DNA of 64,000 bases. Source: Fragilariopsis cylindrus CCMP1102. Its lineage: Eukaryota; Bacillariophyta; Bacillariophyceae; Bacillariales; Bacillariaceae. Where the stretch lies: assembly GCA_900095095.1 (NCBI GenBank), contig FMBT01000309.1, positions 372,001-436,000 on the forward strand, read 5' to 3'. Position numbers and translations under genes: made by a program. Under the pieces are notes generated by a model. The model made no database searches. It was not told where the DNA came from and was given only the letters and a program-made list of their open reading frames with translations. Below, one piece after another: positions 1 through 64,000 of this stretch. Within the stretch, counting starts at the first letter, position 1; each line of letters begins with the position of its first letter.

Positions 1-1847
1 CAGAATAATAACAACAACAATTCCGTATTGGATCCATCTGCTCCTCTGGCAGAAACATCCTCGGCCGAAGAAGATTACAATATAAATGCGGGATTAGAAA
101 ACGAAAATGGAAATGACGAATACCGAAACAACAGCTATAATAGCAATAATAATAATAATAATAACAACAACAGCAATGATGATAATGATGATGATGATCA
201 CAATTCTTCCGTGAGTACTCTAGGAGAATCTGAATCTCATAGCATCTCACGCAACTCTAGTAATAATAATGGTGGTGGTGGTGGAAGTGAACTCAACAAT
301 AACAATAGTAACAATCGTAGTAGACGTTCGTCTACAGCCACAACGACAACTACAACTAAAACGTATCGAGAAATTCAATTTGAAAAGATATTATGTATAA
401 ACAACAGTAACAGTAACAGTAATAATGTTGTTAAGATGACCGAATTGAGAAAAATTGGATGGAACGGTATTCCGGTAAGTAATATTATTAACAAGTTATA
501 CTGTATTTTGTGTGTGTGAATACTGTACAGCATACATATAAAACAAAGAATATATATATATAATGAAGATGTGAACAACTGAACTCAGTTAACTAACTTT
601 TATTATCATTGGTAACATCCGATATCTATATATATATATATATGTATATATGGCACGGCTCTTGGCTACCTGTAATACAATACAATGCAACATATCTATA
701 AAATAATAAACAAAAAAATAAAATATACACAAAAGCCACAATACAGAGGTATGAGTTGGAAGATCCTTCTTGGTTATCTCCCCACTAATGCAATGCGACG
801 ACAACAAACTTTGGACCGGAAAACGAGCTGAATACAAAGAGGCATACAGCAACATTATTACATCGATGATAATTCACGAACGGTACAGGAACAGGAAACA
901 TTACGACAGGTATTAGTTGATGTACCTCGAACAGCACCAGAAATACAACTATTTCGAAATGAAAAAATTAAACGTGCATTGTCACGATTGTTATATATTT
1001 GGGCTATGCGACATCCAGCTAGTTCGTATGTACAGGGTATAAATGACCTAGCAACACCTTTATTTGCTGTATTTTTAGCTGATGATTATGAAGGTGAAGA
1101 CGTCCTTGATGGGAGTGTTATGGTTGTCTTAGAGGAAGAACGATTAGACGAGGTACGTTACTGTTTGGTGGTGTTAAAGAGATACATATAAAATTTATCT
1201 ATATATCGCTTTCATATTCTTTTGTTTGTTTGCGTTACAATTATTCTAACATTCAATTCATGGTCAAAACGATTCATGGATTATATTTCCATTTGAATAT
1301 CATGTACTTTTATCTGTATCTGTATTAATAGGTCGAAGCTGATGTTTATTGGTGCTTGACCAATATCTTAGCAGGGATTCAAGATCATTACACCGCCGAT
1401 CAACCTGGAATCCAACGAATGGTTATGCGACTACAGGAACTCGTCAATCGTATCGATGCAGACCTATATAATCACATTCAGTCCGTTGGGGTCCAATTCA
1501 TGCAATTTGCGTTCAAATGGATGAATTGTTTACTACTACGAGAATTTAATTTGAAATGTGTTATCCGATTATGGGACACGTATATAAGTGAGGATGGATT
1601 AAAAGGATTTGAAGATTTTCATGTCTATGTATGTGCTGCATTTATGTCTCAATTTAGTAGTCAACTTCAAACAATGGATTTTGATGAATTGTTTCAATTT
1701 ATGCAACAGGTCCCAACAGAAGACTGGGGTGAAACAGAAATTGAAATGCTATTAAGTCATGCGTATGTGTTAAGTACATTATTTGGAGGGAGTGATGCAC
1801 ATTTGACAAGCGCAAGTAATGGTCCAGTAACATCAATTAGCATGTAA
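1..1847 (+). CDS. TBC-domain Rab GTPase-activating protein, TBC1D22-like (5' end outside window)
   Basis: Probable GAP for a Rab GTPase in membrane traffic. Exons read 1-474, 736-1152 and 1332-1847, with GT-AG introns 475-735 and 1153-1331. The open frame is already running at base 1, so the true start lies upstream. The first part is an Asn/Ser/Asp-rich tail. The TBC domain starts at WNGIP, continues across intron 1 as PQYRGMSWKILLGYLP, and holds the arginine finger (LVDVPR) and glutamine finger (SYVQG), then VEADVYWC, GIQDHY and IRLWDTY, the order seen in TBC1D22. Odd: exon 2 contains an in-frame TGA at 829-831. Between about 821 and 855 the familiar sequence (RAEYKEAYSN) sits in the +1 frame, and it returns to the main frame afterwards, as if one A were extra and one base missing. 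This is either a sequence error or a damaged allele. Family call firm. Confidence 0.9.
475..735 (+). other. Intron 1 of the TBC gene with a TA-rich tract
   Basis: Donor GTAAGT at 475 and acceptor AAAAG before 736. This acceptor, rather than the CAG at 742-744 region, keeps frame and restores PQYRGMSW as expected for TBC1D22 proteins. It carries a short TA microsatellite near 626-650. Confidence 0.7.
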
Positions 1848-2605
1848 TTGTAGTAAGTTATTATCATGAGACCAATTGAGATAAGAGATCATAAAATCAC
1901 TAATAATATAAACACAAATTTTCAGGAAGAAACGATCTGAAAACAGTATGAATAGTCTGTACAATTGTAGCAGTATTATCAACCACAGAGCAGATGTACA
2001 GCTTTTATGGCACAAGAAAATCTGATATTTAGTCTGAATGCTGATAATGAATATTTTTGTTAGTGGTTTATGTATATGTATATGTGTATGGTATTATGTT
2101 GTGGTGTGTTGCTATTTGGCTGGCATGATATTCAACTGGGATATCATAATTTCAAAACATCATATTTAAGTTTTAGTTTTAGGAAAGTGTTGATTTATGG
2201 GAATGGTTTCCCTACTAGTGCCAGTATTACATTTTGCTTTTGAATACATATAAGTTTATTTATAACTGGATGTTAACAAGCCTATAATCAAAAAGTGTGT
2301 GTTCGTAATAATACATATTTTATTTTTATGCATGTATGAAGATTAAAATTGACCGACTAGTTCGACTCACTCAACATTTTGATTTTGATTTCGATTTGCG
2401 CACGACAAAAAAGGCAGTCTTTCGTTAGCTTTCTTTTTGCATCCATCGTAACAATAAAAAATAAAACAAGCATTGTGATTGTTGCATTGATCTTCTCGAA
2501 TCTATTCTCAATAATAAATTGTCTCGATACAAGTATAGTAGCAACAAAGTTTCACTAACAACTCTAAACTTCAACAACAACAACACAACAACAACAACAA
2601 ACAAG
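1848..2605. other. Intergenic: TBC 3' side and UMP1 upstream region
   Basis: No gene seen. TG/TA-rich sequence near 2070-2105. A CAA-rich stretch at 2573-2603 lies directly before the UMP1 start and is probably its 5' UTR. Confidence 0.5.
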
Positions 2606-3383
2606 ATGAGTTCTGATTTAGGAATCCCCGTAATGAAAAAACCTGTCGATTTGATGGAAGTTGGTATCAATGGTAACAACTTAGCAACATCGGCAATGAG
2701 ACAACATCCTATTGAGGAATTACAACAACGTCAAGGTACGATATTCTAATATCTAATATTAATATTAAAATCAGATATACATTAATGTTCATTGCTTTGC
2801 GCCATTCTGTATACGTTATGACTGTTGTTTTTTCTGAATGTTTTTTCATATTTTATTATATCCTCTAATTTTTGTTTTCATTTCATTTTGTCTTGTTCGT
2901 GTTGTCATGTACTTGTAACTTTCACGTCACACAACGTCTTCCTTTTGCAATCAAAATCCACGACACCACGATATCACAATCGAAAAATACAATACAATAC
3001 AATACAATACAATACAATACAATACAATACACACACACACACACAAATTCACACATATTATGTAATAATATTAATATAATACAGCATCTTCAAGAATTTC
3101 ATTTTTAGGTACAGATGAAGAAGAAGAAGTACGACGATTATATGGAAGTGGTTTTGCAATGAAATTAGCCACCGAGCGTCGTTTTGCCAATGAAATGGGT
3201 ACAGTGTCTAGTATTGCGGGTGGTGGTATTCCATCATCCAACAATTTAATGGAGGATATTTTAACTGGTAAAGATCAATCCATTGGTTTTAATGATACAC
3301 TTGGTTTACATGAATACCGACCTAGTATTAATAAAGTACATGATGATCCACATATGATGATGGAACGTAAATTAGGGATGTAA
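2606..3383 (+). CDS. UMP1: Proteasome maturation factor UMP1/POMP
   Basis: Chaperone for 20S proteasome assembly, trapped in and degraded by the newly formed particle. Two exons, 2606-2735 and 3109-3383, give 134 residues, close to the usual 130-150. The C-terminal half carries the family signature: FAMKLATERRFANEMG, then LMEDILTGKDQSIGFND and the ending DPHMMMERKLGM, matching the POMP blocks L..D.L.G.DE.IGFED and PH...E.KLG. The N-terminal exon (MSSDLGIPVMKKPVDLME) is variable, as in other species. I take the ATG at 2606 because the open frame upstream has no ATG and the CAA-rich stretch before it looks like a leader. The 373-base intron holds an AATAC microsatellite. Confidence 0.9.
2985..3046. 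repeat. (AATAC)n then (AC)n microsatellite in the UMP1 intron
   Basis: About nine AATAC units from about 2986 to 3030 run straight into an AC dinucleotide tract. It lies inside intron 1 of UMP1 and codes for nothing. Confidence 0.9.
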
Positions 3384-4626
3384 TAATATTATAAATAATA
3401 ATAATGATATAAATATAAATTGAATAATTGTGTGATGTAATATGCATATGCATATGCACATGCAATATAATGGTACTTGTAGTAAATAAAAGTATTCTTC
3501 AATACATAATAAAAATATTGCGTTTCTGCATCTTTTCTGCTGATTCTTTTTTTCGATTTAATGATGGGTTAGTAAGTAAGGTACCGTAAGCTGTGATATG
3601 TTTCTTATGAATGATTTCATAAGATATATAATACTGTAGTATAGTAATAGTATACATCTACATATAGGACTAATTGAATATACTGTACATGTTAGTAACG
3701 AATGCTAGGTCGATAGTGCGCATAATATGGTAGTACTTAATTCATTGTACCAGGTACAATATATGTGGCTCCCTCCTTAATCGAAAGTGACGTAGTACAT
3801 CTACATTCTTGTGCTATCTGTAAAAATGTATCATCCTAATGAAAAAACTAAATGATTGACTGATTGATTGATTTTTATTCGATTACTGTAGATACAGTTC
3901 GATTCGATTCATCCATTCTGCTATTATTAGTTCTATATGATGCCTAACGGTGTATGATACTATGGTTTGGTTTGAGGTTAGTGCGCTATGAATGACATGA
4001 TGTGTGTATTCAATATTATGTGCGTGTTTGTTGATAGACATACTGTAGTTAGTATTATTGGTTTTGTTACAATGACAAGAATGATAAATGATAGATAAAA
4101 TATACTAAGGTAGTAAAAGATCTCTCATTGATATAGATTGTGTCTTTTTTCAACACATTTATTACTGAATATATGTTTAGTTATTTATATTATTATTATT
4201 ATATTATTCTGTTACATTATCAATCAAATCTTCATTATTATTTCGTCGTCCAATAGTACAATGTCTGTCTTTTTCTTTGCCAAATATTTCTCGGTCTTCG
4301 ATACCATACCGTAGTGGATATTAATCAAAAAGTAATACATCGTTGAATGAAAGCAAATTTGAAAACTGAAAGTTCATTGTATTAACTTATTTCAATGACG
4401 ACCTTTTTTTTTTTTTTTTTTTTTGTGTGATTATTTAGTCATATTGTTTGTTGCGTATATTTTTCTTTTCTTTTGTATTTTGTATTCTTCTTTTAATCGT
4501 ATCGGAATTCTTTGAATTTCGTGTGTGTAAACAATATCACATTCGTAATCGTAATCGTATTTGCATTCACAATAAATAAATAAAACAAGATCCAATTTAT
4601 ATTCAATATAATAAATATTATTATTA
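3384..4626. other. Intergenic between convergent UMP1 and LSM3
   Basis: Convergent 3' ends. No gene or structured RNA recognised. A 21-base T run at 4404-4424 lies about 200 bases past the LSM3 stop (an A tract on the LSM3 strand). The rest is AT-rich with many short unrelated open frames. Confidence 0.5.
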
Positions 4627-4896
4627 TTATGTCGTCCGAAGAGGTGGACTAACAAGAACAATGATATCCCCTCGAACGAAGAGCATACCAACTTTTCGTG
4701 TTTGTTTCTTTACAATTTCCTCATCTGTTTCTTCATCAATTTCTGTAGTCGTTACAGTTTCTTCAACTTCACCTAATATCATATTCAAATGCTGATCGTA
4801 CGCATGTAATTTCCCCCTAAGTTCTCTACTACCACGGCATTTCACGTATACTCTTTCATCGATTGAAAGTCGGATCAAATCTAGTGGTTCTTCCAT
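4627..4896 (-). CDS. LSM3: U6 snRNA-associated Sm-like protein LSm3
   Basis: Subunit of the LSm2-8 ring on U6 snRNA and the LSm1-7 ring in mRNA decay. The single exon encodes 89 residues, the whole family length. Sm1 and Sm2 motifs are plain: [10 protein letters not shown] at the start, then [17 protein letters not shown] (Sm1 core) and the acidic strip [15 protein letters not shown] that marks LSm3, followed by [15 protein letters not shown] (Sm2, with the RGD). No frame problem. Expected nuclear and cytoplasmic. Confidence 0.97.
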
Positions 4897-6625
4897 TGTC
4901 TTGTCTTATCTTGTCTCACTGCTTGTCTTGCTTGTCAACTTCCTGTTCCTTCCTGGCCTGGCTGATGTTTCTTTTTTGTTTTTGTCTTCTCTCGTCGTTA
5001 TTATTATTATATTATTTAATCCACTAAGTTAGTTCAATTACGATTTATTACTGTATTTTGAGCACCCCCACTGCACTCTGCTCTCTTTTGCAGCTGACGC
5101 ACGCACAGACGTCCATTTCCTCCCCCCTTTTGATTTCAAGAAAAATATCCATCAAAGAAAAATAATTGCTCATAAATAATAAGCAAGATGATTGATTGAT
5201 TCACTTTTGAACAATGTAAAGAGGGGGCAAACAACTTAGTTATTACCTGAACAATTAAAGAACCAATGGTATTCAATCTTATAGCTCACGTTACATTTGA
5301 ATCTTGTGTAAAAGAGAAAGATCCAATTTTCAACAATATATAGATCCGGGAGATATAGCAGCTGGCGCATTGTTGATTGTCATTAATCAATGGTTGGTAA
5401 TATACATATGTAGTAAGGATCAGGGAAGCTTTGTGTAGTTTCATCTGGTCGTGTGCACACACCATGTTCTTTGGAGATGTGACCGAAAATAGAGCGTGAA
5501 TTCAATACATCTCATAGTTATAGCTGGCCAGAGGAACAGTGCAAAAAGGAGAGAAGTAGAGGTAGAACCAAATAATAATTTAAAATAGAATTGTGCAGTC
5601 AGTTTTGTTACTGTTGGATTGCTAGAAGAAGGGGTCATATTGCCAACAACAGGAGGTTAGTTAAGTAGTATTTTGAGTTTTTTTCTCACATAAGACCATA
5701 TAGTATGATGCTTATAATTTTGCAGCGTTTAGACATGAATCAAAATCACAACAATAACAATAACAAAACTAGCATTCTACCCTAGTCTGTTCAACAAATT
5801 AATGCCTGCATGGGGTTAAAAATGGAGGAAGAACCAACAATTGTCTTTTCTTGTTCTATATAAGGGATGTCATATCACAAGCGTAAGCTCACCCCTAATA
5901 TCTTAAAAAATCCTAGCATTCATTACTTCTTGTATATGCACATCAATTCCACTGTCATAACACAAGAGATATCTACGTTGAAATCCTACAGCTGCTAGTA
6001 CTCAAATCGAATGTCCAAAAATAATTTTGGACATTCAATCAATTAAAATTGACGTGTCACCTCAGCATGTGCATCTAAACCAATCAAAAATCATTGTACA
6101 ATTCTTCGCAATCATAGCGTAACAACAAATCGTTATTGATTAAACTTTGGACATTCGATCTGCTGCCAACCCCTATCTCCACTAAATACATCTGCAAGCA
6201 GAGACTAATCGGAAGCAAAAGAGGGAGTGCCAATAGATAATTCCGCTCTGCGTTCATCGGATACAGGATGAAGAAAACTGCTCGCGCCGTAATACTAATA
6301 GCGTTTCGCACGATTTGATTAAAATGATGCTCATACTAAATTTTTAAACTAACGCCTTGTCGAACGCATTACTTGAAGTAGAACACCACATTACTAATGC
6401 CCTGATAATTTCAACTCCGAAATACATACACGATTACTTACAGTGGATGAACATACGGCCACGCATACCGCTTGTTTACGTTTTACACAAACATTTTCCT
6501 TCTTCTAAAATCATTTTCTCACAATCATCATCGGCTCATAAAAATATTCTGAGTTTAAATAATCAACTACTAATAACGTCATTACGTAAATTTTTTATAT
6601 TATTACTAAATTCAATTTTGTCATC
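4897..6625. other. Long intergenic region with palindromic elements
   Basis: No convincing gene in 1.7 kb; short open frames here lack codon bias and recognisable motifs. It contains the perfect palindrome at 6009-6036 and the wider inverted pair reported separately. Confidence 0.5.
6005..6160. repeat. Hairpin-forming inverted repeats (possible small MITE-like unit)
   Basis: GAATGTCCAAAA and its exact complement TTTTGGACATTC face each other across four bases (about 6009-6036). About 140 bases later a third copy, CTTTGGACATTCGAT near 6145-6160, pairs with ATCGAATGTCCAAA at about 6006, so about 14 bases are inverted at the two ends of a roughly 155-base segment. A further near-palindrome, TCAATTAAAATTGA, lies inside. 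No clear target-site duplication was found, so this may be a regulatory palindrome instead of a transposon relic. Confidence 0.5.
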
Positions 6626-7809
6626 ATGAAATTCTCCACACTTTCTACCGTCATTACTTTCCTTGTCTACTCCAATGTAAGTCTCATCTGATATCATTGC
6701 TTCCATTGGATCGAACAAGCATATCTTTAAGATTAAAAAAGCGACAATGACGTCGTTCTCTGCCGTCGCAGTAGTACCAATTTTTTTCTCACGTGACTCT
6801 CATGATCTTTCTCTCTCTCTCTCTCTCTGTATATATATATATATATATACTGACGTTTTTCTTCTAACTTATCAACAACCAGGTATCTTATGCACAAAAC
6901 CTAGAGTGCGTAGACCATATCAGCAATTCTCAAGGTTGTGTTAGACAATGCGTTAATACACCATCTACTGATACAGTTTATGGCAACCTCCTTATCGAAT
7001 GTCTAACTTATAATGGAACGGCTTTAGAAGAGTGCTGCGGAATGAATGACGAGTGCAAAATTTCCATGGATGGTGCCGGTACTTGTTTGACAGATCAACT
7101 TCCAACTGTTAAGTCAACTTCACAAGATTACCTCACTTGTATCTATCAAGCCAAACTTGATGGTGGCTGTAACTTTGCGGATATGTGTGTGAATGTGTTT
7201 ACTGGTGGCTTCGGTGTTAGTGGTAGTCCAAATGACTTTGATGTTGGTAGTACCGGAGCTTTAGCTGTTTTGACAAGAACAGCAAATTCCTGTGTTGACA
7301 TGACTTCATTATATATCAATGCCTGCGATACTGCCGTATGTTGTGGACAATGTCAAGGGCTTATTGCAGATGTTGTATCTGCTGTAACGAACGAACTTCT
7401 TTTTCCAACCTACAACTTCAATAATATCACCGAAACTTGCGATACGCAATGCACTGATGTATTATCAGCTAGTCCTTCTGCAGCACCAGCTGTCAGAAAA
7501 CTGGAAGGAGAATCATCTATTACTGCTACTACTACCAGTGCTGAAGATAATGTCGAAGTTGATCTCTTAGCAACAGAATGTAATGACGGTTTGAAACTAG
7601 ATATTGTCATTTACAACCAAACTCATGCTGTCGACAACTTCTTCGAATGTCTCGGGAAGAAGGTGGGACAGATCGTAGCAAATGCAGATACAAATGCGAT
7701 GATTGCGACACAAGGAACTGAAAAGGAGTCTACTAGTAGCAGTAGTAGTATTAGTTCATCGATGATGTTGGTCATGTCTGCGATCGCATCTGTAATTATC
7801 AACTATTAG
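6626..7809 (+). CDS. Secreted or GPI-anchored cysteine-rich protein, function unknown
   Basis: Two exons: 6626-6676 gives MKFSTLSTVITFLVYSN, most of a signal peptide, and 6883-7809 gives the rest, about 325 residues. The mature part has many cysteines in pairs and short spacings (EECCGMNDEC, VCCGQCQ, ETCDTQC), suggesting a disulfide-stabilised extracellular protein. The last 20 or so residues are Ser-rich and then hydrophobic (MMLVMSAIASVIINY), which looks like a GPI-anchor signal or a C-terminal membrane anchor. The intron carries adjoining CT and TA microsatellites. I recognise no named family. A cell-wall or surface role is inference. Confidence 0.75.
6808..6850. repeat. (CT)n/(TA)n microsatellite in intron
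   Basis: A CT run is followed by a TA run within the single intron of the Cys-rich protein gene, shortly before the CAG acceptor at 6880-6882. Confidence 0.85.
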
Positions 7810-8221
7810 AGAAAAATATAGAAATCGAAAACGAATATCATCTATCCTAATATAATATATAATATAGTATAATATAATATAGTATAATATAATATAATAT
7901 AATATAATATGATATAATATAATATAGTATGATAATTGTAACATCACACGCATTGTGTGTGTGGACACTATTTTGTAAATATAATAACACATCCATATTT
8001 ATTTGAAACCTGCTGTTATTACTAATAGTAATATCTTACTTGCTAGCTATTTGAAGTAGCTAGATGAAGCTTATAGTAAGAAGAATCAATCAAGTGTACT
8101 GCTAGTTAAGTTAGCCATTCAGGGATTTACTGAAAGTTTTGTGTAGTTGTATTGTTGCTAACTAATATGATGGAAGTAAACTCCTAGCAAAAGATTCAGA
8201 TGCGTCTATTACTATCACATC
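7810..8221. other. Intergenic with pentanucleotide microsatellite
   Basis: Holds a TATAA/AATAT-type array at about 7849-7935, just past the stop of the Cys-rich gene. Nothing else recognised. Confidence 0.6.
7849..7935. repeat. (AATAT)n-type microsatellite
   Basis: About 85 bases of imperfect five-base repeats with occasional G substitutions (TATAG, TATGA). Confidence 0.9.
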
Positions 8222-8545
8222 ATGTATGACATTGAAGAAGAAGAATTTTGTCAATTAACAGCAGACAACAGAAGACACAGTGTGACCGAGGTATGTAGTG
8301 CCAATTATCATTACACCATCGTTGACTTGTCATGCTTACTGATTACAGCGCGGACTTTTCAACATTGCTCAATCTTGCCACATGGTACAGTATTGAAGCA
8401 GACTCTCTAATCTATTATTTGTATATAACTTATAATTTAGAAGCTGCCCGTCGCTCCTCAACGTCTTAGAAAGACAAGAGAGTCAACAGTCAACCCATCT
8501 GCTAATCCATTTGATACCAATACTGGTAGTGAATTTTTGGATTGA
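8222..8545 (+). CDS. Very small two-exon protein of unknown function
   Basis: Predicted exons 8222-8290 and 8441-8545 are joined in phase 0 by a GTATGT donor and a TTTAG acceptor. They give 57 residues: an acidic start (MYDIEEEEFCQL), a basic middle (APQRLRKTRESTVNP) and the end NPFDTNTGSEFLD. Support is the clean phase-0 join and the fact that exon 2 recurs as an inverted diverged copy at about 8654-8735. There is no family match from memory, and an upstream coding exon cannot be excluded. Modest confidence. Confidence 0.4.
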
Positions 8546-8639
8546 TTTATACAAGTACAAGTACAAGGAATATTCCTCCTTGTATTGTTGTTATACACAG
8601 TGCAGGAGGATCGAAGAAAAAAAACAGTCTTATATAAAC

Positions 8640-8748
8640 TGATACTGACACTTCAGGCGGGTCGACCGTTGACTTTCTAGTCTTTCTTAGACAGTAAGGA
8701 GCGACGCGGCAGCTTTTAAATAATAAGTTATATATGATACTGACACTT
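8640..8748 (-). pseudogene. Inverted, diverged partial copy of the small gene's exon 2, between 14-base direct repeats
   Basis: On the minus strand this reads SCRVAPYCLRKTRKSTVDPP, clearly related to the exon 2 peptide KLPVAPQRLRKTRESTVNP at 8441. Similarity extends into the intron side of the exon (TATATAACTTAT followed by TTTA), so it is a copy of genomic DNA, not of spliced RNA. The copy is bounded on both sides by the direct repeat TGATACTGACACTT at 8640-8653 and 8735-8748. The repeats resemble a target duplication or a template-switch product. Confidence 0.6.
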
Positions 8749-9064
8749 GCTCTAATAGGAATGATTACACTGCATGTTATCAAAAGCATAAACTAGTTCT
8801 TTTTTAAGGTAATTAAGTTTGATTGTTAACAGGTGTTCTGCTCATATCATATGGAAAGGAAGTTGTTGTTGAGTATGTACACTTAGGTGGGTTCAGCTGT
8901 AAAAACTGTATCAAAAGATCCAATTTTCCAGTGGAGATGGGAAAATGCACATGTTATGTAATTTTGTAATTTTTGTCTCCCGCCCATCCATCAGTGAGTT
9001 TTGATGTCTTTAAGTTTTAAAATTCTTGAATATTCGATATTCGATATTCGACTTTTGACCTTGA

Positions 9065-9110
9065 ACCTTGGAAACATGTATTGAGTAACCTTGGAAACAT
9101 GTATTGAGTA
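9065..9110. repeat. Tandem duplication of a 23-base unit
   Basis: CCTTGGAAACATGTATTGAGTA occurs twice back to back with one base between. It is preceded by ATTCGAT repeats near 9033-9052. Non-coding. Confidence 0.9.
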
Positions 9111-9330
9111 TTATTTGTACAGGTCAGATACTGAATACTTAATAGTCCTACTTCTGGACAAGTATTCCCACTTACTGAATACCTAGCTAACGTTGGACTG
9201 TTTACTGCTGTAGGAGAGTAATCTTATCATCGAACGAAGAGACGAAGAAACATCTCGACGCGCAAACCGTAATCAGTACACAGCGATCGGCTTTGCCTTC
9301 GTTGATCCGGAGACGAGAGAGGGGAATATT

Positions 9331-10856
9331 ATGGCATATAATTTTCACGTGATCTCTTCTTTGTTGTCTTTCTTCATAATAATAGACCAATTATACTATG
9401 GGGTCGGTTTTCTTTTACCGTCATCGTCTCGACGGCATCATTTCTCCCATCATTATTTAAATCATTTTAGTACAAGTAATCTACTAAGTAGTAGAAACGA
9501 GAACAGCAACGACGACGAAGAAAATCCCTATAATGAAGGCGTGGAAGTATATGAAATAAAAAGCGCCCCGAAAGTAATACAACATGTTGACTTTTGGGGT
9601 ACAAAATGGACTAGTAATGATGATGACAATGAAACGACAACAAAAGTCCCATGTGTACCCACTCTGGATACTCGGAGCGGTCCCTTACCTCCCGGAGCGT
9701 ATATCATGGAAGGAAAGTCAGAATTTGATGCCAAACCTACCTGTCGAATATCAATTGCTGTAAAACGAAATTTAGCTAGTCGTGATACTATGGATGATCC
9801 CGATGAAGTTGTTAGGAGGTTACAAGCCTGCGTCGATGCCGGTTTGGACACATTTCAATTGCACGACCAAGAAACAACATCGTTGGATATTATAAGACGT
9901 ATGAACGAAAACACACCTTCCTATGTCAAAACACATTGGTCGGTCTCTATGAAGGCCCAATCCAAGTTCACCGATTCCACTTATTTATCACCCAAATTGG
10001 AAATTCGTCAAAATATCTTGAATTTAGTCGAGCAGACAGGGAGTGACGGGTTAGATAGTTTACAAGTCGATTGTAGCAGTTTGAAGTTGTCTAAACACTA
10101 CGGGTCGACGTTAGATATGTTTGATTATCTTACCGACTTACAACGTGAAGGATGGATACGGTCAATAGGTATTAGAGGTGTTGGATTGCCAAAGCTTCAA
10201 CAAGATATTATGACACATTTTGGTGACAGTATTGACTTTCAACAACAAGATGGGAATCTATTATTACCATCCCTCTCGACCGGCTCTTTTACAAGCAAGA
10301 ATTTCTGTATGGATAATTCCTTGCTGGTGGGTTGCTAACTGATACTTACAGCGATAAAAATTGGCGCAGTAAAAACAAAAGGATAGGTAATAGTTTACGA
10401 GACCCCATTCTGTTATTGACCAAAGACAACAAACTTCTTCTGAAAGAGTGGGCCTTACAGCACCAGCGACGCCAAAAAAGATCAGCATCAACTTCAGTGC
10501 CAGTGTGGAAATTGTACCAAGAACAAGTCGTGGAGCGACTCAGCTGGATTGCTTTGAAACACGATGTTTCCATGTCCGCAGTTGCCCTACGATGGGTATT
10601 GGAATGTAGTGGCGACTACAAAGGAGATAATACAAAGGAAGGGTCAATCATATCTACCAGCGCTGTGGCGGATGTTATCTTTGATTCAAATGAAATGTTT
10701 CAAAATCCGGTGTTAGAGTTTCGGCAAGTCTTTCGATTTCAGTTGGACGAAGAAGACAAGGAGTTGTTATCGCTATGTACCGCATACGAGATACCTTCGG
10801 GGGAAGAAGATGAATACACAGAAGTTGATTTTGATAATAGGGCGTTATGGCTATAA
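9331..10856 (+). CDS. Aldo/keto-reductase-like protein with an N-terminal targeting sequence; frame change near 10330
   Basis: About 508 residues if read through. A hydrophobic signal peptide (residues 5-25) ends at YGVGFLLP, which may be a plastid-type motif. The AKR barrel follows: EVVRRLQACVDAGLD, REGWIRSIGIRGVGLPKLQ (like EGKIRAIGVSN), NSLLVG, then LLTDTYSDK and IALKHDVSMSAVALRWVLE. The region that normally holds FDTA..YG reads DTFQLHDQE, and the usual QLH..D strand reads LQVDCSSL, so the catalytic Asp/Tyr and His seem to be missing and enzyme activity is doubtful. The frame changes by one missing base at about 10329-10333: LLVG ends in one frame and LLTDTY resumes in the next. A GT-AG pair spanning only 25 bases is there but is too short and in the wrong phase to be an intron. 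Confidence 0.75.
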
Positions 10857-11204
10857 TGACTATATAGTAGAAATAATGAAGTTTATGGTATATCCTCGCT
10901 ATGCTTGATTATTGATCGATTGAGTGATTTTTTCTCTACATACGGAAGACAAAACGAAGAGCTTACCGACTGACTGAAACTACGAAGGAAATTCTACACT
11001 GTTTGTTCCTGGAATTTAATAACGATGGAAATGTATCGAATACAAGATCCTGCTCGTTTAAACATTACAATTGATAATTGAAATATGCATCTGATATCAC
11101 AAATGGCACGTTCGGAAACGGCCTTCGAATGAACATTCATGAGGAATGACAATTATTTGACGTCGATTCGTTTTCTGGCATTGTAGATCAGTTTTTTCGT
11201 CTAT
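10857..11204. other. Intergenic between convergent genes
   Basis: Short AT-rich spacer between the AKR-like gene and the D-box gene. Nothing recognised. Confidence 0.5.
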
Positions 11205-12142
11205 TCAAAGCGGAAACAAAAGGTCGTCGCCGGCGTTGGCATCGCATACCGAAGAAGCCGAAATACTCCAATCTTCTTGAAGTATGCTATTATTTCCATT
11301 TCCATTACCATCACTATCATTAAGAATATCTAAATTGTCAAATATATTGTACAAGTTATCAAGACTTTTCTCGACCTCTTCTCTCTCCCGTTCCATCATT
11401 ACTTGAAAATTTTCCTGCATTTGTTTATCTTCCTTTTCGGCCTCTTCCTTTTCACGTTTCAAAATGCATCTCCCATGCCATCCCACATCATAGACGATGG
11501 GCTGGAACAACCCTTCATATTCAAAATACTATCGATAGAAGAGATCGATGCCATATCATCTTCGTCCTTCAGATCGTACTTGAGTTGTTCCTTCCATGTT
11601 CTTCCTGCGGGTAGTTCAATATCGGGAACTGTTTCTTCTCTGATAAATGTTTGTCGTTTAACCTGATTGGTAGATACAGAGGAGGATGGGTCGTGTTCAG
11701 AAAGGACAGCGAGATGCGTTTTGTGTGTGGATGGTCTGGGTATTAATGAGGTAGTCTGTCTTTCGGGGAGGAGAGAATTAAGGTTTTTATTTGATAACTT
11801 CTTTCTCGTTGTACTGTTATTTCCTGCTGGAAGAAGATTGGTTGAACGAGGCTTCAACACGTCATTTTGTTGTGGTTTTGATTCCGAAAATCCGCTTCCC
11901 TTCTTATTCGAAATATCTCCCAAAGCTCTTCGTCGATTGGAAGACTTTTTACTTGCCGGAGTCTTTGATATGCTTCCCTTGATGCTCTTGAGGTTCACAG
12001 TATTATTATTTGTTCCAGTAGGCTTATTAAGCTGGTTCTGATTCTTGTTTCCACGATGAAGAATCAAATTCTCGTTTTGTGGTTGTTGTTGACTCAAGCC
12101 GCCATTTCTGTGACCGGTGATACTAACAGGTCGATGAAACAT
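11205..12142 (-). CDS. D-box protein, possible APC/C substrate or regulator (securin/PATRONUS-like?); frame change near 11462
   Basis: About 312 residues across one frame change. Residues about 60-80 read SNRRRALGDISNKKG, containing a perfect destruction box (RxxLxxxxN) of the form seen in cyclins, plant PATRONUS/OSD1 proteins and similar APC/C clients. The N-terminal two thirds is basic and disordered. A later segment (VPDIELPAGRTWKEQL) turns acidic, and the C-terminus is a charged coiled coil (KREKEEAEKEDKQMQENF) followed by an Asp-rich end. The basic-then-acidic layout and DIELP recall securins, but this is suggestive only. At 11461-11464 the A run appears one base short: MWDGMGDAF stops, and LKREKEEAEK continues in the neighbouring frame. 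Confidence 0.55.
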
Positions 12143-12579
12143 TTTTGTATTAACTATTTTGCTCTTTCTTTGGTCTACTTGTTGGACTTATTTGTGTTTT
12201 GGACTTTGCGGCTTTGTTTGTTCAGTTGTTGTTTTTGAAGTTGAATTGACAGGTACAAGTTACAAGTTTAATTGTGTGATGATCGATCGATTGACGATTT
12301 CAGGAGTTCATTCAAAAAGAAAACAGTTTTTGGTTGTCGCCAAAAATAACGTTTCGAGGCGTACTCGCTCGTTGTGTTTTGGGGGAGGGGAAGTGTTAAT
12401 ATGTTTTTTACATTTATGAAAATGATGTCCATCATCATCAATATCAAAATATGAAATATAAAATACAGTACACAAATCACAAACTTCATACTTGTTTAAT
12501 TTGTGGAACTTAAATCTTACCATACAAGAGAACAGTGATAGGTAATACGGTATCATAATAGCAAACAAACAGAGGAAAC
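12143..12579. promoter_or_regulatory. Shared upstream region of two head-to-head genes
   Basis: 437 bases between the divergent starts of the D-box gene and the plastid-targeted gene at 12580. It includes a GATCGATCGATTGACGAT stretch near 12281-12298. It must hold both promoters; no TATA box can be singled out. Confidence 0.4.
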
Positions 12580-14042
12580 ATGAAACAATGGGGCCCTCTT
12601 ATAACCATTCTAGCGGTGGTATCTTTCACGTGGATACCTACACCGATGTCTTCCTTTATCTTGCCATGCCATGTAAAACAACATTCACAACTATATGCTG
12701 GCAACGACAACAAAAGTAAAAGCAAGCCTACTATTACTGAGGAAGAACTCAAACAAAAACTCACGGAATACCTTGCAAAGCGGAAGGAAGAAAATGCAGA
12801 TCAAGCCGCCGAAGCAATTAAGGGCACAATCGTGGGAGGTACACGAGGAAACGCTATTCTGGATTTCGTCAGTGGAGCACCTGTGAAGGAAAGAATTATT
12901 GAACGCGCACCCGATATCTTTGATTATGACGAACTGTCCAAGTATGGATATTCTAATCTTGCCACACCAATTATGGGATTGGTAGGGGGACGACGGTCTG
13001 TCTACGAACTGATGGGTATGGAAGCGCCACCATTATTGGGTCCTCCTCCTAAAAAGAAATTCGAAAAATTAAAATTCGACCGGACCGGTGAAGATGACAA
13101 GGCAAGATATACAGGTCTCAAAATGGGACAAGTATTGGACGATAATATCATGGGAGAGGCTCTAGCTCTTGCCAACAAGAAGGCTAAGCAAGGAGACGAA
13201 ATGCGTCCAAAATTGATGGAGGAAACCTATGTTCAACCTTTTGCAGGTACGTTGCGTTACTCGATAGATATTGTTTTACATTCTGTTTTGAATTAAAAGA
13301 TCAGGTTTTCTTCTAATCGTTCATTTGCTCACGCACTCACACACTCACTCAAATTCACTCATTGTAACGATTAGACAAGCGCAACGTGGGACCGCAACAA
13401 ACTCCAGATTGGACAGCCGAGAAATTGGATGAATTTGCAATACAACAAGTAAGTCCTGCCTAAATGCACTGCACTGCACTGCACTGTGCTATATATGCAG
13501 ATAACGTATTTCATACAGACCTATGTAATTTCTTCTTAAAACAGCTAGTTTATAAGTTCTCGTTCGCTCACTATGCTAATGCAATACACTGATTAATCTT
13601 ACAGGGTAAATCCCAGGCTTGGGTTCGACGATCGCGATTGGGAGAATTTGTGAAGGATCCATCCGAAACATTAAATTTATCATGGGAGGATAGGTTGTAT
13701 ACCCTGTCAACGGCTTTTCTTGTTGCCTTTGCCTTCGGTCGTGCAACGCCGAAATTTTTAGATATGATTGGTACAGTAGATAATGCTGATGGCTTTACTG
13801 ATATACTAAAAATTCCTGCCTTGGCCTTAGCATTTGCGAGTTTGGGATCGAGTATTTTTTGTGCGGCTAGGTTGGCCCCCGAACGTAATCGAAATTCTTT
13901 TACATGGGCCATAAAAGGACTGTGTGGAGGACCACTCGCCATCCAACAGCTTAGAGAACTCGACCCACTCATAACTAGGGGGGAAGAAGAGGCCGCGACT
14001 GCGTATGCGAGACAACAAACGAAAACTCAACCTTTAGATTAG
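12580..14042 (+). CDS. Plastid-targeted membrane protein of unknown function
   Basis: Exons 12580-13246, 13375-13448 and 13605-14042 join cleanly to 392 residues. The start MKQWGPLITILAVVSFTWI is a signal peptide; MSSFILP followed by a basic, Ser/Lys-rich stretch fits the bipartite diatom plastid leader (cleavage before the Phe-containing motif). A central soluble part has a short conserved-looking block (FDYDELSKYGYSNLATPIMGL). The last exon has two hydrophobic segments (LSTAFLVAFAFGRATPKF and ILKIPALALAFASLGSSIFC), so it may sit in a plastid membrane. No family name comes to mind; codon use and frames are clean. Confidence 0.8.
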
Positions 14043-14166
14043 TATTATTCCATCCACACCAAGTTATGTTCTTTTTTCTTCTTCAATGCATTTTGAATTA
14101 TTGCACGGATCATCTATTATTGTTTAATATAGATAGATTAAAACAATTCAGATAATAATGATCACA

Positions 14167-14660
14167 TCAGTCATAGTCATCCTCGTCTGCAATAATTTTG
14201 TCCAGCATACGACTTTCTTTTGTATTTGTAGCATCAGCAATTGCTTTCTTCAACGGAGCATCGTCAGATGAAAACAACGAATTGTCCTTATTATTAGTGT
14301 TGTTGTCGATGAAAGCACTACTTCTATATGTTCCAGAATCAGTTTTCCGCCGTCGTTTACTATTGTTGCTGTTGTTGTTGTTGTTTTCGTCCTTACTATT
14401 ATCCGTCTGATTTATTATTGATGACGATGGATGGGCTGCCGCTCCTCTTTTGTTTACTTGTTTCACTTTCACTTTTTTTACTGCGGGAATGTATTCTCTT
14501 AACGAAGAAACACGGGCAGATCCATCTTTATCAATAACGTTTTCATAAGTTTCCTGTAGAAATTCCAACGAAGGATTAGAGGATGATATTAATCTCTTCA
14601 AATGTGTCGACGTGATTAAAATTTGTTCGGGAGGTCCCTTCTCTCCTTCTTTATTATTTC

Positions 14661-14693
<33 letters not shown>

Positions 14694-15033
14694 AACTACT
14701 ACTACTATCGTTACCATTGTCCAATCGTATCGCCTTCTCGACTATTGACTTCAGTAAGAGAGCAGCCGTTGTTGAAATCAAATCAAGAGATGGACCATTC
14801 AGTCTGGCCATATTTGGCTCTTCTTTGTAGAGGAAATTTTTGATCTTAGATGGGTCGAACACATTCGTCAGTAATTGATCGTTAGTAATAGGTTGTTTCT
14901 GTAACAACGTGATATCATTAGAATTATGAGCATCATCATCTTTCGATATTATTTCTTGTTGTTCTTGCTCTTGCTCTTGCTGTTCCGTTTTGGTTAAAAG
15001 TTTGTCATCTCTACTGCTACGAGAGGTCGCCAT
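14167..15033 (-). CDS. Histone-fold (NF-Y/CBF-type) domain protein, tentative
   Basis: 288 residues, single exon. Residues about 60-110 (DPSKIKNFLYKEEPNMARLN, then SLDLISTTAALLLKSIVEKA) followed, after a poly-Gln insert, by ILITSTHLKRLISSSNPSLEFL give the short-long-short helix pattern of a CBFD/NF-YC-like histone fold, with the ITxxHLxxxI element typical of the last helix. If right, it is a DNA-binding or chromatin heterodimer subunit. The rest is low complexity: Gln/Glu at the N-terminus, a Gln10 run, Lys/Arg and Asn-rich linkers and an Asp-rich C-terminus. A (CTG)n repeat at about 14660-14691 encodes the Gln run. The partner is not visible. Confidence 0.55.
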
Positions 15034-15648
15034 GGTTCAATTCTATCTTCTTCTTTTTCTTCTTCAATATATATCCCAATGTTTACTACACCTTCATCTC
15101 TTCACTCTTACTTGTTGCCACCGTAATACTCTTTCGATCTTCTTTATATCTCTTAGAGAGACTTTTGTTTGCGTGATTTTTGAGTCGTGGATTCGAATCT
15201 TGTACCGTATCGTTTTCTGTATTCTCGAATTCAGTATGCCGTATTAAATTGCGCCGTGATATATTTTGATTCTGATTCAATCTACAATCTCAAATCAACT
15301 GTACTTTGAACTTCGTACTCCAAACTAGCTAGCTCTAGAGTTATTATCTGATATCTGATTAACGAAAACAACGTAGATTTAGATCGTGTTGATTAGCATT
15401 ACCGGTACAGCTACTACTGTTTATTCTTCTAGTTAGAGGTGAGAGGGCAGGATTCACTTTAATTTTCGAACGGATAGAATAGGCACGAGACTGGATTATA
15501 TCAATTTATTGAAATAGATTCTTCATTCGATTCCTTCTGATTCATTCATTCCGCACAGAAATAGAAGAAAATATTTATTATTTGATTTTTTGTTTGAGCC
15601 GCTGTGATCGAGCAAAGCAAAACATTACTTTAATAGCAAGACGTCGCG
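15034..15648. promoter_or_regulatory. Intergenic between head-to-head genes
   Basis: 615 bases between the divergent starts of the histone-fold and TMEM184-like genes; a presumed bidirectional promoter. A GGATTCGAATC motif at about 15188 resembles a tRNA B box but has no matching A box or cloverleaf. Confidence 0.4.
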
Positions 15649-18406
15649 ATGGAGGAAATTTCTTTATCAGGACATTCATCAGGACATTCATCAGGTCGCA
15701 AACCAAGTCGACGGGCGTCACAGTCACCGTCGTATTTTAAGAACGTTGTACCACTCGGTCCGGATATTCCATTGCCATTGTCGTCAACAACAACAACAAC
15801 AACAACAACGAAAAAGGATGGAGGAACAATAGTAAATTTTCTAAATAACAACAACAACAACAACAACACCCTTGACAATAATGGCGATCAATTAAGCAGC
15901 CAAAGCATTTCCGGTACCAACGGTGATACTACCCACGATGGAATAAATAACATTGCCAGCACCGGGGAGACCAGTACCAGTACTAGTATAGTATTTACAA
16001 AATTCCCCATGATCAACAAGGGGTTACTCCCATTACTACAAACGTCCGCTCCCGTCATCGTCATCGTAGTAATCGAAAACACCACCGTCGAGGAAAGCGA
16101 CGGAAAAGATTACCAGAACAACAACAGCATAAAAATGGGATTGAATTTTTAGTCGCGGTATTGTTGTATTGTTACTGTTTGGGTATTTGGTTTTATGATC
16201 AGAATGGTAGTACTTGATATATGTTGTCGCTCGAGTTTTATCTTGGTGTACGGTGGTTGCTAGTTTAGCGGCGTGATTTGGTATTCCTATGAACTCAAAA
16301 GACAGGGTAAGTACTTCCAATATTAGTTCGCACCAGAATTTATAATAATGTTGTGTCTGTGTATGTTTTTTGATGGAAAACAAACGGAAAATGATGCAGA
16401 CAAATAATATTCACCTGTGATAGACATATTATTTTTTTCATTCGTTTTGTTCTGTATCGATTAACCCACTCATATTCATATGCTTTACGCTTTCTATCAT
16501 ATCATATCATATTCAATATCAATATTAATATCACAACAATAATTCTGTACTGTACTTTACTGTACTATAGAACGGATCCGCATTTAATCTTTTGGAATTC
16601 TGCGGGTCTTTTCGTTCTAATAGGATTTCCAATTTCTATTTACGGTATTGTCATGCATTTGTCAAATTATAATCAGCCCGAAACCCAAAATCACATCGTG
16701 CGCATTCTGTGGATGGTACCCATTTACAGCATTCAATCCTGGCTTGGTTTACGTTTTAAGGATTACTCAATTTACTTCGAAACTATCAGAGACTGGTACG
16801 AAGCGTATGTCCTCTATTCATTTCTGCAATATCTCATTCAAGTTTTGGGTGGAGAAGAAGCTCTTATATTAATGCTCAAAGATAAGTCACCAACAAGAGG
16901 CGTTCATATATGGGGATTGCAATACTGTGTCAAACCTTGGCTCATGGGTCAGCCGGTTCGAAAGTCGTATATGAACAACAAAGGACAAACCATCATCACC
17001 AATAGTTCAATCGCCACTAAATCTGGTACAAGTTCTGCGATTTCAGCCGTCGAAACATCCGTAGGACATAATCAACAACACCCTCTAAATCAACCAATTC
17101 GTAACAAGCCACTGAAACGAGTGCATTGGACGTCGCCATTTTTTCTCCGTTGCAAGTTTGGTGTCCTCCAATACGTCTTGCTGAAGTTTATATTGACAAT
17201 TGCTGTTTTATCTTGGAACGAAATGGTCTGTACAAAGAGGGAGTTTTTAGTTACAAGGGAGGATACCTGTACATATCTATTGTGACCAATCTTAGTCAGA
17301 CTTGGGCAATATATTGTTTCTTATTTTTTTATTTTGCCACTAAGAATGAATTGACACCGATCCGACCTGTTGGAAAGTTCTTATCTGTCAAGTTACTAGT
17401 CTTTTTTACCTGGTGGCAGTCACTTTTTATTTCTATCCTCGGTCAAATGAACTTGATTCCTCATTACTATGGAAGTCCTGGTGGCACCAATGGGGAGGAC
17501 CTTGGTTTGTCAGAACCAGACTGGACCGTTCCCCTCTCCGCTGAAGATGCAACTGCTCTTGATGAACTTGGCGGAAAAGCTTTTTGGTCCTTTCCCACAA
17601 GTCATACCGCGTCGACTGGAATTGTTGAATATTCACCTGAAGATGTCGCCAAGGCATTGCAAGACTATTTGATTTGCATTGAAATGTTTGTGTTTGCTAT
17701 TGTTCATATTTTTGTCTTTCCCCACGACGAATATTCGCCTGAGGCAGTCGAAGCACGCGCAAAAGCTCTGAACCAAATGCCGAATCGAGATTGGAACAAA
17801 CGATTGGGTCGCAAATGGAAAGAATTTGATAATAAAAGTGCGTGGAGCGGAACGACCAACACGTCTCGAGATTCAGCGGAGATCGAACTTCTGCCAATTA
17901 ACAATCTACGAGATTATCGTGATAATCAACAGCAGGCGGCGCAATGCTCAAATGATACTAGTCTGACACACACCGGACGAAAGAATTCGTTCGATGATGA
18001 CGACCTTAGGGTTCATCCAATGGATAACTTGGAGGAAGATGAGTCGGAACAATATCCCTTACTGCTAGAAGAGGATGAAGACGGTAGTTTTGATGATAAT
18101 ACGACGTATTCTGATGATGATGATGATGATAGTGATGAGACTGAAAGCGGTACGAATGCTGATTCTTCACGAGGGGACGAAGAGCAGGGAATACCGTCCA
18201 AGAATCCAACAGCAGTGCGAAAAATGAATTTCGTTTCTGCTTTGTTAGACTCAACTATTCCGCAAGACCTACGAGACAATACAGTAGGTATTATCAAGGG
18301 AGATTACGTAGTCGAAAGGAAGACCCTGTTGCACCATGCTGCAACTTCTGACAGCTACGATTTGTTCTCCCGTGTGCCCAAACACAAGAATGAAACTCAT
18401 ATATGA
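15649..18406 (+). CDS. TMEM184/LAZ1-family (organic solute transporter alpha-like) membrane protein; frame interrupted
   Basis: Seven-helix DUF300-type protein of endomembranes, linked in plants and animals to vacuole/endosome function. The core starts in an exon after the acceptor at 16570: FWNSAGLFVLIGFPISIYG (TM1), then HLSNYNQPETQNHIVRIL, MVPIYSIQSWLGLRF and YEAYVLYSFLQYL. Next come LQYVLLKF, GGYLYISIVTNLS, LYCFLFFYF-type helices and KLLVFFTWWQSLFISILG. The C-terminal 170 residues are an acidic tail. At 17206-17209 the T run seems one base short: the frame of 16653-17205 must pass to that of 17126-18406. The N-terminal exon (15649-16152, Ser/Thr/Asn-rich) and the stretch to the donor near 16309 cannot be read in one frame. 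A basic stretch and a hydrophobic segment (FLVAVLLYCYCLGIWFY) there suggest an extra N-terminal helix. N-terminus uncertain. Confidence 0.8.
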
Positions 18407-19904
18407 ATGATTATTTCTTTAAGCTGATATACGTTTTCTCTTTTTATATATACACGAAAAGATTACAACTAATGTTCATTTTAATCCGGTTGTACAGTTA
18501 CCTGTCCCACCAACTAAACTGTTGTCAAATCAATTGCCTCTTAGCATAGCATGCATGACATATAATATATCATGATCTGAGAAGATGATGTATATGTTGG
18601 ACAGAATCATACACCTTCAAAACTGGGTCTTCTATTGTAGTTTGTACATGTGTTTCATGCAACTGAGTCTAAAAGCATTAGTGGCTTCATATTTGATCTT
18701 TGATAGCTGGTATTTTCATTATTTGTTGTGTGTTTCTTCCTCTGTTTTCTCTCACACCTCTATTTGAAGTTCCACATCAGACACATGGAATTGCATGAAA
18801 GTATAATATGCTTTAGATTCACAAATATTCTTCTAGCAATGAGATCTGGTTGTATCTTAAGTAACACATAGTTTGGCAGCCAAATGTTGAAAAATCTACT
18901 ACTACACTACATCAATCACATTCAAAATCTGACTGTGAACAAACAATAGATACAATATGTGAAAATAATTAGGTCTGTCAAAAAAAATAGTTCCATCACC
19001 ATGATTATAATGATGGAAAAATCTAACTACTCATTGTATAATTTCCGGTTCTTACTATGCACCATAATATATATAAAATCCAAACTTGATGTTTAGCAAC
19101 AATATAAAAGATAGACACACTACTAACTACTACACTACTACAAAAGAAATGGAGATGCAAAGATAGAAGAAATACATGGCAAATAATAGTCAAATAGCCA
19201 AATGTATAACATATAGACTGATGATATAGATTGTTGTCTCATATCAATATAATAAGAGTTGGTTTAGATAATTTTGTCATATAGAAACTGTAAATGCTGG
19301 GTCTCATTATCATCAACCATGTGTTTTTTGTGTGAAAATTGACATTGTCATGTTGCGTCTTCTAGGGAATGAATTTTGGCTATCCAACAACAAAGCTATT
19401 GCTGTGGTGTTACACCATGTGTAATATCAATACAAGCTAGTAGATTGCGTATATATTATAGTGTGTATCAGATGCAGTGTGCAAATAGAGGCAGTCGAAT
19501 GCCTACACACTGAATATTGAATCAAAATGGAATAGAGAACACATCACCAACGATTGAGTCATTGCTATGCTTGGCAGCAGAGAAAAATCAGTAGCAACAA
19601 CGGTGACTAAGTAGTACACAACGAACAACAGCAACTGTACAGTAGCAACAACAAACAATAATTGAGACATAAGCAGCTTTGCATTGATTTTTTAGTATCC
19701 TGTGTTTGTCTACTGGCCGTTATTTTTAACCGGTGCAAGCCGTTTCATAAACAAGATTCTATTCGTTACACTCGATACCGGAAACACTTAAATTGACACT
19801 TTGCTTGGTAACTACATATGAATAAAGAAAGTAATCACCAATCACAATACCAGCAACTAGCTAGCTAGTAAGAGTCAATAGTATTTCACAGAGAGTACAG
19901 CAGA
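18407..19904. other. Long intergenic, no gene seen
   Basis: 1.5 kb, AT-rich, with only short random open frames. ACTACTACACTACT-like motifs occur at about 18897-18910 and 19125-19140. Just before the next gene is CTAGCTAGCTAG at about 19856-19867. Confidence 0.5.
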
Positions 19905-20627
19905 ATGTTCTTGAAACGTAACAAGTCAGACAAAATACACCGAAATGCCTTCGATGGTGTCGGAACTGAAGCCGTTGCAAATGCTCAAGAAGAAGTGAAT
20001 GCCAATTCTTTCAATTATCCATCCAGTGGATTTATTTCTCGTATTGAGCACACATTATTATATACTATGATACGTGAAGCAGATATATTCCCCGCCGACA
20101 CGGTCATTCAGACGATTGATGAGGAAAATTATTCTACATATCTTTACGTTCGTCCCAAACCAGGCACAAACATTTCCGAATATGAAGTTTCATATGCACA
20201 ATTGACAGCAATACTTGCACTTGCTGCAGAAGAATGGCCATATGATTCAGAAATACCGCCAGTTCTTTGTCAGAAAATAACTCAATGTGTTTTGCGATAT
20301 GCCAATGAACACGATCTAGATCGGAAAACAGAGACGGACGACTTACTACAACCTCTGTATAAATATGCATGCCGACGAGAAGCCAAACAATCGAAGAAGA
20401 TGTTAAAGTGGATAATACCGGCATTGGGGGCCTCCATTATTGTTGGCAATCCACTTCCAGCATATGCTGCACTTGTAGGTGCCAACTTAGCTCAATCTAG
20501 AGATATCGAAAAAGGTAATAGCAGTAATCATAATACAGATCGTATGATGAGTACGGGAGAACGGGCAGCTAACGTCGAACATACTTCATTACTAGACGAA
20601 GATGGATATGATGATTTATCAATATAA
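19905..20627 (+). CDS. Unknown protein with a C-terminal hydrophobic region
   Basis: 240 residues, single exon, good coding character. The N-terminal half looks soluble (SGFISRIEHTLLYTMIREAD; an acidic middle with SYAQLTAILALAAEEWPYD). Residues about 165-197 are hydrophobic (KWIIPALGASIIVGNPLPAY, then AALVGANLAQS), enough for one hairpin or membrane segment. The tail is acidic and Ser-rich (LLDEDGYDDLSI). No signal peptide and no family recognised. Confidence 0.75.
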   Translation: MFLKRNKSDKIHRNAFDGVGTEAVANAQEEVNANSFNYPSSGFISRIEHTLLYTMIREADIFPADTVIQTIDEENYSTYLYVRPKPGTNISEYEVSYAQLTAILALAAEEWPYDSEIPPVLCQKITQCVLRYANEHDLDRKTETDDLLQPLYKYACRREAKQSKKMLKWIIPALGASIIVGNPLPAYAALVGANLAQSRDIEKGNSSNHNTDRMMSTGERAANVEHTSLLDEDGYDDLSI

Positions 20628-21201
20628 ATGTTTACAAAAAAGTTCTACTATAATTACAAGGTTAAGTCAAAATTAAGCGAGATAGCCATCAAAGGACACA
20701 ATGGATACAATGGATACTATGGTGACGAATATATTTGGAATTTTATGTATTTTCATGTATCGTTCAGCTGGTTGGTAATACCTTGTGAAGTTATTCTAAA
20801 GAGCATGCACTAAGGCACAACTCTGGAATTCTTCATATGTTTCGCAGACGATTATTGGCATGTAGCTAATAAATTAATGATCGGTATTTTAGTTGTATAT
20901 ATGTGTGGAAGTGATTTTGGACGATTTCACATCAATAATCGGTAGATTTTATAACAACGAAATGCTTTGAATACACCACCTCTACTCTAATACATAATAA
21001 CAAGGATGCATGATTCAACTATAAACAAACGATAATGCTGCTGTTAGAAACTGTAGTATCGGTATGCAATAAATAATTGATTGACAAATCTTCGTACAAT
21101 TATTATCGCATAATTTATCTTTGATAGTTCTGATTGTTGAGCTCTGTTCAATATAACATGCATCGCAGGTAAATTAAAAAAAAAAAGTTAAAGTTTATTA
21201 T
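20628..21201. other. Intergenic between convergent genes
   Basis: No gene; an A run at about 21177-21186 lies just past the stop of the minus-strand gene at 21202. Confidence 0.5.
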
Positions 21202-22122
21202 TTATTTCATTGTTTTCCACGTCCACAGTCCCAAGAAGGAACCCAGTATTACACATAGAATATCGATTCCTAAAATTGGAATTCCTTGGAATTGTGCCGT
21301 CAATGATGCACCTGGAAAATCCATATTTACTTTAATTAATGTAATTAATGCATCAGAAAACCCTTTCCCAAAAAGAACAAGACTAACCGCCAACAATGGG
21401 AATTTCAATGGATATTTACTTTCATTTTTTAATTTTTCTAACATTCTATTATTATTATTATTGGATTCTTGTAGTTGTGGATCAAACCATGACTGTGACA
21501 TCCCATCTGGTGGACATTTTATTTTATTTTCGATTATATTCGGAACAAGTTCTACTCGAATTGAATCCACTTCTTTACGTTTATAACCAAGTTCTTCAAT
21601 CATAATCTGTTTCATATTTTGTGTTATCATAAAGACTTGTTTGGCTTCATTATTATCATTATCATTGTTATTATTATTATTTCCTTCATTTGATGGCATG
21701 TTGTCTTGAACATTATCATCATCAGTAGACGAAGAAACTAATGCAGGCATAGGCATTAAGGACTTTGTGCTGTCAAAATCTTCGTCTTGTCCATTATTAT
21801 TCTCCCCATTGTCAACTCTTTCCTGGACGGTTATACCGTCATCGTCATCGTTGTCGTCAACTTTGTTGCTGTCGTCACCACCTTCTGCTGATGCCAAAAG
21901 AGTGAGGAGGGGGGATTTTCCTATTGGTGATGGCGTACGTGACGTTTCTCCTAGCAACAGATTCAGATGATGATGTTTTTGTTTTGTCGAGTATGACGGC
22001 GACGGCAACGGCGACGAAGTCCAACAAAATGCACTACAAGAAAACACCGAAAGCAATATCACTACAGGTAATACTGTTAGTACTACTAGTGCTTGTGGTA
22101 GGAGCGATCTTTTGATTGTCAT
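21202..22122 (-). CDS. Plastid-targeted two-helix membrane protein, function unknown
   Basis: 306 residues, one exon. Signal peptide (ALVVLTVLPVVILLSVFSC) ends at CSAFCW, a good match to the A-S-A-F-type cleavage motif of diatom plastid proteins, and a Ser/Pro/Lys-rich transit-like region follows. A long Asp/Asn-rich linker (residues 80-160) leads to a helical block (VFMITQNMKQIMIEELGYKR), and the C-terminal 80 residues hold two hydrophobic segments (PLLAVSLVLFGKGFSDALI; GIPILGIDILCVILGSFLGL). Probably a plastid membrane protein. No family recognised. Confidence 0.8.
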   Translation of the reverse strand: MTIKRSLLPQALVVLTVLPVVILLSVFSCSAFCWTSSPLPSPSYSTKQKHHHLNLLLGETSRTPSPIGKSPLLTLLASAEGGDDSNKVDDNDDDDGITVQERVDNGENNNGQDEDFDSTKSLMPMPALVSSSTDDDNVQDNMPSNEGNNNNNNDNDNNEAKQVFMITQNMKQIMIEELGYKRKEVDSIRVELVPNIIENKIKCPPDGMSQSWFDPQLQESNNNNNRMLEKLKNESKYPLKFPLLAVSLVLFGKGFSDALITLIKVNMDFPGASLTAQFQGIPILGIDILCVILGSFLGLWTWKTMK

Positions 22123-22650
22123 GATTGCTAATGCTAGTAGCTAGCTAGCTAGATAGTCCGTCTGTTTATTGTAATAGTGAATAATAGTAGATCAGCTTCA
22201 GCTACAGAGAGAGTAACGTTAGGCGGCTACGGTACGGTAAGTAGCTAAAATCTCTTAAGATACGCGTACGTACGTATGTACATACTGTGCGGTGCAGAAA
22301 GAAGATTTCAAATCTTTGCATGCTTTCCGTTGGGCTTAAATGATGATGTGTGCATTCGTACCTTTTCGATAAAATTCGATGTAGATTCTGTCACAACCAA
22401 CCAACCAGCAACCTCACACTCATTATTTTACTACGGTATGCTTTCTCTTGAACGGTACAGCAAGTCGCGGTATTAGCGAAAGAAGAGTCGGTTCTGATGA
22501 AACAAACGATAAGATTTGCGAATGGAAGGAAGACGACGATAGCCTTGCATGCGATTTCAGGCAAGCGACACTTACTTCTTGCTTGGACGAAGCAACAACA
22601 GTAAACCTGCCCACCTGAACAGCAACCACATTATAACTGTACCCCCAAAA
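22123..22650. promoter_or_regulatory. Intergenic between head-to-head genes
   Basis: Shared upstream region of the plastid-targeted gene (minus) and the lipase-like gene (plus). It begins with CTAGCTAGCTAG at about 22140. An in-frame ATG at 22549 exists, but the start at 22651 gives the signal peptide directly. Confidence 0.4.
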
Positions 22651-24693
22651 ATGTATTCTCTTTTAACAAATACAATTTGCATAGTATTCTTGCTAAGGCT
22701 GATTCCGACGACGGCCAAACACCATGTGAGAAATGTAGAGACAAATAATAACGATTCCAACGATGATAGAAGGATGCTACAAACACAAACAAATAATGGC
22801 AATGATAACGTTCGAGATTGCAACGAGGAATTTTCCTTTGTGACTATCGATGAGATCAGGTCTATCTTCAATTTTCTGATGGAAGCTATTACTCCGGTTG
22901 ATGAAACATCATCATCATCATCATTACCATCACCACCATCATCGTCGCCGACGCAGAGACAACAAGTGGTAGTAAATCCTATCTTGAATTATGATGTTAC
23001 AGTAAGCAAGGTTTGTTTGAAGTGTTCACAGATTGGACTTGAAGACTTCCCTGAAACAACAGAGGAGATCTTACTGAACACTTCACCTTATGGATTTCCA
23101 TCGTACTGCTCAGAAGATAAATATGGATGGAACGCAACTCATAGCGCATTGATATTTTCACCTGTTGATAGTGAAACAGGACAGATTTTAACAGGTGAAC
23201 TTCGAGGATTCATATCAGGCCATGATACAGCTATCGATGTTGATACCGCTCCAACAGATCTATGGCCGTTTGAAAATGTTACTTCGATTTTATTAAGCAG
23301 TACACCTCTACTGACCGATTCGGAGAAAGTTTTATTATTTCAGTCGTTTATATCATCATTGGTGGCTGCCTCTGGTGGTGCAGTTGCGATCATGCCAGAT
23401 TATATTGGATACGGTGAATCGAAAGATTATGATCGTGCATACCTTGCACCTACAGTATACGAACAATCAGCAGCAGTGATCTATGTGGCTGCAAAACGTT
23501 ACGTGTCTCAAATAAGTAACGGATGTACAATCCTAATAGATGAAGCAACTATTGTCGGGTATGGTGAGGGAGGATATTTTGCTATCCGTGGTGCATTAGC
23601 ACTGGAACAAAATGGTGTTACTGTATTATCGTCACGACCGGGTGGTACTCCTTTGGAATTAGACACACAACTTGGTTTTGTATTAAACTTAGACGAAGCA
23701 AAGTCATCATCATCGGCAGCCCCGCAACTTCTACTTGCATTTTTTGCTTATTCATATTCAAATAACTTTCCATTCCTATCAAATTCGAATAATACCGAGC
23801 AAGTTGCGTTGCATTCCTCGTGGATGAGTCAAACCGATTCACAAAGGAATATTGTCGATTGGTTTGATTCATCCGAGACACTACCCACAACAGATATACT
23901 ATCATTGCTACCAACCAACAGCATACAAGAGATATTAAACGCAGCGTTAGTGGACCTTTACAAAGAATCGATTTATGAAGGATATCCGAATGCATGCGCA
24001 GAAGGGATATTTGTAACAGATTCAACCAGAGTACTTTGCGATGCTATTTTAGGTTCAGGTTTATGGAATATCTTATATAATGAGATCAATTTTCCAGTTT
24101 CTATATGTCATAGTCCACAAGATGATATATTCGGCTTTGATAACATCCCAGACCCAACAGCACTTCCACCAAATATCAAATTTTATAACAGTAATATGGA
24201 AATTTTGAATCCTCGGGGTGGTCACTACAAATCAATGTTCTTCTGTGCGTTAGATTCTATCACATATATCGCATCACAAAATCCTGATGGACAAAATTCT
24301 CCTATCTTACGGGCACCCCTTTCAAATCTTCCCGATCAGTGTGGTGGATCAGCAATAACAACTGATGATAATATACCAGTACTACTTACTGAAAGTCCAA
24401 CATCGTCGTCGGCGCCACTATCCGATTTTCCTAGCATTAGTAGTAGTAGTAGCAGTGATTGTAGCCGTTTACATGAAGGTTGTGATGATACCATGCAACG
24501 ATGCTGTGCCAATCTCTCTTGCAAATCTCGACCATCTGCAAATGGTATGCGTGTTAATATATGTTCATCAATAAGCAGCAGAAGTAGTAACAGGGTAAGT
24601 ATTGCCGGTGATGGTGTTGGTGGGTCAAATAACAGGGTAAGTATTGCCGGCGACGGTGCTGGTGGGTCAAATCGAGGTAATCAATCATTCTGA
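22651..24693 (+). CDS. Secreted alpha/beta-hydrolase (secretory-lipase-like) lacking the nucleophile serine, with a C-terminal Cys-rich module
   Basis: About 680 residues. I chose the ATG at 22651 because it directly gives a signal peptide (MYSLLTNTICIVFLLRLI); an in-frame ATG 34 codons upstream would bury it. The hydrolase part shows AIMPDYIGYGESKDY, PTVYEQSAAVIYVAAKRY, the elbow ATIVGYGEGGYFAIRGA, the acid-loop SICHSPQDDIFGFDN and the His loop PRGGHYKSMFFCALD, as in fungal LIP-type lipases. The elbow reads G-Y-G-E-G where active enzymes have G-x-S-x-G: the Ser is Gly, so a classical esterase reaction is unlikely unless another residue serves. The C-terminus carries CSRLHEGCDD, RCCANLSCKSR and VNICSS, a small disulfide module, then a 14-residue repeat. 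A lectin-like, binding or structural extracellular role is inference. Confidence 0.75.
   Translation: MYSLLTNTICIVFLLRLIPTTAKHHVRNVETNNNDSNDDRRMLQTQTNNGNDNVRDCNEEFSFVTIDEIRSIFNFLMEAITPVDETSSSSSLPSPPSSSPTQRQQVVVNPILNYDVTVSKVCLKCSQIGLEDFPETTEEILLNTSPYGFPSYCSEDKYGWNATHSALIFSPVDSETGQILTGELRGFISGHDTAIDVDTAPTDLWPFENVTSILLSSTPLLTDSEKVLLFQSFISSLVAASGGAVAIMPDYIGYGESKDYDRAYLAPTVYEQSAAVIYVAAKRYVSQISNGCTILIDEATIVGYGEGGYFAIRGALALEQNGVTVLSSRPGGTPLELDTQLGFVLNLDEAKSSSSAAPQLLLAFFAYSYSNNFPFLSNSNNTEQVALHSSWMSQTDSQRNIVDWFDSSETLPTTDILSLLPTNSIQEILNAALVDLYKESIYEGYPNACAEGIFVTDSTRVLCDAILGSGLWNILYNEINFPVSICHSPQDDIFGFDNIPDPTALPPNIKFYNSNMEILNPRGGHYKSMFFCALDSITYIASQNPDGQNSPILRAPLSNLPDQCGGSAITTDDNIPVLLTESPTSSSAPLSDFPSISSSSSSDCSRLHEGCDDTMQRCCANLSCKSRPSANGMRVNICSSISSRSSNRVSIAGDGVGGSNNRVSIAGDGAGGSNRGNQSF
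24590..24677 (+). repeat. Two-copy 42-base coding repeat
   Basis: The 14-residue unit NRVSIAGDGxGGSN is present twice in tandem at the end of the lipase-like protein, differing at a few bases. Each copy contains GGTAAGTAT, a strong splice-donor-like string, but the frame stays open through both. Confidence 0.85.
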
Positions 24694-25187
24694 AAAAAAT
24701 GAAGCAAGACTCAGGTTTATTTCTCAAAATTTTATCGGTGCTATCTATTCATTATCTAATGGATATGGTAAACAAACAGTGTAGAATATCTGGCAACTTA
24801 TTACTACTAGCTTCGTACTTCTACGATTGTACTACCATTCTATTTGATATAATTATCTAACGCATGAGCCCGTAGCATACAACGTAAGAATATAATCTAT
24901 CAACTTATAAAAATAAATCTCTGTAGGGATATTATAATTGCATGTATGTATAAATTGAAATAGTTGCACATTTAAAATCCACCTTCTATTTATGTAACTA
25001 TTATACTGATGGTTTCGTTTCGTTTATACTATATTATTATTTACTACGAATTTATCATTCTATCTTGTTCTCTCTTTTCATTTTGACACACATTTTACAT
25101 GTACTCGATTCGTGCTCAATATCATTATAGTAATTGAACAATGTACTTCTAATCAATTGATCTCTGCGGTATAGTTGCATCGTTCTT
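24694..25187. other. Intergenic between convergent secreted-protein genes
   Basis: AT-rich spacer, no gene seen. Confidence 0.5.
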
Positions 25188-26012
25188 CTACACGCGCCTC
25201 ATATATGGTGGGACTCTTGTTGTTCTTGTGTTGCCTCGGTTTGGGGCAGCACCTCCTGCACCGCCTCTACCGCTAGAAAGTCGAGTTCTTCCTTCTCTTG
25301 GTTCTGCAGAACAACGAAAGTTTAAGCCCGAACTAGTAGCACGACTTCTGCATATAAGACCTGGACGACAGCTACATGCATCTGCATCTGTTGGGTCGCA
25401 CACCTTACCGGAACAATCTTCAACTGGTTCAACTGGTTCAACTGGTTCAACCGGTTCCACTGGTTCCACTGGTTCATCAGATGATGGGAGATCTACAGAA
25501 GCAGTCGGAGCAATAGTATCGACAATTGGTACAAAATTCGGTGTTTCGGTTGGCTCAGTAGAATCAGTAGAATCAGTAGAATCTGTGGGAGCTGGAGCAG
25601 GAATTGTAGTAGCGTCAGTGGGAGATATGACTATAGTGTTAACAGGACTAGCTGTGGGAGTTGTAACAGGAATAACGTCTGTGGTGGGAACGGCTATAGT
25701 ATTAACAGGGCTAGCTGTGGGAGCTGCAACAGGACTAACATCTGTGGTGGGAAATGTGGCTGAAATACAAGACCAACCGGTTGTAGCACATATATCATCC
25801 TGTCCTGCACAACGACATTGTGTAGCACCACCATCGATGAAACAAGCTTTTTCAATTGCATCGGCGGGAATAAATTCACAACAATTCTCACCATCAACGA
25901 TGGCACTTGCAACAGGACACTTCACCTGACTCTGAGCATTCACTATATTCACGTCGACAACAGCAACTGATGCCAAAAGAGAGAACAGAAATGTGGTAGA
26001 AGGAAGCTTCAT
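25188..26012 (-). CDS. Secreted Thr/Pro-rich repeat protein with a Cys-rich C-terminal module
   Basis: 274 residues. Signal peptide KLPSTTFLFSLLASVAVVD ends before NAQSQVKCP. The N-terminal Cys domain has VDGENCCEFIP, KACFIDGGATQCRCAGQDD and TTGWSCIS. The stalk has two and a half copies of a unit around VAAPTASPVNTI/VTTPTASPVNTI, then TDSTDSTDSTEPTET and six EPV tripeptides, probably O-glycosylated. The C-terminal module (EDCSGKVCDPTDADACSC, LICRSR, GLNFRCS) resembles the Cys module ending the neighbouring lipase-like protein. A Gly/Arg-rich basic tail ends the protein. Looks like an extracellular matrix or frustule/mucilage protein, by inference. Confidence 0.75.
   Translation of the reverse strand: MKLPSTTFLFSLLASVAVVDVNIVNAQSQVKCPVASAIVDGENCCEFIPADAIEKACFIDGGATQCRCAGQDDICATTGWSCISATFPTTDVSPVAAPTASPVNTIAVPTTDVIPVTTPTASPVNTIVISPTDATTIPAPAPTDSTDSTDSTEPTETPNFVPIVDTIAPTASVDLPSSDEPVEPVEPVEPVEPVEPVEDCSGKVCDPTDADACSCRPGLICRSRATSSGLNFRCSAEPREGRTRLSSGRGGAGGAAPNRGNTRTTRVPPYMRRV
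25423..25486. repeat. 9-base coding minisatellite (EPV repeat)
   Basis: ACTGGTTCA/ACTGGTTCC units in tandem, encoding the EPV run of the secreted protein on the minus strand. Confidence 0.9.
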
Positions 26013-26882
26013 TTTGGATCTATTCGTTGCGATAGATAGATATGTAGTGATAGTACTGCAGTAGTGTGCTTAATCTTGTAAAGGGGATTACTAACTTGTC
26101 TTGATTTGGTGGCTTACGATGATGATAGTAATATGACTGAAGGCAATTCTTTCTAAACTTTAGATACACTTTTTACCGTGCTAGTAGCTATGTCAGAAAT
26201 CGGAATATCTTAACTTCACAAATTCGTCAAACAATCAAACGAAAATTCTTGAACAGACACGAATGAAGCCACTATCGGTATGAAGCCAAGTGAAGCAAGA
26301 GATTTTGTCGAAGAACGAACAATAAATCGGCGGCTTATATAAAAAATTGTATGTGACCGCCTGGCATACTTAACTGTAATTCCTGCTTTTAAATACAATA
26401 CCGTAATAAAGTAAGCGAAATAAGTGGGGGAGATGGTTTTTCGATTTATTTTTGTGCCTTTGCTGTACAAGTAAATAAAGTGCACAGGCTCATCAAGTAA
26501 TACCAAGAATAAATATAATATGGTGGTGGTTATTAAGATCATCAGCAGTAGCAAGGAGAAAACTGCTACAACAACTAAACACACATCATGTTGGCTGGTG
26601 AAGGCATATATTTATTTTCTTCACACTCATCATATAATATCATTACAGAGAGTTGTTGATGTTACACTGGAGAAAAGATTGTGTTCGGAAATATTTACTC
26701 ATCGAAGAAGATACTACACTAAGAAATCAAAATTGCTTCTATTATACTTCAATTAATTGTGACACGATAGCTGATGATGATGGTGCGTGTATGTATGTAT
26801 GTGTATGTGTATGTGTATGTGTGTGTGTGTTACTAAGAGTAAGTAAGGAAAAGTATTACAGAACTCAGAGAAGAAAACACTC
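26013..26882. other. Intergenic with GT-rich microsatellite
   Basis: No gene; a GTATGT/GT tract lies at about 26787-26829. The last part lies about 50 bases past the QTRT1 stop. Confidence 0.5.
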
Positions 26883-27979
26883 TTACAATATTATACCCGC
26901 TGCATTCAAAGCGTCTTTCACCCATTGTGGAATCTCCCCATTCTCATTTTGACTTGAGAAGTGTTTCCCAATAAATTCCTTAACAAATTCTGGGAATTCT
27001 TTTTCTAATATCGACTTTCTCATGCGATTGACTAGACCCATCATATAGGTGACATTGTGTTGCGTAATTAGTTGGGCTGCAACAGAATTGTTCGCCTTCA
27101 GTAATGCGTGTAATCTTCCTCTTGACACTCCACGAGAGCAAGCCTCACATGGACAATTACTATCAATAGGAATTCCGCTGTTTCCGATAGAATTGCCAGG
27201 GGCGAACTCATGTCGCTTCAATTTAATTTGTCCCTCGTCCACCAACGCTACCCCGAATCGAGCTGTACGTGTAGGATAAACACAATCATACATATCCACT
27301 CCAAGTGCTGTACATACAACCAAATCAAGGGGATATCCAACTCCCATAAGATATCGCGGTCGATCATCCGGCAGGTTTTTACATGCATGATCAACGACTT
27401 TCCAAAAATCTTCCTTCGACTCGCCACCAGCTAATCCACCAATTGCAAAACCTGGGATCCTTCCTTTTTTATCTTTATCATTTTCATTGTTTGTGTTGCC
27501 TATTAGGTCTCGATGTTTAAACCCCGCTAAGCACAATTCACGCAGTCCTCCCTTAGAAACATCCAAGTGTCCTTGCATAATAGGAAACAAATTTTGTTGC
27601 TTGGGTGCTCGATGAGCCTGTACGCATCGATCGTACCATCGTAGTGTCCGAAATACAGCGATTCTAAATCTTTCATCGTCGGACAATACAGAAGAAACAA
27701 CATCATCAAGTTGCATAATAATGTCAGCACCGATGTCGTTTTGGCATCGAATGGAATCTTCTGGTCGTAACAACATATGTTTTCCAGTGTATGGCGATTG
27801 GAAGAGGACACCATTTTCGGTTACTACGGACAACGAAGCCAGTGACACCATCTGAAATCCACCCGAATCCGTAAGTAAATTATACAGTCTTTTGGGGGTT
27901 TTGGATCTATTATTTGCAATTGTATTGTCCTTATCTTTATCATTCACTTCTCTATCAACAGAGTCACATTCGTTACTGA

Positions 27980-28010
<31 letters not shown>

Positions 28011-28529
28011 TTGATCATTGTTATTCTCATTAGTTGTCGTTGCCGTATTACCACCCATAAAGTTATGCAATCCACCGAAGACACTATCGATCAATTCTGT
28101 CCCCGGTTGAATCTCCAAATGATAGGTATTAGCAAGAATCAAAGGGCAGTTCATAGCAGCAATTTCATCAGGAAGAACACCTTTGAGCGTTCCTTTGGTC
28201 CCAACCGGCATGAACCTTGGCGTAGGAACTGGAGGCCCACCGTTTGGGAAATGCAATGTACCACAACGTGCTCGTCCATCTACTCCGTTGGTCTGAAAAC
28301 AAAGGGCTGGGTAGTCCTCGTCAAACACAGGTGCTTCATCCAATGGAGCGATGCGTAAATGTTTTTGTTGATTATATGGTGCATGCTTTCGCCAGGATGC
28401 CGCACCGTCGATTTGGAAATCGACTGTCTTCAATTCTATTGGCAACTCAATGAATTCCGGTTTGACTGGCTCTGGGGCGTATGAATGTTCATGTTCGTGT
28501 TCCCCTTCTGGTTGTTCTTTTCTCTTCAT
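26883..28529 (-). CDS. QTRT1: Queuine tRNA-ribosyltransferase catalytic subunit 1
   Basis: Exchanges guanine for queuine at wobble position 34 of GUN-anticodon tRNAs; works with QTRT2. 548 residues, unbroken. Visible: MPVGTKGTLKG and ILANTYHLEIQPG; the catalytic stretch LLTDSGGFQMVSL (general acid Asp); FQSPYTGKHMLLRPEDSI; IMQLDDVV; GFAIGGLAGGESKEDF; YLMGVGYPLDLVVC; the nucleophile region DMYDCVYPTRTARFG; and the zinc site CPCEACSRG with a downstream His in TQHNVTYM. About 60 extra residues compared with animal QTRT1 come from an acidic N-terminus and an Asn-rich insert (10 consecutive Asn, encoded by TTA repeats near 27980-28010) between NFMGG and the catalytic Asp. Confidence 0.97.
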
Positions 28530-29004
28530 GGTATGGTACTTGTAGTCTAGCTTTGTGAGATTTCAGTTCACTTTCATTACTTCGCTCTCTTGGGAAATGT
28601 GAAAAGTGACAAAAGTGATGGCCGAGATGAGTGAATATTGAATATTTTAAATAAAATTATGATCTGTAAAAAATTTAGAGATTTTCGTCAGGGACGGAGA
28701 GTCTGTCCGTCTCCAACATAAAATAATTATTTAACAAAAAAAAGCATATCAATTGAAGAATAAGAATATTATAATCATTACTACCTATACTCCTGTTTTC
28801 TATTGTGTCTCTCAAAACTATGCAATCTCGTAACTACTGGTAATGTCATATCGATTTGATTTCTAGGTAGTACTTGTTTGCAGGGCTACACGCAGTAGTT
28901 AGTAGGACTATATTTAATTTATTTGACCAGGTAAACAAAATAGATTTCATTTTACATTATTTATATACAAATGATATAATGCTACAGTTCATACTCGTTA
29001 TCGA
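28530..29004. other. Intergenic
   Basis: Upstream region of QTRT1 and 3' side of the next minus-strand gene; no feature recognised. Confidence 0.45.
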
Positions 29005-30870
29005 TTATTCTACTTCTACTATATCCTTGGCTGCCGTTCGTTGTTCGAAAATTGCATGAGTTCGTAACCTGCGGATGAACGGTTGCCTTCTTACCAGATG
29101 TGACGTTGTTTGTGATAAAAGAGGTGCCGACATTGATACAACTGAACAACTTGCTACGGATTGTTCCTCGGCAATAGGTTTCATACTATATGCAAGCCAA
29201 TGTTTTTCTTCTTCTTCTGATAGCGATGCCAGTGACGATTTCCGAAGTGCGCTATTATCCATACTCACAGAATCACTTTTCCGCAATTTGGTTTGTACCC
29301 CAGGTCCAGTAGTGGAGGAACTTCGACAACAATTAAATTTCGAGAAAAAACCACCACTACCGCCACCACCACTACGCCGCCGTTGTTTTTTTTGTTTCTG
29401 CTGCTGATTAATTGCTGCAGTTTTAATATCGCTACTGAATCCTTCAGTGATCGACCGATTATGATTCATGTTGTTGGCTACTTTTGAGGATAATTGTGAG
29501 GTCTTCCGTTGAAGGGAAGGGTTCATTCTAGAGTTAAAGGAGTTAGGGCCGATGCTACTGTGAAGTGAGCTTGTAGATTGAGAGGAGGATTGATTACTGG
29601 GTGGTATTGGTGTACCGGTTGTATTATTGGCGGATCCAAAAGGGGGCGAAAAGGTTATAAATTGCATAGCATGATGATGATTAAGAATACCCTCTGGAAA
29701 ATAAGCTCGATCTTGTGCACGTTTACTCAGTAACAGGGGCGCATCCTCATTTTTTGGTGGTCTTGGCCGATACTGTTCTTTGTCATCGCTGGTATCATTG
29801 TTGTCTTTGCTGATCACACCGATATGAGTCAAATGCCGAATAGCACTGCCAGCAAAGGCGATAGTGACTTTGGCTGTCATAGCCCACGGTTTCGCAACTA
29901 GTATCTCATGTGGTTGAACATCGTACTTAACTAATCGGATGATGTTGATTAACTGGGTGAAACGATTCCCTCTAATCTGGAATAGACCATCATAGGCCTG
30001 CTTCCACTTGTCAGGGAGTTTATGCTGTAATACATAAACTAAATCTCGAATATTGTCGATAGCTCGATCAACCCATATTTGCATCAATTCATAGCTTTGC
30101 TTAGTAGGATCGATCAAAAGAATCATTACCGGAATTCGAGTGTGTTGACCTCCCATAATTTGAAATCGATCAAGGCCTAAAGATGATTGTAAATTATCAA
30201 ATTCGAATATTTCCACTACATCGTTCTGTGCAACCCAAATGCTAGCACTTCCAGCATTAGCATTAGCATCATTCGATATATTTCCGTTTCCTGATTCCCC
30301 TGCCCTATTCTTGTCATTATTTATCCCCCTATTCTCTTCAATATCATTACCATTGCCATGGCCGGATGATGATGACCAAAGAATTTGTTCCGGTGGAAAA
30401 TTAGATAATTCGTATGCCTGTTTCCAAGGCTTCAATAATGATTTCGGATCAAAAATTTGTCCTGGAATATTATGTGAAGATGAACCTCTGTGTGTCCCAC
30501 CACTTACTCCACTTAGATCACTCATGCTGTCTCTAGACAACGCAACAGATGAGGGCACGTATACGCTACTAGGACCCGCTCCAGAATTGGCGGCACTGAC
30601 ACTGGACGTGCTATGCTGATCGTCGAACATCATGTTGTTGTTGTTGTTGTGATTGCCATTATTAATCCTTGTCCCTGTTTGAGCCTTATAAGCAACTCGA
30701 AGGTCTCCCTGGTTAATATTTTTATTCTTTTGGATTTTATGATGGGTTACCCCATATTGACGAGGAGGCCTCGAAGTAGTTCGTGGTGGTTTTTGTTGCT
30801 GTTGTTGTCTACTTTGACTGCCTCTGGCAGGTCCAGAAGATATACCTGTTTGGAACTGAGATGGAGGCAT
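29005..30870 (-). CDS. Large low-complexity protein with one conserved-looking globular block, function unknown
   Basis: 621 residues, single exon. The N-terminal 200 residues are Gln/Arg/Asn/Ser/Gly-rich. A globular block at about residues 215-345 reads SIWVAQNDVVEIFEFDN, QHTRIPVMILLIDPTKQSYE, LMQIWVDRAIDNIRDLVYVL, KWKQAYDGLFQIRGNRFTQL and ILVAKPWAMTAKVTIAFAGS, and has the hydrophobic rhythm of a folded alpha/beta domain. A His patch (NHHHAMQFITFSPPFG) follows. The tail has QKQKKQRRRSGGGGSGGFF and CCRSSST, then basic and Ser-rich regions that could be phosphorylated. I recognise no family. Probably cytoplasmic. Confidence 0.75.
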   Translation of the reverse strand: MPPSQFQTGISSGPARGSQSRQQQQQKPPRTTSRPPRQYGVTHHKIQKNKNINQGDLRVAYKAQTGTRINNGNHNNNNNMMFDDQHSTSSVSAANSGAGPSSVYVPSSVALSRDSMSDLSGVSGGTHRGSSSHNIPGQIFDPKSLLKPWKQAYELSNFPPEQILWSSSSGHGNGNDIEENRGINNDKNRAGESGNGNISNDANANAGSASIWVAQNDVVEIFEFDNLQSSLGLDRFQIMGGQHTRIPVMILLIDPTKQSYELMQIWVDRAIDNIRDLVYVLQHKLPDKWKQAYDGLFQIRGNRFTQLINIIRLVKYDVQPHEILVAKPWAMTAKVTIAFAGSAIRHLTHIGVISKDNNDTSDDKEQYRPRPPKNEDAPLLLSKRAQDRAYFPEGILNHHHAMQFITFSPPFGSANNTTGTPIPPSNQSSSQSTSSLHSSIGPNSFNSRMNPSLQRKTSQLSSKVANNMNHNRSITEGFSSDIKTAAINQQQKQKKQRRRSGGGGSGGFFSKFNCCRSSSTTGPGVQTKLRKSDSVSMDNSALRKSSLASLSEEEEKHWLAYSMKPIAEEQSVASCSVVSMSAPLLSQTTSHLVRRQPFIRRLRTHAIFEQRTAAKDIVEVE

Positions 30871-31663
30871 ACTTGCTGCAACAAAGACACCAGAACTAAT
30901 AGGATATCTGTTTCATAGGAATCGAAAGTTGATCTCGTCTTATAGTATAGATGTATGTAGTAGTAAAATTTTACCGGTATACTCCAATCAATTGTATTGG
31001 CTATTGGCTATTGGCTGTTGTTATGATGGAACAACTGTAACCTCGCACAAAAGTTGTGCTGATGAAAGTAATGTCGGAGAGTGCGTTATGCACACAAACC
31101 AATGAGCCCCGCCATAAATTTTAACACGAATAAATATAACATGTATTAATTGATCATAAAATAAAAAATATGGCAATAATGTTCAATGTATGTGACATAC
31201 GGATACCGTTATTTGACCAGTAAATTAAAAATTTATTTTTAATACATAGTAATTAGCTCAAAAGCACTTGTTGGAAAAAAATAATAAATAAATAATATAA
31301 TCATCAAACAAAAAAGAAATTTGCATCAATTGTAACTATGATCTTGCATCAAAAGCAAAATTGGAACATCTTTGCTTCCACTCTTAGGTATATTTGAGAA
31401 ATTGATTGTATTCAAATGACCTATGTATTGATTGATATTATGTGTCAGTTTCTAGAGAAATTGTAACAATATAATAATTAGTCGACTTAAATATCAAAAT
31501 TTAATTATTTTTACTATGCTCATTGCGAGGTAGAAATCATTTAATCAATTTAATCTGCAAACTTAAAAAAGAAGACAGGAAGATTGGTGGGTCAATTATG
31601 TTCTTTAATAGAATGGATATGGTAGCCTGTATACGGTTGCTGAATATTAGTATTCTGCAAAAG
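30871..31663. other. Intergenic with CCAAT cluster
   Basis: Upstream of the 30870 gene and downstream of the PPR-SMR gene. Holds a CCAAT-box cluster at 30984-31014; otherwise AT-rich, no gene. Confidence 0.5.
30984..31014 (-). promoter_or_regulatory. Cluster of CCAAT boxes
   Basis: Three ATTGG motifs (30996, 31003, 31010) at exact 7-base spacing and one CCAAT at 30984, on the opposite strand. They lie 114-144 bases upstream of the minus-strand start at 30870. This fits NF-Y-type binding in that promoter; binding is inferred. Confidence 0.5.
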
Positions 31664-34600
31664 CTACATCGAGGTGCGACGCTTTGCATATGCTGGTTCG
31701 ATATCATAACCTCGACTTGGTGGCTGTTGACTCGGTGGCTGTTGACTTGATGATTGTTCCTTTTGGTAATCATCGTAAGAACGCTTCTTGGGCTCACTTC
31801 CTGGACTTTCTGCTTCCTCTTTGTAGGAGGCTTGGACTTGTGGATTGTCACGAATAGCTCGAAAGTCCTTCTGCATGTTATTCGGTCCCGGTCGGCCACC
31901 ACCCTCATATTCTGAGGTTTCGCTCTTCTCATATGTATTCGACGAAGTACTCTGACGACCATTAGTAGGAGCAACTCGGCTGTCTCTATCTTGATTGCGA
32001 TCTGAGAAACGCATATCGCGATTGTCGGGACCTCTGGTAGGCATACGGCCACTACTTCTATTGTCTACCATTGAACCACCACGTCGGTCATCCGAATGGT
32101 ATGAGGAGGAGGGTCGGTCACCAGGTCGGTTCATGGATGACCTTACATCACGATCGTCCACTCTTCGATGATCTGCGCCTCCATCTCCTCTCATATTCCC
32201 ATCATAATCTCGGTTTGGCCTAATGCTATTTCGTCCATCCCAATTTCGAGTATTGCCACGTCGATCGTCGAACTCTGGTTGTCGTTCGCCACGCCGGTCA
32301 CTATCATTCCCAATCGCAGATCTGCGATCAGTATATTCCCTTTGGTTTACTCGAGGACGATCATGTTTGTTATAGTCACCCGAATTCAAATTGTCGGGAC
32401 GGTTGTCAGGACGGTCACCTCGATAGACTCTACTAGTGCTATGCCCCTCGTGATCGCTGTATCCACTTCGACGTTGATTGTCCCTTGGTCCTCCTCTCCA
32501 ATCGTCTTCATACCGCTGATCTTGAATGCGCGATTCACTAGTACGGCCGCTGTGGCTGTTCATAGGACGATCACGATCATGCATTCGATCATCTCCCGAT
32601 GGTCTTCCGGAATTCGAGACGCGTTCAGGCATTCGATCATCTCTAGAGTGTCTATTGTAAGGAGGAAATCTCCTATTTTCTTGATGGCCAGAAGATTCGT
32701 TATAATCATTTCGACGCACAAAAGGCTCCATTGTTGAATCTCGTCGTTTGTCATCCGGTGGATTGTGGGGAGGAACTGGATCACCATCTCGAATGAAGGT
32801 TCCGGGAGGTCCTTGTCCCGGTCGAGCGGGTCTAAAACGAGGCCGAACTGTTTGCACCACATCAGGAAATTTGTTTGCTGTAGTTTCTTCTTCCTTGAAA
32901 CGTGTGTAACCCTCAAGGTCAAATCGGATTCTTCCGTTATTCTTTTTGACCACTTCGATTAATGCTGACTTGTCGATGTGGATCCGTCCCTTATTTGGTT
33001 GCGGTGTCTCGTGGATGTCCATGTACTTGAGCATAGCTCTAACTCGCAATCTCATTCCATCGTCATTCATCCGGGCTCCCCGAGAGCGAGTCTTTCCATA
33101 GCCAGTAACAATAGAAATACTCTGAACAGCCTCCAACTTTGGTGTATTGATTAAGTATGGGACAAGGCACTCTTCGAACCACCAGCCTAGAGCAATCTCG
33201 CCTCCACCGAGAGACAAGAAATGCAAATCAAGCTCCAACCACTGCGTTCCAAGTCGAGAGACTCGGGCGTAGAAACCCTTTTCGACTCCTTCTTTGAAAA
33301 GTTTTCTTCCAAGTTCCACTTGAGAACAAACAGCATCAAGAACTGCATTGTAAGTGACCACATCCCGGTTAACCCGAACTTCGTCCATTTCTTTAAATAG
33401 CTCGAATCCCTTCTTCCAAAGATTACAGCGTGCACAGGCGCTAATTGCACTATTGTAAATATGCACGTTCGGCGCAACGTCTTCGATCTTCATCCTATCC
33501 ATAAGTTGAAATCCGATATCAGCCCTACAAGACTTTTCCATACAAGACATAGCAGCACCAAAAATAATAACATTTTTTCTGATTCCCATTTCGGTCATTT
33601 CATCTAGATACTCCAGGCACTGGCGGTACTGCAAACCCTTTTCGCAAGCACTGATCGCACTACCATAGCTGACAACCGTAACGGGCATGTTCTTTGATTT
33701 CATTTCATCAAAAAGATCAAGAGCTCGTTCCCATTGTAATCCTTTTTCAAGAGCGGTCCTGTGTTGAAAAGTGTGATAAGAGAAATGCATAATTGAAAGC
33801 AGAAAAGTAATAGAAAAAAATATCCATTAAGCGCATTATACAAGGATAGAGAATAGCGATATCAAAAAAGTGAAGAGACCGAATAACAAATCATCGACAC
33901 ACAAAAAATTGAATAAAACGCACATTGTGGCATTATATGTAACAATGCTTGGTTTTCCACCCGAAGATTCGATCTCCCGAAATAACTCTAATGCCTTGTG
34001 CCACATTTGACCCTTGGAAAGTGCTGAGATGGCAGCACTGTACGCGATGACGTTCGCCCCATGACCTGCAGCTTTCATTTCCTCGAGGACTTCAAGTGCC
34101 AATTTCCATTGTTGGCCCTTTTCGGCAGCACTGATCAAAGCAGAGTAAGTAACGACTGTAGGTCGGACACCCTCCCGTTTCATCTGTTCAAATATTTCAA
34201 GTGCCTTATGAGGTACCAGTCCCTTTTCACATGCACTTATGGCAGCATTGTAGGCAATAGCAGTCTGACCTGCGCCCTCCTTTTTCTGTTTTCGAGATAA
34301 TGGAAGAAGCCAAAGCAGAAACAATCAGATTGATATTGAAAAAAAAGGAAGATTGACACAATTAAGCAAAGCGCACATAAAAGTCACCAATGAAGTCACA
34401 TTATATCACCAATAAATAAAGTTGCATTGCATTTACAACTATTATCAGAGAATTTCGTACCATTTGATCGAGCAAATCTAAAGCCATCCTCCATTGTCCG
34501 CATTTTTCACAAGCTGATATGGCAGAAGAAAAACTGTGGTGGCGAAGGGGGAAAAAATCAATTTGCGATGAAAGGGAGATTTATTTTAGAACAGAGAGAG

Positions 34601-35997
34601 ATGCAAACCGCTAAATAAAAAGTATTGAAACCAAGTCAAGTTAAATCAAAAACCAAAACACACAAAAACAAAATTGACCCATTTTTGCATTATTAAATAT
34701 ACGTACGTGACTTCGTTTTTTGATACCTTCTTTTCTTTCATTTCATCTAACAATCTTAATGCCTTGTTATAATCCCGGACCTTTTCGCAGGCACTAATCA
34801 TAGAATTATAGTGAAAGGTATTTTTTTCGATACCAATATAATCAATCCAATCCCATACACCATTGGCTATACGTAAGTTCCGTCGACGAGCTAAATTTGA
34901 TATGATTGCCGTAACAGCCTTACCGGAATTGAATACCGTCATATGACCTTCTCGTGTATTATCAAGTTCTCTAAATACGTCACACCCTGGACGTACTAAA
35001 CGATCAACTAATGCTTGTATGTCAAGGCCCATGATGATTTGTTGTCCCCCACCACCACGACCACCTGGTCCACCCCGATCTTCTCGGTCACCACCGTAAA
35101 AAGATGATCGTCCTCCTCGATGATCTCCACCTCTACCACTACCACGACCCCCCCGACCATCATCACGAAATGAATCACGATGTTGATAACGATCACTACC
35201 AGAATCACGTCCTCCTCGTCCACGGCCGCCAAGATAACCACTTCTTCCTCCTCCTCCTCTTCCTCTACCACCCCCATTGTTGTAATACGAGCCACGACCA
35301 CCACCACCACCATCATAATTGCGACGATAGCTGTCGCCGCCTCGACCACTGTCATAACCACGTCCACGTCCACGACCACGACCACTGTCATAACCACGTC
35401 CGCCGGAATTATTATTATTTCCAGCACTCATACGAGGAGGTTCTCTTCCTCCTCCTACATCACCACCCTCCTGTTGCTGCTGCTCAGATTTTTTGATATC
35501 TTGATAGCTTCCACTACGAGGATCATTATTGTTATTGTTGTTGCTGTTGCTGTTATTGTCACGAGGAGGAGGAATAGCACCACCATCAACACTACTGCCA
35601 TTATTATTATCATTATTATTACTATTGTTGTTGCTATTTGTTCCTGTTCCTCCATCACCACTGCTGCTGCTACCGTTGGTGCTACCGTTGGTAGTATTAT
35701 CATGATTACTTGTTTCCCTTTCCCGTTGATCAGCCCGTTCCCGATACCCACGTTTAAAGTGATCTAATGGTTGTGGTGCTAAGTTCTGTGGAGCATCTTC
35801 GGCTCCTGGAACGAAATTTTCACCATGATCAGGAGGTTTCTGCTGCTGCTGCTGGTTGTTGTTGTTGTTATTATTATTTGGTTGGTCATTATCATAACTC
35901 CTACTAGAGTTGTTTTCGTGACTTTTTAGATATTGTGTTTTTTGTATTATTTGACGTTGTTTGTTTGGTTAAAATCGAAAAGATCGGGACGTTGCAT
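31664..35997 (-). CDS. PPR-SMR protein with RGG-rich N-terminus and Arg/Asp-rich C-terminus
   Basis: Predicted RNA-binding protein. Exons (minus): 35997-34707, 34533-34461, 34285-33924, 33758-31664; splice phases agree. The N-terminus is Asn/Gln-rich, then RGG/GRG-rich (YDSGRGRGRGRGYDSGRG). A block without repeats follows (IQALVDRLVRPGCDVFREL). About nine PPR-like repeats carry the signature AISACEKGxxWxxALxLxxEM, from NTFHYNSMISACEKV to RDVVTYNAVLDAV. An SMR domain follows: WLELDLHFLSLGGGEIAL (the LDLH motif) and ISIVTGYGKTRSRG (the TGxG motif), an endonuclease-type fold. The C-terminal 350 residues are Arg/Asp/Gly/Ser-rich. Start: ATG at 35997 gives MQRPDLFDFN; one base seems missing at about 35967-35970 before NKQRQIIQKTQYLKS, so the exact start is tentative. 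Organelle or nuclear site is not decided; no clear presequence. Confidence 0.85.
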
Positions 35998-37375
35998 CGT
36001 TTTTGTTATAATAGAGAAGTAAGGAACGATATTTTGTTGCGCCGTGATGGGTTCATACGTGATGATTGTGGTTGTGATTTTGATTTTGATTATAATTATG
36101 TATTGTAATTAATTATGAATTATATGAACGAATATTAGTGAGTATACATGCATTGGATAAGATATTGTGTGAGTTAAGTTATGTGTGTATAAATATTATG
36201 ATATGTTGCGTAAATATTTTTATATTCGATGGAGCGTAGTAAGTAAGATGTGAATTGTAATGATGAGAGTGTGGGGCAGTACGGAAGCGACGACAAGGAG
36301 AAACAGACTGGACTCTCTACACTCGAATCCACGATCGATCGATCGGAAGTATAAGAATAACCTGATTAAACGAATGATAAAAGTGAATTGTGTATGGTTA
36401 TGTTTGGTATGCCATGCTAGAAAGCTATACCATCCAATTTTTTGTTTTTGTTTTTGTATGTGTGTTCGTTGTTTTGTCGTCTCACCTGCTCATCTCTTGA
36501 TTGTTTTGCGTCGTCCAATAGATAGATAACGCCTGTCGCTCAGTGTAAAAAGATTGTGTTGTTTAGATTGTGTTTCTTTGTTCGTCGTTTGACAAAAAGA
36601 ATATGTATTTACTTTCTATTGTCCCGCCTATCCAAGCCTACCAGTATCAAAATTATTCGATACAACTAATTGAATTGGTATGTGCTTGCAATAATGACGA
36701 TCAATCAAAATGATGGGAGTTTCTGAGTTTCTACTAACGACGTTGACTTAGTACGGCGTAAAAGATTTGCGCGACGATATTGATGTGTGAGTGTCTGTCA
36801 TTCGCTCGCTCGAGTTATTTTATTATAACCTAAGACTAATTATTATATATACAGTAGTATCAGTATTATTGTAGAAGCATGCAGAGAGACAATAATTAAT
36901 TGTCAAAGCTAGAAGACCAATCATTGCTATTTATACAACTAGCCCAACAATATGATTTCGTAAGGTGTATAAAACATGAGACCGGAACATGCAACACTTT
37001 CTTAAATTTTTGAAAGGTTGTCTGCAATATTGGTCATAAAAAAAGCTAAGACAAAAAAGAATTCTCTTACGGCAATTCAAACGCTGGATGCTTGATTCAA
37101 AGTCAAGAGTGATAACCACTTCACTATAAGAGAAACAAGTTGTAAAATTTTGTTGCAAGGTGCAGATCTTAGCATCTTCCTTCTTGTATTTTATTTTCAG
37201 TAAAATGAGAAACATACTGTACTTCACAGTTCAAGGAGCCTAATAATCAAACAACAAATAATTCTTAAAGAAAGAGGATCTCTAATAGTTCCTCTATTCT
37301 AATTCTAATCTATTCATTTTTATTCTATTTGTCTTCCATTTAATTTTATATTCTAATATTTTCAGTATTGCATTT
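35998..37375. other. Intergenic
   Basis: No convincing gene. CGATCGATCGATCGG near 36333-36347; otherwise AT-rich with short random frames. Confidence 0.5.
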
Positions 37376-38887
37376 TTACCATCCATACTTACGCTTTGCC
37401 GTGGCCTTGTAAGCATTAGCAGTATTACTAGTACCACCAATTTGCATTCGATGATTTTCTAATGCGGCAGCATTTGCTAATAAACTATTAAGTTGATTTT
37501 TATTCTTTTGTGTACCGGTAACGTCTCTACTGGTAGATGTTGTTCCTGTTGCTGGATCGTATGCACCGGTGGGAACAACACGGATAGAATCTACTGCTGT
37601 TGCTGCTGCCGCACCCGATGAGGAGCCATATTCAGATGGTGCATTATAAATGTGGGCAACACCTTGTAGTTCATGATCACCCTGGACTTCGTCTAGTCTA
37701 CCAGCACGGAGCATTTGTTCCATTTGACGTTTACGTGAAAGTTGTTTCTTCTTACCTTTCCCTCCTCCTCCTCCTCCTCCTAATTTATTGGATGCAGTAT
37801 TAGTACTAGTACTAGTAGACTGAGTGACGGGCGTGTACGTGTTGTAATAATTCGAAGAAGTTGTTGATGACAGACCTGAGTGGGGTGCTGCCGGTCGTAG
37901 TGATGACGTAGCCATTCCTCGTCCTCGTGGTGGTGGTGCTATTGTGGAAGTAGATGGCCGAGGGAGACGATTCGTATATAAGGGGGTGGATGATACACGT
38001 GGCACAGCTGATATAGTAGAACTAGAACTTATTATCCTATCAGAAGAGTCTTCCTTTAGTTGTTGTTTTTCTTTTCTCAAATCTTTTTGTGTTTCTTGAC
38101 TACTGCCTACGTTTCCATGAATATTTCGAACTTTCGTCGTCGTCGGTTGCTGTGTTCGTTTACGTTTGATCGTTTCAACTGTGGCCGTAACAAATGCATC
38201 ACCTAATGAGAAGGTACTTTTTGTGCTTGATTCTGACGTTGATGATACTGCTTTTGTTTCTGATGATTTCGTTTTCGATTGTGAGTCCATTTCAGTAGGA
38301 ATTGAATCATCATCGTCACTGTCGTTGGAGACTTTCTCTTTACCACCTAAAATCTTGAATTGTTTATTGTTTTTGTTGGATGACGAAGAAGAATTTATTG
38401 ATTTCGATTTTGATAGCTCTTGTAACATACCCATTAGTCCAGAATCTTTTGAATAATCCCTAGTAGTAGTTTTCGGTGCCAGTTTTGGAGTAGTTTTTCT
38501 GTGTTTATTCTTTTTATTTCTGTTGTCATCGTCACTTTCATCGTTGTTATTGTCATTGCCATTGTCATCGTCACTACTATCTTCTGTGTCGTCTCCACCA
38601 CCACCACCACCTTGTTGAAGTTGATTCAAAATATGTGGTGGTAAAACTGATGATAATTTCAATAGTTTTTTACCTATCACTCGTTTCTTTTTATCTGCTT
38701 TGTTGATCTTGTTGTTGTTGTTGTTTTTCGCAGATGTAGTAGTAGTAGTAGTAGTTGCATTTTTTTTAATTGCGTTATTAGTGATGGCGGCAGCTGCAGC
38801 GGATACAGTAGTTTTAACAATAACTTTATCGTTGCTATCTGAATTTGAATCAGAAGAATCTGAATTATAGCCCCCTAATAGATCCAT
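37376..38887 (-). CDS. PRCC-like (mitotic checkpoint regulator / spliceosome-associated) protein
   Basis: 503 residues, single exon. Begins MDLLGGYNSDSSDSNSD, the short Y-x-SDSS start typical of PRCC proteins, and ends AYKATAKRKYGW, close to the plant ending QAKYGW. The C-terminal region also aligns in order: LSRKRQMEQMLRAGRLDEVQ, HELQGVAHIYNAPS (plant LTGIAFGPS) and KNQLNSLLANAAALENHRM (plant KHQIGSLYFDMKQKEME). The middle is Asp/Asn/Ser/Thr-rich with poly-Gly and poly-Thr runs. PRCC family members are nuclear and copurify with spliceosomes; role here inferred from the family. Confidence 0.7.
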   Translation of the reverse strand: MDLLGGYNSDSSDSNSDSNDKVIVKTTVSAAAAAITNNAIKKNATTTTTTTSAKNNNNNKINKADKKKRVIGKKLLKLSSVLPPHILNQLQQGGGGGGDDTEDSSDDDNGNDNNNDESDDDNRNKKNKHRKTTPKLAPKTTTRDYSKDSGLMGMLQELSKSKSINSSSSSNKNNKQFKILGGKEKVSNDSDDDDSIPTEMDSQSKTKSSETKAVSSTSESSTKSTFSLGDAFVTATVETIKRKRTQQPTTTKVRNIHGNVGSSQETQKDLRKEKQQLKEDSSDRIISSSSTISAVPRVSSTPLYTNRLPRPSTSTIAPPPRGRGMATSSLRPAAPHSGLSSTTSSNYYNTYTPVTQSTSTSTNTASNKLGGGGGGGKGKKKQLSRKRQMEQMLRAGRLDEVQGDHELQGVAHIYNAPSEYGSSSGAAAATAVDSIRVVPTGAYDPATGTTSTSRDVTGTQKNKNQLNSLLANAAALENHRMQIGGTSNTANAYKATAKRKYGW

Positions 38888-39206
38888 AGTTTTTTTTTGT
38901 TTTCTTTTCTTTTTTCGTTGATTGTGCTAATACGCCTTTCTTTTCTAAATTTTGAGATCGAATAGTTTGCTTTGCTTGTATAGAATTTGAGAATACCGTA
39001 CTTCAAGTACTATATTCGAATATATGCTATGAATCGATCTCGTCTCTTCTCTTCTCTTTCCTGTGTCTATAAATCGTCTCGGTGTGCTAAATTTCCTAAC
39101 AAAAATCTCTTTATGATATTCAATATGCGATGCCTACTACAAAATGTTCTACTGTATGTAACTGCTGGTAGCTGTTCAAGTCTAAGTTGAAATGATTATC
39201 AGAAAG

Positions 39207-39242
<36 letters not shown>

Positions 39243-39527
39243 TGGGTTGAAATTAAAAATTGTCGATTTTGATTTGAACTTCTTTTCCCGTCGTTTCGTC
39301 GTACGTCAACGCGCAGTTTTACCGTCGATGATGCTTTCAATCTCAGCAATTGAATGAAGTTCGAAGGGTAAAACTTTGTGATGACATTATTGAACATGTC
39401 ATTAATTTGAACATTAACAACATTATATCGTCAGACGGCACAGTACAAAGTACAACGATTAAAATTGATAATTAGACCAACAATAATAGAATTGATAATC
39501 GACATACAATATACGAAACCATCAATC
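38888..39527. promoter_or_regulatory. Intergenic between head-to-head genes, with a (GT)n tract
   Basis: Upstream region of the PRCC-like and C9orf78-like genes. A GT tract runs from 39209 to 39241. Both neighbours belong to spliceosome-linked families, so a shared promoter is a reasonable guess. Confidence 0.45.
39209..39241. repeat. (GT)n microsatellite
   Basis: Sixteen or so uninterrupted GT units. Confidence 0.95.
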
Positions 39528-40697
39528 ATGTTCCGTAAACGAACGAAAAAAGTTGGCGCTAAAAATAATTTGAGGAGGAAACGAGCAATTAACGAGAATG
39601 CTATCGACGGCGGCGATAATAATAATTATAATGAAGAGGAGGATGATGATGATGATGAGCAGAATGATAATACACAAATTGGATTGTCTATTCGAAAGAC
39701 TATGAAAAAACAAAAAATACTGGCATCAATGCCTATGACTACTCCAGGTGGCGTATCATCGTCGTCATTTCCAAGAAATAATAAAAATAATAATCAAAGC
39801 AACAACAATAATAATAAAAATAACGACGACAATAACAGCAACAACAACAAAGATAATGATGGGAATGATCAATCATTTATGGCGAAAAAACATCAAAATA
39901 ATATGGAAGATTTTATTGAAAAACAAATCGCTACAAATAATGATACAATTGCAAATGCTAGACCTAAAGGAAATGCGGAGGAGGATTTATCCACCAAAGA
40001 TGAGGATAACAACAATAACAATAACAGTAACAATAGCGAAGAAGGTTTGTATAAACAACTTGCACGAGAAGTAACTAATACAGGCGAAACAGGCGGCGGC
40101 GGCGGCGGCGGCGATAACAATAATAATAATAGTGACAATATGGTAGATAGTCGAAATGATGCGGATGAAGATCAAGGAGCATTATTAGTTGGTACTGGTA
40201 TAGCAGAAGTAATCTTACCAACCACGAGTCATCGTCCGGTAGCAAGTTCCACATCAATGGGTTATGTACGAAATACTAATAATTTATTTTTATCCTCTGC
40301 AGTACCAGAAGATCAACGTCATAAGCATAAAATGCCGGATACGACACCCAAACCATTTGTGAAATTTAGAAAACAATACAATGTTAATAATAATAACAAT
40401 AATAATAATAATAATCAAGACAATAATAACAGTAATAATCAAACTAACAACAACAGCAACAGCAACTTTAATAACGAACACCAACAAAAGGATAATGCAC
40501 ATGACAATGTTAATAATACTCGTCAAGGATTTGATGCCTTTCGGGGAAAAGAAACACCATCATCGTCATCTGATAAAGGAAATGATCGGGATAATAATAA
40601 TAATAATAATAGAGGAAAAAGGACAGGAAAAAGTCGTGACGATCAAGCTTATGGTCATTTCATGAAGACAGCAATTGCTGGAAGGAAGATGAGATGA
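39528..40697 (+). CDS. C9orf78/Tls1-family splicing-associated protein
   Basis: 389 residues from the ATG at 39528 (MFRKRTKKVGAKNNLRRKR); an open frame 21 codons upstream begins only with TTG. Family blocks in order: the basic N-terminus, IGLSIRKTMKKQKILASM (human RKRPNGVSAV region), KKHQNNMEDFIEKQI (human ADMMKYIETEL), GLYKQLAREV (human LYELPENI), GTGIAEVILPTTSH (human SGIPEVDLGIDAK) and the ending DDQAYGHFMKTAIAGRKMR (human DDYHYEKFKKMNRR). Long Asn/Asp runs separate them and make up nearly half the protein. Family members act with the spliceosome (Tls1 in fission yeast, C9ORF78 in humans). Good support, although conserved residues are few. Confidence 0.7.
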   Translation: MFRKRTKKVGAKNNLRRKRAINENAIDGGDNNNYNEEEDDDDDEQNDNTQIGLSIRKTMKKQKILASMPMTTPGGVSSSSFPRNNKNNNQSNNNNNKNNDDNNSNNNKDNDGNDQSFMAKKHQNNMEDFIEKQIATNNDTIANARPKGNAEEDLSTKDEDNNNNNNSNNSEEGLYKQLAREVTNTGETGGGGGGGDNNNNNSDNMVDSRNDADEDQGALLVGTGIAEVILPTTSHRPVASSTSMGYVRNTNNLFLSSAVPEDQRHKHKMPDTTPKPFVKFRKQYNVNNNNNNNNNNQDNNNSNNQTNNNSNSNFNNEHQQKDNAHDNVNNTRQGFDAFRGKETPSSSSDKGNDRDNNNNNNRGKRTGKSRDDQAYGHFMKTAIAGRKMR

Positions 40698-41086
40698 GAT
40701 AGTAATAAATAAAAACAATAGTAAATAAATAAATTAAAAGAATTTAAATATTAGCTACTAAAGTTAGCAAACACGCACGCACACAAACACACACACACAC
40801 ATATATATATATATATGTAAATATATAGTATCTTGATTGAGGTAACTAAGGTCTTCTATATTTTCATAATATGTTATTTATTGTATCTTGAATTAAATTA
40901 AGATAAATTAACTTCGATTACAGTCATTTAAATTGAATATACGGAGTGAAATATATGCGAAGAATGATGGATTGAAATTAATTTGAATGAATACTGCTGC
41001 TGAATCTTCTTGCACATGCATATGTTGTTTATTCTTGAAACGACACTACATTTTATTTATATATATATATACATATGCTAAGGTCT
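40698..41086. other. Short convergent intergenic with CA/TA microsatellites
   Basis: A CA tract and TA tract at about 40781-40817 between convergent 3' ends; nothing else. Confidence 0.6.
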
Positions 41087-43833
41087 TTAATTGTGTTTCA
41101 CACGAACAGGTTCATCGTCGATCCATTGACCTTCATGTCGAATGTTACCATTTGGATATGTCTCTGTTCCTTGTCCATGGGCCATTCCATTACGCCATGC
41201 TCCACGATAGCGACGACCATCCTCCCATGTACACGTCCCAAATCCATCATATCGTCCATCCTTCCACGACCCATCGTATTGCCCTCCATCTGCAAATGTG
41301 TAATTACCATGACCCTGTCTTTGTCCATTGACAAAGTCACCCTCGTACACTGCACCATCAGGCCAGGTAAATTTCCCTTTCCCATGACGTTTGTCTTCCG
41401 AAAATTGTCCATCGTACACACGTCCATCATTCCATCGATACAGGCCCGTTCCGTGTCGTTGATCGAATTTGTATTCTCCTTCATAGGAATCACCGTTAGA
41501 AAAGGATGCACGTCCATATCCATGCCAACGCCCATGTCGCCATTCACCATCAAATACTCGTAGGTCTTCTTCGTAAACCATTTTCCCCTGCCCATGTGGC
41601 ATGCCTGTATTTCTCAAAACAACACCGGTAAATGTTCCCTTGTCACCATACGGATCAAGTAGTGTTTTACCCATAACCTTCATACGATCATCTCCGTAGG
41701 TTGAGCTAGCGACGGTCTGTCCTAAGGACCTATCATCGTCGGTAGGAGGGTCAAAATCGGAAGTGTTGGCGAGTACTTCTTCTTCTTCTTCATCCACTTT
41801 TTGTTGAACATATATTGGTTCAAATCGATCTGACGAATCGTTTTCCAATGTTTTCTTCCCAAAATTTCTAGCAGCAGTATTATTCATAGTCGGTGTCTCA
41901 GCCATATTATTTATAGATGTTTTCTTCCCACTATTTCTACCCGTATTATTCATAGTCGGTGTCTCAGCCATATTATTTATAGTCTGTGCTGTATTTCTCG
42001 ATGCTATGCTATCGACAGGGACCTGTTGATGTTGTTGCTGAAGCTGTTCTCGAATGGTCGATTTAGGTGATGGTGATGATGAGTTTGGCATGGAATCTTT
42101 TAACCTACTTAAATCATTGTAGCCGTCTGTAAAAGCTTCTTCTTTGGCCGTAACATCACTTCCCATAAACGTTTCGTCAATGGATGGGTATAACTTCTTC
42201 TTACTATTGGATTTTGTCGGGATCTTAAACGTGTTGATGCCATTGTTCGTTTCGTTGGTATCATCCTTCTCGTTGTCGTCGTCGTCATCATCTGCTACGA
42301 ACGTTGTAGGTCGTTTTTCTCTACCGGGTGATACTTTTGTGGTTTCCGTCCAGGGATATTTTTTCTCGCCCTTCTTCTTGTCTCTTGATGTGATATTACT
42401 ACTATCATTGTTCATGCTGACTACGTTAGATGAAGATACAGCGTCTACCATCGCTTCAGTGTTTATAACTTCTCGATCGTTCATATTGCTGTGTACGCTA
42501 TGTTGTAATTCTTCCTCATCATTACTTATTGACATTTTACCAATAGACACAAGGGTGGAGGAATGGGCGGAATGAATGGAATTTTGCTCCGAATGTTGAC
42601 TTAAACCAGTACCAAAATCATTTTGCTGTTGCTTCTGTAATGACGGCCCGGAGGAATGAATGGAGCTTTGCCCAAAATGTTGACTGGAACCAATACCAAC
42701 ATCATTTGGTGGTTTTATAGGATTTTGCGCTGCTCTATTATCAGTATTGATATTGGTGGTACTATTGTTATTATTGTTCTCCATCCACTGAAGTTGTCTT
42801 TGGAAGATTCTTGTTGCTGAGAACTTAGTGATTGTTGAGATTCTTTTTCGATTTGTAATCTAATAAGCAATCGCTCTTGTTCGAAGGATGCCTGTACTTG
42901 GTCCAGTGTCGTTTGTAACTTCGTCGCCAATAGTGATTGTTCTTGGAATTGCCGCTGTGTTTCTTGTAGTGTCTTCCGAACTTCTTTAAGTTCATCCTCC
43001 TTATCTTGTAATAGCTTCCATAGCAAAGAATCATTATTCTGATTCTGATTGTCATGTCGGTGCCTGTTGTAAGTGTTGAGATGGCGTTGGTGGTGCTGGA
43101 GAACTATTCGCATGATGATAAGCGTTTGCAGCTGCTGCTGCTGCCAAATATTGAGGATCAAATGGATTGGAGTGAGGAGAAAATGGCAGAGTACCGGTAG
43201 GAGTGCCATTGGCGTAATTGTTTAATGGGCCATTGCCATTGGTGATTACATCCATCATATGCTGCTGCTGCTGCTGATACTGACTACTCGATGATGCTGC
43301 AGATGCTAATGACGAAGTACGAATTGGACCGGGAGGTGCAGGTACTAATTGCGGCCCGGACATCATATTATTATACCGGCGGCTGTCGGCGGACGGGGAG
43401 AACTTTGCCGCTGTGGGTATGAATAATCAATCGAAGAAGAGGAGGACTGTGGTGGAAGCGGAGGACGGTAGGGTTGAGGATGCATCGAATGAGATTCGGA
43501 TACTCTATCTCGATCGACCGATCCTCTAGAACCATCGACACCACCACCACTACTTGAATTTTCGTTACCAAGTGCCTGTAGTCGACGATCCAGTTCGAGC
43601 TTACGCTGCCTCTTATCATCCATGGTTGTTTCGTGTTGACGATTGCATTCGGGACAAGATTCACGTTGATATACTTGACCCGATGCTAAATCCTTTCCAC
43701 GCAATTCGACCCATGGATGAGTTGGACACTTGCCATCCGGTGTCATATATGCACGGGTGTCGTTCGTATTTACAGTTTGGACATCATCGTCAAAGTTATC
43801 ATGGTCGGTAACCATTCCAAGAGTAGGAGACAT
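41087..43833 (-). CDS. MORN-repeat protein with N-terminal zinc-like motif and coiled coil; three frame changes
   Basis: Read as one gene of about 930 residues. The N-terminus has DGKCPTHPWVELRGKD and RESCPECNRQHETT, a C-x2-H...C-x2-C set that could bind zinc, then Pro/Ser/Gln-rich linkers. A coiled coil follows (LLWKLLQDKEDELKEVRKTL, then QTTLDQVQASFEQERLLIRL), then a long Asn/Ser/Asp-rich region with a duplicated NNMAETPTMNNT unit. The C-terminus has seven to eight MORN repeats (e.g. DGEWRHGRWHGYGRASFSNG, YEGDFVNGQRQGHGNYTF). MORN arrays often bind lipids or act as scaffolds at membranes. Frame must shift near 43370-43374, 43053-43057 and 42803-42808, each as if one base were missing; no spacer or splice site lies at these points. 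If the shifts are real, the locus would instead be three or four ORFs. Confidence 0.7.
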
Positions 43834-44562
43834 ATTGACTTCGTTTTTTTGTATATTTCTCTATCTCTTTTTTTGGAATTCTATTATTATTTGATATATA
43901 TTTGGTATTGTCGAATGAATCGATGCCGGGATTTTGTGTTTGTGTCTAGACTTGTAAAAGAAGAAAGCTGTGAGGTATTGTCTCAATTTCTTGGAACAGA
44001 AGTGCAAGTACAGCAGTAGATACACTTTTGCTGAGTGTGATGGTTTCAAACTATTTTACTAACTTGCTTCAGTATTTATGTTTAAATGTTACGTTGTTGG
44101 TTGTCATTTTAATTACATAGTACTTCGATACTGTACATACCGTTATTATTATTCATTATCAGTTTATCGTACGGGTCGTGGTTTACTTGAAAGTGATTCT
44201 TAATCGCCAAACAACTTTCTCAATCGATCATGATTTGAAGAAAAAAGAAAAAAAATCGAAAACCTATGATCTCCCACACCTCTGAACGATTTTTATTTAG
44301 AGGATTCCCCTTAGTTTTCTATTTTCCCCGAATTCAATCACATCAAGCAACAGTCTGTTTTCTACCAGCCGGTTCTGTAGGTTTCCATAGAGTGTTGAAG
44401 TATCTTCTGCACGTTTTATTACGGTGTAGCACTGCTAAAAGCACATCAAATCAAGTCGAACAGAACTGACTTCCCGAAAGCCCAACGAACTCCCTTCCAT
44501 CAATTTTTACTACTACTAATACTAAAAAGTACATACATAATACCATATTACCTTATTGCACA
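43834..44562. promoter_or_regulatory. Intergenic between head-to-head MORN and psaI-like genes
   Basis: Includes the psaI-like promoter. No clear TATA box; CATACATAATACC lies about 35 bases before the ATG. Confidence 0.4.
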
Positions 44563-44952
44563 ATGAAATTTATCGCCCAATTGTTGATTCTTGTTATAGC
44601 CGTTCAGGCTGCCTATGGCTTCGCTCCATCCAGTGGATTTGCTTCGTCAAAAACTCAATTGATGGAAAAGAAAACATCCATCGCTGATGAATTTATGGGA
44701 AATGCAAACGAGGCTATCACTAATAAAGTACTCACATTTGCTGCCTCAACAACCGGACTTCTCCTTTCTTTAGGAGTCGATCCTGCATGGGCCGAAAAGG
44801 AACTCCCACCTGATACCAGTTATATCGGAAAGGACTTTACCGCCGCATACCTACCTGCCGTTATGGTCCCTCTTGTTGGTCTTGTCTTTCCTGCTTTTTC
44901 CATGGCTTTATTTTTCCTTTTAACTCAAGTTGAAGATACTGAGTCCGCTTAA
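44563..44952 (+). CDS. PSAI: Nuclear-encoded photosystem I subunit VIII (PsaI) with plastid-targeting leader
   Basis: 129 residues, one exon. Mature region near residues 91-127 reads FTAAYLPAVMVPLVGLVFPA then FSMALFFLLTQVEDTES, matching PsaI (MxxxYLPSIxVPLVGLVFPAxxMA). The leader has three parts. Residues 1-19 are a signal peptide (MKFIAQLLILVIAVQAAYG) with the GFAPSS plastid motif. A Ser/Lys/Thr-rich transit part follows. Then comes a hydrophobic stretch (VLTFAASTTGLLLSLGVDP) ending in AWA before EKELPPD. That second hydrophobic segment with an A-x-A site resembles thylakoid transfer domains of plant nuclear-encoded PsbW, PsbX and PsbY, which insert as a cleaved loop. Function: single-helix subunit stabilising PSI. 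In most red-lineage plastids psaI is plastid-encoded, so this is unusual. Confidence 0.9.
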   Translation: MKFIAQLLILVIAVQAAYGFAPSSGFASSKTQLMEKKTSIADEFMGNANEAITNKVLTFAASTTGLLLSLGVDPAWAEKELPPDTSYIGKDFTAAYLPAVMVPLVGLVFPAFSMALFFLLTQVEDTESA

Positions 44953-46412
44953 ATATTAGTATGATCATTTACTGATTCTCATAATATAACCAAAGAAAGT
45001 AAGATTAATGGCACCAATTAATACTTAAAGCCCAAAACACACAAAAAATAAAAATGTTTATTGCGTATACTACCGTACGGTTTTTTTTCGGGAGTTACCT
45101 TAGAGATGCATTCATACGTATTCGGCGAATTTATTCTTGTTGATTGGTTGACGGGTATTGATCAGCGTGCACAAACAAAAAATGATGATGGTTCCAAAAT
45201 CATAACTTAAATACAAATGGTAAATAACTTATAATAGAGAAACATTTTTTTCCATCTTACATTACAACGAGTTTCGTTCAACAATACAGTATGTATTTTT
45301 TAGTAGCTAGACTGTAGAGTTTGTACTACTGTATTATCGCAATAGAATAAATGTAAACAAAGCGGGCGAGCGAACAATGCATACAAGCTACTGTAGTGAT
45401 TAGTGATTTGTACTAGTATGTCAATATAATATGTCCGTAATAGAAGTTTCAAATATAATCACTACAAACTGATGGATTTTCTCCTGTATATGGTTTACTT
45501 TTCTATCTTGGTGAACACGTTCATTTCTCTTTGCAACACATATTCAGGTCTATTGGAGGAGTACATTGTGTGTATTTCTTATTTATATTTCTTATTATAT
45601 ATTAGTTCATTAAATTCTCCCTTAATAGTCTTTGAGCAAGTGCATGCTACTTCCTTTCAGTTATATTAAAACAAGATTCTTCTTGTTATAGTTCGCTAAT
45701 ACTGATGGAATTCACCAGAATGAAAGAAGTATGCATAATATGTTTTGCCTGTTTAAAGTGGACCCGGAATCCCCACCTGATCTAACACACTTGTTGTGTT
45801 TCATCCTAGACAAACTACATCTGTACCAGTCAAAATTTGAGCGAAGAAGTAATCAGAAGAATCGAAGATAGTGTCTACCCCAGTTGACTATTCTTGCAGT
45901 GTAAAAATAACAATGGTACTTTTAACTTTCAATCAACACAATGCCCTTCCTCCATCACTATTTCCACTCCAGCTGTGTCTTGATGTTTGCTAAGAAATGA
46001 TTAATTAAGTCCTAACTAGCAATTTGTAGTGCTAAATATCCATTTGTTGAACTTATCATTAGTTTATCACTGAACACTCTTTAGTATAATTCACCTACAA
46101 CCTTGGTTCTACAAGACATCACTGGGGTCAGAGGTATTAAGGAGAGAGATAACTACTACATATTATGTACTAACTGCCTACTACAGGCTGTATCAATAGA
46201 TAGGAGTCAGCTGCGAGTGCGCAGCCACCGATTAGAAAACATCACCATTCTTCCCACGACTTGGTTTTTTGTCGAAGAATCGACGACGAGCGATACGCGA
46301 CACAATACCGAAATTGAGCATTACAATCATACATCTTGTAATAACATTGAGTTCATATCCTACTTGCACAAGTATATCACCACCTGGCTATATAGCTTTA
46401 GAACATTAAATA
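44953..46412. other. Long intergenic, no gene seen
   Basis: 1.46 kb. Short open frames (e.g. around 46103-46426) have no motif or codon bias. Nothing recognised. Confidence 0.5.
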
Positions 46413-46829
46413 ATGGTAGTACTTGAGGCCGCCGCAATTGGAGCTGCGAGTTATGGTCTGTATAAAGGGGGGGACGCAGCAGTCAGAAAAGGCAAAGAAG
46501 CTCACAGAGAACACAAAAGGGAGAGTCAAAGATCATCTCAAAAATCCGAACTGAATCAGAAAACAAAGACACGAAGTGAACGAATGTCACAATTGGTCAA
46601 TATGAGCTCGAGACGGAATGGAGGTAATGCAAGTACTCCAAATATTATCACTACCGGCGGCTCGTCGATGAACTCTTCGACATCATCACAAGGGCGACGA
46701 TCCTCAATTGAGACATCCACAGTAGACGATCGTCACAGAAATGTAATGAAAAAGTTGAATTTAGAGCGAGAGGAAGAAAACAAAAAAGGAAAAAAGAAAT
46801 TGCGATTTAATCCATTCAAAAAGAAGTGA
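46413..46829 (+). CDS. Small basic protein with Gly/Ala-rich N-terminal helix, unknown
   Basis: 138 residues. Starts MVVLEAAAIGAASYGLYKGG, which may be a short membrane-associating glycine-zipper helix, then becomes strongly basic (GKEAHREHKRESQRSS), Ser-rich, and ends in a Lys cluster (KKGKKKLRFNPFKKK) that could be a nuclear or membrane-binding signal. No family recognised. An intact open frame with good coding composition is the main support. Confidence 0.6.
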   Translation: MVVLEAAAIGAASYGLYKGGDAAVRKGKEAHREHKRESQRSSQKSELNQKTKTRSERMSQLVNMSSRRNGGNASTPNIITTGGSSMNSSTSSQGRRSSIETSTVDDRHRNVMKKLNLEREEENKKGKKKLRFNPFKKK

Positions 46830-47514
46830 AAATACAGTGTATGAAGCGTGGACGACACAAATAATGTGTGTAGAAGGTTGGACTGTTTGGTGGGGTATGT
46901 TTATTTTAATACCTTCACCCTTTACAAGTTGAAAGTTTCATTGAAAGTGATACGAGAAGGAGCTTTAGAAAGCAACAACAAAAAACACGAGATTATACAC
47001 CATGGTTCACTTGGCTTCTCTTTCTTGTGATGACCGAGGATGAATACCACTACCACACTTATCGGTATTCATTATTTATAACAAATATACTTTTTAGCGG
47101 GTAGGATTTCCGGTATTACAGTAGACCAGATTTTAGATAAAAGCGGCACCGACACAGTGCTCAACATCATCTTGTTATGTAGGACATACAGAGAATTTAA
47201 TACCATCAGATACTATTTCTTTGCTCAGTGGTCCATCATCCAAGTACAGCAGTCTATGAAGGACACCCCCGTGGATTCGATATCCAAAGTAGACTGAATT
47301 ATCTGGTATAACATCACATTTTCAAGCTGTATTGAATAATCATTAATTGTGAGACCTTAAAAATTGTACAATATTGTTACTTCTGCATTTATTTCAGCTA
47401 AATATTGAAGAAAGGATGCGACTCCCTTCATTATACTATATAATTCAATAGCTAGGACGGATACATCACAAGCAAATTATATGAATATTTCTTTCATATT
47501 TCATCTCGAAGCAA
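46830..47514. other. Intergenic between convergent genes
   Basis: No feature recognised. Confidence 0.45.
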
Positions 47515-50408
47515 CTAGCTGCTGCCACTTTCATCAACTTGCTCGTCATCTTTGCTGCCACCATCATCACCTTCCTCTTCATCCTTGCTATCACTATCAT
47601 CATCTTGCTCGTTATCCTTACTACCACTGTTATCATCTTGATCGTCATCGTCCGAATCATTGTCTGAATCGGTCTTTGTCACTTTGATCTTACTAGCATC
47701 GAAGTCGTCACCGCCATCAATGATTACTTGTTGATTATCTGAGAGGTCACCAAACATCATATCATTCAGCTTCCTATAGTTGACACGTTGCCTCTTGCGC
47801 TTACCATTGATGATGTTTGACTCGCAGAAGTCTGCTCCAAAGTCTGCATTATTGGATTCTTCCTTTACCTCTTTTCGTCTCACAAGTCTACGACTTTTAC
47901 GAATTTTTGTTTCACTTTCATCGTCACTGGTCTCTTCGGAGCTTTCATTATCGTCTTCGGATAGAGCACCAAGTTCATCCTTACCTACCATGAACTCAAC
48001 GGAACACGTAGAGTCATCTGAATGTGAATCATCGTCGTCTTTCTCTTTGCGCCTCCTTTCTTTGAACGAATCCTCGTCAAAGAGAGAATAGTCATTTTCA
48101 TCTTCAGAATCCGAACCAACTGGCATTTGTACTTGACTTTTGTTTGTTGTGTCTTCTCCCAAGAACATAGCCATAAGACGTTGGGTGTCCTCGTTTCGTT
48201 TCCCCTTCAAAATCTTCATGGCAGTTTCATACTCCCATTGCGAATTAGGGAAAATTTCGTGAATATCTTCCCATGAACCAGAAGATGCAGCATCATCATC
48301 GTCGTCTCCAATACAAAGATCATGCATTTCGCCCATGAATATTGCGATACTTTCGCAAATGGGACAAAACCAATCCTCGTCTTCATTTTCAATGTCTTCA
48401 CTTTTAACGATAGGGCAAACGCATTTCATGTGGAATGCACGGTGGCAATCTTTCCCATCACATAGAATGACATCATTCTCATCCGAGCAGTCGCCAATCA
48501 TGCAAACCGAACATTTTAAGTCGTCTAATGAGATTCCAGAGTCGTTGTCATCGTCGTCGACATCTTTTTTGGGTTTCACATCGGTGTGAGCTGCTTTCGT
48601 AATTGATGGCATACTATCTTTCTCGCCTCGTTTTAAACAGGTTGAAGCTTTGGAGCATTTCGTAACAGCGCTAGAAGCTTCGGTGGTGACTTGGAACGAG
48701 TTGAACGTTCACCTGTATTATTATTGTTAACAATAATTTCTTTGGGGATTATGCTGCTGCCTTTGTTATTTTTGCACTTCGTATTCGCCTGTTTCCCTTC
48801 TTCGATCATGCTAGGTTTTCGTTCTCCGGTACGTGGAACAATCCGACGTACATCTCTGCACAAGTTGGACCCAAACGGGAAAAAATGCCCTGCATGTTGA
48901 GGATATTCTTGACAAAACGAAAAAAGTTTCGAATAATCAATTGCTTCGTTACTAGTTCTTATTGATTCCAGTGATAGAAATGCCTCTCTAATTTTGAACT
49001 TTGCTCCAGTTAATTTGCACAAAGTTTGGGCAACTTCTTGAGACGATCTTCCACCTAACTTGCTACTTTCAAGGAAGTGCTGGCGATTGCGTTTTGTTGA
49101 TGTCATTGTTGACAGCGTCGTATTGGCCATGCGGATATTTGTGGCTTGTGATTTCAAAAATGTCTTGAGTTGTTTGAGTTGACGCTCCCATAAAAGAGCC
49201 TTATATGAAGCAGATTCTCGCTCCCATTCTTTTTGAAATGACTGGACATCTTCGGTTTCCAACAATAGTGGAGGATTTTGGAAGATTTGATCAGTGATCT
49301 TGCGATTCAAAATCTTTTCCTGTACAGCCGATGATTGGCTACTTGTTATGGCTTTTGTTCCATTCGCATTTTTTCGTTTCCGCTTTTTCGTCGAAGGTGA
49401 TTGCTTGTCTTGTGTCGTTTGCTTTTGTTGAATACTGCAAATCAAACAATGAAAATCGCCTCGTGGTACCACAAGCAGGGGCACAAAGTGACATTTCTGA
49501 TGATACAAGCGATTGCAAGTGTCGCAATAAACCAATGCGTTATTTCGGTCGTAAAATGTATCGCCGTCTAAATAGGGATGATCCAAACTAAAATAATAGT
49601 CCTCGTCTTCCTCTAATTCCGATTTGCGATCCTTAGGAAAGAAAAGAGCTCGATCACTGCAATCCAGTCCACAATGACACATAAAGCAAGCGGCCTCTTC
49701 TTCTTCTTCGCTGTTGCTGGTATAATTACTAGTACAACTTGTATCATCAGATTTTTTTTCGTGTTGTTTTTGTTTTAGCTGTCGCTTGGTCTTTTCTTTT
49801 TGCAATTGAGTTGGTTTAGACTCTACCAAATCTTTTTTCGTCTCCTTTTTTGGTTTTTGGAATCGTTCCTAGACTTTGCTACCGTTTTTTTGGTCGTTTT
49901 CTGGTGATGCTTCTGCTTCTCGGGACTTTTTGCTGCCGTAATAATCGTCTTAGTTTTGTTTCTGGTGTCTTTCCTTTTCTTCGCCTTTCCATTCGCAGTC
50001 TGGCAGGTATTATTTTTCGCGACAGAAGTTTCAGATGACGCAGAAGTGTTTGATTTTGGACTCTTTTTGGTGTTTTTTTCTGTGACTTCACCTTTGACTT
50101 TTCCGTCAACCTTTTCAATCGTTTTAAAGCTAAAATAGGGGTTGATGATACGGAAGAGTCATCGCTACTAGATGCATCGCTCCCACCATTGTCTTGTTAT
50201 AGCAGTTCCAAGCAACCGAGATTTCTTTTTGTGAGGTCATCGTTCAGCGCAAAAAAATACATACGAATACTGAATATTTCACAAAAACAAGAAAAACCTA
50301 GTCGTACTATTAGTACTCACCTCTATTATTCTTACTTAGTTGGCTAAGCGAGGCAGTCGCGTCACTATTGTTGGTTTCAATCTTTTCATCATCCCCATCA
50401 AAAACCAT
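47515..50408 (-). CDS. Double PHD-finger chromatin protein; three frame changes
   Basis: Exon 1 is 50408-50321 (MVFDGDDEKIETNN...), then an intron 50320-50193 joining in phase 1 to DNGGSDASSSDDSS. The N-terminal third is Lys/Ser/Thr-rich and basic. First zinc module: CFMCHCGLDCSDRALFF, then VYCDTCNRLYHQKCHF and FHCLICS, a PHD-type Cys4-His-Cys3. The middle is helical and basic. Second PHD: CSVCMIGDCSDENDVILC, DCHRAFHMKCVCP and DWFCPIC. The C-terminus is very acidic (repeats of DDDSDSKDEEEGDDGGSK). Probably a histone-tail reader; the mark bound is not predictable. Reading it as one gene needs an added base at 50112-50115, at 49846-49851 and at about 48631-48637, all homopolymers. Without these it would be three ORFs; the shared domain style and lack of spacer favour one gene. 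Confidence 0.75.
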
Positions 50409-51607
50409 GATAAGGTGACAATATTCTTTGCAATTAGAAATGGAATGCTTTCTTATCGAGATGAGAATGAAGCCCAGAAACTGATGTCGACAATCGACAA
50501 GTAAAGAGATTGACGGCGGCTCACCTGAAAGTCGCAATTATTATGAGACAATGAAATATTGGAAGTCTTCGATTTTCGACGATTGATTCGCCTTCGCGGC
50601 TATTCATTTTGTGTGTGTGCCGATGTCGTACCGTACGGCGGCACGACGGACGATTAAGTTTCTCCGAATACTTCCTCTGCTTCAGTGTTGTTGTCCTCGT
50701 AAATGATATATCACAGTATATATTTGATGAAAGGTTTTGTTTCAACAAATTTCTTTCCTTTGCCTAAAAAGCTGTATCCAGCCCTACTTTGTTTGGATTC
50801 ACTTGTTCTACTTATTGTGTCTGAAAGGACCAGACACAACCTGTAGGGAAGAGTTTTACAACAATGGACTACTGCTCTACTTGTGATGTGGTGCCATTCA
50901 GTGACCACTAACTAAAGGATCCAGCAATATAGGCTTGACGAGGACAAAAATGAGAATGACTGAAGTGATTGTGATATGATATGGTGTGCAGTCTACCAAA
51001 AATATGTTCCACACATATATTATGTTATATCTAACACTTGCAGCTACAAGGCTAATTGTGAGGGAAAGTTCATATCAAGAGTTCAGTCTGAAGAGACATT
51101 TTATAAACACTTCAACAGTCCTACAATAAAAGAAAGTATACAGGAGAAGAAGAATAAGAAGAAGAAGAAGAAACATGATATGTTATCAGGATGTGCAAAA
51201 TAATGCCAAACAAGTAAGTAAGCAATGATTTAGGGGATTCCTTTTTCAAGTCATGTTGAGTCTAACTAGTTCATTACTCATTTGTTTGGGAACAAATAAG
51301 TAGTGATCAAAATTCTGTTCAGTAGACTTTGTTGTCCTTCAAAAAGATTGTTTACTAATAAATACAGAAAGAGCTTCACAAGCACTTATTTAGCTCTTTT
51401 TACTGAATAACTCAACAACGCGCCACAAAAAAAAAACCTACGTTTCGCCACACGCATTTTTTGAAACAGATCAGAACAATTGTTTAACAACATCCATGCA
51501 TCATACTTTCTTCTCCGAGTACAATTGTAACCGCTTCAATACCCTCAGCAGTCGCTGTTACTACTAGTACTTGAGATCCTTCATAATATATTGATTATCA
51601 TTATTCT
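50409..51607. promoter_or_regulatory. Intergenic between head-to-head PHD and ECO1 genes
   Basis: 1.2 kb with no gene; an AAG repeat near 51148-51172 makes a short Lys-rich open frame that is not convincing. An A run lies at about 51427-51437. Confidence 0.45.
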
Positions 51608-53163
51608 ATGATGGCATTGCGTTGTCCCATCAAACGGAAACGAAGTGCTGGTAGTGTCACTGATACCACTACGGGTAGCCCTATTAGTACGACGGATGCT
51701 TCGCCGAATATCCGTACAAGTAATATCGATGGTGGTGCTGGTGGTACAAATAAAAGTACCGGTATTTCCCCACCACCATTTATTATGAATGAAGATGCTA
51801 CCATCGGTAGTAGTAACGGCGTGGATATATGTTCCATTAGAGATGATGATGATGATGATGAACCACGAAGTCGTCAGAGTTCTCTCTTGTCATTCTTTGT
51901 AAAGAAAAAGGTAATAAAATCCAAAAACCACCAAAAAAGTAGTCCTACTGATTCAAGTACAAATACAAGCACGTGCAATATCATCCAAGATACAAATGCA
52001 AATCTATCTTCTACCAACGTCAAAGCCAACACCTCAAAATCAAAAAGACCAATATCAGCAACAGCGTCGTCAGCGTTGTCATCGCGATCATCATCACCGC
52101 AAAAGAAGAAGAAAAATCCCTAACACAAGTTTATATCGATTGTGGACAATCCCAATTTGGTCAAATTCTTTGTAATACATGTGGGATGTTGTACATGCCA
52201 GGGATTGTAGAAGATGAAAATCAACATAAGAAACTGTGTCAGGCCTATACTCAAGGTATACCCTGTGTTCGTGGAAATATTAAAGGGGGCAGGCACGTAG
52301 TTGTAGTGGGAAATAATAATAATAATAATAATAATAAAGGTAGGACTGTACAACAGCAACAATATGCACCGAAGAACGGCGATATTGGTAGCGATTATGA
52401 TAGCGCGACCATTGTCTTGTGGAGACCACCCACTTGCAGTAGCAGCGGCAACAACGCCAATAAAAAGAATTATAAAAATGATAAGAAGCAAGATCCCAAC
52501 ACTTGTACCACCACCACTAATGTTGTTCACAACAAACATATACCATCGCAATGGCCATTGTTAGCTCAAATGATTTCTAAAGATCTAGGAACACACGAAC
52601 AAAGTACATTCGATCATATAAACAATAATACTGTATTGTTATATCTAGGGAATGCCACCAACAATACATGTAGCACAACTCGTCGACGCAGCAACAGCAA
52701 CAACAACATTATGAACAAACATAACCAAAACGGCGGTGGTCCTAATCGAATCCTCGGTGCCGTTACAGTACAATTTCTAAGTGAGGCATATCGTATGATA
52801 AGTCATCAGGAACGATCTTTAACACCGGAACGGGCTAAATTGGGTATAGGTTTATTATGGACTCATCCAGTAGCACGACATAAAGGAATTGCAACACGAT
52901 TAGTCCATGCTGCACGTGATCATTCTATATTCGGGATGCGAATCGCAAGGAGTGATGTAGCATTTTCAAGTCCTACTCAAGCTGGTTATGACTTTGCCCT
53001 ACACTACTACAATGATATTAAGAATTGTAATGATAATAGTAGTAGTAACAAATCGAATGACGAAAAGGGATATAATAACAAAGGCAAGAACAATGATGAA
53101 CAGCAGCAACAGAAAGAAAATGTGTCTCGAACGAGGCCGCTTGTATACGAAATGCATTTATAA
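51608..53163 (+). CDS. ECO1: Cohesin acetyltransferase ECO1/ESCO with PIP box; one frame change
   Basis: Acetylates Smc3 in S phase to establish sister-chromatid cohesion. The N-terminus is disordered and contains QSSLLSFF, a textbook PCNA-binding PIP box (QxxLxxFF), as in yeast Eco1. Then a zinc finger, VYIDCGQSQFGQILCNTCGM followed by EDENQHKKLC, the ESCO CCH-type pattern. The acetyltransferase part has ILGAVTVQFLSEAYRM, RAKLGIGLLWTHPVARHKGI, ATRLVHAARDHSIFG and SDVAFSSPTQAGYDFALHYY, ending PLVYEMHL, all in ESCO order. A 150-residue Asn/Thr-rich insert separates finger and catalytic domain. At 52112-52116 the A run seems one base short: SSPQKKKK continues as SLTQVYIDCG in the next frame. 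Identification firm. Confidence 0.92.
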
Positions 53164-53714
53164 ATATACAGGGAAGTATATATAGATATATATCCATTAA
53201 ATATATATCTGTGCGTAGACAAAGATTGTTCGAAAAAATCTTTCGACGATCTAAGTGACCCACCTTCGTATTAGTAAATTTTTATCTCGAATGATGGTCT
53301 TCATCGTTCAATGGTTGCATTTTCTATTTAATAGTTTCTCATCACAGTACTAAAAGAAAAAGCCTCCTAGTAAAAACGCAAATCAGACAATAATGTTACA
53401 TTATATTTAATTTATAACAAAATTACTATACTATACTTACTATGATGCATCCTTCTGATGTATGATTATAATATCTCAATTACCTCTTTCATACACTTGT
53501 GCACAAGATTCATAAAATTAGATACAAATATACAATACAATACAAATAACTAATACTACACCACGACGAAGACGAAATAATGACGCATCATCATTTTTTT
53601 CGTCGAATGTATTCCGGTCTTTGACTTTCCATTGTGTCCTCCCATTTCCCCTCCCGAACCCTTGCCAGTATGACATGACCACTAATCATAAATCCATCCC
53701 CATTCTCAAATTTA
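53164..53714. other. Intergenic between convergent genes
   Basis: Starts with TA-rich repeats (53176-53210). No gene recognised. Confidence 0.5.
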
Positions 53715-54577
53715 CTACGTCTTCCCGTTGTTTCCTTTTTCTGATACCTCTTCGGCACGTGAAGCTATGATACTATCACGATTCGCCTCGATATTATCAG
53801 CTATAGGACCATGTTTTGTCGAAATATCATCGCCGCCATCAACTTCATTGTTGTTACTGTTGTTACTGTTGGTGCTGTTGATGTTGCTGTTATCACTGCT
53901 AATGCTAATGCTTCTATTTTTGTTTTTGTTGTCGTTATTATTCCTGGCGGCGGGTGCCGGTGTAACTTTGACGGCAACACGTCGCATTCGTCGACACAAT
54001 TCAGGTCGTACTTTAACAAACAGTTCATGATAATATCCTCCACGCGCAGGTCCTGTGTTGATAAGTTCAAACCCGTATAGATTAAGTTGTCTCTTGAATG
54101 ATGATAAACGAGATTGACGAAAATATAAAGGAACGATTTCCTTGAAGAAATTATCTGCCTTATGAATAGCAAATGCCCGACCATTGGCCACAAAGGAAAT
54201 AACATCCGCACGACCAGCAGCTTCTACTTCTACCAAAAGACGATGAAGTTTTTCGGGAAACGGTTCAATGACACCACCTCTCATTCGACGATTACCACCA
54301 GGAAAGGAGAGTGCATTATGTGACTGATACTGTTGTAAGAGGTTGATTTCCTGCTGCTGGGCAGCTGATGTAGCGTGATTACGACCAGCTAATGATCCTA
54401 CTCCTGCTCCTCCTCCCGCGTTCATTGTATTATTGCTCATCATAGGTCCAATTCCATTCTGCTGCTGATTCGCCATCATAAGTTGACCATAGATAGGATT
54501 ATTCTGATACGAATTCGCCTGACCTGGTGTCATTCCTCCACTGGATTGTGTTTGTGGCATTCGATTATTATTATTAC

Positions 54578-54613
<36 letters not shown>

Positions 54614-55261
54614 GCTGATACTGTAGTTGCATTTGCTGTTGCAGTTGCAGCTGCTGCTGCTGTAGTTGTTGTTGCTGCTGCTGCTGCTGCTGCAGTTGTA
54701 GTTGTTGATGTTGCTGTTGCTGTTGGTTCTGTTGATTCTGCGCTATCATGAGAGCAGGATTCATGTTGTTTTGGGGATTACTAGTGTTCATACTTGAGGC
54801 ATTCAGCTGCTGCTGAAGTTTCATGAATTTATTAACGTCGAAGTTATTCATTGCGGCTGCGTTCATGTTCGTGCTCATATTCATGTTCATGTTAGTGTTC
54901 GTATTAGTGTTCGTATTCGTATTTGTTCTTTTTTGGATATTATTGCTACTAGTATTGGGGTAATTCATGGTATTCATCATGCCAGTTACGTCCGTTCCGG
55001 GTGTGGCGTTGTTGTTGGTGATGCTGTTGATGTTGGTATTGTTGTTATTCGTAGAATTCATGCCGTTCATGTTCGTAATGATTGCGGTAGGTTCAACGCT
55101 ACTGCGCAAAAAATCTGTGATCGGTCTGTTATTATTGATTCCTCCAGAGGATCCCTGATTGCTGTTATAACGGTGTTATAATTGGTATTGGAATCTTCCG
55201 TATACGTAGAAAAAGTTCTTGGGTTCAACACAATAGCGGACGAAGAATGTATTAGACTCAT
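53715..55261 (-). CDS. Heat-shock-factor-type DNA-binding protein; one frame change near 55170
   Basis: HSF domain at the centre-right: PFPEKLHRLLVEVEAAGRAD, ISFVANGRAFAIHKADNFFK, EIVPLYFRQSRLSSFKRQLN and LYGFELI, then GGYYHELFVKVRPELCRRMRR. This is the diatom HSF form, with RLSSFKRQLNLYGF as recognition helix. HSF-like factors are greatly expanded in diatoms, so a role in heat stress cannot be assumed. The N-terminal 270 residues are Asn/Thr/Met and Gln/Leu runs, with long TTA and TGC repeats near 54567-54715. No heptad HR-A/B region is obvious. Frame from the ATG at 55261 (MSLIHSSSAIVLNPRTFSTY) must shift once near 55168-55173 to reach NSNQGSSGGINNNRPITDFL; otherwise translation would start further downstream within the run beginning near 55109. 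Confidence 0.88.
54567..54715. repeat. Trinucleotide arrays encoding poly-Asn and poly-Gln in the HSF gene
   Basis: An ATT/TTA array (about 54567-54613) encodes Asn on the minus strand, followed by TGC/TGT arrays (about 54615-54720) encoding Gln/Leu. Confidence 0.9.
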
Positions 55262-56001
55262 AAGTAATAACGTTAGTCTGTTGTTCTTTACTATCTACAA
55301 TTAATTGTACACGGAGGGAACTATGTGAAGGAAATTGAATATTAATAAAAACAATAGGAGTAAAAGGTAACGAGCCTGGCAGTGCGATGAGATAGAGTCA
55401 ATAATTGTTGAACGTAGAACAATAATAGAACACTAAATCAAGAGAAAAGCGCAGATCTTTTTTTCTTCTCTGAAAGTTACCGTATTCAACAACGTGTTAG
55501 CTTATTGCTATTCAACGCCGTATATTCAATATTTACGCGTGCATTTTTAGTTTTTTTTTAATTGGTAAAAATAGAGTTGTCAAAAGAACGTCGTCGCAGA
55601 ATGTTTTGATTCCTAATTCTTATCTAGGAGACGACTCACTCGGCTTTTAGATTTGAATTTTTAATCACGTTCTTTGTTCTTCTCAATTTACTACAGTAGT
55701 ACAGTACAATATGTATTGACCGTACTGTTTTTACTGCAGTAAGTACAAGTACAAGAACAATTGAAAATACTTCCCCCGAATTCGAGAATCTGATGTGATT
55801 TTTTTCATCATAGTACCGTATTACAGGCTACCGTAAGTTACTGTAACACTGTACCGGCATATTCACACTTCGCTCGATCCTCGATCGCCTTATTGACTAT
55901 GTTGGTAATGACTGGCTATTGGCGAAGAACTTCAAATTCTGTACTGTAGTAGATTGGCGTTTAAACGATGTTATTGTTGCGAACAGTTGGCGTATCGAGG
56001 A
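55262..56001. promoter_or_regulatory. Intergenic between head-to-head HSF and MRS2 genes
   Basis: No gene. Scattered TACAGTAGTACAGTAC-like and TACCGTA motifs at about 55691-55706 and 55814-55850; no strong element. Confidence 0.4.
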
Positions 56002-57657
56002 ATGGTTTCTACTTTGTTTTATTCTACGACCGTGGTTTTGAAAAACCACGGAAGGTGTACTGTTAGTGTCCGGAACCTACAACGTCAAGCATTACGATCT
56101 CAACGTCGTGCCTATAATTTTCGTTGTCAGAAAGACACAACTCTATATAACAGTGCGACCAGCAAATATACGTCTTTCACCGTCTTGACTCGTCATATTT
56201 CTAGCAGTATTAAAACACCGATCGAAACACTATCGTCACCAAGATCTCTTCATGATGATATCAACTTGACGCCAAAAGATACATCAACCGTAATTTATTC
56301 GTCTCTCCAACCTGATGATAAAGACGAATCCTTCGAAGTTACCAAGATTATTACAGCAACCGGTGAAATTGAAACTACGTTCTTGCACCCATCAGAAATT
56401 ATGGGTGAAACCACAATGTCACCACGAGATTTTGTACTTCTTCGGTTAACATCGTGGAACGAACGAACAGAAAATTGGGTAGGCAAAACGCTCATAGAAC
56501 AGATGAGACATCCACCAACTATTATGGCACGAAATGATTTTATCCTCCTTACTTTAGGACCAGTACGAGCTGTATGTGAAAAAGACGTTTGTTACTTTTT
56601 CGATGTTCATAGTGAAGCTGCCAAATCCTTCATCAAAGGTCTATCCCGAGTGTACCAAGAAAGATCAGCTAGAATAAAAAGCAAAAATCGAGATCGTAGT
56701 AACAATTTGGGTAACATATCACTGCATCCTCATCGAGCAGAGGAGCCAACAGAATTAGTTTTTCTGGAGACTGTCCTATCAGATGCAGTCGGTTCCTTTA
56801 CTGGTAGAGTACGAATCTTTGAACCCATAGTCAATGACTTGCTTCATCGTATATCGGTAGATGAAGATTTTTCAGACGCGAACCTACTCCATCAAATGGC
56901 TCCTCTCAAGGAACAACTTCAAAGCTTTGAAGTATACGTGACACAGGCTTACGACTGCCTGACGCAAATTTTGAACGATGATGAGGTTATGTTACAACTT
57001 TTGTTGACGGAACAGGGAGAGGCATGTACAGCTAATGTTCCGGTTGATTTCGAACGCCATCAACACGTAGAACATGTATTGGGAATATATGCACGACGTT
57101 TCAGTAGCGTAATTCAAGAGGTAAATTATCTTCTTGGAAGGATTGAATCCAAACAAGAATTTATAGAATTAGAGCTGGATTTATTTCGAAATCGATTAAT
57201 AAAAATGAATGTCGATCTTGCCATTTTAGCGACTGCCACTGGTATCACCACAGCCTTGACGGGTTCCTTTGGTATGAATATGGTGAACGGCTTTGAGGAT
57301 TCGAATACGGCATTTATTGCAGTGGCTGCAGGGTCTGCCATCTCTGCGTTGAGCGTCGCTCATTACTTTCGAAAGATGGTATCGGGTGCAGCTATTCAAA
57401 AACGAGCAGAACAGCGTATTGATGAGATCCAAACCATGTATAATGCCTTGTCTGATATGTCTGCCTTGGATTGTGCGGTAAAAGAAATGATGAAAGGGAA
57501 ACGTATGTGTCGAGAAGAATTCAAAAATCAACTTGCAACTGCGCGACACTCGAAAACATGTTCTGATAAAGAAATCGATTTACTTTTCAATGTTTTGAAT
57601 ACACACGAGGATGATTTTTTAGACGAAAAAGATTTTGCTGACAAAAAGGAGAAGTAA
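56002..57657 (+). CDS. MRS2/CorA-family magnesium channel, probably mitochondrial
   Basis: About 551 residues from the ATG at 56002. The start MVSTLFYSTTVVLKNHGRC and RQALRSQRRAYNFR are rich in Arg/Ser/hydroxyl residues without acids, like a mitochondrial presequence. A long soluble part follows with FILLTLGPVRAVCEKDVCYF, ETVLSDAVGSF and LLTEQGE. The membrane pair is LAILATATGITTALTGSFGM, then the pore signature GMN (FGMNMVNGFE), and IAVAAGSAISALSVAHYF. The C-terminal helix is charged and matrix-facing by family rule. Mg2+ uptake by a pentameric channel is the expected role. The upstream TTG-led frame offers no better start. Frame is clean. Confidence 0.88.
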   Translation: MVSTLFYSTTVVLKNHGRCTVSVRNLQRQALRSQRRAYNFRCQKDTTLYNSATSKYTSFTVLTRHISSSIKTPIETLSSPRSLHDDINLTPKDTSTVIYSSLQPDDKDESFEVTKIITATGEIETTFLHPSEIMGETTMSPRDFVLLRLTSWNERTENWVGKTLIEQMRHPPTIMARNDFILLTLGPVRAVCEKDVCYFFDVHSEAAKSFIKGLSRVYQERSARIKSKNRDRSNNLGNISLHPHRAEEPTELVFLETVLSDAVGSFTGRVRIFEPIVNDLLHRISVDEDFSDANLLHQMAPLKEQLQSFEVYVTQAYDCLTQILNDDEVMLQLLLTEQGEACTANVPVDFERHQHVEHVLGIYARRFSSVIQEVNYLLGRIESKQEFIELELDLFRNRLIKMNVDLAILATATGITTALTGSFGMNMVNGFEDSNTAFIAVAAGSAISALSVAHYFRKMVSGAAIQKRAEQRIDEIQTMYNALSDMSALDCAVKEMMKGKRMCREEFKNQLATARHSKTCSDKEIDLLFNVLNTHEDDFLDEKDFADKKEK

Positions 57658-58242
57658 AGAACTCAGATAGATTATATTTAATGAGTGGTAATCTTACATT
57701 TTTTTAAGTCCCTCTATCTGATTTTCTAGGCTAAAAGCAGATTGCCTTCACTACTATGTCAATTTGTGGGAAATCCAGTGGTTATATCTTTCGAAACCTC
57801 TACGCCCACACAGACTAAATGTTCCCGACAATCTATCAACATTATATACATTTTTGTCAACCAAGAGAAATAATAACAAAAATACTAACACAACTCACAA
57901 CTGTATGAAACTAAATTAAATTACTATTGGTGTACTTCATTTGTGATACTAGTGTAAATACATGCAAGTGTAAATGATCGACACTAGCAAATGGTGGTAT
58001 ATGAAAGCATAATATGTAATCGTCATTTTTGTATTCCTCTGGGTATCTAATTTTACTTTTATTTCGTGTATTTTCAGTTCGTTTATTTATTTTTCGTCGA
58101 TTCTGCTATATCCGAATCATTATCACGACTTTATGGCAATGAATGAATCAGCCTATCTCCTCTTTTTCTTTTCTATTGGAATATGTATCATGATGTGTTT
58201 GTGTGTGTGTGTGTGTGTATGTATGAATGCGTCCGTGCAAAC
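57658..58242. other. Intergenic between convergent genes
   Basis: No gene; a GT tract at 58201-58218 lies just past the kinase stop. Confidence 0.5.
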
Positions 58243-60335
<2,093 letters not shown>

Positions 60336-61113
60336 GATGACTGACTGTTTTTTTTTTTAAATCTTCTTTTTCTTCTTCTATTACCACTGATTTCTGCTAA
60401 ACGATATATATGGTAGTTCTATCGTTTTCAAGTAATTATTCGATAGGATTATCTATACACACCAACCAGACTACGGCAAAGGAATTTATCAACGGCGAAA
60501 TTTCGAGTAGAGACTGTCCAATACAGCACAGCTTTTTAAGATGATGTATCTTATCCTTCTGGTATTGATTTCTAAGACTACTGGCTAGAATTATAATAAT
60601 TTATATACACAGTATACAAATTCGCACGATACCTTAATAAAGTCACCTCTTCTCACCATCTTCAGGGGTTGATTACACGTCGTCGTCTTTCTTAAAATAT
60701 ATATTTAACGGCTCGAAAATCATCATTCGCCTCTTTGTTTTTGCGTGCTCTTCAGAATCCTTCTACAAAATTGAACGAAAACAAAAATCGAAATAATCGT
60801 CCCCCCCCCCCCTCGCCGAAGATTGAAGATCAGGAGGAACAGGTGAATTAGAATATTGTTTTGTTTTTTGTTGGATCCGTATGTATGAGACATCAATAAT
60901 CAATCGAATTTCATCAATCAAAGACCTTTATTCATCTCTTGTGTCGAGTGTCGACGTAAGAATACTTGAAGTAGGATATTGTAAATAAAGTAACTGATAT
61001 TGTCACAACCAACAAGTTACTTCGTCCGCCCTATAATACAATATAATCCAATCCAATACATTGAATCATTACTATTACTATCAGCAATTAAATAATTGTA
61101 ATTAAATTAAATT
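60336..61113. promoter_or_regulatory. Intergenic between head-to-head kinase and cyclophilin genes
   Basis: A 12-base C run at 60801-60812. No gene. AATACAATATAATCCAATCC repeats near 61036-61060 just before the cyclophilin. Confidence 0.45.
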
Positions 61114-61898
61114 ATGTCAGTGACTATCCATACAACAGCAGGAGATTTGAAATGTGAAATCTTTTGTGATACATGTCCACGAACAGCATTTAATTTTCTT
61201 GCGCTAGCTGCATCTGGTAAATACAATGGAACGATATTCCATCGTAACATACGTGGATTTATGATGCAGGGTGGTGATACGCATCATGTAACTGGTAAAA
61301 AATCATCTATCTGGGGTGATGATGTTACATTCCCCGATGAATTCCATCCAAATAATCGTCACGATCGACGTGGTCGACTTTCTATGGCTAATCGTGGAGC
61401 TGATACCAATAAAGTAAGTTCATTCAAAAAAGAAGAAAAATGTCAGATTACAATTGTGCTTGTACTTAATTGTACTTGTACTTGGATTGTTCTTTGCAAA
61501 TAATTTACTGTGAACTGGTCTCTTCTCTTATCTCGATCTCAATATTATATCAATAATAAAACTCTTATACATTGTACTGTACTATCTTCTATCTTATTCT
61601 TCGTATATTCGAATGATAATTATTATTATTTAACAACAAAAGTCTCAATTTTTTATTATTATGAGCAACAACCACATTTAGATAATATGCATACAGTATT
61701 TGGTCAAGTCCTTGATGGGTGGGATACATTAGATAAATGGGAAAGATTACCGGTTTGGGGAGAAAAGGCCCCTCTCGGAGTCAAAAAACAACACCGTTAG
61801 AACCACCAGAAATTGTTGCTATTACTATTCATGCTAATCCACTTGCTGATAATGGGATTACATATCCAACACCAGATGGACCACCTGAGAAGAAATAA
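61114..61898 (+). CDS. PPIL3: Peptidyl-prolyl isomerase PPIL3 (cyclophilin J); two frame changes
   Basis: Spliceosome-linked cyclophilin. Exon 1 is 61114-61413: MSVTIHTTAGDLKCEIFC, FNFLALAASGKYNGTIFHRN, IRGFMMQGGD and LSMANRGADTNK, nearly the human PPIL3 sequence, with the catalytic Arg in FHR and the Gln in MMQGGD. Exon 2 begins after the acceptor at 61642: SQFF, then YYEQQPHLDNMHTVFGQVLD and WERLPVWGEK, then TTPLEPPEIVAITIHANPLA to the stop at 61896-61898. Two single bases seem missing: around 61650-61660 (between SQFF and YYEQQP) and in the A run 61783-61788 (between GVKK and TTPLEP). The ending YPTPDGPPEKK is an extra tail. Read literally it would stop early at 61798. Confidence 0.9.
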
Positions 61899-62583
61899 GA
61901 TAAAAGATATTGATGAATATATGTATATGTATGTATATATAGACAAATAAAATCAATACATAAATAGTAACGCTTATTGTTATTATCATATTATAGTCGC
62001 AATAGGAAAGATGATTAAAACGTACATGTTTACGATTTAGATTCTAAATTTGGCTCTGTATCGCCTAAATTAATATATATATAATAGATACGGACAAAAT
62101 CGTGAAGTCAATCTTGCATTATACTAGTTCTGCGTTTCGGAATACTTTGAGCTTGCATAGCAATTCATTCGTCGACGTACGCGTGAATGAAACCATCATA
62201 TTGCACTAAGGCTGTAATGTATAGGACGATCTTCCTATCGGTTAGTGAATATTTATACTAGAGATATAATAGAGGACGACGAGACGAACACTTCTAGTCT
62301 ACTATTATAGCTACTTCTTGGTTTACTAGTGTTTATGGAATTTGGGAGATGAGATTCAATTCATCTATTTTAGTACCTTTTCATTTAATAATTTTTTGAC
62401 CAGATATCATTCATTATCCACTTTTGATGAACGTTATGCTCTTAGTCAACTAGTAGTAGTAATAATGATAATAATAATTCACTTTCGTCTACATATTGTT
62501 TGGTTGGTTGGTTTGCTTTATTGCAAAAATAAAAAGGAGATATGACCTGATTTGTTATTAATATTACTTGCACTACTATATTA
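61899..62583. other. Intergenic between convergent genes
   Basis: No gene recognised; AT-rich. Confidence 0.45.
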
Positions 62584-63457
62584 TTATGAAGTTTTATAAG
62601 AATCTAAAATTTTGGTAAATAGTGGTTTCATGGAATCATAATCTGCCTCAGGTGCTTGTACTGTAATCGTCACTAAAACATTTCCTTTTCCACCATTTGC
62701 TTCAATTGCCAAACTGAAAATAGTCTGAAAATGTGTCTTAGGTTGAGATGGAACAGTTTGTACGTAATCAAAGAAGTAGGCTGTAAAACGGTGTGACGAA
62801 GAAAAAAGAGGAATAAATCAAACAAACAAATGATTGTTGAGTGAAAAATTGACGTGGTAAAGTAAAATCTAGACAAAACGAAACAAAACAAAACTTTATG
62901 CGACAATCAGGGACAATGATTAATCATTAATTACCTTGTTTCTGGCAACAGCACTAAGCATGGTAGCATCTACGCCATCCTTTCCCATCAGATCAGATTT
63001 TGGTAAAATTGTAGACTGACCAACTTCATCCACAGACCCAAAACTCCCTAATGTTGTAAAGTCACTTCTGACAGGAGTGTACGCAATAAACATTAGTGTC
63101 TTTTGGTCTGAATCTGGTTTGAAGTATATATCAATCTTACGACGATCGGGTAACGTGTTTTCATTCTTAATCCAATCGGATGGTACGTCGATTGAAAATT
63201 TACATGCCTCGTCCTTATAGTTATTCAACGTTGGTGTTGTCGGCGAGGAAGAAGCAACGTCGTCGGCTGCATTGCGGGCGCATTGATGATAGATCAATCA
63301 GTAGCGACGAGGAAAATCCAGCGGCCGCGACACTTGCGGAAGAAGCAAAGACGTTACGTCTCGAGATCATCATCCCCTTCTTTAGTATCGAATAAGCATG
63401 GACGACCGTCAAGCTTGTTATCGCTACCAATACGGTAACGCAAATACGAACCATCAT
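62584..63457 (-). CDS. PsbP-domain thylakoid-lumen protein with three-part targeting leader; one or two frame changes
   Basis: Exons (minus) about 63457-62935 and 62780-62584. Leader: signal peptide MVRICVTVLVAITSLTVVHA with YSILKK, then a twin-arginine lumen signal, SRRNVFASSASVAAAGFSSS. Together these suggest route ER to plastid to thylakoid lumen by the Tat pathway. The PsbP domain follows: YKDEACKFSIDVPSDWIKNE, RRKIDIYFKPDSDQKTLMFI, YTPVRSDFTTLGSFGSVDEV and DATMLSAVARNK. Exon 2 gives YFFDYVQTVPSQPKTHFQTI, then GNVLVTITVQAPEADY. It may be an oxygen-evolving-complex PsbP or a PPD paralogue; sequence alone here does not decide. Frame shifts at about 63271-63274, and the splice join near 62780 is one base off, again as if single bases were missing. 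Confidence 0.85.
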
Positions 63458-63844
63458 AGTACTCTCTTATTACTTCAAATTATACGTTGAGTGATGACCT
63501 GCTGGTATGATAGTTTTTCAGCGAGTAATGCTTTTTATGGCTAATGATAATAATTGTAATTTTTTTATCATCATCGTCATCGGATGTTCGGATATCGGAA
63601 TGCGGTTTGCTTGTAATTTTTATCAGCACGTTTTATGTCTGAATCATCAACAAGATTTAAGATACCAAAAAATTAAAGGGTTGTTTCGGGGGTGTAATAA
63701 TGCTGTTATTAAAGGGGGGTTTTAAACTAAAACATCTGCCCGTCTGTCCTTTTGACTAACGAATGAAATGAAATTTAACAGAACGTTTGAATCAAGAATG
63801 TACAATCTAAACATTATTTCTAAATCAAAAAATAAACTAGAACG
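63458..63844. promoter_or_regulatory. Intergenic between head-to-head PsbP-like and GPN2 genes
   Basis: 387 bases; presumed bidirectional promoter. G run GGGGGG at about 63714-63719. Confidence 0.4.
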
Positions 63845-64000
63845 ATGGTGCTGTATGGTCAGGTTGTAGCTGGGCCACCGGGGTCTGGGAAGACAACCTA
63901 TTGTAATGGTATGCAAGAATATCTACGCTTATTGGGGAGAAATGCATGGGTAATCAATCTGATCCTGCCAATGAAGTTCCCAAAAAGAGAGACGAAGACG
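63845..64000 (+). CDS. GPN2: GPN-loop GTPase GPN2, N-terminal part only
   Basis: [20 protein letters not shown] gives the G1/P-loop; [18 protein letters not shown] and DPANEV match GPN2 (VVNLDPAN). GPN2 helps nuclear import/assembly of RNA polymerases II and III. The frame seems one base short at about 63957-63961, between INL and DPANEV. Runs off the window end, so length cannot be judged. GPN2 fits better than GPN1 or GPN3 because of [11 protein letters not shown]. Confidence 0.88.

Follow-up and report, generated by a model that had tools for sequence, protein, structure and literature searches.

A nuclear psaI gene with a predicted plastid-import and thylakoid-transfer leader in the diatom Fragilariopsis cylindrus

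Results

The whole stretch of DNA that we analyzed (hereafter, the window) is 64,000 bases long and corresponds to bases 372001-436000 of a contig of 503,969 bases (C651), in an assembly of 67.9 Mb in 818 contigs. At 44563..44952 on its plus strand lies an intronless psaI gene for photosystem I (PSI) subunit VIII, whose open reading frame (ORF) of 129 codons runs uninterrupted from ATG to TAA and encodes a precursor of 129 aa. Pfam PSI_8 (PF00796) matches residues 97-119 at an E of 1.8e-7, its 31.3 bits exceeding the cut-off of 19.8, the NCBIfam equivalog TIGR03052 matches residues 95-121 with 46 bits against a cut-off of 38.2 (E 3.4e-12), and a second NCBIfam PsaI model, NF008830, gave 43.4 bits, under its cut-off of 50. 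With the PSI_8 and TIGR03052 scores above their cut-offs, a chance ORF was rejected. When the ORF was searched against the PDB, 68 distinct sequences were found at E <= 10 (best E 5.8e-10), and every one of the best 60 of these is named PsaI or a PSI subunit. Two chains, 8xls_I and 6l4u_I, which we take to be PsaI chains of diatom PSI, outrank the others, each with 22 of 33 aligned residues identical to the ORF. As judged from these matches, the PsaI identity of the C-terminal part is well above chance. The first-pass annotation had assigned the C-terminal 40 residues to PsaI; the identity holds, and the length is corrected to 37 residues (93-129, at 44839..44949, plus strand), in which hydropathy reveals a single hydrophobic stretch, in keeping with the one transmembrane helix of PsaI. 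The GC3 of psaI is 0.36, with a range of 0.27-0.41 among the 16 ORFs of at least 300 codons in the window.

A PSI_8 profile search of the assembly found two places that match at E <= 10, and both of these first-look candidates were scored. The second lies on C187, a contig of 84,961 bases, the first 40,000 of which were aligned to the window. This yielded one collinear alignment of 25.2 kb at 99.5% identity, stopping 283 bases short of the window end, and an identical block of 1,386 bases within it includes psaI, so that the coding sequence is the same in both copies. As the contigs are collinear at this identity over such a length, the C187 copy is read as an allele, and the two places appear to be the two haplotypes of a single locus. 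Of five neighbouring ORFs searched with Pfam, one has MORN repeats, one has a PHD finger and three have no match; no plastid-type gene was found among the five. The earlier statement that the gene sits among nuclear genes is borne out by these two of five neighbours and by the two collinear contigs, which together place psaI in nuclear DNA.

The leader was described at first sight as a signal peptide, a GFAP motif, a transit part and a further hydrophobic segment that ends in AWA, and this anatomy was recovered from the frame and its hydropathy; the peptide motifs quoted with it are likewise present, and EKELPP follows AWA. Residues 1-19 (MKF...AAYG; 44563..44619, plus strand) form the predicted signal peptide, which starts like PsbO of the same genome and reaches a hydropathy of 2.4 over 15 residues, and a G19^F20-A-P motif with the putative cleavage site directly follows. 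The signal peptide and the +1 residue were judged by eye and by hydropathy. In diatom plastid import, F (or W, Y, L) stands at position +1 of the transit peptide, in the ASAFAP motif, and transit peptides are usually positively charged, according to the available text of PMC4329603. The transit-peptide-like region, tentatively bounded at residues 20-53 (44620..44721, plus strand), begins with F-A-P and thus has F at +1, as in this motif. Its net charge is -1 over residues 20-53, which is atypical, and +2 over residues 20-41, the transit peptide having an uncertain 3' border; as read from the sequence, the value of -1 counts mildly against a textbook leader.

The leader was compared with 20,000 shuffles of residues 1-94 in which Met was kept first. 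A hydrophobic start together with [ASG]F[AV]P arose in 5 of the 20,000 shuffles, a loose test for the second segment was passed by 5,548, and both features together were seen in none (0/20,000). By this measure, chance is a very poor explanation for the predicted import signal. Taken alone, the second segment appears not striking and the shuffles back it weakly; since so many of them pass the loose test, this segment needs other support. When residues 1-94 were compared with the own genome, only chance-level matches (E 1.55 and 1.87) were found beyond the two psaI copies, and no donor gene; in one scan of viral contigs there were 21 pattern matches, with no relative among them. Elsewhere in the window, the ORFs at 9331-10338 (plus strand) and 21202-22122 (minus strand) have starts that resemble plastid leaders (..VGFLLP.. 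and ..CSAFCW..).

The second hydrophobic segment, residues 54-77 (44722..44793, plus strand), ends in A75-W-A77 and is a putative cleavable thylakoid-transfer signal. Its hydrophobic stretch, at about residues 56-72, is of moderate hydrophobicity and weaker than residues 1-19; as a point against this reading, D73 lies near the proposed cleavage site after A77. For comparison, we considered the leaders of PsbO, PsbU and PsaE from the same genome, as read from translated frames with no splice evidence. The lumen protein PsbO starts with MKFVAATILALATSASA^FAP (opening in MKFVA); past an apparent intron follows a hydrophobic stretch that closes on AQA. On contig C88, the PsbU gene combines A^FAP with a double arginine and a stretch whose last residues are ANA; in a second PsbU-family gene, on C192, the double arginine recurs and the stretch, which ends in AFA, is weaker. 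The nuclear-encoded PsaE, which is stromal, has MFRFALL...SKA^FVP and is without a second hydrophobic stretch. The presence of such a segment in PsbO and PsbU, and its absence from PsaE, supports the view that the PsaI segment serves in thylakoid transfer. A twin arginine is not present in the PsaI leader, so that the Tat route appears unlikely for PsaI. The PsbU-family gene on C192 (54037-54246, locus L028) is a diverged second member besides the main gene on C88.

Between the AWA site and PsaI proper lies an acidic extension, EKELPPDTSYIGKDF (residues 78-92; 44794..44838, plus strand), which is predicted to be lumenal. In 8xls_I and 6l4u_I, the best-matching PDB chains, residue 2 aligns to residue 93 of the precursor, and both are thus without this extension. 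The chains 6sl5_I and 8cmo_I have a shorter N-terminal extension, of about 7 residues by alignment.

Two further observations concern parts of the assembly beyond the window. Like psaI, psaE is encoded in the nucleus, at C350:16142-16472 and C815:9671-10003 (loci L005 and L006), in two apparent exons, with a signal peptide showing A^FVP and no second hydrophobic segment. Its two copies share 89% identity along about 3.1 kb of DNA, as against 99.5% over 25.2 kb for psaI (C651/C187), and the paired contigs thus diverge very unevenly. In the available text of PMC9408514, psaE is named as missing from the plastome of F. kerguelensis and F. cylindrus is not named; F. cylindrus may therefore encode PsaE twice. 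The ice-binding (PF11999) family is large, with 53 matching stretches in the assembly, several of which are pieces of one gene and a few of which have internal stops; examples lie at C307:329379-330080 and at C651:324913-325599, the latter on the same contig as the window. The C307 protein is identical to the 234 queried residues of PDB 6a8k ('Ice binding protein 1', 257 residues), which is presumably an F. cylindrus ice-binding protein, and the next best reaches 87%; this match makes F. cylindrus the likely source of the assembly.

Discussion

In the PSI structure of Thalassiosira pseudonana, residue F5 of PsaI is reported to touch RedCAP on the lumenal side (PMC11527431), and this residue corresponds by alignment to Tyr96 of the nuclear PsaI. 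The lumenal position of F5 implies that the N-terminus of PsaI faces the lumen, and a protein that arrives in the stroma must then push its N-terminal end across the membrane. The plant proteins PsbW, PsbX and CFo-II use a cleavable second signal. Like PsaI here, they are nuclear-encoded thylakoid proteins with one helix, and they are described as being inserted without known machinery (PMC8790069). Their sequences are unrelated to diatom PsaI. By its anatomy, PsaI would fit the loop insertion of PsbW and PsbX, as hydropathy places a putative cleavable signal ahead of an N-terminus whose lumenal side is taken from the T. pseudonana structure. The likeness to PsbW, PsbX and PsbY that the first-pass annotation had drawn is thus sound as an argument on topology (residue 5 of PsaI being lumenal in PMC11527431) and does not carry over to the insertion pathway, for which Sec/Alb3 is equally possible.

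The best explanation, and in our view a very probable one, is that psaI was transferred from the plastid to the nucleus and that its product is imported over four membranes and inserted with a lumenal N-terminus. We infer the transfer, the expression, the cleavage sites and the hairpin insertion, which would proceed as follows. The signal peptide would take the PsaI precursor into the ER, the precursor would be cleaved before Phe20 and the transit region would carry it over the remaining plastid membranes. In the stroma, the second hydrophobic segment would become exposed and, together with the PsaI helix, would insert as a hairpin, by which the short acidic loop would be brought into the lumen and the thylakoid processing peptidase could cleave after AWA. 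The product would be a one-helix PsaI with a lumenal N-terminus, adjoining PsaL and PsaB. It is unlikely, though it should be kept in mind, that the same gene takes another last step, with the second segment left uncleaved, or with insertion by Sec/Alb3 rather than unaided. The segment is only moderately hydrophobic, no twin arginine is present and a pathway is not readable from sequence; the AWA site and the PsbO parallel nonetheless favour cleavage, and nothing distinguishes Sec/Alb3 from unaided insertion.

The fate of the plastid copy should be considered when referring to this transfer. Neither PsaA/PsaB nor the psbA/psbD family gave a match at E <= 1 in the 67.9-Mb assembly, which seems to be without plastid sequence, and the absence of psaI from the plastid therefore rests on the literature. 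The first-pass annotation stated that some diatom plastids lack psaI, and indeed psaI is reported missing from the plastomes of all Fragilariopsis compared, of Pseudo-nitzschia and of Astrosyne radiata (PMC9408514). Losses have also been published for Rhizosolenia imbricata (PMC4169464) and for several lineages (PMC12412971). As a gene of 36 codons is easily missed by annotators, the reported absence could be a failure of annotation, in which case a functional nuclear psaI would coexist with an unannotated plastid psaI. Such dual encoding has a precedent in petF of T. pseudonana (PMC12412971), and the assembly at hand yields no plastid sequence; we nonetheless consider it improbable, since the absence extends to all compared Pseudo-nitzschia and Fragilariopsis plastomes and is not that of a single record (PMC9408514).

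Less probable still is that psaI is a nuclear copy of plastid DNA, or a relic, which is not expressed. The gene is without an intron, as such a copy would be, but its frame is intact with a complete added leader, its GC3 resembles that of the other ORFs in the window, the five tested neighbouring ORFs include no plastid-type gene and both psaI copies are identical; a recent insertion of plastid DNA was thus rejected. We give slightly less credit to the acquisition of the PsaI part from another alga or a cyanobacterium. Its 37 residues are too few to expect a useful tree, and with this limit in mind, the first rank of 8xls_I and 6l4u_I, both taken to be PsaI of diatoms, speaks against such a source. 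Misassembly or contamination can be dismissed for practical purposes: the gene comes from one assembly only, but two contigs carry it in the same surroundings over 25.2 kb, with the leader fused in frame to PsaI.

If psaI was indeed transferred, the transfer may also have changed the protein. We tentatively propose that the roughly 15 extra acidic residues of EKELPPDTSYIGKDF are kept in the lumen, where diatom PsaI meets RedCAP. PSI would then have a lumenal PsaI tail that is absent from 8xls_I and 6l4u_I, and this tail would be a by-product of the insertion loop, with a possibly altered docking of the antenna. Having a tail would not in itself set this PsaI apart, given the extension of about 7 residues in 6sl5_I and 8cmo_I.

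How Fragilariopsis compensates for the lost plastid psaI was stated as still to be studied (PMC9408514), and the nuclear gene, which would explain the reported absence, is an obvious candidate. It would provide a concrete answer to this printed gap for Fragilariopsis and perhaps for Pseudo-nitzschia. Among the literature matches listed, with most subscription papers outside the coverage, we saw no description of the F. cylindrus psaI gene or of its leader. The available text of an F. cylindrus proteome paper (PMC13106929) reports PsaE and does not mention psaI. The taxa of PMC5643376, in its available part, include 'Fragilariopsis cylindrica', with PsaI present in all but five others, and the nuclear F. 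cylindrus psaI may thus already appear in Figure 1 of that paper.

Nuclear psaI as a category is not new, contrary to what the first-pass annotation implied; the present gene is useful for its answer to the stated gap and for its legible leader. One published case is Thalassionema, an araphid pennate diatom of another lineage. Like psaI here, its psaI and psaE were lost from the plastome and found in nuclear assemblies (PMC9044688). Its petF is nuclear too; in the available text, signal peptides are stated for petF, psaE and psaI are said to give 'similar results', and the psaI leader beyond the signal peptide is not described (PMC9044688). In Chaetoceros costatus, a centric diatom, the plastome is without psaI and one putative nuclear match of 80.6% identity is given, with no leader described in the available text (PMC8597025). 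Chlamydomonas also has a nuclear psaI (PMC11449065), but in a primary green plastid, for which no ER signal peptide is expected, unlike for the diatom gene. Among the PDB matches is 6ijj_I (106 aa), in which the match begins at residue 66, about 65 residues thus lying ahead of the PsaI part. We take this chain to be the Chlamydomonas PsaI. A recent transfer from plastid to nucleus within the diatoms is that of petF in Thalassiosira oceanica (PMC3022921). Unlike PsaI, the petF product is a soluble stromal ferredoxin and needs no thylakoid signal. The psaI gene of F. cylindrus suggests that a one-helix membrane protein leaving a four-membrane plastid would require a second signal of the lumen type, which is absent from the stromal PsaE, and beside these known systems it would offer a clean and testable case of how genes for one-helix membrane proteins can leave the plastid.
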